A stretch of DNA of 64,000 bases. Origin: Rhodospirillales bacterium. Its GTDB lineage: Bacteria; Pseudomonadota; Alphaproteobacteria; ATCC43930; CGMCC-115725. The stretch is from positions 30,447 to 94,446 of the forward strand of contig JAQGIC010000072.1 in NCBI GenBank assembly GCA_028288725.1. Direction: 5' to 3'. Shown piece by piece: positions 1 through 64,000 of this stretch. The notes under the pieces were generated by a model. That model ran no database searches, was not told where the DNA came from, and worked only from the letters and a program-made list of their open reading frames with translations. The position numbers and the translations under genes are program-made. How positions within the stretch are numbered: position 1 is the stretch's first letter; each line of letters starts with the position of its first letter.

Positions 1-177
1 TCAGCGGCGTCGGAAACAGTGAATTGATTTCCAGATTCTGAGTGGCGAAAGGCATGGGCGAGGGTCCGTTCCGGCTGCGGCAATGGGGCGAGCCTAAGGC
101 GGCTTGGTTAATGCCCGGCTAAGGCCTTCGGCGACGCGAATCGAATAGAACCGCCAAGCAACCTTCGCGGGTGACGA
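1..177. other. Leading intergenic stretch, no gene seen
   Basis: No reading frame here has a credible start, ribosome site or family resemblance. The frame on the minus strand that ends at base 1 meets a stop within about 90 bases. The stretch lies upstream of the promoter of the lactonase gene and may hold further regulatory sequence, but I see no clear motif in it. Confidence 0.5.
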
Positions 178-206
178 TTGACGCCACGCCCGCTGCACGC
201 TAGCAT
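178..206 (+). promoter_or_regulatory. Sigma-70-type promoter of the lactonase gene
   Basis: TTGACG at 178-183, a 17-base spacer, and TAGCAT at 201-206 match the usual alphaproteobacterial housekeeping promoter. The start of transcription would fall near base 213, inside the dyad operator that begins at 207. The leader before the ATG at 372 would be about 160 bases. The assignment rests on consensus match only. Confidence 0.55.
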
Positions 207-244
207 ATCCGGCATACCGGAGTTATGTCCGATATTTCGGACAC
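207..244 (+). promoter_or_regulatory. Duplicated dyad operator, copy 1
   Basis: Two 14-base dyads, TCCGGCATACCGGA at 208-221 and TCCGATATTTCGGA at 228-241, are separated by six bases. The block starts one base after the -10 box, so a bound repressor would block the promoter. Read in gene orientation it is identical at 31 of 38 positions to the block at 3654-3691 upstream of the oxidase gene. The GTATA-like core resembles sites of FadR-type GntR regulators, but no regulator gene lies nearby and the binding protein is unknown. Confidence 0.6.
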
Positions 245-371
245 CAAGGCCTGGCAGCATGTTCGCGAGCACATGACCCGCAAAGGGGCAGGGCCAACAT
301 CAAATCCGGTTTCGTCCGCATCTTCCCTGCGCAGAACCAAGGCCGAGAGGTCGACAGCGGAGGGATGGATC

Positions 372-1613
372 ATGACCAAGAACACTCGAAACGACTCGGT
401 GCTCAAAGGTTTCTCGCGTCGCGAACTGATCGCCGGCGCGGCGGCGGTGACGGCGGCGAGCCTGGCGCCGAAGACATTGTATGCGGCTGCGGCCGCACCG
501 CAGCTCTACGGCGGCGGCGTGCTGGCCTATGCCGGCTGTTATACGCCCAACGGCGGCGGCATCTACCTGTTCAACGTCAACCTCCGGACCGGGGGCCTGA
601 CACAGCTGAAACTGTTCGCCGGTATCGCCAACCCGTCCTGGATCAGTTTCGATCTCAGCCGCCGGTATCTTTATGCCGCCAACGAGATCGCCAATTTCAA
701 CGGGACGACCAGCGGCTCGGTCAGCGCCTTTCGCATCGATCGCCAGAATGGCGATCTGACGCCGCTGAATGCGGTGAGCTCCCAGGGGGCCTCGCCGGTC
801 CATCTCAACCCGCACCCGTCGGGTAAATTCCTGTTCGTCGCGAACTACGGCGGCGGCTCGATCGCGGTGCTGCCGATCCGGTCCGACGGCAGTCTGGGAG
901 CGGCGACCGACGTCAAGCTCGACAGCGGCAATATCGGGCCGACGACGCCGACCGGCGCGCCGCCGGGCAGTTTCGCCGACAGCGGCCATGATGCGCCCCA
1001 TGCCCACTTCATCCATAGCGATCCCTCGGGCCAGTTCGTGCTGCACGTCGATCTGGGACAGGACCGGATCTATTCCTGGCGCTTCAACGAGGCGGCCGGC
1101 ACCCTGTCGCCGGCCGCGGTGCCCTTCACCAGCCTGCCGCCCGGCGCCGGCCCGCGCCATCTGGCGTTTCATCCCAATGGCCGCCAGGTCTATGTCCTGA
1201 CCGAGGAAAGCTCGACCCTGTCCGCCTATGGCTATAACGGCCGCACGGGCGCCCTGACCCCGCTGCAGACCGTATCGGCGTTGCCGTCCGGCTTCGTCGG
1301 CACCAGCTATGGCTCGGAAGTCGGTCTGTCGGCCGATGGCCGCTTTCTCTATGCCGCCAACCGTCTCCACGACAGCATCGCCACGTTCGCCATCGACGCG
1401 GGCGGGGGCCTGACCCTGGTCGGCCATACCCAGACCGAAGGCGACTATCCGCGCAGCTTCGCGATCGACCCGACCGGCCATTTCTTCTACGCGACGAACC
1501 AGCGCAGCGACGCGATCACCATCTTCCGGCTCGACCCCGAGACCGGCAGGCCCGTGTTCACCGGTCAATATGTTCCGGTCGGCAGCCCGGCGCGGCTGGC
1601 CTTTCTGATCTAG
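372..1613 (+). CDS. Tat-exported lactonase, seven-bladed beta-propeller family
   Basis: The protein of 413 residues belongs to the lactonase beta-propeller family (6-phosphogluconolactonase/YbhE type), whose members open sugar lactones or are uncharacterised propellers. A twin-arginine signal (SRREL, Arg16-Arg17, then an Ala-rich stretch to about residue 38) predicts export to the periplasm, which argues against a cytoplasmic pentose-phosphate role. Propeller blades recur in the form 'SGKFLFVANY...GSIAVLPI'. I chose the ATG at 372 because a GGAGGG ribosome site precedes it and the Tat signal starts there. An in-frame ATG at 225 lies inside the operator and is unlikely. The gene converges on a flavoprotein oxidase gene with the same operator upstream, so its substrate may be the lactone made by that oxidase. 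That link is inference. Confidence 0.85.
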   Translation: MTKNTRNDSVLKGFSRRELIAGAAAVTAASLAPKTLYAAAAAPQLYGGGVLAYAGCYTPNGGGIYLFNVNLRTGGLTQLKLFAGIANPSWISFDLSRRYLYAANEIANFNGTTSGSVSAFRIDRQNGDLTPLNAVSSQGASPVHLNPHPSGKFLFVANYGGGSIAVLPIRSDGSLGAATDVKLDSGNIGPTTPTGAPPGSFADSGHDAPHAHFIHSDPSGQFVLHVDLGQDRIYSWRFNEAAGTLSPAAVPFTSLPPGAGPRHLAFHPNGRQVYVLTEESSTLSAYGYNGRTGALTPLQTVSALPSGFVGTSYGSEVGLSADGRFLYAANRLHDSIATFAIDAGGGLTLVGHTQTEGDYPRSFAIDPTGHFFYATNQRSDAITIFRLDPETGRPVFTGQYVPVGSPARLAFLI

Positions 1614-1726
1614 AGCCTGATCCGATCAAACCGGCTCGGTTTGATCGGTGAATCAGTCTCTAAATATATGATTTAGAGGGCGATTCAGACATGAGGTCGG
1701 TCCGACCTCATGTCATCGCGCTCTAG
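1611..1726. repeat. Compound palindromic intergenic element with three hairpins
   Basis: Three adjacent hairpins fill the gap between the two convergent genes. Stem 1 is CCGATCAAACCG (1622-1633) with its exact complement at 1637-1648. Stem 2 pairs 1649-1665 with 1671-1687 (three mismatches, inner CTCTAAAT exact). Stem 3 is GACATGAGGTCGG (1688-1700) with its exact complement at 1702-1714. The ends are TAGAGC and GCTCTA, also inverted. The layout resembles repeats that end in TAGAGC in other Alphaproteobacteria. It may also end transcription from both sides, though there is no T-run. Confidence 0.7.
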
Positions 1727-1765
1727 GACAAGGCGCGGGCGACCAAGTCGCCCGCGCTTCCCCCG

Positions 1766-3439
1766 TCAGGCCACCGGGATGGATTGGCTGTGATGGAAGC
1801 GGTTGTTCGGGTCCCAGGCGTGTTTGGCTTGGATCAGCCGGGGCAGGTTGCCGCCGTAATAAAGCCGAAGCGCCGTCGATGGCCCCGCTCGGTTGAGATC
1901 GACGTCCGGATAGTTCACGTAACAGCCGTCGACATTGTTGGTCGGGTCCCTGGCGGGATCGGGGATGCCGCCATAGGCGCCGTACATCTCGCCATAGAAG
2001 TCGCGGATCCAGGCGATGTGATTGTCGCCATTGGCGCTCGGGCCCTCGGTCTGGTCCTGCCAATAGGTCTGGTATTGCAGCTTGAAGATCGAGCTGCGCT
2101 GCCACACCGCCGTCGCCGTGGGCGCCACGGCATTGATCTGGCCGGCGTAGCTATCGACCTGAACCAGCGAGGCGGAAAGGTCGACCGCCTTGCCGGATCC
2201 GTCGGTGCGGGTCTGGGTCAGGTATTTGTAGATCGTCTGGATCTGGGCCGCCGGAAAGCCGGCGCGCATGTAGGCGGACTTGTACTTGCCTTTCTGATTG
2301 TCGCCGGAGCCGTTCAGGTCCTGCACGACTTCCCACCAGCGATAGTTGACATAGGCCTCGGAACTGGGCGCCGCGACCGGATGGCCGATGACCGCACCCC
2401 GGGGCGCCACGACGTTGGCGACGCCGTGTTTCGCCAGCAGGCCGTTCACCTGGGGCATGACCGTGCTCGATCCGATCGGGCCGTCGTAGTTGGCCTGGAC
2501 GATGATCTTCACCTGTCCGGCGCTAGCGTGGTTGAGCTTCAGCAGGCCGAAGATGCTGTTGCCGCCGTTCCGTGTCAGATCCTCGAAGAACGTGAGAATG
2601 CCGCCCAGATAGGAGGCGCCGCCGCCGGCGATGATGTCGGTCCAGTTCCAGGCCAGCACGATCAGTTCGGCGTTCTGCGGTGCTGTCGGCAGGGTCTGGA
2701 ATTCATAGCGGGTGATGATGCCGAAATTGCCGCCGCCGCCGCCGGTATGTGCCCAATAGAGCAGCTGATCATTGGGATCGGTCGATTTATTCGTGACCTG
2801 ATTGAGCTGGACCTTGTCGCCCTGGCCGACGGTCGCGACCGTCACCCCGGTCAGCCAGTCGACCGTCAGGCCGAAGGCGCGGGACATCAGCCCGTAGCCG
2901 CCGCCGCAGATATGGCCGCCGAGGCCGACCGAGTAGCAGGAGCCGGCCGGCAGGGTCTTGCCGAATTGCCAGTAGAGGTGCCGATAGAGATCCCAGGTCG
3001 TCCCGCCGGCCTGAGCGAAATAGCAGCCGCGGGCCTGGTCATAGCCGATGGCATTCAGCAGGCTGACGTCGATGATCGCCCGCGTGTCGGCGTTGAAGAC
3101 GAAATCCTCGTAGCAATGCCCGCCGCCGCGCACGCGGAAGTTCTGCGCCCAGCCGCCGCCGATCACATTGGCGAGCGCTTCGGCCGCGCCATGTTCGGTC
3201 AAAGGCACGAAGACGACCGCGGCATTGGGCGCGGTCCAGCGGCGGTTGAACCCCTGGGTGAGGCCGCGGAACTGCGGGCTCGACGGGTTGAGGATCAAGA
3301 GATCCGTCCCGGCCGAGCCGCCTGCCGCCGCGACGAGTTCGGCCTTGGCCTGTGCCTGCGACTTGCCGCTGAGGGCCAGCAGCCCGGCCATGGTGCCGGC
3401 GCCCGCAGCACCGGCTTTCAGGAAATGACGTCGTTCCAT
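1766..3439 (-). CDS. Tat-exported FAD-linked oxidase, berberine-bridge type, with bicovalent FAD
   Basis: The 557-residue protein has a Tat signal (RRHFLKAG near the N-terminus, Ala-rich to about residue 33), a PCMH-type FAD domain and a C-terminal BBE domain (pattern YxNYxDxDL, then DPNNRFHHSQSIP). Both covalent FAD anchors are visible: His108 in RGGGHCYED and Cys168 in AGSCYSVGLGGH. They are 60 residues apart, as in gluco-oligosaccharide oxidase. Such enzymes oxidise sugars at the anomeric carbon to lactones, or alkaloids and alcohols, and reduce oxygen to hydrogen peroxide. The ATG at 3439 follows an AGGAGGAAACAAG ribosome site; a longer frame exists but lacks one. The same 38-base operator as for the convergent lactonase gene lies about 220 bases upstream. 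The substrate is not known from sequence. Confidence 0.88.
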   Translation of the reverse strand: MERRHFLKAGAAGAGTMAGLLALSGKSQAQAKAELVAAAGGSAGTDLLILNPSSPQFRGLTQGFNRRWTAPNAAVVFVPLTEHGAAEALANVIGGGWAQNFRVRGGGHCYEDFVFNADTRAIIDVSLLNAIGYDQARGCYFAQAGGTTWDLYRHLYWQFGKTLPAGSCYSVGLGGHICGGGYGLMSRAFGLTVDWLTGVTVATVGQGDKVQLNQVTNKSTDPNDQLLYWAHTGGGGGNFGIITRYEFQTLPTAPQNAELIVLAWNWTDIIAGGGASYLGGILTFFEDLTRNGGNSIFGLLKLNHASAGQVKIIVQANYDGPIGSSTVMPQVNGLLAKHGVANVVAPRGAVIGHPVAAPSSEAYVNYRWWEVVQDLNGSGDNQKGKYKSAYMRAGFPAAQIQTIYKYLTQTRTDGSGKAVDLSASLVQVDSYAGQINAVAPTATAVWQRSSIFKLQYQTYWQDQTEGPSANGDNHIAWIRDFYGEMYGAYGGIPDPARDPTNNVDGCYVNYPDVDLNRAGPSTALRLYYGGNLPRLIQAKHAWDPNNRFHHSQSIPVA

Positions 3440-3653
3440 CTTGTTTCCTCCTGTGACGAAGCCTCCTTTCCGCACCCTCTAGAGCTGCGGATGTCCGAAC
3501 GTTCCAGGCAAGCGGGTTCGACAACCCTAGAGAGATTTCTCTCGATTGGTGGGAAGCGATAAATGCAAGACCGGGCCCTCGGCGCGGGTCATTGCATCGG
3601 ATAGATTCGGACGATCGGCCAAACGCTATCGGTTCGGCCAAAGCAACGACCGT

Positions 3654-3691
3654 GTGTCCGGTATATCGGACTTAAATCCTGTATAGCGGAT
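3654..3691 (-). promoter_or_regulatory. Duplicated dyad operator, copy 2
   Basis: TCCGGTATATCGGA (3657-3670) and the weaker TCCTGTATAGCGGA (3677-3690) repeat with the same 20-base period as copy 1. On the minus strand the 38-base block matches copy 1 at 31 positions. A convincing -35/-10 pair is not visible here, although TATACA inside the block could be a -10 box. A 9-base direct repeat, TCGGCCAAA, occurs downstream in the leader at 3615 and 3634. Confidence 0.55.
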
Positions 3692-3751
3692 GACAGAGAG
3701 GTTAAGCGCGACACCTGAAGGTTGCAACAACTTTTGGCGGTCGACCGTCTA

Positions 3752-4055
3752 TCCCGCTTTACGCCGTTCCGCGCGCGCACGCGTTGTGGGTGCGACGATC
3801 AGCAGGGCATCGTCGCCGCGACTACATCGCCGCCCATTTCAAGGACAAGAGGGTCGCGGTCCTGAATGACAAGAGTTCCCACGGCCCGGGGCTGGCCCAG
3901 GAGACGCAGAAGCGTTTGAAGGCGCTGGGCATCGAGCCGGCAAGGCCGATACCGTGCTGGGCACCATAGGCTTCGCCGCCAAGGGCGATGTGACCGCACG
4001 CGGCTATGTCGTTTATCGTTGGCACGCCGGCAACTACGACTACGCGGTGGATTGA
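3752..4055 (+). pseudogene. Remnant of a LivK-type branched-chain amino-acid binding-protein gene
   Basis: Pieces of one family sit in three frames. The first reads TRCGCDDQQGIVAA (codons ending near 3820), matching the conserved CGRDDQQG segment of Leu/Ile/Val-binding proteins. A frameshift near 3820 leads into DYIAAHFKDKRVAVLNDKS and GLAQETQKRLKALGIEP (to about 3941). A second break jumps to a C-terminal piece (3942-4055) reading KADTVLGTIGFAAKGDVT and ending in a Trp-His-Ala-Gly-Asn-Tyr tail with a stop. Roughly 100 or more residues are missing between the last two pieces, and the N-terminal half is absent. No product is expected. The decayed tail overlaps the end of the VOC gene on the other strand. 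Confidence 0.8.
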
Positions 4056-4426
4056 AGCAGATCCCACCGGTTGCCGTAGAGATCCTCGAACACCGCGACG
4101 GTGCCGTAGGACTCCGTTCGCGGTGCGTCGAGGAAGCGTACGCCTTGGGCGCTCATCCGTTGATGGTCGCGCTGAAAATCGTCGGTGTGCAGAAACAGAA
4201 AGACGCGTCCGCCGGTCTGGTCGCCGATCCGCGCCGCCTGGTCCGGCGTCGCCGCCTTGGCCAGCAGCAGCCGGGCCTCGGCGCTGCCCGGTGGGGCGAC
4301 GAGGACCCAACGCTTGTCGGGTCCTTGCACCGTGTCTTCGATCAGGGTGAAGCCCAGCTTGCCGACATAGAACGCCAGCGCCTCGTCATAGTCGCGGACG
4401 ACGAGGGCAAGGGCGCCGATATGCAT
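4040..4426 (-). CDS. VOC superfamily (glyoxalase/bleomycin-resistance type) protein
   Basis: A 128-residue protein with the two beta-alpha-beta-beta-beta halves of the vicinal-oxygen-chelate fold. It starts MHIGALALVVRDYDEALAFY, has the middle segment VFLFLHTDDFQRD, and ends with the typical VFEDLYGNRWDLLQ. Members are metal-dependent lyases, isomerases or dioxygenases, or binding proteins. The substrate cannot be told. The start ATG overlaps the TGA of the upstream SDR gene by one base (TGATG), so the two are translationally coupled and probably act together. Confidence 0.85.
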   Translation of the reverse strand: MHIGALALVVRDYDEALAFYVGKLGFTLIEDTVQGPDKRWVLVAPPGSAEARLLLAKAATPDQAARIGDQTGGRVFLFLHTDDFQRDHQRMSAQGVRFLDAPRTESYGTVAVFEDLYGNRWDLLQSTA

Positions 4427-5190
4427 CAGATGCAGCGGCCGCCATCGACCTCGAGCGCCACGCCGGTCAGGAACGACCCCTCGTCGGACGCGAGATAGAG
4501 CGCCGCGTTGGCGATGTCGGTCGGTGTCGACAGGCGGCCGATCGGAACGCTGGCGCGGAATTTCTCGCGCAGCTCCGGTGTGTCGCCGCCCATGAATTGG
4601 CCCAGCAGCGGCGTCTCGCCGGCGACCGGGCAGATCGCATTGACGCGGATATTTTCCGGCGCCAGCTCGATCGCCATCGCCTTGGTCAGCGAGATCGCGG
4701 CGCCTTTGGAGCCGTTGTACCAGGCGAGGCCGGGCCTGGGCCTGAGGCCGGCGGTCGACGCGGTATTGATGATCACGCCGCCGCCGCCCTGGCGCCGGAA
4801 TACCGGCAGGACATGGATGGCCGACAGATAGATCGATTTGACGTTGACCGCGAAGATCCGGTCGAACTCGGCCTCGCCGACTTCGGTCATCGGCCGGTTG
4901 AGATGGGTGATGCCGGCATTGTTGATCATGATGTCGATGCGGCCGTGATAATCGAGCGCCGCCGCGATCAGGCCCGCGACGGAGGCATCGGACGCGACAT
5001 CGGTCTGATGGAAGCAGGCGGTCGCCGCGCGATGTTTCTTGTCGATTTCGGCACAGACGCGCATGCCGCCCTGGGCCTGGATGTCGGCGATGACCAGCCT
5101 GGCACCCTCGTCGGCGAAGCGCTTGGCGATGCCCTCGCCGAAGCCCGAACCGCCGCCGGTCACGATGGCGACCTTGTCTTTCAACCGCAT
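4426..5190 (-). CDS. Short-chain dehydrogenase/reductase
   Basis: A 254-residue classical SDR. It has the cofactor-binding TGGGSGFG at residues 11-18, NNAG at 90-93, and the catalytic Ser145, Tyr158 and Lys162 (YNGSK). Asp36 after the second strand (VIADI) favours NAD(H) over NADP(H). It would oxidise a hydroxyl or reduce a keto group on an unknown substrate in the cytoplasm. A GGGAGGAAAACGGC ribosome site precedes the ATG. It is the first gene of a two-gene unit with the VOC gene. Confidence 0.88.
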   Translation of the reverse strand: MRLKDKVAIVTGGGSGFGEGIAKRFADEGARLVIADIQAQGGMRVCAEIDKKHRAATACFHQTDVASDASVAGLIAAALDYHGRIDIMINNAGITHLNRPMTEVGEAEFDRIFAVNVKSIYLSAIHVLPVFRRQGGGGVIINTASTAGLRPRPGLAWYNGSKGAAISLTKAMAIELAPENIRVNAICPVAGETPLLGQFMGGDTPELREKFRASVPIGRLSTPTDIANAALYLASDEGSFLTGVALEVDGGRCI

Positions 5191-5276
5191 GCCGTTTTCC
5201 TCCCGCTCATTTCGTCTGAGTATGGAGCCATCTGGTGGAATGGTGAAGCGGCGGGATCACTCCGCGTCGACGCGGA

Positions 5277-6002
5277 TCAGCCCCCGACGAACGGCGCCCA
5301 ACCCTTGGCGCCCAGCGCCTCCAAAGGCTGGAAGCGGGTCTTGTAGGCCATCTTGCGGCTGCCGGCGATCCAGTAGCCCAGATAGACATAGGGTCGGCCG
5401 AGCGCCTGGGCGCGCCGGATCAGCTCGACCACCAGCCAGGTCCCCAGGCTGCGCTTGGGCTGATCCGGGTCGTAGAAACTATAGACGGCCGAGGCGCCGT
5501 CATCGAGGTCGTCGGTCAGGCAGACGCCGACCAGATTGCCGGTGCGCTCGCGCAGCGTCACGAGCCGGGTCGAAACCGGGCTGTCCTCGATCATCGCGCG
5601 ATAATCGCTGAAGCCCATGTTGGCCATGTCGCTTTCGGCGTGCCGGGCGAGCTGGTAGCGGGTGAACAGCCGGAACTGCTCGACCGAGCCGTGGGGGGCG
5701 ACCGTCTCGACCATGAGGTCGGCATTGGCGGCGGCCAGCCGCTTGATCGAGCGGCCCTGGACGAAGCCGGCGACATCGACCCGGACCGGCACGCAGGCGG
5801 TACAGGTCGGGCAGGCCGGCCGATAGGCCAGCTGATGCGACCGGCGAAACCCGGCGCGGGACAGATCGTTATAGAGCGCCTGCGGTGCGGCGCCGCCCAG
5901 TTCGGTGATGACCTTGCGCTCGATGAACCCGTCCAGATAAGGGCAGGGCTGTGAACTCGTCCGGTAAAAATGATGCAGCGGAGAGACGAGCGGCTTGTTC
6001 AT
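5277..6002 (-). CDS. bpt: Aspartate/glutamate leucyltransferase (arginyl-tRNA--protein transferase family)
   Basis: A 241-residue enzyme that moves an amino acid from aminoacyl-tRNA to the N-terminus of proteins starting with Asp or Glu, marking them for ClpAP. The N-terminal domain has the Cys motif CPTCTACVPVRVDV and the usual opening 'HHFYRTSSQPCPYL'. The C-terminal GNAT-like half has SAVYSFYDPD and YVYLGYWI. The ATG at 6002 fits the family start; a longer frame would run into the upstream gene. It starts 13 bases after the alpha-E gene, with no clear ribosome site, so it is probably read through from that gene. Confidence 0.9.
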   Translation of the reverse strand: MNKPLVSPLHHFYRTSSQPCPYLDGFIERKVITELGGAAPQALYNDLSRAGFRRSHQLAYRPACPTCTACVPVRVDVAGFVQGRSIKRLAAANADLMVETVAPHGSVEQFRLFTRYQLARHAESDMANMGFSDYRAMIEDSPVSTRLVTLRERTGNLVGVCLTDDLDDGASAVYSFYDPDQPKRSLGTWLVVELIRRAQALGRPYVYLGYWIAGSRKMAYKTRFQPLEALGAKGWAPFVGG

Positions 6003-6015
6003 CGTGGGGCAATGC

Positions 6016-7005
6016 CTATTGCGACGGTGACAGGGCCTCGGCATCGGGCACCGTCGGCAGCGCGCCGAAGAAGGCGACCGCCAGATGGTTCGTGATGTCG
6101 GACAATTGGCATTGTATCAGATCGATGAACTCATGCAGCCCCGCGTGCAGAATCTCGTCGATCGTCTTGGTCGAGAGGATGGCGTGCAACTCGTCGACGG
6201 AACTGCAGGCATCCGTGCCGCCGCGCAGCGAATAGCGCGAGCGGAGTTCGCTGAGATTGGTATCGACCTCGCGCAGGCAGAGATAGACCGAGCGGGGGAA
6301 ACGGTGGTTCAGCAGCAGGAAGCCCGCGACGCGCGCCGGCGTGATGCCGTTCGAATGCAGTCGCCGGAAGGCATGATAGCCCGCGGCCGAGCGCAGCAGC
6401 GCGCTCCATTGGCTGGCGTCGATCGGCGAGCCGACATCGGCCGTCTTCGGCAGCAGCAGGTGGTATTTGATGTCGAGCAGGCGCGTCGTCTGATCGGCGC
6501 GCTCGATATAGCGGCCGAGCTGATAGAAATACCAACCCTGGTCCCGGAAGAACGTGCCCTCGGTAATGCCGGTATGGGTCTGGCAGGATTCCTTGATCCA
6601 GGACAGCAGCCGGGTCATGGCGCCGGGCGCCAGCTCGGCTTTGTCGATTGCCTTCAGGCGGTTGTAGAAGACGTTGAGCTGGACCCACATCTCGGTCGAG
6701 ATCAGGGGCCGCAGCGTGCGCGCATTCTCGCGCGCCGCCCGGATCGCCCAGATGATCGAGGTCGGGTTCTCGATGTCGGTCACATAGAACCGGATCACCG
6801 CGTCGGCGGTGGCGATCGGGTGCTTTTCGAAGAATCGCTTCTCGTCGGCGTGCAACTGGACGATCGACAGCCAGTTCTGGCTGCCGCGCGCATCGCGGCT
6901 GAACGTCTCGTTGACGTCGAGAATGCGGGCAAGGTCCTCGGCGCGCTCGACGAAGCGAGCGAGCCAGAAGATGCATTCGGCATAGCGGGAGAGGAGGCTA
7001 CTCAA
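6016..7005 (-). CDS. Alpha-E domain protein (DUF403)
   Basis: A protein of about 329 residues, all helical, of the alpha-E family. The family opening is 'LLSRYAECIFWLARFVERAEDLARIL', rich in Arg and Glu. I set the start at a TTG (7005) because family members begin two or three residues before the SRxAExxFWLARYxERAE motif. Another TTG at 7053 would add 16 residues. It overlaps the end of the ATP-grasp gene by eight bases. Alpha-E genes nearly always sit beside a permuted ATP-grasp gene and are thought to work with it in making or modifying a peptide, but no reaction has been established to my knowledge. Confidence 0.85.
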   Translation of the reverse strand: MSSLLSRYAECIFWLARFVERAEDLARILDVNETFSRDARGSQNWLSIVQLHADEKRFFEKHPIATADAVIRFYVTDIENPTSIIWAIRAARENARTLRPLISTEMWVQLNVFYNRLKAIDKAELAPGAMTRLLSWIKESCQTHTGITEGTFFRDQGWYFYQLGRYIERADQTTRLLDIKYHLLLPKTADVGSPIDASQWSALLRSAAGYHAFRRLHSNGITPARVAGFLLLNHRFPRSVYLCLREVDTNLSELRSRYSLRGGTDACSSVDELHAILSTKTIDEILHAGLHEFIDLIQCQLSDITNHLAVAFFGALPTVPDAEALSPSQ

Positions 7006-8434
7006 GGACCCACGTGTCTTTCGACCCGCCCCCCTGCGAAGAATTGACGACAAGCGAGCCGCGTCTCAGAGCGACGCGGGTGAGGCCCCCGGGCAGGACC
7101 CAGGTCTTTTCGCCGGTGATTGCGAAGGGTCGCAGATCGACGTGGCGCCCTTCGATGCCGCCATCGACCAGGGTCGGCGACACCGACAGGCTGATCACGG
7201 GTTGACTGATGTAGTTGGACGGATCGGCGATCAGCTTTGCCCGCGCCTCGGCCAACTCGTCCTTGGTCGCCTTCGGCCCGATGGTGATGCCGTAGCCGCC
7301 GGCCTCGCCGACCGGCTTCACCACCAGGTTATGCATGTTGTCGAGCGTATATTGGAGCGCGTCCGGCTCCCGGCAGATATTGGTCTCGACATTCGGCAGG
7401 ATCGCTTCCTCGCCGAGGTAATATTGGATGATGCGCGGCATGTAGGCATAGACCGCCTTGTCGTCCGAGACACCGGTGCCGACCGCGTTGGCGAGCGAGA
7501 CCTTGCCGGCGCGATAGGCTCGCATCAGGCCCGGCACGCCCAGCATGCTGTCGGCCAGAAACGCCTCCGGATCCAGGAAGTCGTCGTTCAGGCGGCGGTA
7601 GATCACGTCGACCCGCGACAGGCCGCTGATCGTCCGCATATAGACCTGGTCGTTCTCGACCAGCAGATCGCGGCCCTCGACCAGCGGCACGCCCATCTCG
7701 CGCGCCAGGAAGACATGCTCGAAATAGGCCGAGTTGTAGGTGCCGGGTGACAGCAGCACGACCTGCGGATCGTCGACGCCGGCCGGTGCGATCTCCTGCA
7801 TGGCCGCCTGGAGCATCAGGCCGTAATTATCGACCGGGCGGATGCCGATGCCGTTCATCAGGTCGGGAAAGGCGCGCGCCATCATGTGGCGGTTCTCGAT
7901 GACGTAGCTGACGCCTGACGGCGTGCGGGCATTGTCCTCCAGCACCATGAACGTGCCGTCGGCGCCCCGCACGATGTCGGTCCCGCAGATGTTCACATAG
8001 GATTTGTGAGGCACCTTCACGCCCTGCATGATCGGGCGGTAGTTGGCATTGCCCTTGATCAGTTCCGCCGGGACGATGCCGTCCTTCAGGATCTTTTCGT
8101 CGTGATAGATGTCGTCGAGCAGATGGTTGATGGCGGCGACCCGCTGGATCACGCCGCGTTCGATATGGTCCCACTCCGACGACGACAGCACGCGCGGGAT
8201 CACGTCGAACGGCAGGATGCGGTCGATCGCGTCCTTGTCCGAATAGACGGTAAAGGTAATGCCGAGGTTGTAGAGCTCGGCCTCGGCATCGGCCGAACGG
8301 CGCTGTAATGCGTCGATCGTCAGGTCGGCGAGCCGATCGCGAATGGGTTGATTGGCGGCACTGCGCAACATCTCGCAGTAAAACCCGTTAGGGTCGTAAC
8401 CGTTTAGAACAGAATCGCCGCGTTCATCCGCCAT
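6998..8434 (-). CDS. Circularly permuted type 2 ATP-grasp protein (DUF404/DUF407)
   Basis: A 478-residue protein of the circularly permuted ATP-grasp family, predicted to join a carboxylate to an amine with ATP. Visible signatures include GTDIVRGADGTFMVLEDNAR, the FEHVFLAREMG segment, NLVVKPVGEAGGYGI (the nucleotide-gripping part) and HVDLRPFAI near the end. Length is normal for the family. The ATG at 8434 is the first gene of a unit with the alpha-E and bpt genes. The transglutaminase-like gene that often completes this cluster in other genomes is not present here. Confidence 0.88.
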   Translation of the reverse strand: MADERGDSVLNGYDPNGFYCEMLRSAANQPIRDRLADLTIDALQRRSADAEAELYNLGITFTVYSDKDAIDRILPFDVIPRVLSSSEWDHIERGVIQRVAAINHLLDDIYHDEKILKDGIVPAELIKGNANYRPIMQGVKVPHKSYVNICGTDIVRGADGTFMVLEDNARTPSGVSYVIENRHMMARAFPDLMNGIGIRPVDNYGLMLQAAMQEIAPAGVDDPQVVLLSPGTYNSAYFEHVFLAREMGVPLVEGRDLLVENDQVYMRTISGLSRVDVIYRRLNDDFLDPEAFLADSMLGVPGLMRAYRAGKVSLANAVGTGVSDDKAVYAYMPRIIQYYLGEEAILPNVETNICREPDALQYTLDNMHNLVVKPVGEAGGYGITIGPKATKDELAEARAKLIADPSNYISQPVISLSVSPTLVDGGIEGRHVDLRPFAITGEKTWVLPGGLTRVALRRGSLVVNSSQGGGSKDTWVLE

Positions 8435-8578
8435 GCTACGCGTCCCGTATTCTTCCGTGCCACGTAATCGCCTGATCGATCGAAATAATTCCCGGCGATC
8501 AGCCTGTCTCCACTGATTATTGCCTGCGGTATTGAGAATAAGCCAGCAGGAAGATTGCCCATGATTTGGGCTTGATCC

Positions 8579-9052
8579 TCAGGGTAGTGGCACGTCCGAA
8601 CGGAGGATCACCAGACCCGATAACAGGTCGTGAACCGCGCGTTTTCGGGGTGTTACCAGGGCGACCAGAAGAATGAGCCAACTGGTCAGCGCGATCGTTG
8701 CATAAAAGAGCAGCGAAAAGATCAGCGCCTGGGCGAAATCGGGGCGGCCGCCGTCGGTGCGTCGGACCGTCAGCGAGACGAGGCGCATGCCCCAGGTCGC
8801 CGAATTGGCGCCGCCGATCGTGAGCGCGCCGTAGAGCACGCCGACGGCGGGCAGCATGAAGAACAGCACGCTCAACAGACCGAAGCTGAGAATGGCGAGA
8901 AAGGTCAGCAGGATGCCCAGCAGACCGCCGATGATCGCGATGAAGACCAGGTCCAGCAGATAGGCCGCGACCCGCCGGGTCAGGACGTCGCGGAACGGAT
9001 CGATCATGGGCATGCCGCGCGCGGGGCCGAAGTCGCGCCTGAGATCACGCAT
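8579..9052 (-). CDS. RDD family membrane protein
   Basis: A 157-residue inner-membrane protein of the RDD family (Pfam RDD), with about three to four membrane segments: 'VAAYLLDLVFIAIIGGLLGI', a second at FGLLSVLFFMLPAVGVLYGAL and a third at FSLLFYATIALTSWLILLVAL. The characteristic 'TRRVAAYLLDL' opening and 'ATWGMRLVSLTVRRTDG' middle are present. The start at 9052 lies four bases after the stop of motB; ATGs at 9013 and 9007 are possible but also lack a good ribosome site. The function is unknown; some family members are Na+/H+ antiporters. Confidence 0.8.
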   Translation of the reverse strand: MRDLRRDFGPARGMPMIDPFRDVLTRRVAAYLLDLVFIAIIGGLLGILLTFLAILSFGLLSVLFFMLPAVGVLYGALTIGGANSATWGMRLVSLTVRRTDGGRPDFAQALIFSLLFYATIALTSWLILLVALVTPRKRAVHDLLSGLVILRSDVPLP

Positions 9053-9055
9053 GGT

Positions 9056-10222
9056 CTAGTTCGGTGCCGCCGCGGCGGGGCGCGCGGGTGCCACGCCGCC
9101 GGTCTGGCCGGCAGGGGCGCCAGCGGGGGCCGGCGGCGGCTTGTTGTCGCGCAGCACGACGATGCTGATCCGGCGGTTCTGCGGCGAGCCCGGGTCGCCC
9201 TTGACCATCGGGTCGGTATCGGCCTTGCCGACCACCGTCTCGATCCGATCCGGCGGCAGGCCGGCCGCCTCGAGCGCGCGCCGACTGGCGTTCGCGCGGT
9301 CGGTCGACAATTCCCAGTTCGAATAATTCCCGGGCCGGATGAAGGGCGTCGAGTCCGTATGCCCGGTGATGGCGATCTTGTTCGGCAGCTTTTCGATCGC
9401 CTGGGCGACGGCGCCCATCAGCTCGCGGGCCTTGTCGTTCATGGCGGTGCCGCCGAGCTGGAACATCGAATTCTTGTCCTGGTCGACCAGCTGGATGCGC
9501 AGACCTTCCTGGGTCCGCTCCACCACCAGATTCTGCGCCAGCTGCTTCAGGTCCGGAACCTGCTGGATCGCCTGCCGCAATTCCTGCTCGGCCTTGGCGA
9601 ACTGCGATTCCTCGCGCGCCGTCTTCAGCTTCTCGAATTGTTCCTGGGTCATCTTGCTCGGATCGACCTTGCTGAGATCGAGCTTGGAGAGATCCAGCTT
9701 GGACACGTCGACCTTGGCCAGATCGACCTTGGTCGGATCGAGCAGGGCCGCATCCTGCTTTGCCTGGTTCGGCTTCAGGGCATTGGCGCGGTCGTTCGGA
9801 TTGTCCTGCGATTTGTCGGCGTTGGCGAAGCCGGACGAGTTCGCGTTCGTGTCCTTGTCGTTCTGTGCCTTGCCCGGCTCGTCGGCATTGTCGTCGTCGT
9901 CGAAATCCTGCGGCTGGTTGAGCGCCGTCGCGACACCGGGCGGGGCCGAGGTCGAGACCTGGGATCCCGGGGCGGTCATGGTCAGGCCGCCCAGCACGCC
10001 GCCGGCGCCCGATGTCAGGGATTTGGTCGCGAGCGACGGCGAGAAATAATCGGCGATGCCGCGCTTCTGCGCGTCGGTCGTCGCGTTCAACAGCCAGAGC
10101 AGCAGGAAGAATGCCATCATCGCGGTCACGAAGTCGGCGTAGGCCACCTTCCAGGCGCCACCATGGTGACCGGCGGCGACCTTCTTGATCTTCTTGATGA
10201 TGACCGAGTTCGACTTTGCCAT
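9056..10222 (-). CDS. motB: Flagellar motor stator protein MotB
   Basis: A 388-residue stator subunit. It anchors the proton channel to peptidoglycan. The single membrane segment (about residues 25-45) contains AYADFVTAMMAFF with the essential proton-carrying Asp30. The C-terminal OmpA-like peptidoglycan-binding domain (about 265-365) has ITGHTDSTPF and NWELSTDRANASRR. Between them lies an unusual stretch with six runs of the form [V/L]-D-[L/V/P]-[S/A/T]-K. No motA gene lies beside it; the neighbours are an RDD protein and an MscS channel. It could therefore pair with a MotA encoded elsewhere, or be a second stator set. Confidence 0.88.
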   Translation of the reverse strand: MAKSNSVIIKKIKKVAAGHHGGAWKVAYADFVTAMMAFFLLLWLLNATTDAQKRGIADYFSPSLATKSLTSGAGGVLGGLTMTAPGSQVSTSAPPGVATALNQPQDFDDDDNADEPGKAQNDKDTNANSSGFANADKSQDNPNDRANALKPNQAKQDAALLDPTKVDLAKVDVSKLDLSKLDLSKVDPSKMTQEQFEKLKTAREESQFAKAEQELRQAIQQVPDLKQLAQNLVVERTQEGLRIQLVDQDKNSMFQLGGTAMNDKARELMGAVAQAIEKLPNKIAITGHTDSTPFIRPGNYSNWELSTDRANASRRALEAAGLPPDRIETVVGKADTDPMVKGDPGSPQNRRISIVVLRDNKPPPAPAGAPAGQTGGVAPARPAAAAPN

Positions 10223-10319
10223 GCTCGCGTCCGAGATCCGATGCCGATCGACGCGTCTTCAAGACGGCCGGGTAGGGGCGGGCGACCTGGGCTGCCCACC
10301 TCTCCCTATGGCAGTGTGA

Positions 10320-10338
10320 GCTTAATATACCATTAAGC
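10320..10338. promoter_or_regulatory. Small AT-rich dyad between the channel gene and motB
   Basis: GCTTAAT (10320-10326) and its complement ATTAAGC (10332-10338) flank five bases in an otherwise GC-rich gap of 116 bases. The minus-strand reading contains TATATT, a possible -10 box for motB. It could be an operator or promoter element; there is no T-run to make it a strong terminator. Confidence 0.3.
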
Positions 10339-11820
10339 CTAGTGGTGAATTTCCGCGGGAATCCTCGGCTTTTCGGCCGTGACGCCCAGGCCGAAAAAGC
10401 TGCGCATGCGGCCCAACAGCTGGCCGGCCAGCGTCTGGTGCGCGATTTTGGCCTCCGCCGAACTCGCGCCCTCGAACGCCGCCCGATCGTTATGAAGCTG
10501 GCGTTCGGCCAGCGCATTGCTCATGGCCTCGACCACGGCCTCGCGGCGCGACAGGATCGGCTGCAGCGCCTCCTTGGCGATCTCGATGACCATGCTGTCG
10601 ACCACGGCGCGCACGGTGGCGCTGCGGGGCGCGCCGGTCAGCAGCGACATCTCGCCGAAGAAAGCGCCGGGCTTCAGGTGGGCGACGCTTCTTTCGGTGC
10701 CGTCGCCGTCCGGGATCAACACCTCGCAGAGGCCTTCCTTGACGAGGAACAGCGAGGCGCCGGCCTCATTGCGCCGGACCACGGCCGTGCCCGCGAGCGC
10801 CAGTCGAAAAGCGACGCTTTGGGTCAGCTCCGCCACTTCTTCCGCTTCGAGCATGTTGAACAGGCTCACGCGACCGAGAAACGCCTCAGTGCCGCGGCTC
10901 GACAGATTGGCGGCGGTCGGGTGACTGACACGGGCATCGATCCGGGCGACGGGCGTTTCGATGCCGGAGAAATGCAGGTTTCGCAGGACGTTGCGCTGAA
11001 CGGCGTAGCGGATCGGACCCTGGTTCGGATAGTCCGGGACCCAGAAGCGCAGCCGCCATTTGACCCCATTGTCGCCGAACTCGATGATCCGGACGTCGGG
11101 CGCCTTCGGTTGGGCCGCCACTTGCGGAACATCCATGGCGGCGGACAGCAGAATGCGCTCGACCTGATAGGCGGTGACGTCGTAGCCGAGCGTGATGTCG
11201 ATCTCGTCGCGCCACGGCGTCGCCGGCCGGTCGTAGACTTTGATGACCATCTCCGACAGGCGTCCGTTCGGAACCACCACGTAGTTGCCGTTGCCGAGCA
11301 GCAGCCCCGTCGCCCGCCAGGAAATATTCAGGACCTTTCCGACGGTGCCGCCGGTGATCTCGATCCAGTCGCCCATGCGGAACGGGCGTTCCAGCGTGAT
11401 GGCGATGCCCGAGAACAGGTCGGAAATCATGCTTTTCAGCGCAAAGCCGACCACCGCGACCGCCACGCCGGAGGTCGCGATCAGCCCGGTCACCGGCTTG
11501 TCGAGCACGAAGGCGATGATCGCCGCGAAGGCGGAGACCAGAATAAGCCCATTGACCAGATCGGTCAGCAGGCGTGTCGCCGCGCTGCCGGTCCGGCGCA
11601 GGATGACGCCGTTCCACACCAGAATGTTCAGCAGTCGCATGACGAACACCGCGCCCGCCAGCCAGACGGAGCCCTCGGCGATGACCCGGATCACTTCCGA
11701 CGCGAGCCCGCCGTCCGACAACCCCGACGCCGCGGCACCGTCGCGCCAGGTGACGCTCGCCGTCCAGGCGACGATCAGCACCGCGACCGGTCCGATCGTC
11801 CGCCGCCATCCGATACGCAT
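10339..11820 (-). CDS. MscS-type mechanosensitive channel with cyclic-nucleotide-binding domain
   Basis: A 493-residue inner-membrane channel. About four membrane segments occupy residues 10-150. The MscS pore helix and beta domain follow (GVAVAVVGFALKSMISDLF, then ERPFRMGDWIEI and VVPNGRLSEMVIKVYDRP). The last third (about 335-450) is a cNMP-binding domain with FGEMSLLTGAPRSATVRAV. This layout is that of cyclic-nucleotide-gated MscS homologues, in which bound cAMP affects gating. The ATG at 11820 follows a GGAGGAAGCG ribosome site. It should release solutes on osmotic down-shock or carry a ligand-controlled current; which of these is not visible. Confidence 0.88.
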   Translation of the reverse strand: MRIGWRRTIGPVAVLIVAWTASVTWRDGAAASGLSDGGLASEVIRVIAEGSVWLAGAVFVMRLLNILVWNGVILRRTGSAATRLLTDLVNGLILVSAFAAIIAFVLDKPVTGLIATSGVAVAVVGFALKSMISDLFSGIAITLERPFRMGDWIEITGGTVGKVLNISWRATGLLLGNGNYVVVPNGRLSEMVIKVYDRPATPWRDEIDITLGYDVTAYQVERILLSAAMDVPQVAAQPKAPDVRIIEFGDNGVKWRLRFWVPDYPNQGPIRYAVQRNVLRNLHFSGIETPVARIDARVSHPTAANLSSRGTEAFLGRVSLFNMLEAEEVAELTQSVAFRLALAGTAVVRRNEAGASLFLVKEGLCEVLIPDGDGTERSVAHLKPGAFFGEMSLLTGAPRSATVRAVVDSMVIEIAKEALQPILSRREAVVEAMSNALAERQLHNDRAAFEGASSAEAKIAHQTLAGQLLGRMRSFFGLGVTAEKPRIPAEIHH

Positions 11821-11861
11821 CGCTTCCTCCAAGGTTCTTGTCTATCCGCACTCGACCCGTA

Positions 11862-13031
11862 TCAGCCGAGCGCGTGCTTCAGATCGGCCTTCAGATCCTC
11901 GATGTCCTCGATGCCGACCGACAGGCGGCACAGCGTATCGGAAATGCCGAGTGCCGCGCGCTGCGGCGCGGGGATCGAGGCGTGGGTCATGATCGCCGGA
12001 TGCTCGATCAGGCTTTCGACGCCGCCCAGGCTCTCGGCCAGCGCGAACAGATGGGTCCGTTCCAGGAAGCGCCGCGCGTCGCTGATGTCACCCTTGAGCG
12101 TCAGCGTGATCATGCCGCCGAAACCGCTCATCTGCCGCTTGGCCAGTGCGTGCTGCGGATGGCTTTCGAGCCCCGGATAGATCACGCGCTCGACCTTCGG
12201 ATGGGCCTCGAGCCAATGGGCCAGTTCGGTCGCGGACGCGCAATGCTGGCGCATGCGCAGCGGCAGGGTCTTCAGGCCGCGCAGTGCCAGAAAGCTGTCG
12301 AACGGCCCGGCGATGGCGCCGACCGCGTTCTGCAGGAAGCCCAGGCGATCGGCCACGTCCTGATTGTCGCCGACCACGACGATGCCGCCGACCATGTCGG
12401 AATGACCGTTCAGATACTTGGTCGCCGAATGCATCACCAGGTCGAAGCCATGCTCGATCGGCCGCTGCACGATCGGCGAGGCGAAGGTATTGTCGGCGGC
12501 CGAGATGATGCCGTGGCGCTTGGCGAGAGCCGCCACCGCCTCGATATCGATCAGCTTCAGCATCGGGTTCGACGGGGTCTCGATCCAGATCAGCTTGGTC
12601 TCCGGCCGGATCGCCGCTTCGATCGCGGCGATATTGCCCATGTCGACCAGGGTGAACTTGAGGCCGGCCGACCGCTGACGGACCTTGTGCAGCAGGCGAT
12701 AGGTCCCGCCATAGAGGTCGTCGGACGCGATGACGTGATCGCCGCTGTCCAAGAGGTCGAGCACGGTCGCGATGCCGGCGAGGCCCGAGGCGAAGGCGTA
12801 GCCGTGCTGGCCGCTCTCCAGATCCGCGATGCAGCGCTCGTAGGCCATGCGCGTCGGGTTCTGCGAGCGGGAATATTCATAGCCCTTATGCTTGCCCGGG
12901 CTTTCCTGGACATAGGTCGAGGTCTGGTAGATCGGCGGCATGATGGCGCCGGTCGAGGGGTCGGGCTCCTGGCCGGCATGGATCGCGCGGGTGGCCAAGC
13001 CCAGGCGGTTTTTATTATTGATAACAGTCAT
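11862..13031 (-). CDS. Cystathionine gamma-lyase/gamma-synthase (PLP enzyme)
   Basis: A 389-residue member of the Cys/Met metabolism PLP family. The PLP lysine is Lys205 in HSATKYLNGHSD. Other family marks are YEYSRSQNPTR, FASGLAGI and WIETPSNPMLKL. Its place directly downstream of cystathionine beta-synthase on the same strand points to cystathionine gamma-lyase (cystathionine to cysteine, 2-oxobutyrate and ammonia), the second step of reverse transsulfuration. MetB-type gamma-synthase cannot be excluded by sequence alone. A GAGGAG ribosome site lies about ten bases before the ATG. The 137-base gap to cbs holds a TTGACA that might allow separate transcription. Confidence 0.9.
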   Translation of the reverse strand: MTVINNKNRLGLATRAIHAGQEPDPSTGAIMPPIYQTSTYVQESPGKHKGYEYSRSQNPTRMAYERCIADLESGQHGYAFASGLAGIATVLDLLDSGDHVIASDDLYGGTYRLLHKVRQRSAGLKFTLVDMGNIAAIEAAIRPETKLIWIETPSNPMLKLIDIEAVAALAKRHGIISAADNTFASPIVQRPIEHGFDLVMHSATKYLNGHSDMVGGIVVVGDNQDVADRLGFLQNAVGAIAGPFDSFLALRGLKTLPLRMRQHCASATELAHWLEAHPKVERVIYPGLESHPQHALAKRQMSGFGGMITLTLKGDISDARRFLERTHLFALAESLGGVESLIEHPAIMTHASIPAPQRAALGISDTLCRLSVGIEDIEDLKADLKHALG

Positions 13032-13168
13032 TTGCCGAAGACTCCTCGGGAGTTTGTCAAGAGGCGGGCACCGCCGGGTGCGCCGAGTTTAGCCCCGCGG
13101 TTCCCGCCAGGTTTCCCAAATCTCGATCGGTTTGGCCGCGCCGTTGGGAGAATTTCCCATCGGGCGCC

Positions 13169-14536
13169 TCAGGCGACCTTATGGCGCAGATGATTGAGCA
13201 GGTCGATACGGGTGATGATGCCGAAGAAGCGGCCGTCCTCTTCGACCACCGCGACGCGGTCCTGGGCGAAGATCGGCAGCAGGGCGGTGATGTCGGCATT
13301 GGGCGCGATGGTTTCGACCCGGGCGACCATGGCGCCCTTAACCGGCTGATTGAAGCCTTTGGGATCGCGGGTGACGGCCAGCAGCAGATCGGATTCGTCG
13401 ATGATGCCGATCAGCTTGCCGGCCTCGATCACCGGCAATTGGGAGACCTCGTACAGCTTCATGCGGCGATAGACGATCGCCAGGCTGTCCTCGGGAGCGA
13501 CGGTGATGGTGCCGCCGTCCTCGTAGCGCCGGCTGATCAGATCCTTGAGATTGCCCTCGCTCGGCCGGTCGAGCAGGCCCTGATCGATCATCCAATAATC
13601 ATTGTACATCTTGGACAGGTACTTGTTGCCCGTGTCGCAGATGAAGGTCAGCACGCGCTTCGGCACGGTCTGCTCGCGGCAATATTTCAGCGCGGCGGCG
13701 AACAATGTGCCGGCGGACGAGCCGCCCAGGATGCCTTCGGTCCGCAGCAGTTCGCGGGCGGCGAAGAAGCTTTCCTTGTCCGAGATGGCATAGGCCGACC
13801 CGACCAGCGAGATGTCGCAATTGTTCGGCACGAAATCCTCGCCGATGCCCTCGACCAGCCAGCTGCCGGGCTCGGTCATGCGCCCGGTCTTGACCAGCTC
13901 GGTCAGGATCGAGCCGACCGGATCGGCCAGGACCATCTCGATGCCCGGATTGACCCGCTTGAAGAAGCGGCCGAGGCCGGTGAGCGTGCCCCCGGAACCG
14001 ACGCCGACCACGACCGCGTCCAGCTTATGTCCCATCTGGGCCCAGGCCTCGGGCCCGGTCCACGTCTCGTGCGCCAGCGGGTTGGCCGGATTCTGGAACT
14101 GGTTGATGTAGAACGAGTTCGGAATCTCGCGCGCCAGCCGCTCGGCGATATCCTGGTAATAGGCCGGATGGCCCTTGACCACGTCGGACCGGGTCAGCCG
14201 CACCTCGGCGCCCAGCGCCTTCAGATGGAATACCTTGTCCTGGCTCATCTTGTCGGGCACCACCAGGATCAGCTTGTAGCCCTTCTGGGCCGCGACCAGC
14301 GCCAGCGCCAGGCCGGTATTGCCGGCGGTCGCCTCGATCAGTGTGCCGCCGGGCTTGATCTTGCCCTCGCGTTCGGCCGCCTCGATCATCACGACGCCGA
14401 TCCGGTCCTTGATCGAACCGCCCGGGTTCTGGTTCTCCAGCTTGACGAACAATCGGCACGGGCCGGTTTCGATCTGCTTGATCTCGATCACCGGCGTATC
14501 GCCGATCGATTCCAGAATATTGCCGTTGATGGCCAT
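13169..14536 (-). CDS. cbs: Cystathionine beta-synthase
   Basis: A 455-residue PLP enzyme that joins serine and homocysteine into cystathionine. The PLP lysine is Lys43 in NQNPGGSIKDRIG. The phosphate-binding loop is GVGSGGTLTG. Two CBS domains (about residues 335-455) follow the catalytic part and may bind adenosyl ligands; there is no N-terminal haem domain. The ATG at 14536 has GGAG seven bases upstream; an upstream extension of 36 residues is possible but without family support. It forms a likely unit with the gamma-lyase gene downstream and is divergent from marR. Confidence 0.9.
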   Translation of the reverse strand: MAINGNILESIGDTPVIEIKQIETGPCRLFVKLENQNPGGSIKDRIGVVMIEAAEREGKIKPGGTLIEATAGNTGLALALVAAQKGYKLILVVPDKMSQDKVFHLKALGAEVRLTRSDVVKGHPAYYQDIAERLAREIPNSFYINQFQNPANPLAHETWTGPEAWAQMGHKLDAVVVGVGSGGTLTGLGRFFKRVNPGIEMVLADPVGSILTELVKTGRMTEPGSWLVEGIGEDFVPNNCDISLVGSAYAISDKESFFAARELLRTEGILGGSSAGTLFAAALKYCREQTVPKRVLTFICDTGNKYLSKMYNDYWMIDQGLLDRPSEGNLKDLISRRYEDGGTITVAPEDSLAIVYRRMKLYEVSQLPVIEAGKLIGIIDESDLLLAVTRDPKGFNQPVKGAMVARVETIAPNADITALLPIFAQDRVAVVEEDGRFFGIITRIDLLNHLRHKVA

Positions 14537-14678
14537 CGCGGTTCTCCGAAACGGAATTGAACGGGGCGTCGTTGGAGCGCGTCCCCTTGTCCCTGCCTGA
14601 TAGCAGCTTTGGACCCCGTTGGAGAACCCCGCAAGGGTCACCATGCGGAAATCCCGCTGGACGAGGTCCTATCGCCAG

Positions 14679-14699
14679 CATATAAACAGCTACTATATG
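14679..14699. promoter_or_regulatory. Candidate MarR operator upstream of marR
   Basis: CATATA at 14679-14684 is the exact inverted repeat of TATATG at 14694-14699, in an AT-rich patch 16 bases before the marR start. MarR regulators usually bind 16-20 base dyads in their own promoters. The site lies between the divergent cbs and marR genes and could repress the efflux operon. Assignment is by position and symmetry. Confidence 0.45.
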
Positions 14700-14714
14700 A
14701 TAAGGTACCTAAGC

Positions 14715-15218
14715 ATGTCCGGCGACCAGCCCCCCGAACTCACGATGCAGACCCTGGGCTTCCTGATGCACGACGTGGCGCGGATGCATCGCAAGCGCTT
14801 CGAGCAGCGGGCGCGCGCGGCGCAGCTGGAGCTGACCCGGGCGCATTATTCGGTGCTGGCGCATCTGGCGCGCCATGAAGGCTGCAATCAGAGCTTCCTC
14901 GCCCAGGTGCTGGAGGTCGAGCCGATCACGCTGATGAAACAGCTCGATCGGCTGGAGGAGCTGGCGTTGATCGAACGGCGCGCGGCCCCGGCCGATCGGC
15001 GCACCCGGCATCTGTTCCTGACCGCGGCGGCGCGGCCGGTGCTGGATCGCATCCACGCGATCGGTGCCGACGTGCGCGAAGAGGCTCTGGCCGGCATCGG
15101 CCCGGCCGACTGCAAGCGCCTGTGCGAAATCCTGCAGGCAATGAAACTCAATCTGGCCGGTACCGTCGATCTGGACATGGCCGGCACGACACCCGAGGCA
15201 CGAGGCATTCATGGTTGA
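14715..15218 (+). CDS. MarR family transcriptional regulator
   Basis: A winged-helix regulator of 167 residues from the ATG at 14715, which begins MSGDQPPELTMQTLGF; an in-frame ATG at 14697 is an alternative. The DNA-binding part reads RAHYSVLAHLARHEG, FLAQVLEVEPITLMKQLDRLEELALIER and PADRRTRHLFLT, the classical MarR wing. Its end overlaps the emrA start by eight bases. Heading an efflux operon, it is probably the local repressor relieved by a toxic ligand. Confidence 0.9.
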   Translation: MSGDQPPELTMQTLGFLMHDVARMHRKRFEQRARAAQLELTRAHYSVLAHLARHEGCNQSFLAQVLEVEPITLMKQLDRLEELALIERRAAPADRRTRHLFLTAAARPVLDRIHAIGADVREEALAGIGPADCKRLCEILQAMKLNLAGTVDLDMAGTTPEARGIHG

Positions 15219-16308
15219 CGACGGCTCCGTCGGCACGCGCGCGAAAATTTCCCTGGCGCCGGCGAAATCCCCCACGCGGTTCGTGCGTCCGGTTCTGCTG
15301 GTACTGGGCCCGATGGTCGCCGTCGTCGCGGCCGTCGGGTTCTATCTGACGGGCGGTCGTTTCGTGTCGATCGACAATGCTTATGTCCAGGTCGACAAGG
15401 TCGCGGTCGCGACCGACGTGTCCGGTCTGGTCGCTACGGTCGATGTCGCCGAGCATCAGACTGTCAAGCAGGGCCAAGTGTTGTTCCGCCTGGATGACGC
15501 CCCGTTCAGGATCGCGGTCGACCGTGCCGCCGCCGGGTTGGCCAGCGCCCGCAACGAGCTTGAAGCGCAGAAGTCGAGCTATCGGCAGAAGCAGGACGAA
15601 ATCCAGCTGCTGCAGGCCGATCAGGCGTTCTTCGATCGCGAATTCAAACGCCAGGCCGAGCTGTCGTCCCATGGCGCCGCGACCAACCAGCAATTGGACC
15701 TGTCGCAGCATCAGGCCGACACGGCCCGGCGCAAGCTCGCGGCGTCCCAGCACGAGCTGGCGGCGCTGGGGGCCGAGCTGAGCGGCCAACCCGATCTGGC
15801 CGTGGAGCAGCAGCCGCGCTATCTCGCCGCCAAGGCGATGCTCGATACGGCGCAATATAATCTCAGCCGGACCATCGTGCAGGCGCCGGACAATGGCGTC
15901 GTCGCCAATGTGTCGAGCCTGCGCCCCGGCCAGTATCTGGCGGCCGGCACGCCCGGCTTCAGCCTGATCGAAACGGACCGCATCTGGGTGTCGGCCAATC
16001 CCAAGGAGACCGAACTCACCTATGTGCAGCCGAACCAGCCGGTCGATGTGACGGTCGATACCTATCCGGACGTGGTCTGGAAGGGCACGGTCGAGAGCGT
16101 CAGCCCGGCGAGTGCCGCCGAGTTTTCCATGCTGCCGGCCCAGAACAGCTCGGGCAATTGGGTCAAGGTGGTGCAGCGCATCCCGATGCGCGTGCGCATC
16201 CAACGCCAGGAGGGTCAACCGATCCTGCGCGCCGGCATGAGCGTCGAGACCGATATCGACACCGGCCACAAGCGCCATTTGTCCGACCTGTTCGGCGGCC
16301 TGTTCTAA
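15211..16308 (+). CDS. emrA: HlyD/EmrA family periplasmic adaptor
   Basis: A 365-residue membrane-fusion protein linking the inner-membrane pump to the outer-membrane channel. It has one N-terminal membrane segment (about residues 29-49), a biotinyl-lipoyl-like domain split around a coiled-coil hairpin (about 100-200, with many Gln, Ala and Glu residues), and a beta-barrel (ETDRIWVSANPKETELTYV). Family marks are DNAYVQVDKVAVATDVSG and the ending GMSVETDIDTG. It overlaps marR and is followed after 16 bases by the MFS pump gene, as in emrAB operons. Confidence 0.9.
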   Translation: MVDDGSVGTRAKISLAPAKSPTRFVRPVLLVLGPMVAVVAAVGFYLTGGRFVSIDNAYVQVDKVAVATDVSGLVATVDVAEHQTVKQGQVLFRLDDAPFRIAVDRAAAGLASARNELEAQKSSYRQKQDEIQLLQADQAFFDREFKRQAELSSHGAATNQQLDLSQHQADTARRKLAASQHELAALGAELSGQPDLAVEQQPRYLAAKAMLDTAQYNLSRTIVQAPDNGVVANVSSLRPGQYLAAGTPGFSLIETDRIWVSANPKETELTYVQPNQPVDVTVDTYPDVVWKGTVESVSPASAAEFSMLPAQNSSGNWVKVVQRIPMRVRIQRQEGQPILRAGMSVETDIDTGHKRHLSDLFGGLF

Positions 16309-16324
16309 GCGGATCCGACAAGCG

Positions 16325-17851
16325 ATGACGGCCAAAGCGAACCATCGCGGCGCCATCACGGTCTGCGTCATGCTGGCGACGATCATGCAGGCGCTCGACA
16401 CCACGATCGCCAATGTGGCGCTGCCCTATATGCAGGGCAGCCTGTCGGCGTCCCAGGATCAGATCAACTGGGTACTGACATCCTATATCGTCGCGGCCGC
16501 GATCATGACGCCGCCGACCGGCTGGCTCGCCGGCCGGTTCGGGCGCAAGCGCCTGTTCCTGGTCGCAGTCGTCGGCTTCACCATCGCCTCGATCCTATGC
16601 GCGGTCGCGACCTCGCTGCCGCAGATCGTGCTCTATCGGCTGCTGCAAGGCGTGTTCGGTGCCTCGCTGGTGCCCTTGAGCCAGGCGGTGCTGCTCGACA
16701 TCTATCCGCGCGAACAACAGGGCTCGGCCATGGCGCTCTGGGGCGTCGGCGTGATGGTCGGGCCGATCCTGGGGCCGACGCTCGGCGGCTGGCTGACCGA
16801 GCATTATGATTGGCGCTGGGTGTTCTACATCAACCTGCCGATCGGCATCCTGACCTTCCTCGGGCTGTCGACCTTTTTGAGCGAGACTCCGCGCAACGCC
16901 TTGGCAAAGCTCGATTGGATGGGCTTCGGCATGCTCAGCTTGGGGATCGGCGCGCTCCAGATGATGCTGGATCGCGGCGAGCAGCTGGACTGGTTCAGCT
17001 CGGTCGAGATCCTGACCGAGACGACGGTCTCGATCGTCGCCTTCTATCTGTTCTTCGTCCATAGCTTCACGGCCAAGAACCCGTTCATCCCGCTGCGGCT
17101 GTTCCGCGACCGGAATTTCGCGACCGGCATCGGCTTCATCTTCGTGGTCGGCATCATCCTGCTGGCCACGCTGGCGCTGCTGACCCCGTTCCTGCAAACC
17201 CTGATGGGCTATCCGGTCGTGACCGCCGGCCTGGTCCTGGCACCGCGCGGTGTCGGCACGATGCTGGCGATGATGGCGGTCGGCAAGATGATCGCCCGCG
17301 TCGACACGCGCTATCTGATCCTGGGCGGCCTGACCCTGACCGCGATCGCGCTGTGGCAGATGACCCACTTCACCCAGGACGTCTCCCAGGCGACGCTGAT
17401 CGAGAGCGGCTTCATCCAGGGCGCCGGGTTGGGCTTCATCTTCGTGCCGCTCAGCACCAATACCTTCGGCACGCTGGCGCCGGCCGACCGGGCCCAGGGC
17501 ACCGGCCTGTTCAGCCTGATGCGCAATCTGGGCAGCAGCATCGGCATCTCGGTCGTCTCCAGCCTGCTGACCAGCGAGACCCAGATCAACCACGCCAACT
17601 TGGCCACGCTCGTCACGCCTTACAACCGGCTGCTGCAGGCACCGCCCTATGCCCAGATCTGGAATCCGACCAGCGTGGCCGGCCGCGCGATGCTCGATGC
17701 CGAAATTACCCGCCAGGCGACGCTGATCGGCTATATCGACGCGTTCAAGCTGATGCTGATCGTCTCCATTCTGGCCATGCCGCTGGTGCTGCTGCTGCGC
17801 AAGCCCAAGAGCGCCCCCGATGCCCATGCCGCCGCGGCGGCGATGGATTGA
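16325..17851 (+). CDS. emrB: DHA2-family drug/proton antiporter, EmrB/QacA type
   Basis: A 508-residue inner-membrane transporter with 14 predicted membrane segments. The motifs LDTTIANVALPYMQG (segment 1), WLAGRFGRKRLF (loop 2-3) and GPILGPTLGGWLTEHYDWRW (motif C, antiporter) are diagnostic of DHA2 multidrug pumps. With the adaptor upstream and the outer-membrane factor downstream it forms a tripartite pump that moves hydrophobic toxic compounds out of the cell, using the proton gradient. Substrates cannot be told. Confidence 0.92.
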   Translation: MTAKANHRGAITVCVMLATIMQALDTTIANVALPYMQGSLSASQDQINWVLTSYIVAAAIMTPPTGWLAGRFGRKRLFLVAVVGFTIASILCAVATSLPQIVLYRLLQGVFGASLVPLSQAVLLDIYPREQQGSAMALWGVGVMVGPILGPTLGGWLTEHYDWRWVFYINLPIGILTFLGLSTFLSETPRNALAKLDWMGFGMLSLGIGALQMMLDRGEQLDWFSSVEILTETTVSIVAFYLFFVHSFTAKNPFIPLRLFRDRNFATGIGFIFVVGIILLATLALLTPFLQTLMGYPVVTAGLVLAPRGVGTMLAMMAVGKMIARVDTRYLILGGLTLTAIALWQMTHFTQDVSQATLIESGFIQGAGLGFIFVPLSTNTFGTLAPADRAQGTGLFSLMRNLGSSIGISVVSSLLTSETQINHANLATLVTPYNRLLQAPPYAQIWNPTSVAGRAMLDAEITRQATLIGYIDAFKLMLIVSILAMPLVLLLRKPKSAPDAHAAAAAMD

Positions 17852-17865
17852 CGAAGGACCGATCG

Positions 17866-19221
17866 ATGCCGAATGCCCGGGCGCTCTGCGTCCTGTTGCC
17901 CCTGTTCACGGCTTCGCCGGCGTTGGCCGAGAGCCTGACCGATACCTTGGCCGACACCTACGCCGGTAACGCCACGATCCAGGCCCAGCGCTACAGCCTG
18001 CGCGGAACCGACGAGCGGCTGCCTCAAGCGGAATCCGGCTGGCGACCGTCGGTCACCCTGAACGGATCGATCAGCCGGGGTCCGCAGGAATTCGTGTTCG
18101 TGCCGGTCCATGACCAATGGCTGACCGCGCGCAATGTCACTCTTCAGATCCTGCAGCCGCTCTATCGCGGCGGCGGCACGGTCGCGGGCATCGCCCAGGC
18201 CAACGCGGAGATCGGCGCGGGCCAGGCCGAACTGAGCGATGTCGAGCAGCAGCAGCTCTATGCCGCGGCATCGGCCTATCTCGACGTCTATCGCGACCAG
18301 AGTCTGGTCGAGCTCAGCCGCAATCTGGTCGACGTGCTGGACGTCAACGAGAAGAATGTCCGCTCGACCTTCCGGGCCGGTGCCGCAACCGAAACCGACA
18401 CGTCCCAGGCGGCCGCCCGCCTGGAAGGCGCGATCGCCAGCCGGCTCGCCGCCGAAGGCGAATTCGCCACGTCCCGGGCGGGTTTCAAGGCGGTCGTCGG
18501 CCGGGATCCGGGCGCGCTGGCCGCACCGACGCTGATCGGCCAATTGCCGGCCAACGAGGCCGACGCCCAGGCCGTCGCGGCGACCCAGCATCCGGCCCTG
18601 ATCGCCGCCCGCCGGCGCGTCGAGGCGGCGGTGCAGAAGGTCGATGTCGCGCGCGCCCAACTGCTGCCCAAGGTCGACGCGGTCGGCCTCTTGAGCCATG
18701 AGGACGATGCGTTTACCCGGGGCGATCGGATGAATTCGGCGACCGTGGGCTTCCAGGCGAGCATTCCGCTGTATGAATCCGGCAGTGCCTACGCCGAGAT
18801 CCGGGCGGCGCGCGAAGCGGTCGCACAGCAGCAGAAGGCCGAGTTGCAGACCGAACGCGATGTCGCCCGTCAGGTCACCGCCGCCTGGAACCGCCTGGCG
18901 GCGGCCCGCGCCCAGCAGGATCAGTTCCGGGCCCAGATCGAGGCCAACCAGGTGGCGCTGCGCACGACGCGCGACCAGGTCACCGCCGGCACGCGCACGC
19001 GGCTCGATCTGCTGAATGCGGAACAGGAATTATTTTCCAGCCGCGTCAATCTGGTCGCGGCCCAGCACGATACATACGCGGCGAGCTTTCGCCTGGAGTT
19101 GGCCGCCGGCGTGTTCACGCCCAGGGCCTTGGGCCTGGCGGTCGAGACTTACGACCCGACCCGTCATCTGGATCAGGTCAAGGGCAAGTGGATCGGCACC
19201 ATGCCGCCGGCGGCCGAGTAG
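17866..19221 (+). CDS. TolC-type outer-membrane efflux protein
   Basis: A 451-residue outer-membrane factor with a signal peptide cleaved after about residue 21 (SPALA). Two similar halves of long helices and short beta-strands form the trimeric channel-tunnel. Typical segments are LQILQPLYRGG, AAASAYLDVYRDQSLVELSR, VGFQASIPLYESG and 'TRLDLLNAEQELFSSRVNL'. The ATG at 17866 follows GAAGGA. The gene starts 14 bases after emrB, completing the efflux operon. The stop codon lies within a terminator hairpin. Confidence 0.9.
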   Translation: MPNARALCVLLPLFTASPALAESLTDTLADTYAGNATIQAQRYSLRGTDERLPQAESGWRPSVTLNGSISRGPQEFVFVPVHDQWLTARNVTLQILQPLYRGGGTVAGIAQANAEIGAGQAELSDVEQQQLYAAASAYLDVYRDQSLVELSRNLVDVLDVNEKNVRSTFRAGAATETDTSQAAARLEGAIASRLAAEGEFATSRAGFKAVVGRDPGALAAPTLIGQLPANEADAQAVAATQHPALIAARRRVEAAVQKVDVARAQLLPKVDAVGLLSHEDDAFTRGDRMNSATVGFQASIPLYESGSAYAEIRAAREAVAQQQKAELQTERDVARQVTAAWNRLAAARAQQDQFRAQIEANQVALRTTRDQVTAGTRTRLDLLNAEQELFSSRVNLVAAQHDTYAASFRLELAAGVFTPRALGLAVETYDPTRHLDQVKGKWIGTMPPAAE

Positions 19222-19236
19222 CCGCCGGCGGTCTTT
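19204..19236 (+). terminator. Rho-independent terminator of the efflux operon
   Basis: An 11-base GC stem (19204-19214 with 19221-19231) with a six-base loop is followed by TCTTT. It overlaps the end of the tolC-like gene and lies between two convergent genes, so it may also stop transcription from the right. Confidence 0.65.
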
Positions 19237-19245
19237 GGCCGGCGC

Positions 19246-20487
19246 TTAGCCCTTGGTATGCACGAAGGCCGGGAACTCGATCTTCGCGTCCGTGCCGGGT
19301 TTCGGCCAGAGCGTGACCTGCTTGCCGTCCTGCCATTGCAGCGTGACGCCGGTGACGAAGTCGGGGCCGTATTTCATCGCATGGGTGAATTCGCTGTCCT
19401 TGCCGTAGAACTGCACCCGGCCGATCGTGCCGACATAATCGGTCTGTTCGAGCGCATCGACCAGCTTCTCCGGATCGCTCGACCCGGCACGCTTTACCGC
19501 GGCGGCGACCACATTGATGGCATCGTGGGTGGTGAAACCGGTATAGGCCGGCGGCTCGCCGTATTTCTTGGCATAGGCCGCCATGAACGGCTGTGTGTTC
19601 GGCGTCAGCTGGGCGCCCGGCGAGGCGGCCGACTGGGTCATCACGCCGGCGGCGGCGCCGTTGGTATCCTTCCAGAACGTGCCGGACGTGGCCTGGGACG
19701 ATTGCCCCATCATCGGGATCGGTACCTGCTGCTGGGCCGCCTGCACCGTGGGCTGCACACCGACATGACTGATGCCGGTCACGATGATGTCCGGCTTTTC
19801 GCCTTCGATCTTGTTGAAGATCGGCGTGAAGTCGGTCGTATCCGGCGAGAAGCGGATATGGTCCAGCACCTTGACCCCGACCTTGGGCAGGCAATTGATG
19901 TATTCGGCATCGAGCGGCGTCGTCCAGGCGGCGTCCTCGCTGAAGATCACCGCCGTTTCGATATGATATTTCGGAATCATCAGCGTCTTCATCGAATCGC
20001 ACACGGAATCCGCGATGAAGGCCGAGGTCATCCACTCGTGGAACGTGTAGCGGTTATGCGCATAATCCTCGTGGACATGCCGGCTGATTTCGTTGCTGGC
20101 GGCCCCCGTCGTGATGAACGGCGTCTTGAGGCGCGCGGCCCAGGGCTGCAGGGCGAGCGCCACCTCGCTGATATAAGTGCCGACCACGGCCACGACCTTG
20201 TCGTCGCTGACGGCGCGCTGGAACGCGCGCACCGCGTCGGACGAGGAGGAATGATCGTCGTAGAGCACCAGCTCGATCTTGCGGCCGTCGACGCCGCCGG
20301 CGGCGTTGATCTCGTCGGCGGCCATTTGGGCGCCCTTGCTGATGCCGGCACCGGCGATCGCCGATTCCTCGGAAATGACGCCGATCCTGATCGGGTCCTT
20401 CGATTGCGCCAATGCCGGCGCGGACGCGGTCAGCGCCACGGCGGTCGTGGCCAGAAGATAGAGTTTTGCTGCTGATATGCTGCGCAT
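19246..20487 (-). CDS. ABC transporter substrate-binding protein, branched-chain amino-acid type
   Basis: A 413-residue periplasmic binding protein of the Leu/Ile/Val (type 1 periplasmic) class. The signal peptide is cleaved after about residue 27 (SAPALA). The mature part starts KDPIRIGVISEESAIAGAGI and contains ELVLYDDHSSSSDAVRAFQR and GTYISEVALALQPWAARL. No permease or ATPase genes lie beside it, so its transporter must be elsewhere. A GGGAGG ribosome site precedes the ATG. The ligand could be an amino acid, amide, aromatic acid or other small molecule. Confidence 0.88.
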   Translation of the reverse strand: MRSISAAKLYLLATTAVALTASAPALAQSKDPIRIGVISEESAIAGAGISKGAQMAADEINAAGGVDGRKIELVLYDDHSSSSDAVRAFQRAVSDDKVVAVVGTYISEVALALQPWAARLKTPFITTGAASNEISRHVHEDYAHNRYTFHEWMTSAFIADSVCDSMKTLMIPKYHIETAVIFSEDAAWTTPLDAEYINCLPKVGVKVLDHIRFSPDTTDFTPIFNKIEGEKPDIIVTGISHVGVQPTVQAAQQQVPIPMMGQSSQATSGTFWKDTNGAAAGVMTQSAASPGAQLTPNTQPFMAAYAKKYGEPPAYTGFTTHDAINVVAAAVKRAGSSDPEKLVDALEQTDYVGTIGRVQFYGKDSEFTHAMKYGPDFVTGVTLQWQDGKQVTLWPKPGTDAKIEFPAFVHTKG

Positions 20488-20600
20488 GATGCCTCCCTGG
20501 AACGCCCGGGCCGTTGGGTGCGGGGCACCGTCGGCGGGCAGGTTAGGAGAGGATCATCACATAGTTTGAGCCCTAAGTAATCTGGCGATGCGCCGCAGTC

Positions 20601-21863
20601 TCAGGCGAATCCGACGCCGAGCGAGGCGAGTGCTTGCCAATAGCCCGGATAGGTCTTGGCGACGCAGCCGGGGTCCAGGATGGTGATGCCGTGGGTCTTG
20701 AGCCCGGCCAGCGCGAAGCTCATGGCGATGCGGTGGTCGGCGTAGGTCTCGATCCGCGTCGGCAGGTGCTGACCGGCGAGCGACGGATCGGACGCGACGA
20801 TCAGGTCGTCGCCGTCCTCGCGGCCGAGGCCCGGCCGGATGCGCGACAGTTCGGTCGCGAGTGCGGCGACCCGGTCGCATTCCTTGACGCGCAGGTTGGC
20901 GATGCCGACGAAGCGGACCGGCGTCGCGTTGAACATCGCCAGCACGGCCAGGGTCGGCACGGCGTCCTGCATCTGCGCGCCGTCGATGATTGCGGGCAGG
21001 TGCGGGAAGGCGGCAATCAACGCGTGGGCCCGGGCGTCGGGTTGCGTAAATGCGTCGGCCCTGGTGCCCTGATCGATGGCGCCCCCGGTCAGCGCTTCCG
21101 CCGCCCAGAGATAGGTGGCCGCCGAGGCATCGGGCTCGACCGCGAAATCACTCGCGACATAGCCGGTCGGCGCGACCCGCCAGGACGCTTCGCTCGGTCG
21201 ATCAACTTTGGCACCGAAGCTCGCCATGGCGGCCAGCGTCAGATCCACATAGCCGCGCGCGCCGATTTCCGGGCCGGTCAAGGCGACCTCGATCGGCCCC
21301 CGGCCGCAGGCGGCGGCCATCAGCAGGGCCGAGACATATTGGCTGGACAGGCCGGCGTCGATCTCGACCCGGCCGCCGGGAAGGGGGCCGCGACCGTGGA
21401 TCGTGACCGGCGGGCAGCCGGTCTCGGCCGTGGCGTCGACGCCCAGCGTGCGCAGCGCGTCCACCAGCGGTCGGATCGGCCGCTTGCGCATGTGCGGATC
21501 GCCGTCGACCACGACCGTGCCCTCGACCATGGCGGCGGCGGCGGTTAGGAACCGCGTCGCGGTGCCGGCATTGCCGAGGAACAGCGGCCGGGCCGGCGCG
21601 CCCAACCGACCCGTGCCGGTGACGGTGAAGCTGGTCGCGTCCGGCTCCTCGACGCGCACACCCATCTCGCGCAGTGCCTCGGCCATGCGGGCGGTATCGT
21701 CGCTCTTGAGCGCACCGGTCAGGCGGCTGGTGCCGTCGGCGAGTGCCGCCAGCAGCAGCGCGCGGTTGGTGATGGATTTCGAGCCCGGCGGGGCCACGCG
21801 GCCGCGCAACGGGCGCGTCGGCGGAATGATGGTCAGTTCACTGCGGTCGAGGAGGGAAGTCAT
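20601..21863 (-). CDS. aroA: 3-phosphoshikimate 1-carboxyvinyltransferase (EPSP synthase)
   Basis: A 420-residue enzyme of the shikimate pathway that joins shikimate-3-phosphate and phosphoenolpyruvate. The substrate loop APPGSKSITNRALLLAAL (Lys29), the LFLGNAGTATRFLTA motif and RVKECDRVAALATEL are present, and the protein has normal length. I chose the ATG at 21863 over a TTG two codons upstream. It is separated from the upstream RAM-domain gene by a palindromic repeat element. Confidence 0.95.
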   Translation of the reverse strand: MTSLLDRSELTIIPPTRPLRGRVAPPGSKSITNRALLLAALADGTSRLTGALKSDDTARMAEALREMGVRVEEPDATSFTVTGTGRLGAPARPLFLGNAGTATRFLTAAAAMVEGTVVVDGDPHMRKRPIRPLVDALRTLGVDATAETGCPPVTIHGRGPLPGGRVEIDAGLSSQYVSALLMAAACGRGPIEVALTGPEIGARGYVDLTLAAMASFGAKVDRPSEASWRVAPTGYVASDFAVEPDASAATYLWAAEALTGGAIDQGTRADAFTQPDARAHALIAAFPHLPAIIDGAQMQDAVPTLAVLAMFNATPVRFVGIANLRVKECDRVAALATELSRIRPGLGREDGDDLIVASDPSLAGQHLPTRIETYADHRIAMSFALAGLKTHGITILDPGCVAKTYPGYWQALASLGVGFA

Positions 21864-21884
21864 CTGCAAACCCGGCCTTTTAAG

Positions 21885-21993
21885 CCGTCATTCCCGCGGA
21901 GGGAATCCAGCAAGAGCCGCGTCTGCGGCGACATAGTTCTTTTCCGCGCTGCCGCGCGTAAGCGCTGGATTCCCGCGTTCGCGGGAATGACGG
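21885..21993. repeat. Inverted-repeat element, GTCATTCCCGCG family, copy 1
   Basis: The 109-base element has exact outer inverted repeats CCGTCATTCCCGCG (21885-21898) and its complement (21980-21993). Each end is itself a small hairpin (TTCCC/GGGAA on the left, ATTCCCGCG/CGCGGGAAT on the right) followed by the inner inverted pair ATCCAG and CTGGAT. Elements with this end sequence are widespread in Proteobacteria as non-autonomous repeats. A second copy lies at 51090-51213. Confidence 0.85.
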
Positions 21994-21999
21994 AACAGG

Positions 22000-22257
22000 C
22001 TAATGCGACTTGTCTTCCGAGAACGCCTTGTAGGCGATGACCGTGAAGGTGTCCTTCACGCCCGGCAGGGTCTGCAGCTTCTCGGTGACGAAGCGGCCGA
22101 TATCGGTCTCTTCGTCCAGATAGCACTTCATCATCAGGTCCCACTGGCCCGAGGTCGAATAGACCTCGGAGACCTGCTCGACCGCCTGCACGGCCTCGTC
22201 GGCCACGATATAGGCCTTGCCGAGGTCGCACTTCACATTGACGAAGATGGTCTTCAT
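22000..22257 (-). CDS. Stand-alone Lrp/AsnC-type ligand-binding (RAM) domain protein
   Basis: An 85-residue protein that consists only of the C-terminal effector domain of Lrp/AsnC regulators (YSTSGQWDLMMKCYLDEE, then GVKDTFTVIAYKAF), without the helix-turn-helix. Such proteins form dimers or higher rings and may bind amino acids. It starts 14 bases after the helicase gene, with which it is probably co-transcribed. A role in sensing amino acids is plausible from the family but not shown. Confidence 0.88.
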   Translation of the reverse strand: MKTIFVNVKCDLGKAYIVADEAVQAVEQVSEVYSTSGQWDLMMKCYLDEETDIGRFVTEKLQTLPGVKDTFTVIAYKAFSEDKSH

Positions 22258-22271
22258 GGTCGCACCGGAAC

Positions 22272-23855
22272 TCAGGCGCCGCGGGCGCTGATCTTGACCG
22301 GCCGGGCGAGGAAGGCCGGCAGATGATCGCCGAAGCCCACGACGCGCTCATCATCTTCCTCGTCGCGTCGGCGATGGTGGCCGCGGGCGTTCGAGATCGG
22401 CGTGATCGTCGCGGTGTTGGCATTGGTCGGGCCGCCCATCTGAATGGGGGCGGGGCCGGACCGATCCGGACGCGGCTCATGCTTCGCGGGCTTGCGATCG
22501 CGATCGCGGCTGCGCTCGCGCTTCGCCGGACGCTCGGCGGCGACCTCATGTTCGACTACGGTCTCGACCGGCTGCTCGACGACCGCTTCCACGGCCGCTG
22601 GCGCCGTCTCATGGCGCGTGGCACCCCGACGCGGACGCTCGCCGCGACCGGCGGACGCGCCGCCGCGACCGCTGCCTTCGCTCCGACCGCCACGACGACG
22701 CGGGGCATCGTCGGCATCGAATTCCGGATGCTCGAACCCTTCGACCGCCAGCACGGGGATCGGCTGATTGATCAGCCGCTCGACCGCCCGCAGCGCCTTG
22801 CCTTCTTCCGGCGTGGCGATGGTGAAGGCACGGCCCTGGTTGCCGGCGCGGCCGGTGCGGCCGATACGGTGGACATAATCCTCGGGATGGATCGGCACGT
22901 CGAAATTGAACACATGGCTCAAGCCCTGCACGTCGAGCCCGCGGGCCGCGACATCGCTCGCGACCAGGATGCGGACCTCGCCGGCGCGGAACTTGTCGAG
23001 CGTCGCCGTGCGCAGCGACTGCGCCAGATCGCCATGGATCGGCAGCGCGTCGAAGCCGTGGCGAGCCAGCGACTTGTGCAGGATATCGACGTCTTTCTTG
23101 CGATTGCAGAAGATGATCGCGTTCTTGACGTCTTCGGTCTCGATGAACTTGCGCAGCAGGCGGCGCTTTTCCTCGGCGAACACGACGCTAACCGATTGGG
23201 TCACGGTGATCGCGGTCGTCGCCGGCCGGGCGACGGTGATTTCCTTGGGATTGGTCAGGAACGCGTCGGCCAGGCGGCGGATTTCCGGCGGCATCGTCGC
23301 GGAGAAGAACAGGGTCTGTCGGATCTTGGGCAGCAGCGAGACGATCCGCTCGATATCCGGAATGAAGCCCATGTCGAGCATGCGGTCGGCTTCGTCGATC
23401 ACCAGGATGCGCACGTCCGACAGCAGGATCTTGCCGCGGTCGAACAGGTCCATCAGGCGACCCGGCGTGGCGATCAGCACATCGACGCCGCGATCGAGCT
23501 TGCGCTCCTGGTCGGAGAAGCTCTCGCCGCCGATCAGCAGGGCCATGGTCAGCTTATGCTGCTTGCCATAGGTCTCGAACGCGTTCGAGACCTGGGCGGC
23601 CAGTTCGCGCGTCGGCTCCAGGATCAGCGTGCGCGGCATGCGCGCCCGGGCCCGACCCGAAGCCAGGATGTCGATCATGGGGAGCGTGAAGCCCGCCGTC
23701 TTGCCCGTGCCCGTCTGGGCGCAGCCCAGCACGTCCCGCCCCTGGAGAACATAGGGGATGGCCTGCTCCTGGATCGGCGTCGGCGTGGTGTAGCCGGCGT
23801 CGGTGATAGCTTTCAGCAGGTCCGGCGAGAGACCAAGGTCAGCAAAGTCGGTCAA
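22272..23855 (-). CDS. DEAD-box RNA helicase, RhlE type
   Basis: An RNA helicase of about 527 residues. Motifs in order: Q motif (FADLGL...PTPIQEQAIP), AQTGTGKT, PTRELAAQV, VIDEADRMLDMGF, FSATMPPEIR, DVAARGLDVQG and HRIGRTGRAG. A basic, low-complexity tail of about 150 residues rich in Arg, Gly, Glu and Pro follows and probably binds RNA. The start is not certain: no ATG exists; a TTG at 23855 (LTDFADLGLS) matches the family start, and another TTG at 23936 would add 27 residues. It should unwind structured RNA in ribosome assembly or mRNA decay, often important in the cold. Confidence 0.88.
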   Translation of the reverse strand: MTDFADLGLSPDLLKAITDAGYTTPTPIQEQAIPYVLQGRDVLGCAQTGTGKTAGFTLPMIDILASGRARARMPRTLILEPTRELAAQVSNAFETYGKQHKLTMALLIGGESFSDQERKLDRGVDVLIATPGRLMDLFDRGKILLSDVRILVIDEADRMLDMGFIPDIERIVSLLPKIRQTLFFSATMPPEIRRLADAFLTNPKEITVARPATTAITVTQSVSVVFAEEKRRLLRKFIETEDVKNAIIFCNRKKDVDILHKSLARHGFDALPIHGDLAQSLRTATLDKFRAGEVRILVASDVAARGLDVQGLSHVFNFDVPIHPEDYVHRIGRTGRAGNQGRAFTIATPEEGKALRAVERLINQPIPVLAVEGFEHPEFDADDAPRRRGGRSEGSGRGGASAGRGERPRRGATRHETAPAAVEAVVEQPVETVVEHEVAAERPAKRERSRDRDRKPAKHEPRPDRSGPAPIQMGGPTNANTATITPISNARGHHRRRDEEDDERVVGFGDHLPAFLARPVKISARGA

Positions 23856-24071
23856 GGGCGTTTCGATCCCCGGTTCAAAAACAAGTGTGCGAGCGTGAAT
23901 AGCGCTGTAATTGGTCCGGTTTGGAGCAAAAGTCAAAGCAGATCATTGCTCCTCCAAGGAAGCCCAGCCATGCGAACGTCGATTCGTCGTTGAACTCGGG
24001 GTCGGCTGCCCGTCACATGGCGCCTTGTCCACGGCGCCGGTGCAGGACCGGCGTGGCGGCGGGAGGCTTCC

Positions 24072-24770
24072 ATGGCAGAAAAGCAACGGCTCTTACTTTT
24101 ACCCGGGCTGTTGTGCGACGCGGCGCTCTGGCAGTTCCAAAGCGAGGCGTTGGCTGACATTGCCGAGGTGACGGTCGCGGATTTCACCCGGTCGGACTCG
24201 ATCGCCGCCATGGCGGAGGACGCGCTCGCCGCGGCGCCGGACCGCTTCGCGCTCGCCGGCCTGTCGATGGGCGGCTATGTGGCGCTCGAGATCATGCGGC
24301 GGGCACCCGACCGGGTGACCCATCTGGCGTTGCTCGATACCTCCGCGCGGCCCGATACGCCCGAGTTGACCGAGCGGCGCAAGGCGCTGATCGAACTCGC
24401 GTCCCATGGCAAGTTCAAGGGCGTCACGCCGCGCCTGCTGCCCCTGCTACTGCACAAGGCCCATCAGTTTCCGCCCTTGAGCGACATCGTGATCGAGATG
24501 GCGGCCCGCATCGGCCAACCGGCCTTCATCCGCCAGGAGACCGCGATCATGGGGCGGCAGGATAGCCGACCCTTCCTCAAGGACATCAAGGTGCCCACCC
24601 TGGTGCTGGTCGGGGAGGACGATCAACTGACGCCGGTTCACCTGCACGAAGAGCTGGCAGACGGCATCAAGGGCTCGGAATTCCAGATCATCGCCCGGTC
24701 AGGGCATCTGACCCCGCTGGAACAGCCGGACATGGTCAATCGGGCGCTGTTCGATTGGTTGACCGCCTGA
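24072..24770 (+). CDS. Alpha/beta hydrolase
   Basis: A 232-residue cytoplasmic hydrolase. The start (LLLLPGLLCDAALW) gives the oxyanion-hole strand, the nucleophile elbow is GLSMGG (Ser near residue 67), the acid is in LVGEDDQLTP, and the His in ARSGHLTPLEQPD. The substrate is unknown; similar proteins hydrolyse esters or lactones. GGGAGG precedes the ATG. Its TGA overlaps the ATG of the transporter gene by one base, so the two are co-expressed and may handle the same compound. Confidence 0.88.
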   Translation: MAEKQRLLLLPGLLCDAALWQFQSEALADIAEVTVADFTRSDSIAAMAEDALAAAPDRFALAGLSMGGYVALEIMRRAPDRVTHLALLDTSARPDTPELTERRKALIELASHGKFKGVTPRLLPLLLHKAHQFPPLSDIVIEMAARIGQPAFIRQETAIMGRQDSRPFLKDIKVPTLVLVGEDDQLTPVHLHEELADGIKGSEFQIIARSGHLTPLEQPDMVNRALFDWLTA

Positions 24771-26038
24771 TGAGCACGCTCCACGCGACCGCCGTCGCCA
24801 GCCCGCATCCGGGCATGGGCTTTCGCCAGTTCGTGGCGCTGATCGCCGCGATCATGGCCGTCAACGCGCTGGCGGTCGACACCATGCTGCCGGCCCTGCC
24901 GCAGATCGGCAATTCCATCGGCATTCCGACCGAAAACGCCCGGCAATGGGTCGTGACCGCCTATCTGCTGGGCTTCGGCGTGGCGCAGATCGTCTATGGA
25001 CCGCTCGCCGACCATTTCGGCCGCAAGCCGGTCCTGCTGGTCGGTCTCGCCGCCTATACGATCTTCAGCCTGGCGGCCGGCCTGTCGATCTCGTTCGAGA
25101 TGATGTTGGTCGCGCGCGTGCTCCAGGGCATCGCCGCGGCCTCGTCGCGGGTGCTGGTCATCTCGATCGTGCGCGACTGCTATTCGGGCCGGAAGATGGC
25201 GCGGGTAATGTCGCTCGCCTTCATCGTGTTCCTGGCCGTGCCGATCCTGGCGCCGTCGATCGGCCAGATCATCATGCTGGTCCTGCCCTGGCGCGCGATC
25301 TTCGTCGGCCTCGCGCTGTTCGGCGCGCTGGTCTTCATCTGGGCGGCACTCCGCCTGCCGGAGACGCTGCATAGCGAGGATCGGGTCGCGACCTCGGTCG
25401 CGAGCATCGCCCATGCCTTCCGCTTGACGCTCTCGAGCCGGATCGCGGTCGGCTACATGCTGGGTCAGACCCTGATGTATGGCGCGCTCGTCGGCTTCAT
25501 CAATTCGGCCGAGCAGATCTTCGTCGACGTATTCGAAGCGCCGCGCCTGTTCACCACGATCTTCGCGCTGGCCGCCAGTTTCATGGGCTTGTCGTCGCTG
25601 CTGAACGCCCGCATCGTCGGTCGGTTCGGGACGCGGGTGATCTCGCATACCGCGCTCATCGGCTACATCCTGGTCAGCGCCCTGCACGCGACCGTCGCGA
25701 TCAGCGGGCACGAGACGCTCTGGAGCTTCGCGCTGCTGCAATCCTGCATGATGTTCTGCTTCGGTCTCGTCGGGCCGAACTTCGGCTCGATGGCGATGGA
25801 GCCGCTCGGCCATGTCGCCGGCACCGCCTCGTCGGTCCAGGGCTTCGTCAGCACGGTCGGCGGCGCGCTGGTCGGGTTCTACATCGGCCAGCATTTCGAC
25901 GGCACGGTCATCCCGCTGACGCTCGGCTTCACGCTCTGCAGCGCTGCAGCGCTCGTCGTCGTGCTGGTGACCGAGAAGGGCAAGCTGCTCCAACCGACCG
26001 CCGGCGGCATCGCCAGCGTCGCCGATGGCGGGCACTAG
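24770..26038 (+). CDS. MFS drug transporter, Bcr/CflA family
   Basis: A 422-residue inner-membrane transporter with 12 predicted membrane segments. The segment-1 motif VDTMLPALPQIG, the loop motif GPLADHFGRKPVLL and VLQGIAAASSRVLVISIVRDCY mark the Bcr/CflA branch of the major facilitator superfamily (bicyclomycin and sulfonamide exporters). It starts at the ATG overlapping the hydrolase stop. Export of a small toxic or signalling compound is likely; the substrate is unknown. Confidence 0.9.
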   Translation: MSTLHATAVASPHPGMGFRQFVALIAAIMAVNALAVDTMLPALPQIGNSIGIPTENARQWVVTAYLLGFGVAQIVYGPLADHFGRKPVLLVGLAAYTIFSLAAGLSISFEMMLVARVLQGIAAASSRVLVISIVRDCYSGRKMARVMSLAFIVFLAVPILAPSIGQIIMLVLPWRAIFVGLALFGALVFIWAALRLPETLHSEDRVATSVASIAHAFRLTLSSRIAVGYMLGQTLMYGALVGFINSAEQIFVDVFEAPRLFTTIFALAASFMGLSSLLNARIVGRFGTRVISHTALIGYILVSALHATVAISGHETLWSFALLQSCMMFCFGLVGPNFGSMAMEPLGHVAGTASSVQGFVSTVGGALVGFYIGQHFDGTVIPLTLGFTLCSAAALVVVLVTEKGKLLQPTAGGIASVADGGH

Positions 26039-26040
26039 TG

Positions 26041-26075
26041 GGTAAAATCAGACGGATTCATCGTCTGATTTTACC
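26041..26075. repeat. Palindrome between convergent genes, possible bidirectional terminator
   Basis: A 14-base exact stem (GGTAAAATCAGACG at 26041-26054, complement at 26062-26075) with a seven-base loop starts two bases after the transporter stop. A second small hairpin (GGTC/GACC near 26086-26098) and inverted ends CTAGTG (26035-26040) and CACTAG (26107-26112) suggest it is a compound element like the one at 1611-1726. There is no long T-run. Confidence 0.6.
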
Positions 26076-26208
26076 ACAACTCATTGGTCTGGTGGACCGA
26101 TCGGATCACTAGGCTAGAAGGTTACCAACGGGGAACGCCCGCCTAAGTGCATGCGACACCGCGCGATTTCCAAGGCGGTATTGCGAGCGCCACCGAAGTG
26201 AGCCACCA

Positions 26209-27867
26209 CTAACCCTCGGTCCTGACCCGGCTGCGCAGCAGCTCGCCCTGTTCCTTCAGGACCGGATAGGCCGCCGCCGCGACCAGGTGGGCATTCACCC
26301 GCTTCAGGTCCCGGATCAGGTCCAGATGCAGGGAGCTGGTTTCGGCTGAGGTGCTGCCGCCGGTGCGCAGGCGGGCGAAATGGGCCTGGGACGCCGCCGC
26401 CTCGATATCGCGAAATGCTTCCTTCTCGTCGACCAGCAGGCGCGCGGTCCGGGCATCCTCGGTCATGAACACCGCGCTGGATGAGCGTAGATTGCGGCAG
26501 AGCCGCTCGATCATGGCCAACACCTCTGCCTGGCCGTCCTTGGACAGCCGCAGGCCGCGCTTCAGCTGCCGATTGACGATGCCCAGGATGTCGCGGCCCA
26601 GCACCTCGCCGGCATGCTCGATATTCGTGGCGAAGGTCAGGATTTCCAGCAGGCGCTTGTTGTCGCCGTTCGACATGGATTCCGGATCGAACGCCGCCAG
26701 ATATTCCTCGATGGCGGTATTGAGGCCGTTGAGCATGTCGTCGATCCGCTTGGTTTCGGCGATCTTCATCCGGTCGCCTTTTTCCACCACTTCGGACGCG
26801 CTGCGCAGCATGGCCTCCAGCCCGTCGGCCATGCGCAGCGCCTCGCGCGCAGCACCGGCGAGTGCGACCGACGGGATCTCGCGCGCGGCCGGGTCCAGAT
26901 AGAGCGGCAGCGCCGGATCGGCCGCGTCGAGCCGGTTCGGGACCCAGCGGCGCAGCAGCCGCGAGAACGGCTCCAGGAATGGGAAGAACAGTAAAGCCAG
27001 CAGGATGTTGAAGGCCGTGTGGAAATCGGCCACGGCGCGCGACGCGTCGGGCTCGATCGACATCAGGGCCGGACCGATCCAATCGAGGCAGGACAGCGCC
27101 ACGACGCAGCCGATCAGGCGATTGAGCAGATTGCCCAGCGGCACGCGCTTGGCGGCCGGGTCATTGCCGGCCGCCCCTTCCAGCACCGGATTGATCGCGG
27201 TGCCCAGATTGGCGCCCAGCACCAGGGCGAAGGCGGCATGGGGCGGAACGGCGCCGGTGGCGGCGAAGGACATGATCAGCAGGATCACCGCGACGCTCGA
27301 ATGGGCCGCCCAGGTCAGCGCCGCCGAGACGAGCACGGCCACGAACGGCACGGTCGCGACTATGCCCAGCAGCAGGCGGAAGCTCGGCACATCCTCGAAC
27401 GGGGCCAGCACATGCAGGAGCTGACTGAGCGCGATCAGCATCAGCCCCAGGCCGATGCCGACCCGGCCCAGATCGCGCGTCCGGGTCATGGTGCCGCGCC
27501 GGAACATCAGTACGCCGATCAGCACGAACAGAGGCGCCACGCGGGACACGTCGAACGACAGCACCTGCACGATCAGCGTCGTGCCGACATTGGCGCCCAG
27601 CATGACGGTCAGGCCCGAGACCAGATCGATGAAGCCGCCCGCGGCGAACGAGGAGACCATCAGCCCGGTTGCCGTACTGCTCTGCAGGATCGCGGTCACG
27701 CCCATGCCGGCCAGGAACGCCTTGAAGCGGTTGCCGAGTGCTGCACCCAGGATGCGCCGCAGATCGGGGCCGAAGGTTCGCTGGATGCCGGTTTGCACCA
27801 TATGGACGCCCCACAGCAGGAGCGCGATCGAACCAGCGAGATCGATGAAGGTGAGGGTGGTATCCAA
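26209..27867 (-). CDS. Na/Pi cotransporter family protein
   Basis: A 552-residue inner-membrane protein. The N-terminal half has about eight to nine membrane segments with the two inverted NaPi-II repeats: AILQSSTATGLMVSSFAAGG and GANVGTTLIVQVLSF in the first, SSVAVILLIMSFAATG and GANLGTAINPVLEG in the second. The C-terminal part (about 330-550) is PhoU-like and helical. Members take up phosphate with sodium or, in some bacteria, adjust phosphate export. The gene is transcribed alone, convergent with the Bcr/CflA gene. Confidence 0.9.
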   Translation of the reverse strand: MDTTLTFIDLAGSIALLLWGVHMVQTGIQRTFGPDLRRILGAALGNRFKAFLAGMGVTAILQSSTATGLMVSSFAAGGFIDLVSGLTVMLGANVGTTLIVQVLSFDVSRVAPLFVLIGVLMFRRGTMTRTRDLGRVGIGLGLMLIALSQLLHVLAPFEDVPSFRLLLGIVATVPFVAVLVSAALTWAAHSSVAVILLIMSFAATGAVPPHAAFALVLGANLGTAINPVLEGAAGNDPAAKRVPLGNLLNRLIGCVVALSCLDWIGPALMSIEPDASRAVADFHTAFNILLALLFFPFLEPFSRLLRRWVPNRLDAADPALPLYLDPAAREIPSVALAGAAREALRMADGLEAMLRSASEVVEKGDRMKIAETKRIDDMLNGLNTAIEEYLAAFDPESMSNGDNKRLLEILTFATNIEHAGEVLGRDILGIVNRQLKRGLRLSKDGQAEVLAMIERLCRNLRSSSAVFMTEDARTARLLVDEKEAFRDIEAAASQAHFARLRTGGSTSAETSSLHLDLIRDLKRVNAHLVAAAAYPVLKEQGELLRSRVRTEG

Positions 27868-28021
27868 AGGAACGGGAGCTCCGATCGTCGAGGGCAGAAT
27901 CGCTAGTTTAAGGCGATCAAGGCGAATTGAAACGCGTTTCTATGGACTCAAGGAAGTCACGGCCGGACGAGGGCGAATCGCGGCATGTTGGCGCACCATC
28001 ATCAGTAAGGAGTCCGATCCC

Positions 28022-28480
28022 ATGCGATATCCCCTGCTGGCGCTGGGCGCCATGGCGCTGGTCGCCCCCGTCATGGCTTCGGCTCAGACCGCGCCCGACC
28101 ATCCGCACTACACCAAGGCGCTGACCGATCTGCGGCTTGCCCGCGCGCTGCTCATGGTGCCCGACGATACCGGCGCCAAGAAATTCGCGGCGACGGCGGT
28201 GAGTGACATCGACCAGGCCATGGCCGAGATCAAGCACGCCTCGATCGACGACGGAAAATCGCTCGACGATCACCCGCCGATCGACGCGAACGTGTCCCAT
28301 CGCGATCGGCTGCACGAGGTTCAGGCGCTGATCGAAAGCGCCAGCCGCGATCTGAATGCCGAGGAGGACGACAAGAAGGCGCTGGGCTGGCGCGCCAAGG
28401 CGATCAAGGACGTCGCCGACGCCCATGCCTTCGTGCTGGCGGCCGAGAACAATGAGAAGGACGTAAAGAAGAAGTCTTAG
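28022..28480 (+). CDS. Exported helical protein of unknown function
   Basis: A 152-residue protein with a signal peptide (cleaved near residue 22, VMASAQT) and an all-helical mature part. It contains HPHYTKALTDLRLARALL and AMAEIKHASIDDGKSLDDHPPID, a pattern I recognise from conserved hypothetical proteins of Proteobacteria. Charged Asp and Lys residues are frequent, and the end is Lys-rich (KDVKKKS). AAGGAG precedes the ATG at 28022. It is probably periplasmic. It ends six bases from the convergent HAD gene. No function is known to me. Confidence 0.8.
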   Translation: MRYPLLALGAMALVAPVMASAQTAPDHPHYTKALTDLRLARALLMVPDDTGAKKFAATAVSDIDQAMAEIKHASIDDGKSLDDHPPIDANVSHRDRLHEVQALIESASRDLNAEEDDKKALGWRAKAIKDVADAHAFVLAAENNEKDVKKKS

Positions 28481-28486
28481 CGCGAT

Positions 28487-29095
28487 TTAGAGGTCGAGTA
28501 GGATTTCCCGCTCGCCCAGCGCCGCGCGGAAGCGCGCCGTATCGGTGAACAGGATGCCGTCGAAGCCGAGCGCCATCGCGGCATCCACGTTCTCGGCGCG
28601 GTCGTCGATGAAGATCGCGTCTTCCGCCCGGCAGCCCTCGAGTTCCAGCACCCGCCGGAACGAGTCCGGAGCGGGTTTTGTCAGGCCCAGCTCGTGCGAC
28701 AGATAGGCGTGATGGCCATGGGCCAGCACCGGGTAATGCGCGGTCACATGCGCCCAGTGCGCCGCATTGGTGTTCGAAAAGAACACGGTGCGATAGCGCG
28801 CGGCCAGCACGCGGATGATCGGCTCCATCGCGGGCTCCTCGCTGAAATGGCTGCTCCAGATCGCGAGGAAGGCGTCGTAACGGGCTGAGAAGCCGTAGTC
28901 TTCGATCAGGCGCAGGTGAAGGCCGGCGATATCGAGGCGGCCGGTGCCGACGATCTGGTCATGCGTGCCGTCGGCGAGGCGCGGCCGGGCCTCGATCGGA
29001 TCGGCGCAATAGGCCGCCAAACGGTCGAGCAGCAGCCCGTTGTCGTGGCGGATCAACACGCCGCCCACGTCGAAGATGAAGGTCGGCGGGGTCAT
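28487..29095 (-). CDS. HAD superfamily hydrolase, subfamily IA
   Basis: A 202-residue HAD-IA protein. Motif I is FDVGGVLI: the nucleophile Asp is present, but the second Asp of the usual DxD is a Gly, as in a known subgroup of HAD-IA proteins. Motif II is FFSNTNAAHW, motif III the Lys in GLTKPAPDSF, and motif IV IFIDDRAENVDAA. The missing second Asp makes a classical phosphatase role less certain. The start overlaps the end of the GNAT gene by four bases (ATGA). Confidence 0.87.
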   Translation of the reverse strand: MTPPTFIFDVGGVLIRHDNGLLLDRLAAYCADPIEARPRLADGTHDQIVGTGRLDIAGLHLRLIEDYGFSARYDAFLAIWSSHFSEEPAMEPIIRVLAARYRTVFFSNTNAAHWAHVTAHYPVLAHGHHAYLSHELGLTKPAPDSFRRVLELEGCRAEDAIFIDDRAENVDAAMALGFDGILFTDTARFRAALGEREILLDL

Positions 29096-29607
29096 GTCGG
29101 CTCCGGTGCTAGCGGCCGCATCAGATACCGCACCGTCTTGCGGCCGCCATGAATGACGGCCTCGCCGACTTCCGTGAAGCCGAGCGCGGCATGAAACGCA
29201 TCCGATGCGGGATTAGGCGGCTCGGAATTCACTTCGCAGACGATCTTGCTGTGGCCATGGGCCGTCGCCGCCTCGATCAGGTCGAGATACAGGCGCCGGG
29301 CATGGCCGCGTCCGCGCGCGGCGGGGGCGACCGCGACGCGATCGATATAGACGAAACGCGCATCGCGCTCGCGGAACCAGAGGTAGTTCGGGCTGTCGTA
29401 GTCGGCCGCCTGGTCGAATGCCAGCAGGAAGGCCTCGGCGTGCCCGATCCGCCTGGCACGGAACGCCCGGCCGATCAGCGAGGTCAGGCGGGCCGGCTCC
29501 AGCCACGACAGTTCGGTCGCATGGGCATTGTTGAGCGCGAGGATCGCAGCCTCGCTGTCCGGCGAAATCGCCCGCACGACCGCGATCCGTTCGTCATCCG
29601 GCCGCAT
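29092..29607 (-). CDS. GNAT family N-acetyltransferase
   Basis: A 171-residue acetyltransferase. The core reads YIDRVAVAPAARGRGHARRLY, where ARGRGHA is the acetyl-CoA pyrophosphate loop, followed by IVCEVNSEPPNPASDAFHAALGFTEVGE, the usual end of the fold. The acceptor is unknown. It lies six bases after parE and overlaps the HAD gene, so all three may be one transcript. Confidence 0.88.
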   Translation of the reverse strand: MRPDDERIAVVRAISPDSEAAILALNNAHATELSWLEPARLTSLIGRAFRARRIGHAEAFLLAFDQAADYDSPNYLWFRERDARFVYIDRVAVAPAARGRGHARRLYLDLIEAATAHGHSKIVCEVNSEPPNPASDAFHAALGFTEVGEAVIHGGRKTVRYLMRPLAPEPT

Positions 29608-29613
29608 CGACGT

Positions 29614-31563
29614 TCAGATATCCAGATCGTGCGCGAACTGGGCGTTGTCCTGAATGAAGTTGTAGCGCAGCTCCGGCTTGCGCCCCATCAGGCTTTCGAC
29701 CAGATCCGGCGTGCGCAAGTCTTTCTGGCCGACGCGCAACAGCGTGCGGCTGGCGGCATCCATGGTCGTGACCTTGAGGTCAGACGGCGGCATTTCGCCC
29801 AGGCCCTTGAACCGGCTGATCTCGACCTTCTTGTTCTTGAAGGTCGTCGCCAGCAGTTCGTCCTTGTGCGCGTCGTCGCGGGCGTAGATGCGGGTCTCGC
29901 CGGCGGTGATGCGATAGAGCGGCGGTTGCGCCAGATGCAGGTGGCCGTTCTCGATCAGGGCCGGCATCTCGCGATAGAAGAAGGTCATCAGGAGCGAGGC
30001 GATATGGGCGCCGTCGACATCGGCGTCGGTCATGATGATGACCCGCTCGTAACGCAGCTTGTCTTCCTGATAATGCTTGCCGGTGCCGCAGCCCAAGGCC
30101 AGCACCAGGTCCGACAGTTCCTGGTTCGCCTTCAGCTTGTCGGCGGTGGCGCTGGCCACGTTCAGGATCTTGCCCCTCAAGGGCAGGATCGCCTGGGTGT
30201 CGCGCTGGCGCGCTTGCTTGGCGGAGCCGCCGGCGCTGTCGCCCTCGACCAGGAAGATCTCGGTGCCGATGGCGCTGTCGCGCGTGCAGTCGGCCAGCTT
30301 GCCCGGCAGGCGCAGCTTGCGGGTGGCACTCTTGCGCTGCAGCTCCTTCTGCTGCTTGCGGCGCTGCCGTTCCTCGGCCTTCTCGACCAGGCTTTCCAAC
30401 AGCAGCTTGGCGGACGCGCCGTCGTCGGACAGCCAATGGTCGAAGCGGTCCTTGACCGCCTGCTCGACCAGCTTCTGCGCCTCTTGGCTGACCAGGCGAT
30501 CCTTGGTCTGACCCTGGAACTGCGGGTCGCGCATGAACAGCGACAGCATGATCGCGGCACCGCCGACCACGTCTTCGGCCGCGACGATGCTGGCGCGGCG
30601 ATTGCCGACCAGCTCGCCATAGGCCCTGAGCGAACGGGTGAGCGCCGCGCGCAGGCCCAGCTCGTGGGTGCCGCCGTCGGGTGTCGGGATGGTGTTGCAA
30701 TAGTAGGACGCGAAGCCGTCGGTATCCTCGGGCCAGGAAATCGCCCATTCGACCCGGGCATGGTCGCCCAGCTCGACCTCGCCGGCGAACGGGTTCGCCG
30801 TCACGGTCGCGCGATCGGCAATGACGGAACCCAGATAGTCGGCGAGACCGCCGGGGAAATGCAGCACTTCCTTGTCGGGCACGCCGTCCGGCAGCGGGAT
30901 GCCCTCGGCACAGCTCCAGCGCAGCTCCACGCCCTTGAACAGATAGGCCTTGGAACGGCACATGCGGTAGAGCGTGCCGGGATTGAGCTGATTGCCGGGG
31001 CCGAAGATGTCGGCGTCGGGATGGAAGGTGACGCTGGTGCCGCGCCGGTTGGCGACCGCGCCCAGATTGGCGATCGGCCCCTGGGGCACCCCGCGGGAAT
31101 ATTCCTGGCGGTAGAGCTGCTTGTCGCGGGCGACCTCGACCACCAGACGATCGGAGAGCGCATTCACCACCGAACTGCCGACGCCGTGCAGGCCGCCGGA
31201 GGTCTTATAGGCGTCGCCGCCGAACTTGCCGCCCGAATGCAGCATGGTCATGATGACTTCGAGCGCCGATTTGTCGGGAAAACGGGGATGCGGATCGACC
31301 GGAATGCCGCGGCCATTATCCCGGATGGTCAGCGACAGATCGGCGGCGAGCTCGATCTCGATCCGGCTGGCATAGCCGGCGACGGCCTCGTCCATGGCAT
31401 TGTCGAGCACTTCGGCGGCCAGATGATGCAGCGCGCGCGTATCGGTGCCGCCGATATACATGCCGGGCCGGCGCCGGACCGGCTCCAGGCCTTCCAGAAC
31501 CTCGATATCCTTGGCAGAGTAGCCGTCGGATTTGCGCGCCGTCGAATCGAATAAATCCACCAT
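29614..31563 (-). CDS. parE: DNA topoisomerase IV subunit B
   Basis: A 649-residue ATPase subunit that, with ParC, unlinks daughter chromosomes. GHKL ATPase motifs: EVLDNAMDEA, DNGRGIPVDPHP, and GGKFGGDAYKTSGGLHGVG. The TOPRIM domain has FLVEGDSAGGSAKQARQRD and MTDADVDGAHI. The C-terminal end has GLGEMPPSDL. The length and the short insert between domains fit ParE rather than GyrB. I chose the ATG at 31563 over a GTG three codons upstream. parC is not in the window. Confidence 0.95.
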   Translation of the reverse strand: MVDLFDSTARKSDGYSAKDIEVLEGLEPVRRRPGMYIGGTDTRALHHLAAEVLDNAMDEAVAGYASRIEIELAADLSLTIRDNGRGIPVDPHPRFPDKSALEVIMTMLHSGGKFGGDAYKTSGGLHGVGSSVVNALSDRLVVEVARDKQLYRQEYSRGVPQGPIANLGAVANRRGTSVTFHPDADIFGPGNQLNPGTLYRMCRSKAYLFKGVELRWSCAEGIPLPDGVPDKEVLHFPGGLADYLGSVIADRATVTANPFAGEVELGDHARVEWAISWPEDTDGFASYYCNTIPTPDGGTHELGLRAALTRSLRAYGELVGNRRASIVAAEDVVGGAAIMLSLFMRDPQFQGQTKDRLVSQEAQKLVEQAVKDRFDHWLSDDGASAKLLLESLVEKAEERQRRKQQKELQRKSATRKLRLPGKLADCTRDSAIGTEIFLVEGDSAGGSAKQARQRDTQAILPLRGKILNVASATADKLKANQELSDLVLALGCGTGKHYQEDKLRYERVIIMTDADVDGAHIASLLMTFFYREMPALIENGHLHLAQPPLYRITAGETRIYARDDAHKDELLATTFKNKKVEISRFKGLGEMPPSDLKVTTMDAASRTLLRVGQKDLRTPDLVESLMGRKPELRYNFIQDNAQFAHDLDI

Positions 31564-31637
31564 ACGCCGCACTATAGGGGCCTTGCCGCTCCTGGCAAGC
31601 GGCCCCGGAACATGGCCGGGAAAACGGGAGTATCCCT

Positions 31638-32036
31638 ATGAATCACAAGGATTTCGCGGTGGAGACGCCGCCCTCGATCGAGGCGGCGCTGAGCACGATC
31701 GCCATGCCGGGCGACGCGAATCCAGCGGGGGACATCTTCGGCGGCTGGCTTTTGTCGCAGATGGATCTGGCCGGCAGCATTCCCGCCTGCGAGCGGGCCA
31801 AGGGCCGGGTCGCCACCATCGCGATCGAGGCGATGAAATTTCATCGGGCCGTGCTGGTCGGCGATCGGGTCCGCTGCTACGCCGAGGTGCAGCGGGTCGG
31901 TCGGACCTCGATGAACGTCAAGATCGAGACCTGGGTCTCCCGGCTGGGCGTGCCGGGCATGCTGAAGGTGACCGAGGGGGTGTTCACCTATGTCGCGATC
32001 GACGGCAACCGCCATCCGCGACCGGTGGATTTGTAG
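31638..32036 (+). CDS. Acyl-CoA thioesterase, YciA type
   Basis: A 132-residue hotdog-fold enzyme that splits acyl-CoA into CoA and free acid. The catalytic signature NPAGDIFGGWLLSQMD holds the active-site Asp, and the central helix is followed by VATIAIEAMKFHRAVLVGDRVRCYAEV. Length and layout match YciA, a broad-range thioesterase. GGGAG lies about eight bases before the ATG. It is divergent from parE and ends four bases from the convergent rlpA-like gene. Confidence 0.92.
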   Translation: MNHKDFAVETPPSIEAALSTIAMPGDANPAGDIFGGWLLSQMDLAGSIPACERAKGRVATIAIEAMKFHRAVLVGDRVRCYAEVQRVGRTSMNVKIETWVSRLGVPGMLKVTEGVFTYVAIDGNRHPRPVDL

Positions 32037-32040
32037 GCGA

Positions 32041-32493
32041 TCAGTTCGAACCCGGCGGCAGCGACGGGGGCAGGGCGTCGGCTTCCTGGATCACGGGTTC
32101 GGGCTCCGGCCGGATCTCGACCCTGGCGATGCCCTGATGACGCATATCCAGTGCCTGGGCCGCGCGCGGCGTCAGGTCGATGACCCGGCCGCGAACATAC
32201 GGGCCGCGGTCGTTGATCGTCACATGGACGATCCGGCCGTTTTCCAGATTGGTCACTTGGACCCTGGTCCCGAGCGGCAGCGTCTTCGATGCCGCGGTCA
32301 GCTGATTTGGATTCATCCGTTCGCCGCTGGCGGTCTTCCTGCCGTTGAAGTGCCGGGCGTAATAGGAGGCCTTGCCGATGACCGGGCGAGCAGTGTTTTC
32401 CGCGTCTGCAGTCTCGGTCGCATGGGCGTTCGGCACGGATGAATATCCCGTCACAAGCAGTGCCAACAGGGCTCCCGTAATTTGTAATTTCAC
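32041..32493 (-). CDS. RlpA-like double-psi beta-barrel protein
   Basis: A 150-residue exported protein with a signal peptide to about residue 25 and an RlpA-type double-psi beta-barrel: GKASYYARHFNGRKTASGERMN, LPLGTRVQVTNLENGR and NDRGPYVRGRVIDLTPRAAQAL. Family members cleave peptidoglycan strands without stem peptides, often at the septum. It has no C-terminal SPOR domain, and the signal peptide has Tyr where a lipobox Cys would be, so it is probably soluble in the periplasm. It starts with GTG, with AGGA ten bases upstream. Confidence 0.85.
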   Translation of the reverse strand: MKLQITGALLALLVTGYSSVPNAHATETADAENTARPVIGKASYYARHFNGRKTASGERMNPNQLTAASKTLPLGTRVQVTNLENGRIVHVTINDRGPYVRGRVIDLTPRAAQALDMRHQGIARVEIRPEPEPVIQEADALPPSLPPGSN

Positions 32494-32892
32494 CTGTGAA
32501 ATTTCCTAGCCCTCGGTCCGAATGCGTCGCTCGATTGCACGAGATCGCGGAATGTCTAGGCGGACTAACGGACAGAATTGTGGCAATGTTCCAGCAGACA
32601 GGCGAAATGCCGCATCAATGTCACGGATGTGGCAATTTCTGGGCGCAGTCCCGGCCTGGCGCACAAAATTTGCGCGCTTGTGATCGCGATCACAGCGCGC
32701 TGGTTTGTTTCGATCGTAGGTTCGGCGCGGACAATTGAAACACTCGGGGCGCACAATGAAACGAGGTGCCTTCAAAAGGCCTCATATCCGCCAAGTGGGC
32801 GCCGCGGAGCATATGCACTCTAACTTTCATGAAAGCCCCCGGACGTGATCGTCGGGATATCGTCGGGGGTTTGGATCAGAGGAGCGTCCGTC
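32494..32892. other. Intergenic region of 399 bases without a gene
   Basis: Short frames here have no credible start, ribosome site or family resemblance. The region separates the divergent rlpA-like gene and a 59-residue protein gene. It holds a strong CRP/FNR-type dyad (32679-32694) and, just before it, another dyad with arms GCGCA and TGCGC (32660-32676) around an AT-rich core. It is probably a shared regulatory region. Confidence 0.5.
32679..32694. promoter_or_regulatory. CRP/FNR-family operator
   Basis: TGTGATCGCGATCACA is an exact palindrome and a full match to the CRP consensus TGTGA-N6-TCACA. GCGCGC flanks it on both sides, extending the symmetry to nearly 29 bases. It lies about 190 bases upstream of both divergent genes. 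The regulator could be a cAMP receptor protein or another member of that family. The local MscS channel also carries a cNMP-binding domain, but no link is implied. Confidence 0.6.
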
Positions 32893-33072
32893 ATGCGGTG
32901 CCAGTGCGAAGAGCCAAGCCTCAACGATCTGTTCGCCGACCCAATGGTACGTGCGCTGATGGCGCGCGACGCGGTCGCCGAGGCGGATCTCCGCCGGTTG
33001 ATCGATCGGGTGCGCGCTCGCTTTGGCGATGGATCCCGGATTCCGGGTCACGCGTTCAGTAAGGCACATTGA
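32893..33072 (+). CDS. Small protein of unknown function, 59 residues
   Basis: A 59-residue protein with GAGGAG upstream of its ATG and a strong terminator 74 bases after its stop, which supports a real gene. It contains SLNDLFADPMVRALMARDAV and then ADLRRLIDRVRARFG, an amphipathic helical pattern seen in small conserved proteins of Alphaproteobacteria. There is no membrane segment. Two Cys (Cys3 and Cys5) lie at the N-terminus. The function is unknown. Confidence 0.7.
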   Translation: MRCQCEEPSLNDLFADPMVRALMARDAVAEADLRRLIDRVRARFGDGSRIPGHAFSKAH

Positions 33073-33145
33073 GAGTTTCCTGACACCCGCACGCTGCGCG
33101 CGGGTCCCCTCGAAGCGCAGCAGATCCCCCAAGAACAAACTTGAA

Positions 33146-33175
33146 CCCCCGCCGGGCAACCGGCGGGGGTTTTTT
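33146..33175 (+). terminator. Rho-independent terminator
   Basis: CCCCCGCCGG (33146-33155), loop GCAA, and CCGGCGGGGG (33160-33169) form a ten-base stem followed by six T. It ends transcription from the 59-residue gene on the plus strand. Confidence 0.9.
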
Positions 33176-33200
33176 CTCGTTCTTCGCGGTCGCCGGCGGG

Positions 33201-33494
33201 TTACTGCGGCGCGACCGTGGTCGTCCGCTCGACCGTCGTGGTCTGCGTCGTGGGGGGCGCCACGATGACCGGCGGCGGGGCCTGGTAAGTCACGGTCGGG
33301 GCGCTCGTCTCGGTCGTGCGCGTCGTGGTCCGGCTGGTCGGCGGCGTGGTGCCGAGCTGCTGGCCGGTCTGCATGTTGTAGACCGGAATGCCGGGGGTGG
33401 TGGTCGTGGTGGTCGTGCTGGTGGTGTCCTGAGCCTGAGCGACCGCGGCGGTCAGCAGCAGACAGGCGACAGCGGCGGCAAAGCTCTTAACCAT
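33201..33494 (-). CDS. Small exported Thr-rich low-complexity protein
   Basis: A 97-residue protein with a signal peptide (cleaved after about residue 21, AVAQA). The mature part is dominated by Thr, Pro, Val and Gln, with runs such as TTSTTTTTTTPG and TTTVERTTTV. No fold or family is recognised. AAGGAG lies eight bases before the ATG, giving good support for translation. It may be a cell-envelope linker or surface protein. It stands alone between two terminators. Confidence 0.7.
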   Translation of the reverse strand: MVKSFAAAVACLLLTAAVAQAQDTTSTTTTTTTPGIPVYNMQTGQQLGTTPPTSRTTTRTTETSAPTVTYQAPPPVIVAPPTTQTTTVERTTTVAPQ

Positions 33495-33659
33495 TTTTCA
33501 GCTCCTTCGAACAGGGCAGGGCCGACGGCCTCTGCATGCGACAGGGAACGGCATCTGGAACGGCCGGTTCCGCCTCCGAAGCGCTGCCCAGCCTCGACAA
33601 TGTCGGATAAGGCGCTGAAAAGCTTATGTTTGTCGGTCGAATGTCAAAATTCGGGCGTG

Positions 33660-33687
33660 AAAAACCCCGCCGGCATGACCGGCGGGG
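33660..33687 (-). terminator. Rho-independent terminator of glnBA
   Basis: On the minus strand CCCCGCCGG (33687-33679), loop TCATG, and CCGGCGGGG (33673-33665) form a nine-base stem followed by five T (33664-33660). It starts about 30 bases after the glnA stop. Confidence 0.9.
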
Positions 33688-33718
33688 CTCTCGTTCGCGT
33701 GGGTCCGGTCCGGCTGGA

Positions 33719-35128
33719 TCAGACCGAGTAGTACATCTGGAACTCGATCGGATGCGGGGTGTGCTCGAACGCATGCACCTCGTGGAACTTCAGTTCGATA
33801 TAGGCCTCGATCTGGTCCTTGGTGAACACGTCGCCCTTCAGCAGGAAGTCGTGGTCGGCCTTGAGGTTGTCGAGCGCTTCACGCAGCGAGCCGCAGACGG
33901 TCGGCACGTTCTTCAGCTCTTCCGGCGGCAGATCGTACAGGTTCTTGTCCATCGCCTCGCCCGGATGGATCTTGTTCTGGATGCCGTCCAGGCCGGCCAT
34001 CAGCATCGCGGAATAAGCCAGGTACGGGTTGGCACCCGGATCCGGGAAACGCACCTCGACGCGCTTGCCCTTCGGGCTCGACACGTACGGGATACGACAG
34101 GATGCCGAGCGGTTGCGCGACGAGTAGGCCAGCAGAACCGGCGCCTCGAAGCCCGGGATCAGGCGCTTGTAGCTGTTGGTCAGCGGGTTGGTGAAGGCGT
34201 TCAGCGCCTTGGCATGACGGATGATGCCGCCGATGTAGTAGAGCGCCGTGTCCGAGAGGTCCGCATAGCCCGAACCGGCGAAGGCCGGCTTGCCGTCTTT
34301 CCAGATCGACTGATGCACATGCATGCCCGAGCCGTTGTCGCCCTTGATCGGCTTCGGCATGAAGGTCGCGGTCTTGCCGTACTGGTGCGCGACGTTGTGC
34401 ACGACATACTTGTAGATCTGCATGTCGTCGGCGCTTTTGACGAGCGTGTTGAACTCCACGCCCAGCTCATGCTGGCTCGGCGCCACCTCGTGATGGTGCT
34501 TCTCGACCTTGAGGCCCATGTCCTCCATGACCGTCAGCATCTCGGCGCGCAGATCGACCGCGCTATCGACCGGATTGACCGGGAAATAGCCGCCCTTGAT
34601 GTTCGGGCGATGGCCGGTATTGCCGTCGGGGTACTTGGTGAAGCTGTTGTAGGGGCCTTCGTCGCTGTCGATCTCGTAGCCGGCGCCGTTCATGGTCACC
34701 TTGTAGCGAACGTCGTCGAACACGAAGAACTCGGCTTCTGGACCGAAATAGGCTTTGTCGCCGATGCCGGTCGAGCCCAGATAGGCTTCCGCGCGCTTCG
34801 CGGTCGAGCGCGGATCGCGGCTATAGGCCTGGCCGGTGCCCGGTTCCGCCACGTCGCAGGTGATGATCAGCTGGGTCTGCGCCGCGAACGGGTCCATGAC
34901 GGCCGTCGACAGGTCCGGGATCAGAACCATGTCGGATTCGTTGATCGCCTTCCAACCCTCGATCGACGAGCCGTCGAACATGATGCCGCCGGTCAGGAGA
35001 TCGGCGTCGACCGTACGGATGTGATGGGCCAGATGCTGCCACTTGCCGCGCGGGTCGGTAAAACGAAAGTCAACATACTTGACCTCGTTTTCCTTGATCA
35101 TTTCGAGGATTTTTTCGACGTCGGACAT
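33719..35128 (-). CDS. glnA: Glutamine synthetase type I
   Basis: A 469-residue enzyme that makes glutamine from glutamate, ammonia and ATP in a dodecamer. Signatures: [65 protein letters not shown]. The adenylylation Tyr lies in NLYDLPPEE (near residue 398), so activity should be controlled by GlnE. It follows glnB on the same strand after 145 bases, the common alphaproteobacterial glnBA layout, and is closed by a strong terminator. Confidence 0.97.
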
Positions 35129-35237
35129 CTGCAGGTTCCTTCCTTGAGAGCAGACTTGGTACGAATTGGCCGGAAACGGGGCACAGGCGAGGGGCTACCC
35201 CGCGCGACCGTTGCCGGCGGTTATGGTGAGCAGTCGG

Positions 35238-35258
35238 TTTGCCCATTTCATGGGCAAA
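35238..35258 (-). promoter_or_regulatory. Hairpin between glnB and glnA
   Basis: TTTGCCCAT (35238-35246) and ATGGGCAAA (35250-35258) form a nine-base stem with a three-base loop 15 bases after the glnB stop. There is no T-run in the direction of transcription. It may be an RNA processing or stabilising site that sets the ratio of the two products. Confidence 0.5.
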
Positions 35259-35273
35259 GTGCTGCCTTTTTGT

Positions 35274-36880
<1,607 letters not shown>

Positions 36881-37024
36881 CGAACCCTCCCGCGCCCGTT
36901 TCTTTCGCTGGCCGCCACGCTATAGGGCGACGGCCGGCTCCGCAACGGGGCGGGACGAACCGAATGGGTCGCGCCGGTTCGCGCGCTCGCGCGCCACCCA
37001 TGCACATTCGTTTGGTACGCCCGC

Positions 37025-37053
37025 TTGACGGGCGCCGCGGCACTGGACTAGAA
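37025..37053 (+). promoter_or_regulatory. Promoter of tRNA-His
   Basis: TTGACG (37025-37030), a 17-base spacer, and CTAGAA (37048-37053) lie about 17 bases before the tRNA. The -35 box equals that of the lactonase promoter. The assignment is by consensus and position. Confidence 0.5.
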
Positions 37054-37070
37054 AGCGGCCTCCCAGTGCG

Positions 37071-37147
37071 GCGGGTGTAGCTCAGTTGGTTAGAGCGCCA
37101 GATTGTGATTCTGGATGTCGCCGGTTCAAATCCGGTCACTCGCCCCA
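37071..37147 (+). tRNA. tRNA-His (anticodon GTG)
   Basis: A full cloverleaf. The acceptor GCGGGTG pairs with CACTCGC, the D loop has AGCTCAGTTGGTTAGAGC, the anticodon loop is TTGTGAT with GTG, and the T loop is GGTTCAAATCC. CCA is encoded. The base before the gene is G (37070), which pairs with discriminator C, the extra G that histidine tRNAs need. Confidence 0.97.
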
Positions 37148-37170
37148 AACTGCCCCAATATCGCGAGACG

Positions 37171-38280
37171 CTATAGCGCCGGCCGTTCCGTCCGGGTGGC
37201 GATCCGTGCCAACAGACGGCGCACGGTGCCTTTTTGCGCCTCGGTCACCGGGGCCAGCAGCGCCACGAGCCCCAAGGTGCCGCCGGTGACGATGAGCGGA
37301 CTGAACCGCTCCAGCCCCGTCGCCAGCACGGTCGCGCGCAGGAAATAGACCAGCGGATAATGGAACAGGTAGAGCGTGAAGGTCAGGCCGGCCAGCGCGC
37401 GGATCGGCTTCTGCAGCCGATAGAGCGGCACAGCCAAATCCCGGGCGACGGCGGCCAGACCGATCAACAGGCCCGAGAACAGCACGCCGGTGACGTAGTT
37501 GCTGAGGAATTCGTCGGAATTGCTCAGCAGCAGCCCCATATCGGGGCGCCAGCCGAGCACGAGCCGGTCGAGCGCCGCCTTGGCGCCCAGCACGAGGAAG
37601 AGGACATAGGCCGCCACTGTGGCGGCGACGAGCAGGTAGCCCCGAGCCCGGTTCAGTTTCTCGGCCTTGATCGCGTGATACGTGCCGACGCCCAGCACCC
37701 ATAGCGGCAGCAGCAGCAGGATCTTGGGACCCGCGGCGACCGCCGCCAGGGCGGCCCAGGCCCAGCGGAACCGTCCGCCCCAGAGCACCAGCGCGTAGAG
37801 CACGTAATAGACCGCCTCGTAGCCCAGCGACCAGAACGGGCTGTTGACGCTGGGCCAGACGTCCCACCACCAGATCTCGTTCACATAGAGGCCGGTCGCG
37901 ACCAGTTGCAGGCCGAGCGGCCGGCCGATATTGGCCAGCGTCACCGGGTCGATCCAATGATCGGCATAGAGCTGCGGCGCGAGCCAGCTGCCCAGCGGCT
38001 CCAGCAGCGCCGTCAGCACCAACGCCGGCAGCACGACCGAATAGAGCCGGGCCAGGCGGTTGAGCGCGTAGGTCCCGGGCGATCGGTCCTTGGTCTCGGC
38101 GCTATAGGCGATGACGAAGCCGGAGAGCACGAAGAACAGGATGACCGGTTCCCGGTCGGTCGCGATGAGGCGGTAGGGCAGCCCCGATGCAAATTTTCCG
38201 ATCGCCGCATGATGAAAGAATACGAGTAGTGCCGCGATAAAGCGAATTACGTCGAGCAAAAGGGAAAGCGGTCGGGTCAC
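37171..38280 (-). CDS. Acyltransferase family 3 membrane protein
   Basis: A 369-residue inner-membrane protein with about ten membrane segments of the acyltransferase-3 (OafA/NodX) family. The N-terminal LLLDVIRFIAALLVFFHHA holds the conserved Arg and His, followed by ILFFVLSGFVIAYSA. Members move acetyl or other acyl groups to sugars of lipopolysaccharide, exopolysaccharide or peptidoglycan. The target is unknown. It starts with GTG, with GAGGA upstream, and is not part of a sugar cluster. It points towards the tRNA-His gene. Confidence 0.88.
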   Translation of the reverse strand: MTRPLSLLLDVIRFIAALLVFFHHAAIGKFASGLPYRLIATDREPVILFFVLSGFVIAYSAETKDRSPGTYALNRLARLYSVVLPALVLTALLEPLGSWLAPQLYADHWIDPVTLANIGRPLGLQLVATGLYVNEIWWWDVWPSVNSPFWSLGYEAVYYVLYALVLWGGRFRWAWAALAAVAAGPKILLLLPLWVLGVGTYHAIKAEKLNRARGYLLVAATVAAYVLFLVLGAKAALDRLVLGWRPDMGLLLSNSDEFLSNYVTGVLFSGLLIGLAAVARDLAVPLYRLQKPIRALAGLTFTLYLFHYPLVYFLRATVLATGLERFSPLIVTGGTLGLVALLAPVTEAQKGTVRRLLARIATRTERPAL

Positions 38281-38478
38281 TATCCGATCCTCTGGTCAGC
38301 CGGGGAACAAGGTTCGCCTTTGACTGGGTTGCGGTAGAGGGAGTCTTCCCTATTTCGCAACTGCGGCATGATCCTGCCACCGATTGCCGGTCAACGCTAC
38401 CAACGGTCTTGGCTCGGCATCTGATCCAAGCGGCGCTACACTCGTTCCAGGGACAAATCATCACAGGAGGGAATCGCG

Positions 38479-39249
38479 ATGTGGCGACCGAATGGCGTGA
38501 AGGCGCGGCTGAAGGCCGGACAGGCGGTCTACGGCCTGTTCCATGGCTTCGCGAGCCCCTTGATCGCCGAAATGCTGGGTCTGGTCGGCTATGATTTCGT
38601 GCTGATCGACGGCGAGCATGGGCCCGGCGACAGCATGACGATTTTGTCGCAGGTCCAGGCGATCCAGGCGACGCCGGCCATGGCGATGCTGCGCGTCTCG
38701 TCGAACGATCCGGTCCAGTTCAAGCGCGCGCTCGATATCGGGGTCGAGGCGGTGATGGTGCCGAACGTGTCCAGCGCCGCCGAGGCCGCGGCGGCGGTCG
38801 CGGCCTGCCGCTATCCCAACGCCGGCAAGCGGGGTTTCGCCGCCCCGATCCTGCGCGCGGCCAATTACGGCATGGCGACGGCCGACTATGTCGCAAAGGC
38901 AGCCGAGGAATTGCTGATCGCGGTGCAGATCGAAACCGTGGCCGGCGCCGCCAATGCGGCCGAGATCGCGGCGGTCGAGGGGGTCGACGTGGTGTTCATC
39001 GGCCCGAACGACCTGTCGGGCGATCTGGGCGTCCTGGGCCAGTTCGACCATCCGGATTTCTCGCAAGCCGTGGCGGCGATCGAGGCCGGGGTGAAAACGG
39101 CCGGCAAGGCGCTGGGCTGTCTGCCCTATCCGGGGTCCGATCCGGCCGAACTTCATCGGCGCGGCCATCGCTTCATCTGTCCGGGGGCAGACGTGGCCCT
39201 GCTGCGCGAGGCATGCCTGGCGCAACTCCGCGCGCTGCCGCGCGCATGA
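38479..39249 (+). CDS. HpcH/HpaI-type aldolase
   Basis: A 256-residue metal-dependent class II aldolase of the HpcH/HpaI and citrate lyase family, with a TIM-barrel fold. Signatures: YDFVLIDGEHGPGD, AVMVPNVSSAAEAAAAVAAC and VVFIGPNDLSGDLG. Members split 4-hydroxy-2-oxo acids into pyruvate or oxaloacetate derivatives and an aldehyde; 4-hydroxy-2-oxoheptanedioate or 2-keto-3-deoxy sugar acids are typical. GGAGGG precedes the ATG. The stop overlaps the start of the next gene (ATGA), although the two functions have no obvious link. Confidence 0.9.
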   Translation: MWRPNGVKARLKAGQAVYGLFHGFASPLIAEMLGLVGYDFVLIDGEHGPGDSMTILSQVQAIQATPAMAMLRVSSNDPVQFKRALDIGVEAVMVPNVSSAAEAAAAVAACRYPNAGKRGFAAPILRAANYGMATADYVAKAAEELLIAVQIETVAGAANAAEIAAVEGVDVVFIGPNDLSGDLGVLGQFDHPDFSQAVAAIEAGVKTAGKALGCLPYPGSDPAELHRRGHRFICPGADVALLREACLAQLRALPRA

Positions 39250-40685
39250 CGCTGCCGACAGCACTTCTGACGCCCGACGAGATGGGCGAACTTGACCGGC
39301 GCACCATCGCGGGCGGCGTCAGCGGTGCTGCGCTGATGGAGCGCGCCGGGGCCGCGGTTGCGGCCGAGATCCGTCGGCGCTGGACGCGTCGGCCGATCGC
39401 GGTTTTGTGCGGGCCGGGCAACAATGGCGGCGACGGATTCGTCGTCGCCCGCCTGCTTGCCGCCGAAGGCTGGCCGGTGCGCGTGGCGCTGCTGGGCGCC
39501 CACGCGGTGCTGGCGGGCTGGACGGGACCGGTCGAGGCGTTCGGTTCCGGTATTCTCGACGGCGCCGGACTGGTCGTCGATGCGCTGTTCGGCGCCGGGT
39601 TGAGCCGGCCGCTGGACGAGCCGGCGGCGGGCGTGCTGGCCGCCGCCGTGCAGTGCCGGCTGCCGATCGTCGCGGTCGACGTGCCGAGCGGGCTGTTCGG
39701 GGCGACGGGTGCCGCCCCGGGCGCGGTAACGGCCGCCCTGACCGTCACCTTCGGCCGGCTGAAGCCCGGCCATCTGCTGCTGCCCGGCCGCGATCTGTGC
39801 GGCGAGCTGGTGCTGGCCGACATCGGGCTCGATCCGGCGGCGCTCGATGCGCTCGCGATCCAGACCTGGGCGAACGATCCCAACCTCTGGGACCCGGCCC
39901 GCCCGCGTCCGGGCCATGCCGCGCACAAATACAGCCGCGGCCATGCGCTGGTGCTGGGCGGCTGGCCGATGAGCGGGGCTGGACGCCTGTCGTCCCGGGC
40001 GGCCGCGCGCATCGGCGCGGGTTTGGTCACGGTCGCGGTGCCGTCGGCCGGACTTGCGACCTATGCCGCGACGCTCGAAAGCCAGATCGTGCGTCCGCTC
40101 GACGATCCCGCCGGGCTCGACGCGCTGCTGCAGGACCGGCGCTTCACCGGGCTGCTGATCGGGCCGGGTGCCGGGGTGACGGCGGCGACGCGGCGGAGCG
40201 TGTTCCAGCTGCTCGCGGCGGCGCGGGCGACCGTGCTCGACGCCGATGCGCTGACCGCCTGCGCCGAAGATCCGGCGGGTTTGTTCGCGGCGATCCGCGG
40301 GCCGACGGTGCTGACGCCGCACGAGGGCGAGTTTTCCCGCCTGTTCCAGGTCGAGGGCGACAAGCTGACCCGCGCCCGGGCCGCGGCGGCGAAAAGCGGC
40401 GCGGTGATGGTGCTGAAGGGGGCGGACACCGTGGTGGCGGCACCGGACGGCCGCGCCGCGATCAACGGCAACGCGCCGCCGACGCTCGCGACCGGCGGCA
40501 CCGGGGACGTGCTGTCCGGCCTGATCCTCGGGCTGCTGGCTCAGGGCATGCCGGCGTTCGAGGCCGCCGCCGCGGCGGTCTGGCTGCACGGCGCCGCCGC
40601 GGCCTCGTTCGGTCCGGGCCTGCTCGCATCCGATTTGCCCGACCTCATTCCCGGTGTTCTGGTTCGGCTCGATCGACGGCGCTGA
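39246..40685 (+). CDS. nnr: Bifunctional NAD(P)H-hydrate epimerase/ADP-dependent dehydratase
   Basis: A 479-residue repair enzyme. The N-terminal YjeF_N half (about 1-210) is the epimerase, with VLCGPGNNGGDGFVVARLL. The C-terminal half (about 220-479) is the dehydratase of the ribokinase fold, with LLIGPGAG, TPHEGEFSRLF and TGGTGDVLSGLILGLLAQG. Together they convert damaged hydrated NADH and NADPH back to the active form. The ATG at 39246 is translationally coupled to the aldolase stop. Confidence 0.95.
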   Translation: MTLPTALLTPDEMGELDRRTIAGGVSGAALMERAGAAVAAEIRRRWTRRPIAVLCGPGNNGGDGFVVARLLAAEGWPVRVALLGAHAVLAGWTGPVEAFGSGILDGAGLVVDALFGAGLSRPLDEPAAGVLAAAVQCRLPIVAVDVPSGLFGATGAAPGAVTAALTVTFGRLKPGHLLLPGRDLCGELVLADIGLDPAALDALAIQTWANDPNLWDPARPRPGHAAHKYSRGHALVLGGWPMSGAGRLSSRAAARIGAGLVTVAVPSAGLATYAATLESQIVRPLDDPAGLDALLQDRRFTGLLIGPGAGVTAATRRSVFQLLAAARATVLDADALTACAEDPAGLFAAIRGPTVLTPHEGEFSRLFQVEGDKLTRARAAAAKSGAVMVLKGADTVVAAPDGRAAINGNAPPTLATGGTGDVLSGLILGLLAQGMPAFEAAAAAVWLHGAAAASFGPGLLASDLPDLIPGVLVRLDRRR

Positions 40686-40778
40686 TCGGCCTGGCTTGCT
40701 CTCCGCCAGCCGTTGGGGGACAAAGGGGGAAAGACGGGTTTCAAGACCCAGTTCGCTTCCCCGGGAGAGACCGCCGCC

Positions 40779-43139
40779 GTGGCCAGCCTATCGATCGTTC
40801 CGCCGCCCGCTCCCCGTACCATCGAGCCCGCGCGGCTCCGCCGTCTCGAAGCGCTCGCCGAGAAGGTGCTGTGGCTGTCGGCCTGGACGATACACAACGC
40901 GAACCACATCCGCCCGAGCCGCGACGGTCTGAAGGTCGGCGGCCATCAGGCCTCCTCGGCCTCGCTCGTGACCTTGATGACGGCGCTCTATCTGGATGTG
41001 CTGCGGCCCGAGGACCGAGTCGCGGTGAAGCCGCATGCCTCGCCGGCATTCCACGCGATCCAATATCTGCTGGGCCACCAGACCCGCGACAAGCTGGAGC
41101 GGTTCCGCGCGCTGGGCGGCGCCCAATCCTACCCCTCGCGCACCAAGGATACCGACGACGTCGATTTCTCGACCGGCTCGGTCGGCCTGGGCGTCGCCAT
41201 CACGCTGTTCGCCTCGATCGCGCAGGATTTCGTCAAGCTGAAGCAGCTTTCGCCCGACAAGCGGCCGGCCGGCCGCATGGTGGCGCTGGTCGGCGATGCC
41301 GAGCTGGACGAGGGCAACGTGTTCGAGGCGCTGCTCGAAGGCTGGAAGCACGACGTCAGGAACCTGTGGTGGGTGATCGACTATAACCGCCAGAGCCTGG
41401 ATTCGATCGTCAACGACCGGCTGTTCAACCGCATCGACAGCCTGTTCGAGATGATGGGCTGGCGCGTCGTCACCCTGAAATACGGCAAGCGCCTCGAAGC
41501 CGCCTTCGCCCGGCCCGACGGCGAGCATCTGCGGGCCTGGATCGACGAATGCCCGAACTCGCGCTATTCGGCCCTGGTCTACAAAGGCGGCGCCGACTGG
41601 CGCGAGCATCTGATGCGCGATCTCAATCGCTATCCCGGCATCCGCCGGATCCTGGACGAGCATGACGACGATCAGCTCCATGCGCTGATGACCAACCTCG
41701 CCGGTCACGACATGGAAGCGGTTCTGGAGGCGTTCCACGGCATCGAGGACGACCTGCCGACCTGCTTCATCGCCTATACCATCAAGGGCTACGGCCTGCC
41801 GTTTGCCGGCCACAAGGACAATCACGCCGGGCTGATGAACAAGGACCAGATGGCCGGGTTCAAGGCCAAGCTCGGGATTGCCGATGGCGCCGAATGGGAC
41901 CGTTTCGCCGGGGCCAGGCTCCCGGCGGCGGAACTCGAGGCGTTCCTGGCCGAGGTGCCGTTCGCGGCCGACGGCGTGCGCCAGCATCTGGCCGCACCCG
42001 TGCCGATCATCGATCTGCCCGTGCCGCAGGTCCGCGGCGGCAGGGCTTCGACCCAGGAAGGCTTCGGCAAGATCCTGAACGATCTGGCCGGCGGCGACAG
42101 CGCGCTCGCCAGCCGGATCGTCACGACCTCGCCCGACGTCACGGTCTCGACCAATCTCGGCGGCTGGGTCAACCGGCGCGGCATCTTCCATCGCGAAGAG
42201 GTCGCCGACACGTTCCGCGACGAAAAGGTCGTTTCGGCCCAGCGCTGGGCCATGGCGCCGACCGGCCAGCATCTGGAGCTGGGCATCGCCGAACATAACC
42301 TGTTCCTGATGCTGGCGGCGCTGGGATTGACCGCGCCGCTGTTCGGCGCCCGGCTGCTGCCGATCGGCACGCTCTACGACCCCTTCATCAACCGCGGTCT
42401 CGATGCGCTCAACTACGGCTGCTACCAGGATTCCCGCTTCATGGTCGTGGCGACGCCGTCGGGCCTGACCCTGGCGCCGGAAGGCGGGGCGCATCAATCG
42501 ACCAACACGCCGCTGATCGGCATGGGCCAGGACGGCCTCGCCTCCTACGAGCCGGCCTATGTCGACGAGCTGGGCGTGCTGATGGCCTGGGGCTTCGAGC
42601 ACATGCAGGCGCCGGCGGGCGAGGGCGGGTCGATCTACCTGCGCCTATCGACCCGTTCGATCGCGCAGCCGGACCGGCCGGTGACGCCCGAGCTGCGGGA
42701 CGGCATCGTGTCCGGCGCCTATTGGCTGGTCGAGCCGGCGGCGGGCAGCGAGATCGCCATCGTCTATTGCGGCGCCGTGGCCGAAGAGGCGAAGCGGGCG
42801 CACGCCACGATCCTGGAAGATATCCCGGGGGCCGGTCTGCTCGCGGTGACCTCGCCCGATCGGTTGCATGCCGATTGGCTGAAACATCGCCAGGACGGTC
42901 GGGGACAGAGCCGGATCGAGCGGCTGTTGGCGCCGCTCGCCCGCGACGCTGGCCTCGTCACCATCATCGACGCCCATCCGGCCGCACTTTCTTGGCTGGG
43001 TGCCGCGGCGGGCCGCCGGGTCGAGCCGCTGGGCGTCGATCATTTCGGCCAATCCGGTGATTTGCCGGACCTTTATCGGGTTTACGGCCTGGACGAAGAG
43101 GCGATTCTGGATGCGGTAGCGCGCGCCTGTTTGGCGTGA
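40779..43139 (+). CDS. TPP-dependent transketolase/AceE-like E1 enzyme
   Basis: A 786-residue thiamine-diphosphate enzyme that resembles both transketolase and the homodimeric pyruvate dehydrogenase E1. The N-terminal part has GLKVGGHQASSASLVTLMTA and KPHASPAFHAIQYLLG, close to AceE. The TPP motif is VGDAELDEGNVFEALLEG followed by YNRQSLD. The middle part has LELGIAEHNLFLMLAALG and the end VDHFGQSGDLPDLYRVYG. I chose the GTG at 40779 because GGGAGA lies upstream at normal spacing. No lipoyl E2 or E3 gene is near, so the acceptor and the true reaction (2-oxo acid decarboxylation or ketol transfer) are open. Confidence 0.85.
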   Translation: MASLSIVPPPAPRTIEPARLRRLEALAEKVLWLSAWTIHNANHIRPSRDGLKVGGHQASSASLVTLMTALYLDVLRPEDRVAVKPHASPAFHAIQYLLGHQTRDKLERFRALGGAQSYPSRTKDTDDVDFSTGSVGLGVAITLFASIAQDFVKLKQLSPDKRPAGRMVALVGDAELDEGNVFEALLEGWKHDVRNLWWVIDYNRQSLDSIVNDRLFNRIDSLFEMMGWRVVTLKYGKRLEAAFARPDGEHLRAWIDECPNSRYSALVYKGGADWREHLMRDLNRYPGIRRILDEHDDDQLHALMTNLAGHDMEAVLEAFHGIEDDLPTCFIAYTIKGYGLPFAGHKDNHAGLMNKDQMAGFKAKLGIADGAEWDRFAGARLPAAELEAFLAEVPFAADGVRQHLAAPVPIIDLPVPQVRGGRASTQEGFGKILNDLAGGDSALASRIVTTSPDVTVSTNLGGWVNRRGIFHREEVADTFRDEKVVSAQRWAMAPTGQHLELGIAEHNLFLMLAALGLTAPLFGARLLPIGTLYDPFINRGLDALNYGCYQDSRFMVVATPSGLTLAPEGGAHQSTNTPLIGMGQDGLASYEPAYVDELGVLMAWGFEHMQAPAGEGGSIYLRLSTRSIAQPDRPVTPELRDGIVSGAYWLVEPAAGSEIAIVYCGAVAEEAKRAHATILEDIPGAGLLAVTSPDRLHADWLKHRQDGRGQSRIERLLAPLARDAGLVTIIDAHPAALSWLGAAAGRRVEPLGVDHFGQSGDLPDLYRVYGLDEEAILDAVARACLA

Positions 43140-43227
43140 TCCGACGAAATCGCGGCTGCCTCCTGCGTATTTGTCGTGGGAGTGTAAAAAACCTTGTGCT
43201 ATGTCAACCGGCCGACTTCGGGCCGGC

Positions 43228-43312
43228 GCGGGCGTGGCGGAATTGGTAGACGCACTGGATTTAGGTTCCAGCGACGCAAGTCGTGGGGGTTCAAGTCCCT
43301 TCGCCCGCACCA
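43228..43312 (+). tRNA. tRNA-Leu (anticodon TAG)
   Basis: An 85-base class II tRNA. The acceptor GCGGGCG pairs with CGCCCGC, the anticodon stem CTGGA/TCCAG encloses TTTAGGT with TAG, a long variable arm follows, and the T arm is GGGGGTTCAAGTCCCT. CCA is encoded. It lies 88 bases after the E1-like gene and 80 bases before tig. Confidence 0.96.
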
Positions 43313-43392
43313 TCGAAGCAAAGTTTAACCCTTGCCATCAGGGCCGCGCGATACCGTTAGCGCCGCCCTTCTGACCCATAGGCTTCTTTTTC

Positions 43393-44751
43393 ATGCAGAT
43401 CACCGAGACCAGCACCGAAGGCCTGAAGCGCGAATTCAAGGTCGTCGTCGCCTCCCAGGACATCGAGCAGCGCGTCGCCGCGCGGCTCGCCGAGGTCGCC
43501 AAGACCGTTCGCCTGCCGGGCTTCCGCCCGGGCAAAGTGCCGGCCGCGGTCGTCAAGCAGCGCTACGGCGACAGCCTGTTGGGCGAAGTGCTGGAACAGA
43601 CGGTCAACGAGACCTCGTCCCAGGCGCTGGCCGAGCGCAACCTGCGCCCGGCCCTGCAGCCCAAGATCGAGATCACCTCGTTCGAGAAGGGCGCCGATCT
43701 CGTCTATGACATGAGCCTGGAGATCCTGCCGGAAATCCAGACCATCGAATTTTCGGGCATCACGCTCGAGCGCCTGAAGCCGGAGATTCCGGACGAGGAG
43801 CTCGACGAGGCCCTGAAGAGCCTGGCCGACCGCTATCGCGAGACCGAGGACGTGACCGACGGCAGCGCCGCCGCCACGGGCGACACGGTCGTGATCGATT
43901 TCGTGGGCTCGATCGACGCCGAGAAGTTCGACGGCGGCGCCGGCACGGATTTCTCCCTGGAACTGGGCTCCAATCGGTTCATCCCGGGCTTCGAAGAGCA
44001 GCTGGTGGGCGCCAAGGTCGGTGACCATGTCGCGGTCAAGGTGCCGTTCCCGGCCGATTACGGCGTCGATACGCTCGCCGGCAAGGACGCGGTGTTCGAA
44101 GTCGATCTGAAGGGCCTGAAGCGCAAGCTGGCGGCCGTCGTCGACGAGAAGCTGGCCGAGACCCTGGGCCTGGAGAACCTCGAGGCGCTGCGCGGCGCGG
44201 TGCGCGAGCAGATGGAGCGCGAGTATGCCGGTGTCGCGCGCCAGAAGCTGAAGCGCGACCTGCTCGACATCTTGTCGGAACGCCATGATTTCGCCGTGCC
44301 GGTCGGCATGGTCGATCTGGAATTCGACAGCATCTGGAAGCAGTTCGAGGCCGAGCGCGAGCGCGCCAAGACCTCCGGCGCCTATAAGGAAGAAGAGGCG
44401 AAGCCCGACGAGGAGAACAAGGAAGAGTACCGGAAGATCGCCGAACGGCGGGTTCGTCTGGGCTTGGTCCTTGCCGAAGTGGGTCGGACGAACAACATCC
44501 AGGTAACCCAGGACGAAGTGAACCGGGCCGTGATGGCCCAGGCGCGCAACTATCCGGGTCAGGAGAAGGCCATCATGGACTTCTACCGCAACAATCCCGA
44601 CGCGATGGGTTCGCTCCGCGCGCCGATCTACGAGGACAAGGTCGTCGATTTCATCGTCGACCTGGCCTCCGTCACCGAGAAGGCCGTGCCGCCCAAGGAA
44701 TTGGTGGCGCTCGCCGGTCTCGACGACGAAGACGAAGCTGCCGAAGCCTGA
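43393..44751 (+). CDS. tig: Trigger factor
   Basis: A 452-residue ribosome-bound chaperone. The N-terminal ribosome-binding domain contains VRLPGFRPGKVPAAVVKQRYG (the FRxGKxP ribosome motif). The middle FKBP-like prolyl isomerase (about 155-245) has DTVVIDFVGSID and GSNRFIPGFEEQLVGAKVGD. The long helical C-terminal arms form the cradle for nascent chains. It opens the order tig-clpP-clpX-lon that is common in bacteria. Confidence 0.97.
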   Translation: MQITETSTEGLKREFKVVVASQDIEQRVAARLAEVAKTVRLPGFRPGKVPAAVVKQRYGDSLLGEVLEQTVNETSSQALAERNLRPALQPKIEITSFEKGADLVYDMSLEILPEIQTIEFSGITLERLKPEIPDEELDEALKSLADRYRETEDVTDGSAAATGDTVVIDFVGSIDAEKFDGGAGTDFSLELGSNRFIPGFEEQLVGAKVGDHVAVKVPFPADYGVDTLAGKDAVFEVDLKGLKRKLAAVVDEKLAETLGLENLEALRGAVREQMEREYAGVARQKLKRDLLDILSERHDFAVPVGMVDLEFDSIWKQFEAERERAKTSGAYKEEEAKPDEENKEEYRKIAERRVRLGLVLAEVGRTNNIQVTQDEVNRAVMAQARNYPGQEKAIMDFYRNNPDAMGSLRAPIYEDKVVDFIVDLASVTEKAVPPKELVALAGLDDEDEAAEA

Positions 44752-44793
44752 TCGGGCGAGCGCCTGATCGGTTCGAGGCCTGATCGAACGCAC
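44746..44793. repeat. Three tandem 16-base repeats after trigger factor
   Basis: GCCTGATCG occurs at 44746, 44762 and 44778, exactly 16 bases apart; the seven bases between differ (ggcgagc, gttcgag, aacgcac). The first copy includes the tig stop codon. A near-perfect hairpin follows (CCGGTTCGCAA at 44803-44813, TTGCGGACCGG at 44818-44828, loop GAGA), which could end or process the tig transcript before clpP. Confidence 0.6.
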
Positions 44794-44889
44794 CAAGGGG
44801 TGCCGGTTCGCAAGAGATTGCGGACCGGGACCCGGCCGGGGCATGCTTGTCCCTGAAGGGCCGAGCAGTTTGAAGGAACCAGTGTGATC

Positions 44890-45534
44890 ATGGCCGACGC
44901 TTTGGACGTGTATATGAATACCCTCGTGCCGATGGTGGTCGAGCAGACCAATCGGGGCGAACGCGCCTACGACATCTATTCGCGCCTGTTGAAGGAGCGG
45001 ATCATCTTCCTGGTCGGCCCGGTCAACGACGCGGTCGCCAGCCTGATCTGCGCGCAGATGCTGTTCCTGGAATCCGAGAATCCGAGCAAGGACATCTCGA
45101 TCTACATCAATTCGCCGGGCGGATTGGTGACGGCCGGCCTCGCCATCTATGACACGATGCAGTATGTCCGCCCCGACGTGGCGACGATCTGCATCGGCCA
45201 GGCGGCGTCCATGGGCTCGCTGTTGCTGGCCGCCGGTGCGAAGGGCAAGCGATTCGCGCTGCCGAATTCGCGCATCATGGTGCATCAGCCGTCCGGCGGT
45301 GCGCAGGGCCAGGCATCCGACATCGAAATCCAGGCCCGCGAGATCATCTCGTTGCGCCATCGGCTCAACGGCATCTACGTGACGCATACGGGCCAGTCGC
45401 TCGACGTCATTGAAGAAGCGATGGAGCGTGACAAGTTCATGTCGCCGGAAGAGGCTAAAGTCTTCGGTTTGGTGGATGATGTGATGGCCGCGCGGCCGCC
45501 GTTGCCCAAGGACGAAGACGGCAGAAGCCGCTAA
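44890..45534 (+). CDS. clpP: ATP-dependent Clp protease proteolytic subunit
   Basis: A 214-residue serine protease that forms the two seven-membered rings of the Clp protease. Ser107 in GQAASMGS, His132 in IMVHQPSGG and Asp181 in RDKFMS form the triad. [31 protein letters not shown] is the family opening (residues 11-41). The start could also be a GTG at 44884, which has the better spacing from the AAGGA ribosome site; the change is two residues. clpX follows after 213 bases. Confidence 0.97.
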
Positions 45535-45599
45535 AACCGGGTCCGCGCCTTCGTTAAGGGGGCGTTGATGTCCGGTGTGTTACGGTTTGATGGGATCGG

Positions 45600-45731
45600 C
45601 GGGACGATCCGAAGGCGGTTCGTCCCGTCATGCGCTTCGATACCCCTCGCAAGGGGGAATGCCAGCTTGAGCTTGTGCTGGCGGAGCGCTGGTGGATAAC
45701 ATGACCGGAGACCGGGGTAGAAGTCCCCGGT
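45600..45731. other. Leader of clpX with four consecutive hairpins
   Basis: Four hairpins fill the gap between clpP and clpX: CGGGACGA/TCGTCCCG (45600-45627), CCCC/GGGG (45643-45656), GCCAGC/GCTGGC (45661-45682) and ACCGGGG/CCCCGGT (45711-45731). The last ends 16 bases before the clpX ATG, close to its GGAG ribosome site. They may stabilise or regulate the mRNA. None has a T-run, so read-through from clpP is likely. Confidence 0.45.
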
Positions 45732-45747
45732 GGTCGACGGAGTGCCT

Positions 45748-47025
<1,278 letters not shown>

Positions 47026-47066
47026 ATCGTATTTCAAGGGCCGGACCATCCGGCTCTGACATGCGC

Positions 47067-47092
47067 GGGGGAGGGTTCACGGATCCTCCCCC
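47067..47092 (+). terminator. Hairpin after clpX, possible terminator
   Basis: GGGGGAGG (47067-47074) and CCTCCCCC (47085-47092) form an eight-base stem with a ten-base loop, 41 bases after the clpX stop. It has no T-run and may act as a partial terminator or mRNA end before lon. Confidence 0.45.
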
Positions 47093-47198
47093 GATCTTGA
47101 ACGGCCGGCCAAAAAGGCCACGTTAGTTCCCGGGCAGCTACGCCTTAACGGCCGTTTCGCCGCGTGACGGGGAACGGCCCCAGCCGAGACGAGGCATC

Positions 47199-49616
47199 AT
47201 GTTCGAAATCCCGCGCGGTGCCCTTTATCCCGTTCTCCCGCTCCGAGACATCGTGGTGTTCCCCCACATGATCGTCCCGCTGTTCGTGGGCCGGGAAAAG
47301 TCCGTACGCGCTCTAGAAGACGTCATGAAGGAGGATAAGCAGATCCTCCTGGTGACGCAGAAGAATGCGGCGCAGGACGATCCGTCTGCGTCGGACATCT
47401 TCACCGTCGGCACCGTCGGCACCGTGCTGCAGCTGCTGAAACTGCCCGATGGCACCGTTAAAGTGCTGGTCGAGGGCGGCCAGCGTGCGCGCATCGTGCG
47501 CTTCAGCGACAATCCCGATTTCTTCCAGGCCTATGCCGAGCTGATCGAAGAGAAGAGCGGCGAGGGCAGCGAACTCGAAGCGCTGGCGCGCACCGCCGTC
47601 GCCCAGTTCGAGCAGTACATCAAGCTCAACAAGAAGATCCCGCCCGAGGTGCTGGTCTCGATCAATCAGATCGACGATCCCGCCAAGCTCGCGGACACGA
47701 TCGCCTCGCATCTGGCGCTGAAGATCCCCGAAAAGCAGGAGCTGCTCGAGGCCGAGACGGTCAGCGAGCGCCTGGAAAAGGTCTTCGCCTTCATGGAGGG
47801 CGAGATCGGCGTGCTTCAGGTGGAAAAGCGCATCCGGAACCGCGTCAAGCGGCAGATGGAGAAGACTCAGCGCGAGTACTATCTGAACGAGCAGATGAAG
47901 GCGATCCAGAAGGAGCTGGGCGAGGGCGAGGACGGCAAGGACGAGCTGGCGGAGCTGGAAGAGCGCGTCAACAAGACCAAGCTGACCAAGGAAGCCCGCG
48001 AGAAGGCCTTCGCCGAGCTGAAGAAGCTCCGCAGCATGAGCCCGATGTCGGCCGAAGCGACCGTGGTTCGCAACTACCTCGACTGGCTCCTGAGCATTCC
48101 TTGGGAGCAGCGCACCAAGGTCAAGCGCGACATAAGGGTCGCCGAGACCGTTTTGCACCAGGACCATTACGGCCTGGAAAAGGTCAAGGAACGCATCCTG
48201 GAATATCTCGCGGTCCAGCAACGCATGAAGAAGGTCAAGGGCCCGATTCTGTGCCTGGTCGGCCCGCCCGGCGTCGGCAAGACCTCGCTCGGCAAGTCGA
48301 TCGCCAAGGCGACCGGGCGCAACTTCGTCCGGATGTCGCTGGGCGGCGTGCGCGACGAGGCCGAGGTGCGCGGCCATCGCCGGACCTATATCGGCTCGAT
48401 GCCCGGCAAGGTCATCCAGGGCATGAAGAAGGCGAAGTCTTCGAACCCGCTGTTCCTGTTGGACGAGATCGACAAGCTGGGCGCCGACTGGCGCGGCGAC
48501 CCGTCTTCGGCCCTGCTCGAAGTGCTGGATCCGGAACAGAACGCCACGTTCAACGACCATTATCTGGAAGTCGATTACGACCTGTCGGACGTGATGTTCG
48601 TGACGACGGCCAACAGCCTGCGCATGCCGCAGCCGTTGCTCGATCGCATGGAGATCATCCGCATCCCCGGCTACACCGAGGATGAGAAGGTCGAGATCGC
48701 CAAGCGCCATCTGCTCTCCAAGCAGGTCGAGGCGCACGGCCTGAAGCCGACCGAATGGTCGATCTCCGACGACGCGATCCGCGACCTGATCCGCTACTAC
48801 ACGCGGGAAGCCGGCGTCCGTTCGCTGGAGCGCGAGCTCGCCAACCTGACCCGTAAGGCCATCAAGGAAATCTTGATGAACAAGACGGCGAAGGTCGCGG
48901 TGACCCGCCGTAATCTCGAGAAATACGCGGGCGTGAAGAAGTTCCGCTACGGCGAGATCGAGGCCGAGGATCAGGTCGGTGTCGTCACCGGTCTGGCCTG
49001 GACCGAGGTCGGTGGCGAGCTGTTGTCGATCGAGGCGGTGCTGTTGCCCGGTAAGGGCAAGATCACGGCGACCGGCAAGCTCGGAGATGTCATGAAAGAA
49101 TCGGTGCAAGCCGCTGAGTCTTATGTGAAATCTCGTGGACCGGCCTATGGCATCAAGCGTTCGGTGTTCGACAAGAAGGACATCCACGTCCATGTGCCCG
49201 AGGGTGCGACACCCAAGGATGGTCCGTCGGCCGGTGTCGCCATGGTGACGACGATCGTCTCGGTCATGACCGGCATTCCGGTCCGCCGCGACATCGCCAT
49301 GACCGGCGAGATCACGCTCCGCGGCCGGGTGTTCCCGATCGGCGGTCTCAAGGAGAAGCTGCTCGCGGCCCTCCGCGGCGGCATCAAGACGGTGTTCATC
49401 CCGAAGGACAACGAGAAGGATCTGGCCGAGATCCCCGACAATGTGAAGAAGGGGCTGACCATCATCCCGGTCGCCCATGTCGACGAGGTCCTGGCCAAGG
49501 CCCTGACCAAGCCGCTGGTGGCGATCGAGTGGGACGATGGCGAGACGCCGGCGGCCACGGAAACAGTGGCGGCGCAGCCCGAGTCGGGCGACCGCCCGGG
49601 CGTCGTCACGCACTAA
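47199..49616 (+). CDS. lon: ATP-dependent protease Lon
   Basis: An 805-residue AAA+ serine protease that degrades damaged and regulatory proteins. The N-terminal substrate domain starts [24 protein letters not shown]. Walker A is [13 protein letters not shown], Walker [12 protein letters not shown]. The catalytic dyad is the Ser in [11 protein letters not shown] and the Lys in [14 protein letters not shown]. The length is normal for LonA. A short low-complexity tail ([15 protein letters not shown]) ends the protein. A stable hairpin follows. Confidence 0.97.
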
Positions 49617-49639
49617 TCTGACGCTTGACAGAACCGACC

Positions 49640-49667
49640 TGGGCCCGGATGGCGACATCCGGGCCCA
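49640..49667 (+). terminator. Terminator-like hairpin after lon
   Basis: TGGGCCCGGATG (49640-49651), loop GCGA, and its exact complement (49656-49667) form a twelve-base stem followed by AATTTCG. The stem is strong but the T-run is short. Confidence 0.65.
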
Positions 49668-49726
49668 ATTTCGTCAAAAACCACGGATTTTTCGCAGAAT
49701 AGCTCGATTTTTTGGGCGTTCAGCGA

Positions 49727-49756
49727 TTGACTGGGAAATGAGCCGCGATCTAATCT
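49727..49756 (+). promoter_or_regulatory. Promoter of the HU gene
   Basis: TTGACT (49727-49732), an 18-base spacer, and TAATCT (49751-49756) lie 60 bases before the HU start codon. The predicted transcription start (near 49763) falls in the palindrome at 49761-49772. Confidence 0.6.
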
Positions 49757-49760
49757 CCCG

Positions 49761-49772
49761 GTTCAATTGAAC
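49761..49772. promoter_or_regulatory. Palindrome at the predicted HU transcription start
   Basis: GTTCAATTGAAC is an exact 12-base palindrome directly after the -10 box, flanked by CCC and GGG arms. Its position fits an operator or a structured 5' end of the mRNA. No binding protein can be named. Confidence 0.4.
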
Positions 49773-49816
49773 GGGCAAGTTTCCTGGTTCTGTTTAATGT
49801 CGTTGGAGGGGGTAGC

Positions 49817-50089
49817 GTGAACAAGAACGAACTCGTCGACGCGGTTGCTACCGCTACCGAGCTTAAGAAGTCCGAAGCGGCGAAGGCCGTCGATGCGGTC
49901 TTCGACAGCATTGAAGCCGCGCTGAAGAAGGGCGACGAAGTTCGCCTGGTCGGCTTCGGTACGTTCAGCGTTGCGGCGCGTGAGGCTTCCGAAGGGCGCA
50001 ACCCGCGTACCGGCGAGAAGATTCAGATCGCCGCATCGAAGCAGGCCAAGTTCAAGGCCGGCAAGACGCTCAAGGATGCGCTGAACTAA
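49817..50089 (+). CDS. hup: DNA-binding protein HU
   Basis: A 90-residue nucleoid protein that bends DNA. NKNELVDAVATATELKKSEA is the N-terminal helix pair, VRLVGFGTFSV the saddle, and GRNPRTGEKIQIAASKQAKFKAGKTLKDALN the arm and C-terminal helix with the conserved GRNPxTG. It starts with GTG and GGAGGGGG lies just upstream. Its place after lon is typical of Proteobacteria. Confidence 0.97.
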   Translation: MNKNELVDAVATATELKKSEAAKAVDAVFDSIEAALKKGDEVRLVGFGTFSVAAREASEGRNPRTGEKIQIAASKQAKFKAGKTLKDALN

Positions 50090-50222
50090 TTTCTAGTTTC
50101 GCGTGCGAGACCGCCGGCGACGGCGGGCTCACTGGTCAGATGAGGCGATACCGCCCTGCAGTTCGGGACTTTCCGGACGGGCAGGGTAGGTCGTCACATC
50201 GGCCCCAGGGTCAGCCCCGATC

Positions 50223-50297
50223 GGGCGATTAGCTCAGCGGTAGAGCGTCTCGCTTACACCGAGAGGGTCGGCGGTTCGAATCCGTCATCGCCCACCA
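50223..50297 (+). tRNA. tRNA-Val (anticodon TAC)
   Basis: A 75-base tRNA. GGGCGAT pairs with ATCGCCC, the anticodon loop CTTACAC carries TAC between TCTCG and CGAGA, and the T arm contains GGCGGTTCGAATCCGTC. CCA is encoded. It lies 134 bases after hup. Confidence 0.97.
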
Positions 50298-50397
50298 AAT
50301 CCCGTTCATGACCTGCCCTCGATGAGGGACTGCATGGCCGACCGTCGGAACACCGATGGTGTCGGCCCTGTTTGCTGTGGTATGGTCACGCTGAAGC

Positions 50398-50433
50398 TTA
50401 AAGCTACGCCATCTGCAGTTAAAGCTGCGCCAT
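50398..50433. repeat. 15-base direct repeat before a small gene, operator-like
   Basis: TTAAAGCTACGCCAT (50398-50412) and TTAAAGCTGCGCCAT (50419-50433) differ at one base and start 21 bases apart, two turns of the helix. The second copy ends 16 bases before the ATG of the 103-residue gene. This is the typical form of a site for a regulator that binds side by side on one face of the DNA. The regulator is unknown. Confidence 0.5.
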
Positions 50434-50448
50434 TCAAAAACGGACGGC

Positions 50449-50760
50449 ATGATGAGCGACATCGCATTGAATTCTGCCCAACGGCAGCAGACGGTCACGG
50501 ACACGACCAATACGACGGCCCGCGCGACGACGCAGCCCAACACGGCCTCGACGACCGACACCCCGACGCCAAATGCCTCGGGTGATTCGATCAGCCTCAG
50601 CCCTGCGGCTCAAGTCGCGACGGCCGGGTTCAGCGGCGCCTCGACGCTCAATGAAAAGGATGCGGTCAGTACGTCGGTCGGACTGCGCCAGAGCATCGGT
50701 GCTTCGAGCCTGTCGGTCAGTGCCAAGCAGAACCAGGCGATCCTGTCCCTGCTGCGCTGA
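50449..50760 (+). CDS. Small Thr/Ser/Ala-rich protein of unknown function
   Basis: A 103-residue protein with no membrane segment or signal peptide. The first half is low in complexity (TTNTTARATTQPNTASTTD). The segment SGDSISLSPAAQ resembles a short motif common in small flagellar and hook-associated proteins, and the end reads SLSVSAKQNQAILSLLR, perhaps an amphipathic helix. This similarity is weak. A second ATG follows the first directly. The ribosome site is poor, but a terminator after the stop and a direct repeat before the start favour a real gene. Confidence 0.6.
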   Translation: MMSDIALNSAQRQQTVTDTTNTTARATTQPNTASTTDTPTPNASGDSISLSPAAQVATAGFSGASTLNEKDAVSTSVGLRQSIGASSLSVSAKQNQAILSLLR

Positions 50761-50764
50761 GGCC

Positions 50765-50789
50765 CCGGCCTTCTGGCCGGCCTTTCTTT
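50765..50789 (+). terminator. Rho-independent terminator
   Basis: CCGGCC (50765-50770), loop TTCT, and GGCCGG (50775-50780) followed by CCTTTCTTT end the transcript of the 103-residue gene four bases after its stop. Confidence 0.7.
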
Positions 50790-50964
50790 CGGACTACGGC
50801 CAAGGCCGCGCCCTCGGAAGCCGATCGGTTTCCGCGACGCGGTCTTTTTGCCGTCCGGCGCTGACATTCCCGGGACCCGTCATGTCCGGACTGGGATCCG
50901 GGCCGCGACGCATCTCCCGCTTGGACAAATCCTCAAGGAATGGGCGTCTTGCCCGACCGCGTGC

Positions 50965-51252
50965 ATGGCCGGGCCTCGCCCACGGCTGTCCGGTTTAGAT
51001 TTTGCCACTTTGTATTTTGGTCAGGCGCGGCTTGGGCTCGCGGTAACCCGGGACTGTCCGAGACAGGAACGACGCGTCAGCATTTTTCACCGTCATTCCC
51101 GCGCAGGCGGGATCCAGGGGGGCCGCAAAGGCTCTCTCAGCGACGGAAATCCTCAACTAGTGCCCGTCGATCTCGCGCATGGCTCTGGATTCCCGCCTGC
51201 GCGGGAATGACGGAAGAATTAAACCGGATAGCCGAGGGCCACGCCCGGCCAT
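50965..51252. repeat. Outer inverted repeat enclosing a second element
   Basis: A 33-base sequence starting ATGGCCGGGCC (50965-50997) recurs inverted at 51220-51252 with 29 of 33 positions matching. The pair encloses the complete GTCATTCCCGCG-type element at 51090-51213. The 288-base whole looks like one small mobile element inside another, or a large imperfect cruciform. No coding capacity is present. Confidence 0.65.
51090..51213. repeat. Inverted-repeat element, GTCATTCCCGCG family, copy 2
   Basis: The outer 23 bases (51090-51112, beginning CCGTCATTCCCGCGCAGG) are the exact inverted repeat of 51191-51213. The inner pair GATCCAG and CTGGAT follows as in copy 1 at 21885-21993. The internal 75 bases differ between the copies, so the ends are the conserved part. 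Confidence 0.88.
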
Positions 51253-51451
51253 GAGGATGGAACGATGGCCACGGCCCCTCTGACGATGCTCTGTAAGGCT
51301 CTGATTTTACGATAAGAACCGCATGTTGCCTCGCCGATGCAGGGCCGGGCCCAGTCGAATCGGCGCATGGGTCGGCGCCTAGCCCAAATCGCCGCGTCCC
51401 GGTGCAGCCCTGCAATGCGCGGGGGCGGGCAAAAAGACCGCTGTAACATGC

Positions 51452-51481
51452 TTGACCTCGGGGTGGGGTCGGGGGTACTTA
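51452..51481 (+). promoter_or_regulatory. Promoter of tRNA-Asp
   Basis: TTGACC (51452-51457), an 18-base spacer, and TACTTA (51476-51481) lie 16 bases before the tRNA. The -35 box is good, the -10 box moderate. Confidence 0.5.
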
Positions 51482-51497
51482 GCGGCCCTCGGTTCGC

Positions 51498-51574
<77 letters not shown>

Positions 51575-51792
51575 TTCCGCCCCGAGCTTAAAGGCGTCGT
51601 TCAGCGCGCCCCGCCGATCCCGGTTCGGCATCGCGCGCTTTCCTTTTCCGCTCGTTCTCCTTATACCTGATTTATCTGGCGATAACCGGACCTTGGCCTC
51701 CCGAGGCGTCCCGGTGAGCGCGTCCGAACTCCCCGCGAAGAGGGGGTTTGATTTGCGCGGCGCCCCAGCCCGACAGGACCGAGAGACCCACC

Positions 51793-52164
51793 ATGTCTTC
51801 GCTCAGCCTGCTGCGTGAATATCTGCCGATCCTTATTTTCCTCGGGATCGCTATTTTTATGGGCTGCGCCGCCGTCGGCCTGTCCTTCGTCGCCGGCAAG
51901 CAGAATCCGGATAGCGAGAAGCTGTCGCCCTACGAATGCGGCTTCGAGCCGTTCGAGGATGCGCGCTCCAAGTTCGACGTTCGCTTCTATCTGGTCGCGA
52001 TCCTGTTCATCATCTTCGATCTGGAAGTGGCCTTCCTGTTCCCCTGGGCGATCACGCTGGGCGACATCGGGCTGTTCGGCTTCTGGTCGATGGTGCTGTT
52101 CCTGGGCATCCTGACCATCGGCTTCGTCTATGAATGGAAGAAGGGAGCTCTCGAATGGGAATGA
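51793..52164 (+). CDS. nuoA: NADH-quinone oxidoreductase subunit A
   Basis: A 123-residue membrane subunit of complex I with three membrane segments. The conserved [42 protein letters not shown] loop and segment 2, with the Cys and Glu of YECG, are intact. The ATG at 51793 fits the family length; a longer upstream frame has no support. It opens the nuoA-M operon. The 218 bases upstream hold no promoter I can name with confidence. nuoB starts inside its last codons. Confidence 0.95.
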
Positions 52165-52730
52165 GCGGGTCGCCCCTCATGCCGGTCCCCGGCAAGCCCG
52201 TCACGGGCCTGGCGCCTATTCCGCCCGGCGCCACCCAGGACGCGCTGCTGCGCTCGGTCACCGACGAGATGACCGACAAGGGCTTCGTCGTCGCCTCGCT
52301 GGACTCGCTGGTCAACTGGGCCCGGACCGGCTCGCTCTGGCCGATGACCTTCGGTCTGGCCTGCTGCGCGGTCGAAATGATGCATGCCTATGCCAGCCGG
52401 TACGATCTGGATCGCTTCGGCGTCGTGCCGCGGCCGAGCCCTCGCCAGTCGGACGTGATGATCGTTGCCGGTACGCTGACCAACAAGATGGCGCCGGCGC
52501 TGCGCAAGGTCTACGACCAGATGGCCGAGCCGCGCTGGGTCATCTCCATGGGCTCTTGCGCCAATGGCGGCGGCTATTATCACTACTCCTATTCGGTCGT
52601 GCGCGGGTGCGACCGCATCGTTCCGGTCGATATCTATGTGCCGGGTTGCCCGCCGACCGCCGAAGCGCTGGTCTACGGCATCCTGCAGCTTCAGAAGAAG
52701 ATCAAGCGGTCGAGCGTCTTTGCGCGCTGA
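52155..52730 (+). CDS. nuoB: NADH-quinone oxidoreductase subunit B
   Basis: A 191-residue subunit that carries cluster N2, the last iron-sulfur centre before quinone. The four ligands are visible: the pair in [11 protein letters not shown], one in [10 protein letters not shown] and one in [11 protein letters not shown]. The ATG at 52155, with GGGAG upstream, overlaps the nuoA stop by ten bases; a longer start at 52134 is possible. Confidence 0.96.
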
Positions 52731-52763
52731 CCCCCGCCTTACGGCAGCCGACCAAGAGGGATC

Positions 52764-53396
52764 ATGACCCAAGCGCTCACGGAGTTCGGCTCCACCGTCG
52801 CCACGGCACTCGAGCAGAATTGCCTCAAGGTCGAGGTCATTCGCGACGAGCTCATCCTATGGGTTCCGCGCACGGCGATCGTGCCGGTGCTGACGTATCT
52901 GCGCGACGATCCGCGCTGCCTGTTCAAGGTGCTGGTCGATCTGTGCGGCGTCGATTATCCGGAACGGGCCGAACGGTTCGAGGTCGTCTACAACCTCTTG
53001 AGCCTGAAGCATAACCGCCGCATCCGCGTGAAGGTCACGACGGACGAGGAAACACCGGTGCCGAGCTGCGTCGGCGTCTACAGCACCGCCGGCTGGTTCG
53101 AGCGCGAGGCCTGGGACATGTACGGCATCTTCTTCGCCGACAATCCGGATCTGCGCCGCATCCTGACCGACTACGGCTTCGAGGGGCATCCGCTCCGCAA
53201 GGACTTCCCGCTGACCGGCTTCGTCGAGGTGCGCTACGACGAGGATCAGAAACGCGTCGTCTATGAGCCGGTCAAACTGAAACAGGAATTCCGCAGCTTC
53301 GATTTCCTGTCGCCATGGGAGGGGATGAACCACCTGCTGCCGGGCGACGAGAAGTTCAAGGACACGCCCGACCCTGAGGCGGGGAGCAAGAGCTGA
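52764..53396 (+). CDS. nuoC: NADH-quinone oxidoreductase subunit C
   Basis: A 210-residue hydrophilic subunit of the connecting module. The signature [61 protein letters not shown] (the 30-kDa subunit motif) is intact. nuoC and nuoD are separate here, not fused as in enterobacteria. Its TGA overlaps the nuoD ATG by one base. Confidence 0.96.
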
Positions 53397-54658
53397 TGAG
53401 CGAGACCGCCACGAAACCCACCATCAAGACCGCCTCGGCGTTGGATACCGCCACCGCGTCCGGCGCGCTGACCAATGCGCCCGTCGCGATGGACATCAAG
53501 AACTACAATCTGAATTTCGGTCCGCAGCATCCGGCCGCCCATGGCGTGCTGCGCCTGGTGCTCGAGCTCGATGGCGAGACGGTCGAGCGCTGCGATCCGC
53601 ATATCGGCCTGCTCCATCGCGGCACCGAAAAACTGATCGAATACAAGACCTACATGCAGGCGCTGCCGTATTTCGACCGGCTGGACTATGTGGCACCGAT
53701 GTCGCAGGAGCACGCGTTCGCGCTCGCGGTCGAAAAGCTGATGGGCATCGATGTACCGCTCCGCGCCCAATATATCCGGGTGCTGTATGCCGAGATCTCG
53801 CGCATCGCCAACCATCTCCTGAACGTCACGACCTTCGCCATCGACGTCGGCGCGATCACGCCGCTGTTGTGGGGGTTCGAGGATCGCGAGCGGCTGATGG
53901 AGTTCTACGAGCGCGTCTCCGGCGCCCGGCTCCATGCCAATTATTTCCGGCCCGGCGGTGTCCATCAGGATCTGCCGCCCGGCCTGGTCGAGGAAATCCT
54001 GGGGTTCTGCGACGCCTTCCCCAAGCGCATCGACGATCTGGAAAACCTGCTGACCGAGAACCGGATCTTCAAGCAGCGCACGGTCGACATCGGCATCATC
54101 AGCCCGGACGACGCGTTCGACTGGGGCCTGTCGGGCCCGATGCTGCGCGGGTCGGGCGTCGCCTGGGATCTGCGCAAGTCGCAGCCGTACGATGCCTATG
54201 CCGACATGGATTTCGACATTCCGGTCGGCAAGAACGGCGATTGCTGGTCGCGCTATCTGGTCCGGATGGAAGAGATGCGCCAGTCGATCAAGATCATGCG
54301 CCAGGCGATCCTCGAGATGCCGGGCGGCCCGTTCATGGTCAACGACCGCAAGGTGGCACCGCCGCCGCGCGCCGAAATGAAGCATTCGATGGAAGCCCTC
54401 ATCCATCACTTCAAGCTCTATACCGAGGGATATCACGTGCCGGCGGGCGAAACCTACACGGCCGTCGAAGCGCCCAAGGGCGAGTTCGGCGTCTATGTGG
54501 TGTCCGACGGCAGCAACAAGCCGTATCGCTGCAAGATCCGCGCGCCCGGTTTCGCCTTCCTTCAGGCGGCCGATTTCATGGGCAAGGGCCATATGCTGGC
54601 CGACGTGGTGGCGATCATCGGTTCCATGGACATCGTGTTTGGCGAGATCGATCGATGA
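53396..54658 (+). CDS. nuoD: NADH-quinone oxidoreductase subunit D
   Basis: A 420-residue subunit related to the large subunit of NiFe hydrogenases; it forms the quinone-binding cavity with NuoB. The opening [24 protein letters not shown], then [15 protein letters not shown] and the quinone-site [17 protein letters not shown] are conserved. About 32 residues precede the usual start ([15 protein letters not shown]), rich in Thr and Ala. An internal ATG at that point could be the true start, but the TGATG overlap with nuoC supports the long form. Confidence 0.95.
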
Positions 54659-55287
54659 GCGGAGAGCACGACGACGTGGTCGTCGAGCAGCCGAAGAGCT
54701 TTGAGTTCACGGCTGAGAATCTGGAGCGGGCCAAGGCGATCATCGCCAAGTATCCCGCAGGCCGTCAGGCCAGCGCGGTGCTGCCGCTGCTCTATATCGC
54801 GCAGAAGCAGCACCAGAACTGGGTGCCGCGCGCGGCGATGGACTATATCGGCGGCCTGCTCGATATGGCGCCGATCCGGGTGTACGAGGTCGCGACCTTC
54901 TACACCATGTTCAATCTGAAGCCGGTCGGGACCTATTTCCTGCAGGTCTGCCGGACGACGTCCTGCTGGCTGCGCGGGTCGGACGAGGTGACCGAGACCT
55001 GCAAGCGCAAGCTGGGCATCGATCTTGGCGGCACGACGCCCGACGGCAAATTCACCCTGGTCGAGGTCGAATGCCTTGGCGCCTGCGTCAATGCGCCGGT
55101 GCTGCAGCTCCATGACGATCTCTACGAGGATCTGAACGTCGAGCTGACCGAGAAGCTGCTCGACAGTCTGGCCAAGGGGATCGTGCCGCCGAAAGGCTCG
55201 ATGATCGATCGCCAGACCTCGGCGCCGGTCGGCGGTCCCGAGACCCTCACGACGCTTCGGTTCGATGGAGACGGCAATGCTGCGTGA
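54655..55287 (+). CDS. nuoE: NADH-quinone oxidoreductase subunit E
   Basis: A 210-residue thioredoxin-fold subunit of the NADH module, which binds the [2Fe-2S] cluster N1a: [12 protein letters not shown] and [14 protein letters not shown] supply the four Cys. The opening with [22 protein letters not shown] sequence is typical. The last 35 residues or so are a charged, low-complexity tail, as in many Alphaproteobacteria. It starts four bases within the nuoD end (ATGA). Confidence 0.95.
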
Positions 55288-56575
55288 CGAGGACCGGATC
55301 TTCACGAACCTGTACGGCATCCATGACTGGCACCTGGCCGGCGCGCAGAAGCGCGGCGACTGGAGCGGCACCAAGGACCTGATCCTCAAGGGCCGCGACT
55401 GGCTCGTCGAGGAAATGAAAACCTCGAACCTGCGCGGCCGCGGCGGCGCCGGTTTCCCGACCGGCATGAAATGGTCGTTCATGCCCAAGGCCTCGCCGGA
55501 CGGGCGCCCCAGCTATCTCGTGGTCAATGCCGACGAGTCCGAGCCGGGAACCTGCAAGGATCGCGACATCCTGCGCCACGACCCGCATAAGCTGGTCGAG
55601 GGCTGTCTCTTGGCTTCGGTCGCGATGGGGGCGAGCGCCTGCTACATCTATATCCGCGGCGAATTCTATAACGAGGCGTCCAATCTTCAGGTCGCAATCG
55701 ACGAGGCCTATGCCGCGGGCCTGCTCGGCAAGAACGCCTGCGGCTCGGGTTATGATTTCGAGCTCTACCTGCACCGCGGCGCCGGCGCCTATATCTGCGG
55801 CGAAGAGACGGCGCTGCTGGAAAGCCTGGAGGGCCGCAAGGGCCAGCCGCGATTGAAGCCGCCGTTCCCGGCGCAATGCGGCCTCTACGGCTGCCCGACC
55901 ACGGTCAACAATGTCGAGACCATCGCGGTCGTGCCGACCATCCTGCGCCGCGGCGGCGCCTGGTTCGCCGGCTTCGGCCGCCCGAAGAACAACGGCACCA
56001 AGCTGTTCTGCATCTCGGGCCATGTGAACAAGCCCTGCACCGTCGAAGAAGAGATGGGCATTCCGCTGAAGGAGCTGATCGAGAAGCATTGCGGCGGCGT
56101 GCGCGGCGGCTGGGACAATCTGCTGGCGGTCATCCCCGGCGGTTCGTCGGTGCGCATGATCCCGAAGTCGATCTGCGATACGGTGCTGATGGATTTCGAC
56201 GCGCTGCGCGAGGTCAAGAGCGGCCTCGGCACGGCGGCGGTCATCGTCATGGACAAGTCGACCGACATCATCGCGGCGATTGCCAGGCTGGCCCACTTCT
56301 ACAAGCACGAGAGCTGCGGCCAGTGCACGCCATGTCGCGAGGGCACGGGCTGGATGTGGCGCGTGATGGAGCGGCTGGTGAAGGGCAATGCCTCGGTCGA
56401 GGAGATCGACATGCTGCTCGACGTCACCTACGAGATCGAGGGCCATACGATCTGCGCGCTGGGCGATGCCGCGGCTTGGCCGATCCAGGGCCTGATCGCG
56501 CATTTCCGTCCGGTGCTCGAAGAGCGCATCAAGACTTATCGCGCAGCGGCCGTCGCCCGCTCGCATGCGGCCTGA
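55277..56575 (+). CDS. nuoF: NADH-quinone oxidoreductase subunit F
   Basis: A 432-residue subunit that binds NADH and FMN and holds cluster N3. [16 protein letters not shown] is the FMN/NADH site, [17 protein letters not shown] the second, and [15 protein letters not shown] with the later [10 protein letters not shown] gives the four Cys of the [4Fe-4S] cluster. The ATG at 55277, with GGAG seven bases upstream, overlaps nuoE by 11 bases; an ATG at 55265 is less likely. Confidence 0.96.
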
Positions 56576-56584
56576 GGTCCAACC

Positions 56585-58645
56585 ATGCCGAAGCTGACCA
56601 TCAACGGCCAAGAGGTCGAGGTTCCCGCCGGAACCACCGTGCTGCAGGCGTGTCAGAGCGCCGGCATCGAAGTGCCGCATTTCTGCTTCCATGAGCGCCT
56701 GGCCATCGCGGGCAATTGCCGCATGTGCCTGGTCGAGATGGAAAAATCGCCGAAGCCGGTCGCCTCCTGCGCCATGCCGGCCGCCGACGGGCAGGTGGTC
56801 AAGACCGACAGCGCCATGGCCCAGCGCGCCCGCAAGGGCGTCATGGAATTTCTGCTGATCAACCATCCGCTGGATTGCCCGATCTGCGATCAGGGCGGCG
56901 AGTGCGACCTGCAGGACGAGGCGATGGCCTTCGGCTTCGATCGCGGCCGGTTCCAAGAGAACAAGCGCGCGGTCAAGGACAAGAATTTCGGTCCGCTGAT
57001 CAAAACCCAGATGACGCGCTGCATCCATTGCACCCGCTGCGTCCGCTTCGCGACCGACGTCGCCGGCGTGTCGGAGCTGGGCGCCACGGGCCGCGGCGAG
57101 AATATGGAGATCGGCACCTATATCGAGCATGCGCTGACCTCGGAACTGTCGGGCAACATGATCGACCTGTGCCCGGTCGGCGCGCTGACCTCGAAGCCCT
57201 ACGCCTTCGTCGCCCGGCCGTGGGAACTGCGCAAGACCGAGTCGGTCGACGTGCTGGACGCGGTCGGCGCCAACATCCGCATCGACACGCGCGGGCCGGA
57301 AGTGCTGCGCGTCCTGCCGCGCCTGCACGAAGACGTCAACGAGGAATGGCTGGGCGACAAGGGTCGCTTCGCCATCGACGGATTGATGAAGCGCCGCCTG
57401 GACAAGCCCTATGTCCGGGTCGACGGCAAGCTGACGCCGGCGAGCTGGGCCGAGGCGTTCACCGCGATCGCCGCACGGATCAAAGGCCTCGACGGATCGA
57501 AGATTGCGGGCATCGCCGGCGATCTGGTCGATGCCGAATCCATGCTGGCGCTGAAGGATCTGCTGACGGGATTGGGTTCGACCAACCTCGACTGCCGCCA
57601 GGACGGCGCCAAGCTGCCGGCCGAGCGCGCGGGCTATCTGTTCAACACCACGATCGCCGGCATCGACCAGGCCGACGTCGTGCTGTTCGTCGGTACCAAT
57701 CCGCGTCTCGAGGCGCCGCTGATCAACGCGCGCTTCCGCAAGCGCTATCTCATGGGCGGCTTCAAGGCCGCCGCGATCGGCCCGTCGCTGGACCTGACCT
57801 TCCCGGTCGTCCAGCTGGGCGAGGGGCCGGAAGTGCTGGCCGACTTGGCCGACGGCAACCACACCTGGATCGAGACGCTGAAGGGCGCCAAGCATCCGAT
57901 GATCGTGGTCGGGCAGGGCGCCCTGGCGCGCGAGGATGGAGCCGCCGTGCTGGCGCTGGCGCACAGGCTGGCCGACGCCGCCGGCGTGGTGCGCGACGGC
58001 TGGAACGGCTTCAACGTGCTGCATACCGCCGCCGCCCGCGTCGGCGGCCTGGAGCTGGGCTTCGTGCCGGGTGCCGGCGGCCGCGATGTCGCGGGTATTC
58101 TCGACGGTGCCGGGTCGGGTTCGATCGAAGTGGTCTATCTGCTGGGCGCCGACGAGATCGATACGTCGAAGCTGGGCAAGGCCTTCGTGATCTATCAGGG
58201 CCATCACGGCGATGCGGGCGCGGCCCGGGCCGACGTGGTGCTGCCGGGCGCCGCCTATACCGAGAAGAACGGCACCTATGTCAATACCGAGGGCCGCGTG
58301 CAGCTGGGGCGGCTCGCGACCTTCCCGCCGGGCGAGGCGCGCGAGGATTGGAAGATCCTGCGGGCCCTGTCGGATCCGCTCGGCCATAAGCTGCCCTACG
58401 ACAATCTGGCGCAGCTGCGCCAACGCCTGATCGAGGTCAATCCGCGCTTCGCCCATGTCGACGAGGTCGTGCCGGCCGACTGGGTCGCGTTCGGCGCCGC
58501 CGGGCCGACCGGCGCCGGCCCGTTCGTCTATCCGATCGAGAACTATTACATGACCGATCCGGTCAGCCGGTCGTCGCCGACCATGGCGGCCTGCACCGAG
58601 TCGCTTCGCGCAACCGTCAGCCAGAAGACGGGCACAAATGGCTAA
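56585..58645 (+). CDS. nuoG: NADH-quinone oxidoreductase subunit G
   Basis: A 686-residue iron-sulfur subunit of alphaproteobacterial (mitochondrial NDUFS1-like) length, shorter than the E. coli form. The N-terminal ferredoxin domain (Cys in [21 protein letters not shown]) binds N1b. [19 protein letters not shown] is the His-plus-three-Cys cluster N5, and [12 protein letters not shown] with [14 protein letters not shown] gives N4. The rest is a molybdopterin-type domain without its cofactor. It starts nine bases after nuoF and overlaps nuoH by eight. Confidence 0.96.
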
Positions 58646-59684
58646 TTTCCTGACGGATTATCTCATCCCGTTCGCCTGGATCCTGGGCGGCATCATTCTG
58701 ACCGTCGCCTGTCTGATGGGCGGCATGGCGTATTTGACGCTGTTCGAGCGCAAGGTACTGGCCAAGATCCAGCTGCGCATCGGCCCGAACATCGTGGGTC
58801 CCTTCGGCCTGTTGCAGCCGATAGCCGACGGTCTGAAGCTGCTCACCAAGGAAACCATCATCCCGAGCGGCGCCAACCGCGCGGTGTTCATCCTGGCACC
58901 GATGATGACCTTCATCCTGGCGCTCACGGCCTGGGCGGTCATTCCGTTCAACCAGTACATGGTGCTGGCGAACATCAACGTCGGCGTGCTGTTCCTGTTC
59001 GCGATCTCGTCGCTGGGCGTCTACGGCATCATCATGGCGGGTTGGGCGTCCAACTCGAAATACGCCTTCCTGGGCTCGCTCCGTGCCGCGGCGCAGATGG
59101 TGTCCTACGAGGTCTCGATGGGCCTGGTGCTGGTGACCGTGCTCTTGTGCGCCGGTTCGCTCAACCTGTCGCAGATCGTGCTGGCCCAGTCCCACGGCTG
59201 GTTCGGCGTCTCGTGGCTGCCCGGCTGGTACGTCCTGCCGCTGGCGCCGATGGCGGTCGTATTCTTCGTGTCGGGTCTGGCGGAGACCAACCGCTCGCCG
59301 TTCGATCTGGTCGAAGGCGAATCCGAGCTGGTCGGCGGCTATTTCGTCGAGTATTCCTCGATGACCTTCGCGCTGTTCTATCTGGGCGAATACATGAACA
59401 TGATCCTGGTCAGCGCCATGACCAGCATCCTGTTCCTGGGCGGCTGGCTGCCGCCGCTGAATATCGAGATTTTGAACTCGCCCTATCTCGGCCCGATCTG
59501 GTTCGTGCTGAAGACGATCTTCGTGCTGTTCTGCTTCATCTGGGTCCGCGGTTCGTTCCCGCGCTTCCGGTATGACCAGCTGATGCGCCTGGGCTGGAAG
59601 ATATTCCTGCCGCTGTCGCTGGGCTATCTGCTGCTCGTGGCGTTCGTGCTGGTCTATATGGGTTGGCTGCCGAAGGTCGCCTGA
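58638..59684 (+). CDS. nuoH: NADH-quinone oxidoreductase subunit H
   Basis: A 348-residue membrane subunit (eight segments) at the junction of the two arms; it forms the mouth of the quinone channel. [33 protein letters not shown] (loop 1) and [27 protein letters not shown] (loop 3, with the conserved Glu residues) are intact. A 157-base gap follows, the largest gap in the operon. Confidence 0.96.
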
Positions 59685-59736
59685 CCGAACGCTGTCGGTT
59701 TGAAATTCGGGTGCGCTTCGGCGGTCGGGACTGGCA

Positions 59737-59750
59737 GGGGAAATTTCCCC
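59737..59750. promoter_or_regulatory. Exact 14-base palindrome in the nuoH-nuoI gap
   Basis: GGGGAAATTTCCCC is a perfect palindrome 52 bases after nuoH. It precedes a possible internal promoter at 59765-59792. It may be a protein-binding site or a small RNA hairpin. Confidence 0.45.
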
Positions 59751-59764
59751 GCACGTGCCGTACC

Positions 59765-59792
59765 TTGCCAATGAGGCGCCGCCCTGTATGGT
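59765..59792 (+). promoter_or_regulatory. Possible internal promoter for nuoI-M
   Basis: TTGCCA (59765-59770), a 16-base spacer and TATGGT (59787-59792) lie about 50 bases before the nuoI ATG. The match is moderate. Together with the palindrome and the unusual gap it suggests a second transcription start inside the operon. Confidence 0.35.
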
Positions 59793-59841
59793 ACGCGCGA
59801 TTCCGCTCAGGCTTTGCGGTTTTCGGGAAGGGATTAAAGCG

Positions 59842-60330
59842 ATGGCGTTCATCGACCGCGGGGCTCGGAGCTTTCTCCTCTGGGAGTTGCTTTCCGGCAT
59901 GGCGCTGAGCTTCAGCTATATGTTCAAGAAGCCCGTGACCGTGAACTACCCTTATGAAAAGGGACCGCTCAGCCCGCGTTTCCGTGGCGAGCATGCATTG
60001 CGCCGCTACGCCAACGGCGAAGAGCGCTGTATCGCGTGCAAGCTGTGCGAAGCGGTCTGCCCGGCGCTCGCCATCACGATCGAGGCCGAGCCGCGCGACG
60101 ACGGCAGCCGCCGCACGACGCGCTACGACATCGACATGACGAAATGCATCTATTGCGGCCTGTGCCAGGAGGCCTGCCCGGTCGATGCCATCGTCGAAGG
60201 CCCGAATTTCGAATTCGCGACGGAGACGCGCGAGGAGCTGTTCTACAACAAGGAAAAGCTGCTCTCGAACGGCGACCGCTGGGAATATGAGATCGCCCAA
60301 AACCTGTTGGCCGATGCGCCGTATCGCTGA
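59842..60330 (+). CDS. nuoI: NADH-quinone oxidoreductase subunit I
   Basis: A 162-residue subunit with two [4Fe-4S] clusters, N6a and N6b, on the way to NuoB. The two ferredoxin motifs are [16 protein letters not shown] and [16 protein letters not shown]. The opening [20 protein letters not shown] and the [16 protein letters not shown] segment are as in mitochondrial TYKY homologues. The ATG at 59842 with AAGGGA upstream fits the family; a 29-residue longer frame does not. Confidence 0.96.
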
Positions 60331-60375
60331 GGCTGGAACCGCCATGCAAAATCGTCTGACCTTCGGAGAGCGGGC

Positions 60376-60990
60376 ATGATCCTCTCGGCCCTGGCCTTCT
60401 ATCTCTTCGCCGGCATCGCCGTGCTGTCCGGCCTGATGGTCATCACGGCGCGCAACCCCGTGCATTCCGTGCTGTTCCTGATCCTGGCCTTCTTCAATGC
60501 CGCCGGATTGTTCGTGCTGCTGGGCGCCGAATTCCTGGCGATGATCCTGGTGGTCGTCTATGTCGGCGCGGTCGCCGTGCTGTTCCTGTTCGTCGTCATG
60601 ATGCTCGACATCAATTTCGCCGCACTGCGCCGCGGCATCCGGCAACATTTGGCGCTGGGGCTCGCGGTCGGCATCGTGCTCCTGGCCGAGCTGGTCATCG
60701 TGGTCGGCGCCTGGGCCGTGGCGCCGGAAGTGGCGGCCCATACCGCCCCGATCGTGAACTCGGCCGTGACCGCGACCAATACCCAGGCGTTGGGCGCGAT
60801 CCTCTATACCCGCTATATCTACGCGTTCGAGGGCTCGGGCCTGATCCTGCTGGTCGCCATGATCGGCGCGATCGTGCTTACGCACCGCGCGCGCGCCGGC
60901 GTGCGCCGCCAGGTGATATCCAAGCAGATCAGCCGTTCGCGGGCCGAGACGATCGAAGTCGTCAAGGTTCCGACCGGCCACGGCATCTGA
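60376..60990 (+). CDS. nuoJ: NADH-quinone oxidoreductase subunit J
   Basis: A 204-residue membrane subunit with five segments. [53 protein letters not shown] is the conserved core with the Glu and Tyr of the proton path. The C-terminal 35 residues are basic and lie outside the membrane. It starts 45 bases after nuoI and ends 25 bases before nuoK. Confidence 0.95.
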
Positions 60991-61015
60991 GCGCCAACGA
61001 GAAGGAATGGATGCC

Positions 61016-61324
61016 ATGGAAATCGGTCTCGCCCATTACCTGATCGTGGCGGCGCTGCTGTTCACGCTCGGGATCTTCGGAATTTTCCTCAATCGCCGGA
61101 ACGTCATCATCATCCTGATGTCGATCGAGCTGATGCTGCTCGCCGTGAACATCAATTTCGTGGCGTTCTCCAGCTTCTTGGGCGACCTCACCGGCCAGGT
61201 GTTCGCCATGTTCGTGTTGACCGTCGCCGCCGCCGAGGCGGCGATCGGTCTCGCCATCCTGGTCGTCTATTTCCGAAACCGCGGCACGATCGCGGTTGAG
61301 GACATCAACCTGATGAGGGGCTAG
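61016..61324 (+). CDS. nuoK: NADH-quinone oxidoreductase subunit K
   Basis: A 102-residue subunit with three membrane segments. The two conserved membrane Glu residues lie in [18 protein letters not shown] and [18 protein letters not shown], both part of the proton channel. I chose the ATG at 61016 because AGAAGGA lies nine bases before it; an ATG at 61007 lies directly on the ribosome site. Confidence 0.96.
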
Positions 61325-61330
61325 GGCCCT

Positions 61331-63259
61331 ATGGCAACCGCCATCGTATTTCTGCCGCTGATCGCGGCGATCATCGTCGGTCTGTTCGGGCGCACGCTCG
61401 GCGACCGCGCCTCGCAGCTCATCACCACCGGCGCGGTGCTGGTCTCGGCAATCCTGTCGGTGCTGGTGTTCAAGGATGTGGCGCTCGATCACCACACCTC
61501 GACCGTCACGCTCTTGAAGTGGATCGACACCGGCCCGCTCACGGTCGATTGGGCGATCCGGCTCGATACGCTGACCGCAGTCATGCTGCTCGTGGTCAAC
61601 GGCGTGTCGTCGATGGTCCATGTCTATTCGATCGGCTACATGTCGCACGACCATTCCAAGCCGCGCTTCATGGCCTATCTGTCGCTGTTCACCTTCGCCA
61701 TGCTGATGCTGGTGACCGCAGACAACCTGGTGCAGATGTTCTTCGGCTGGGAGGGCGTCGGCGTCGCCTCGTACCTGCTGATCGGCTTCTGGTACGATCG
61801 CCCGTCCGCCAACGCGGCGGCGATCAAGGCATTCGTCGTCAACCGGGTCGGCGATTTCGGCTTCTCGCTCGGCATCTTCGCGACCTTCTTCATGTTCGGC
61901 ACGCTGCAGTTCGATCAGGTCTTCGCCGCGGTGCCGGGCGCCGTCGGCAAGACCTTCGAGTTCCTGGGCTATCATGTCGACGCGTTGACCTGCACCTCGA
62001 TCCTGCTGTTCATCGGCGCCATGGGCAAATCGGCCCAGCTGGGTCTGCACACGTGGCTGCCGGACGCGATGGAGGGCCCGACCCCGGTCTCCGCCCTCAT
62101 CCATGCGGCCACCATGGTGACCGCCGGCGTGTTCATGCTGTGCCGCTTGTCGCCGATGCTGGAATATTCGCAAGACGCGCTGAACGTGGTCGTCGTGATC
62201 GGCGGCACCACGGCGATCTTCGCGGCCTCGGTCGGCATGGCGCAGAACGATATCAAGCGCGTCATCGCGTACTCGACCTGCAGCCAGCTCGGCTACATGT
62301 TCTTCGCCGCCGGCGTCTCGGCCTATCCGGCCGCGATGTTCCATCTGGCGACCCATGCCTCGTTCAAGGCACTGCTGTTCCTCGGCGCCGGCTCGGTCAT
62401 CCACGCCATGTCCGGCGAGCAGGACATGCGCAAGATGGGCGGGCTGTGGAAGCTGATCCCGGTCACCTATGTGCTGATGTGGATCGGCAACCTGGCGCTC
62501 GCCGGCATCCCGCCCTTCGCCGGCTACTTCTCCAAGGATGCGATCCTGGAGGCGGCCTACGCCGCCGGCACGCCGGTCGGCTATTACGCCTATTGGCTGG
62601 GCATCGCGGCGGCATTCCTCACCAGCTTCTATTCCTGGCGCCTGCTGTTCATGACCTTCCACGGCAAGTCGCGCGCCGATCATCACACGCTGGAACATGT
62701 GCATGAATCGCCATCGGTGATGGTCGTGCCGCTCGTCGTGCTGGCACTGGGCGCGATCTTCGCCGGCTGGATCGGCGTCGATCATTTCATCGGCGAGGAC
62801 ATGGGCGAGTTCTGGGGCAAGTCGATCCTGATGCTCGACACTCACCAGGGACTGGCGCACCGCGACGAGATCCCGCCGCTGATGAGCTACATGGCGCTCA
62901 TCGTCGGCGTTGCCGGCATCGTGCTCGCCTGGATCTTCTACGTGGTCTCCCCCGGTCTGCCGGGCGCCTTCACCAAGGCGGCGAAGACGCTGTACGAGGC
63001 CTGCCTCAACAAATGGTACTTCGACGAGATCTACGACTTCCTGATCGTCAAGCCGTCGATGTGGCTGGGTTGGGGCCTGTGGAAGGGCGGTGACGGCATG
63101 ATCATCGACGGGCTCGGCCCCGATGGCGTGGCGGCGGTGACCCGCGGTCTGTCGCGGCGGGCCAGCCGCCTGCAGACCGGCTATGTCTACCATTACGCGT
63201 TCGCGATGCTCATAGGCGTGCTGTGCCTTGTGTCGTGGTACCTTCTGTCTCAGCGGTGA
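61331..63259 (+). CDS. nuoL: NADH-quinone oxidoreductase subunit L
   Basis: A 642-residue antiporter-like proton-pumping subunit with about 15-16 membrane segments and the long lateral helix near its end. [32 protein letters not shown] (Glu of the channel), [32 protein letters not shown] (Lys) and [17 protein letters not shown] are diagnostic. It begins six bases after nuoK and ends seven bases before nuoM. Confidence 0.97.
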
Positions 63260-63266
63260 GGATTTG

Positions 63267-64000
63267 ATGAGCAACTGGCCGCTCCTGTCGCTGGTCACCT
63301 TCCTGCCGTTGGTGGGCGGGTTCTTCATCCTGATGCTGCGCGGCGAGGAGACACTCGTAGCGCGCAATGCCCGATGGATCGCGCTTTGGACCTCGCTGAT
63401 CACCTTCGCGCTCTCGATCCCGCTCTGGACCGGCTTCGACGCCAAGAGCGCCGATTTCCAGTTCGTCGAGCGGGCCGAATGGATGCCCAGCCTCCATATC
63501 GCCTACCACATGGGGATCGACGGCATTTCGCTGTTCTTCGTGCTGCTGTCGACCTTCCTGACGCCGCTCTGCATCCTCGCCTCGTGGGAGGCGGTGCATA
63601 ACCGCGTCAAGGAATACATGCTCGCTTTCCTCATCCTGGAAACGATGATGGTCGGCATGTTCTGCGCGCTCGATCTGATGGTGTTCTACATCTTCTTCGA
63701 GGCCGTGCTGATCCCGATGTTCCTGATCATCGGCATCTGGGGCGGGGCCAACAGGATCTACGCGGCGTTCAAGTTCTTCCTCTACACGCTGCTCGGTTCA
63801 GTGGTGATGCTGGCCGCCATCCTGGCCATGATCGGCATCGCCCATACCTCGTCGATCCCGGCCCTGATGGCCTACAACTTTTCCCCGCCGGTGCAGACCT
63901 GGCTGTGGCTGGCGTTCTTCGCCTCGTTCGCGGTCAAGCTGCCCATGTGGCCGGTGCACACCTGGCTGCCCGACGCCCACGTGGAGGCGCCGACGGCCGG
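63267..64000 (+). CDS. nuoM: NADH-quinone oxidoreductase subunit M, 5' part
   Basis: The first 244 codons or so of the second antiporter-like pump subunit; the frame is open to the right edge, so the gene is cut by the window. It begins [18 protein letters not shown]. Conserved parts are [47 protein letters not shown] (with the channel Glu) and [25 protein letters not shown]. nuoN is expected to follow outside. Confidence 0.96.

What the first reader, a model, noticed from the sequence alone, without database searches (positions are those of the whole stretch)
207..3691. Convergent Tat-exported oxidase and lactonase genes share a duplicated 38-base operator
The block at 207-244 before the lactonase gene and the block at 3654-3691 before the oxidase gene match at 31 of 38 positions when both are read in gene direction. 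Each holds two 14-base dyads of the form TCCG-N6-CGGA with starts 20 bases apart; the dyad at 3677-3690 is degenerate. The coding parts between them are unrelated, so the similarity is not from a recent gene duplication. The shared site suggests one regulator for both genes. It does not match a regulator I can name; the GTATA core recalls FadR-type GntR proteins.
Basis: partly seen in the sequence, partly recalled or inferred. Interest (0 to 1): 0.78.

Follow-up and report, generated by a model that had tools for sequence, protein, structure and literature searches.

The report
Shared switch for amino-sugar oxidation genes
Two bacterial genes, one for an enzyme predicted to oxidise amino sugars such as N-acetylglucosamine and one predicted to open the lactone that results, carry the same duplicated control site as a distant regulator gene of the IclR family, so one switch likely runs a whole breakdown pathway that would give this kind of oxidase, whose role in the cell has been reported as unclear, a job.

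Summary
The regulator guess is wrong: the site is a tandem IclR-family operator, not FadR/GntR-type. A refined pattern found a third copy in the genome, 47 bases before an iclR-family gene on another contig. The sister species, Aliidongia dinghuensis, keeps all three. Of 75 related IclR loci from other genera, 57 carry the site upstream. A profile built only from such foreign sites, scanned over this genome, rings at three places: iclR, oxidase, lactonase. The oxidase is 45% identical to R. solanacearum N-acetylhexosamine oxidase and keeps all 14 active-site residues named in the passages read. The IclR-linked operon encodes peptide-type transport, a D-aminoacylase-like deacylase, RidA and a D-serine-dehydratase-like enzyme, in outline a known pathway for oxidised N-acetylglucosamine. 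Likely function: repression of periplasmic amino-sugar oxidation plus uptake and breakdown of the acid. Weak point: the deacylase keeps one specificity residue of the known GlcNAc-acid deacetylase (Ser292) but not others (Lys254, Glu226), so the cytoplasmic half is tentative. No binding or expression was tested.

The parts
208..241 (.). Operator upstream of the lactonase gene: two dyads (208-221, 228-241), 20 bases apart; 18-base IclR-type dyad TGTCCGATATTTCGGACA at 226-243; ends 130 nt before the start codon
   Evidence: foreign-trained profile, E 4e-5; 18 of 18 to the published NGT-12-ACN consensus; the other dyad scores only 13 of 18
3657..3690 (.). Operator upstream of the oxidase gene: dyads 3657-3670 and 3677-3690 (the latter degenerate); 18-base IclR-type dyad at 3655-3672; 217 nt before the start codon
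   Evidence: E 1.7e-5; 17 of 18; the other dyad 13 of 18
178..206 (+). Likely sigma-70 promoter of the lactonase gene: TTGACG, 17 bases, TAGCAT; start point predicted inside the operator
   Evidence: 1 found, 1.0 expected by chance; the GATTGACG block and the spacing to the second hexamer are kept in the sister species
372..1613 (+). Tat-type 7-bladed lactonase, 413 aa; closest solved relative periplasmic gluconolactonase PpgL
   Evidence: PF10282 367.5 bits; PDB 6igb 4.4e-53
1766..3439 (-). Tat-type FAD oxidase, 557 aa; predicted N-acetylhexosamine oxidase with bicovalent FAD (His108, Cys168)
   Evidence: PF01565 + PF08031; TIGR01409; PDB 7zzk 7.3e-103; 14 of 14 named active-site residues conserved
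3699..3727 (-). Possible weak promoter of the oxidase gene (TTGCAA, 17 bases, TAACCT), read by eye; ends just before the operator
   Evidence: TGTTGCAACC block identical in the sister species; NOT reported by the promoter scan

Best explanation
The repeated block in front of the oxidase and lactonase genes is a tandem two-dyad operator of the IclR-family type that also stands in front of an iclR-family gene on another contig, and that IclR protein likely binds it as two dimers on one face of the DNA and represses all three promoters until an inducer, probably an intermediate of amino-sugar-acid breakdown, releases it. Shown by sequence: the three operators in this genome and in the sister species, their presence upstream of related IclR genes in other alphaproteobacteria, their near absence elsewhere in the genome, and conservation in the oxidase of the 14 NagOx active-site residues named in the passages read. 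Inferred: in the periplasm the oxidase turns N-acetylglucosamine or N-acetylgalactosamine into its 1,5-lactone (with H2O2) and the lactonase opens it to N-acetyl-D-hexosaminate, which is an N-acetyl D-amino acid. The peptide-type ABC transporter divergent from iclR would import it, the D-aminoacylase-like enzyme would deacetylate it, and the D-serine-dehydratase-like PLP enzyme, helped by RidA, would turn the aminosugar acid into a 2-keto-3-deoxy acid and ammonia. My rough step estimates: operator bound by this IclR 0.9; repression rather than activation 0.75; oxidase acts on N-acetylhexosamines 0.75; the operon breaks down the resulting acid 0.5.
For: Third operator 47 nt before iclR and 50 nt before the divergent binding-protein gene; reversed-pattern control 0. 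Sister species keeps the operator before the oxidase, lactonase and iclR genes and the operon at 85-94% identity for eight transporter and enzyme genes. 57 of 75 foreign IclR loci have the tandem site within 400 bp upstream of the matched segment; 12 of the other 18 have a site with 3-6 mismatches elsewhere in the locus. Profile from 55 foreign sites finds iclR, oxidase and lactonase and no other place at E <= 10 in this genome, 150 of 298 first-look candidates being scored. Published IclR class NGTYCRAW4TYGRACN with tandem centres 18-22 nt apart fits the stronger dyad at 18 (lactonase), 17 (oxidase) and 16 (iclR) of 18. One IclR of this subfamily in the genome at E <= 1e-20. Operator overlaps the predicted lactonase start point. 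Oxidase: 215 of 482 aligned residues identical to NagOx, 14 of 14 named active-site residues including Leu251, which makes room for the N-acetyl group. Lactonase closest to periplasmic gluconolactonase. Operon enzymes: amidohydrolase, RidA, Ala_racemase_N + D-ser_dehydrat, the same three enzyme kinds as OngB, OngD and OngC. The deacylase has Ser at OngB's Ser292, which is Thr in the D-aminoacylases.
Against: The deacylase lacks other OngB pocket residues: Lys254, said to be conserved in OngB-like enzymes and D-aminoacylases alike, is Gln (in both species), Glu226 is Tyr and Ser290 is Gly; Gln298 lay outside the printed alignment and would be Leu if no gap intervenes. Over its whole length it scores better against D-aminoacylases than against PpOngB. 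The weaker dyad of each window operator scores only 13 of 18 against the IclR consensus. In other genera the same IclR subfamily stands beside different transporters, so its ligand there may be unrelated. The oxidase was found only in this genus among 385 genomes of the class at E <= 1e-80, so operator plus oxidase could not be tested more widely. The oxidase promoter was not found by the scan. nagA is present in both species, so a standard route for N-acetylglucosamine may also exist.
Confidence: 0.62

Rival explanations
1. Same IclR operator and regulator, but the regulon serves scavenging of cell-wall debris: the operon takes up and deacylates D-amino-acid peptides or N-acyl D-amino acids, while the oxidase and lactonase act independently on free N-acetylglucosamine from the same debris.
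For: Whole deacylase closest to N-acyl-D-glutamate deacylase and D-aminoacylase; dipeptide-type transporter genes on both sides of iclR; in Aureimonas-type loci the same IclR subfamily sits with ABC genes, RidA and mostly a D-serine-dehydratase-like gene, and tblastn found no oxidase relative in any of the loci; OngB's Lys254 and Glu226 not kept.
Against: Lys254 is said to be kept in D-aminoacylases too, so its loss speaks against both substrates; the deacylase has Ser, not the D-aminoacylase Thr, at position 292. The oxidase-lactonase product is itself an N-acetyl D-amino acid, so one pathway explains all parts more simply.
Confidence: 0.22
2. Same operator and regulator, but the oxidase is there to make hydrogen peroxide against competitors or for peroxidases, with the lactonase removing lactone; the link to the operon is only a shared signal.
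For: The authors who found HexNAcO name peroxide production as a possible role, and note regulation by exopolysaccharide and quorum sensing that might point to biofilm (PMC9299179 section 10); the oxidase has a Tat signal.
Against: Co-regulation with a deacylase, RidA and a PLP dehydratase is not expected for a peroxide weapon; the three sites found lie before iclR and its divergent operon, the oxidase and the lactonase only.
Confidence: 0.1
3. The site is an operator for a FadR/GntR regulator.
Against: The site sits before iclR-family genes here, in the sister species and in 57 of 75 foreign IclR loci, and its stronger dyad fits the published IclR consensus.
Confidence: 0.02
4. The similarity of the two upstream regions is chance or a recent local duplication without function.
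For: Single dyads are as common as chance.
Against: 0 of 1000 shuffles reach 31 of 38; both sites kept in the sister species; foreign-trained profile finds both at E 1.7e-5 and 4e-5.
Confidence: 0.01

Closest known systems
Tandem IclR-family operators of the NGT-12-ACN class (Suvorova and Gelfand 2021, PMC8222616; abstract and part 1 of 2 of Results read)
   Same: Consensus NGTYCRAW4TYGRACN met at 18 and 17 of 18 by the stronger dyad of each window operator; two palindromes with centres 20 nt apart, inside the published 18-22 nt; sugar and sugar-acid genes are frequent in this class
   Different: The other dyad of each operator scores 13 of 18. Whether this orthologous group is one of their 181 could not be checked (supplements were not available)
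BlcR, TtgV and PcaR-type IclR regulators with solved structures
   Same: Among the best PDB relatives of the IclR protein: 8eju 1.5e-14, 3mq0 (repressor of blcABC) 1.8e-13, 2xrn TtgV 3e-10. That IclR proteins can bind as tetramers is stated in PMC8222616; that BlcR controls a lactonase operon is recalled
   Different: Distant (57 bits or less); their operators and targets were not compared here
N-acetyl-D-hexosamine oxidase NagOx / HexNAcO, R. solanacearum (PMC9850908: abstract and passages; PMC9299179: passages and section 10)
   Same: 45% identity over 482 aligned residues; all 14 named active-site residues incl. bicovalent His/Cys and Leu251; the known enzyme makes the C1 lactone
   Different: The disulfide Cys291-Cys316 of NagOx is absent. 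Here the oxidase is paired with a lactonase under one operator; in R. solanacearum its function is reported as unclear
Ong pathway for oxidised N-acetylglucosamine, Pseudoalteromonas (Jiang 2022, PMC9537276: passages and section 13; OngB structure PMC12017989: passages and sections 7 and 10)
   Same: D-aminoacylase-like deacylase, D-amino-acid-deaminase-like PLP enzyme and RidA under one local regulator; Ser at OngB position 292
   Different: There the oxidised sugar comes from chitin cut by an LPMO, the importer is of the SSS family and the repressor is MurR/RpiR; here an oxidase and lactonase would make it, the importer is an ABC transporter, the regulator is IclR, and OngB's Lys254, Glu226 and Ser290 are not kept
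Periplasmic gluconolactonase PpgL (PDB 6igb)
   Same: Best solved relative of the lactonase (4.4e-53)
   Different: Substrate untested; signal peptides were not compared

Membership tests
IclR-family transcription factor (gene at G000:C72:9895-10674) | IclR helix-turn-helix domain and IclR C-terminal domain | tested here: met
   PF09339 49.8 bits (cut-off 22) and PF01614 68.9 bits (cut-off 24)
IclR tandem operator, NGT-12-ACN class | Palindrome NGTYCRAW4TYGRACN | tested here: met
   Stronger dyad 18 of 18 (lactonase), 17 (oxidase), 16 (iclR); weaker dyad only 13 of 18 in both window sites
IclR tandem operator, NGT-12-ACN class | Two palindromes with centres 18-22 nt apart | tested here: met
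   20 nt
IclR tandem operator, NGT-12-ACN class | Site conserved upstream of related IclR genes | tested here: met
   57 of 75 loci within 400 bp upstream of the matched segment; 12 more elsewhere in the locus with 3-6 mismatches; 6 with neither (best 7-10 mismatches)
IclR tandem operator, NGT-12-ACN class | Binding by the IclR protein | not testable with these tools
   needs purified protein
FadR/GntR operator | Site associated with a GntR-family regulator gene | tested here: not met
   Third genomic copy lies before an iclR gene; profile rings at iclR, oxidase and lactonase only
N-acetyl-D-hexosamine oxidase (EC 1.1.3.29) | Bicovalent FAD via His and Cys | tested here: met
   His64 and Cys123 of NagOx align with His108 and Cys168; the linkage itself is not testable
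N-acetyl-D-hexosamine oxidase (EC 1.1.3.29) | Active-site residues and Leu251 pocket | tested here: met
   14 of 14 residues named in the passages read are identical
N-acetyl-D-hexosamine oxidase (EC 1.1.3.29) | Activity on GlcNAc or GalNAc | not testable with these tools
   enzyme assay needed
Ong pathway / GlcNAc1A deacetylase OngB | Ser292 in the substrate pocket (Thr in D-aminoacylases) | tested here: met
   Ser in the direct alignment to PpOngB; an alignment to BbDam with one gap would put Thr there
Ong pathway / GlcNAc1A deacetylase OngB | Gln298 in the substrate pocket | tested here: inconclusive
   Outside the printed OngB alignment; Leu if no gap intervenes, Thr by the gapped BbDam alignment; never Gln
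Ong pathway / GlcNAc1A deacetylase OngB | Lys254, Glu226 and Ser290 | tested here: not met
   Gln, Tyr and Gly in the alignment to PpOngB
Ong pathway | Fold-type III PLP D-amino-acid deaminase plus RidA | tested here: met
   PF01168 + PF14031, PF01042; substrate untested
Ong pathway | MurR/RpiR repressor and SSS importer | tested here: not met
   IclR regulator and ABC transporter in the operon instead; other contigs were not searched for them
BhcR (beta-hydroxyaspartate cycle regulator) | NCBIfam NF045644 over its cut-off | tested here: not met
   65.6 bits against 350
PF10282 lactonase | Pfam model over its cut-off | tested here: met
   367.5 bits against 21.7

The most novel reading that the evidence does not exclude
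An undescribed route of amino-sugar catabolism: N-acetylhexosamines are oxidised to lactones and hydrolysed in the periplasm, and the N-acetyl-hexosaminates enter a cytoplasmic D-amino-acid-like pathway to 2-keto-3-deoxygluconate, all under one IclR repressor that acquired the oxidase-lactonase pair in this genus. This would give N-acetylhexosamine oxidase its first physiological pathway.
Probability: 0.4. Interest if true: 0.82.

Novelty: new variant of a known kind. Interest (0 to 1): 0.62.

Why it matters
The biological function of the R. solanacearum N-acetylhexosamine oxidase is stated in print to be unclear (PMC9299179). The shared operator ties such an enzyme to a lactonase and to an operon with the enzyme types needed to use its product, so the question becomes testable with one deletion strain and a few enzyme assays. 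It also shows a transcription factor that elsewhere seems to hold one local site extending its control to an unlinked pair of exported enzymes: 11 of 12 foreign genomes scanned had a match, each at a single place, against three places here and four in the sister species.

Tried and rejected
FadR/GntR as regulator: rejected, see rivals. Single dyads as a regulon marker: rejected, 140 hits at up to 2 mismatches against 240 for the reversed control. First genome-contig scan with a two-sequence IclR alignment (A1) confirmed no relative; the second scan, allowed because the first found nothing, used an 18-sequence alignment and gave 76 loci. L101, a fragment with 138 bases of match, was left out, so 75 of 76 were examined. 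The 8-mismatch limit was chosen after seeing the values; control windows elsewhere in the loci mostly had best values of 8-11. Lower control values mark sites elsewhere in the locus; two loci with an accepted site (L083, L096) also had a control value of 5. The 55 training sites are redundant: 22 fall in one cluster at 85% identity. The foreign genomes contain training sites, so their one match each is by construction; the result there is the absence of further places, with 125-150 of 125-590 first-look candidates scored, and one genome (G786) gave none. Class-wide profile scan: 2 of 385 genomes at E <= 1e-4, both of this genus, but with stricter filters that lose weak matches. Oxidase in the phylum: 3 of 398 genomes at E <= 1e-60, the own one and two at 40%. 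nagB (TIGR00502) 0 of 2, nagA 2 of 2 over the cut-off; nagB decides nothing because other enzymes of that step were not sought. Deacylase in the class: 7 of 385 at E <= 1e-100; the five outside the genus are 39-42% identical, and my tblastn found no RidA, dehydratase or permease relative in the 4.6 kb held for each. I first read OngB's Ser292 as Thr here, from the gapped BbDam alignment; the direct alignment to PpOngB shows Ser, and I raised the estimate for the operon step from 0.45 to 0.5 for that. Paper searches listed no paper whose title or abstract start describes this regulon; apart from the five papers opened only the listings were seen (for example 15 of 23), and only an open-licence library was searched.


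Full report
What was checked. The two blocks are as described: 31 of 38 positions identical in gene direction, two dyads per block, 20 bases apart. In 1000 dinucleotide-preserving shuffles of the two upstream regions the best match was 27. Single dyads are at chance level in the window (3 found, 4.5 expected) and in the genome (140 against 240 for the reversed pattern at up to 2 mismatches). The pair is what is special: with up to 3 mismatches in 16 fixed bases the genome gives 102 places against 65 for the reversed control, but only the two window sites have 0 or 1 mismatch.

The third site names the regulator. With the ATA core added to the pattern, a third tandem site appeared in the same genome at contig C72, 9814-9847 (3 mismatches of 24), with zero hits for the reversed control. 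It lies between an iclR-family gene (starts 9895) and a divergent gene for a peptide-type solute-binding protein (start taken as 9763), 47 and 50 nt from each. Pfam puts the regulator in the IclR family with both domains over their cut-offs. It is the only match of its kind in the genome at E <= 1e-20.

Sister species. G001, the only same-genus genome among the relatives drawn, has an IclR protein letter-identical to one recorded as Aliidongia dinghuensis, on a contig of the same length. The window is therefore from an Aliidongia-type genome (inference). G001 keeps the operator before the oxidase (4 mismatches of 24), the lactonase (3) and iclR (4), with the oxidase and lactonase again convergent. 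Of 146 genomes searched, own included, only these two have the tandem pattern at up to 3 mismatches. Of 61 genomes searched for the regulator, own included, 4 matched at E <= 1e-20: these two (100% and 89%) and two others at 27-30%.

Foreign IclR genes carry the same operator. A scan of named genomes gave 76 loci; the IclR proteins of the 75 examined are 38-55% identical to this one. Of the 75, 57 have the tandem site within 400 bp upstream of the matched segment at 8 or fewer mismatches of 24; 12 of the other 18 have a site with 3-6 mismatches elsewhere in the locus, 11 of these about 3.5 kb before iclR and one about 5 kb; the last 6 have 7-10 at best. The consensus is TTTGTCCGATATnTCAGACA-N4-GnCTGTATATCGGACAAA. 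Suvorova and Gelfand (2021) describe an IclR operator class NGTYCRAW4TYGRACN and tandem sites with centres 18-22 nt apart. The stronger dyad fits at 18 (lactonase), 17 (oxidase) and 16 (iclR) of 18, and in the whole 64 kb window only the two operator places reach 17; the weaker dyad of each window site reaches 13.

Independent test. A sequence profile was built from 55 foreign sites, none from this genus, and scanned over both genomes (150 of 298 and 150 of 300 first-look candidates scored). In this genome it gives three places and no other at E <= 10: iclR (1.7e-6), oxidase (1.7e-5), lactonase (4.0e-5). In the sister species it gives iclR (7.5e-7), lactonase (3.7e-6), an amino-acid-type ABC operon (8.1e-6) and the oxidase (2.4e-4); one further place has E 1.3. 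In 12 foreign genomes, which hold training sites, 11 have a match at E <= 0.01, each at a single place; by the coordinates each place is a site beside an IclR gene of the set. The regulon thus looks wider in this genus than in the others scanned. In 385 genomes of the class, 2 matched at E <= 1e-4, with stricter filters.

Promoter geometry. The lactonase has a promoter-like TTGACG-17-TAGCAT at 178-206 (one found, one expected by chance), whose first hexamer and spacing are kept in the sister species. The start point would fall inside the operator, which suggests repression (inference). The oxidase has a conserved TGTTGCAACC block at a similar distance, but the promoter scan did not report it.

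The enzymes. The oxidase's best solved relative is the R. solanacearum N-acetyl-D-hexosamine oxidase, 7zzk (348 bits; next 253). Of 482 aligned residues 215 are identical, and all 14 residues named for its active site in the passages read are kept: the bicovalent His and Cys, six Tyr, Ser122, Gln381, Asp383, Gln410, Gln412 and Leu251, the residue that accommodates the N-acetyl group; the NagOx disulfide is not kept. That enzyme makes the C1 lactone of GlcNAc, and its role in the cell is stated to be unclear. The lactonase is closest to periplasmic gluconolactonase PpgL. The pair would turn N-acetylhexosamine into N-acetyl-hexosaminate in the periplasm (inference).

The linked operon. Divergent from iclR run an ABC-type peptide binding protein, two permeases, a D-aminoacylase-like amidohydrolase, RidA, a D-serine-dehydratase-like PLP protein and two ATPases; order and sequence are kept in the sister species. 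Deacylase, RidA and PLP deaminase are the same three kinds as OngB, OngD and OngC; in Pseudoalteromonas OngB and OngC turn N-acetylglucosaminate into 2-keto-3-deoxygluconate, and the ongD gene is needed for growth on it. N-acetylglucosaminate is chemically an N-acetyl D-amino acid with a beta-hydroxyl group, the class on which such enzymes act (established chemistry, recalled). This is the reason for the proposed pathway.

For and against in the deacylase. In the direct alignment to PpOngB the residue at Ser292, which is Thr in D-aminoacylases, is Ser here; but Lys254 is Gln, Glu226 is Tyr and Ser290 is Gly, and Gln298 lay beyond the printed alignment (Leu if no gap intervenes). Gln at the Lys254 position is the same in both species. 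In this stretch BbDam scores best (50.7 bits), then PpOngB (36.6), then AfDam (31.5); over the whole protein both D-aminoacylases score above PpOngB. Its substrate is open. In other genera the IclR subfamily accompanies other transporters. The standard gene nagA is present in both species.

Verdict. The shared operator and its assignment to an IclR regulator are close to settled at the level of sequence. The oxidase assignment is strong. The joined pathway is the best single explanation but rests on enzyme kind rather than on tested specificity. No experiment was done.

Noticed in passing
window 3755-4052: Decayed gene for an amino-acid-type binding protein (label by eye): three pieces at 62-85% identity in three frames, with large parts missing, upstream of the oxidase operator; the sister species has an open frame of 366 codons (L021 4659-5759).
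   Followed up: partly
L117 6459-6499 (G001:C23:42458-42498): Fourth operator in the sister species, before an amino-acid-type ABC transporter operon (label by eye); a similar-looking operon lies beside iclR in Microvirga (L099). The profile found no such site in the window's genome.
   Followed up: partly
L069, L073, L074, L076, L077, L079, L080, L088, L091, L092, L095 (around 2400-2500): In one group of the IclR subfamily the operator lies about 3.5 kb before iclR; tblastn shows a RidA relative in all 11 and a D-serine-dehydratase-like relative in 9, suggesting an older link of this IclR group to D-amino acids.
   Followed up: partly
L051 about 11434, L064 about 11964: Mesorhizobium loci of the IclR subfamily with a relative (33-35%) of the window's lactonase about 5 kb away.
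   Followed up: no
L118, L119 (G681, G703): Oxidase relatives at 40% identity in another class of the phylum, each with one in-frame TGA inside the match.
   Followed up: no
window 1614-1735: Several inverted repeats between the convergent lactonase and oxidase stop codons, seen by eye; possibly a two-way terminator.
   Followed up: no
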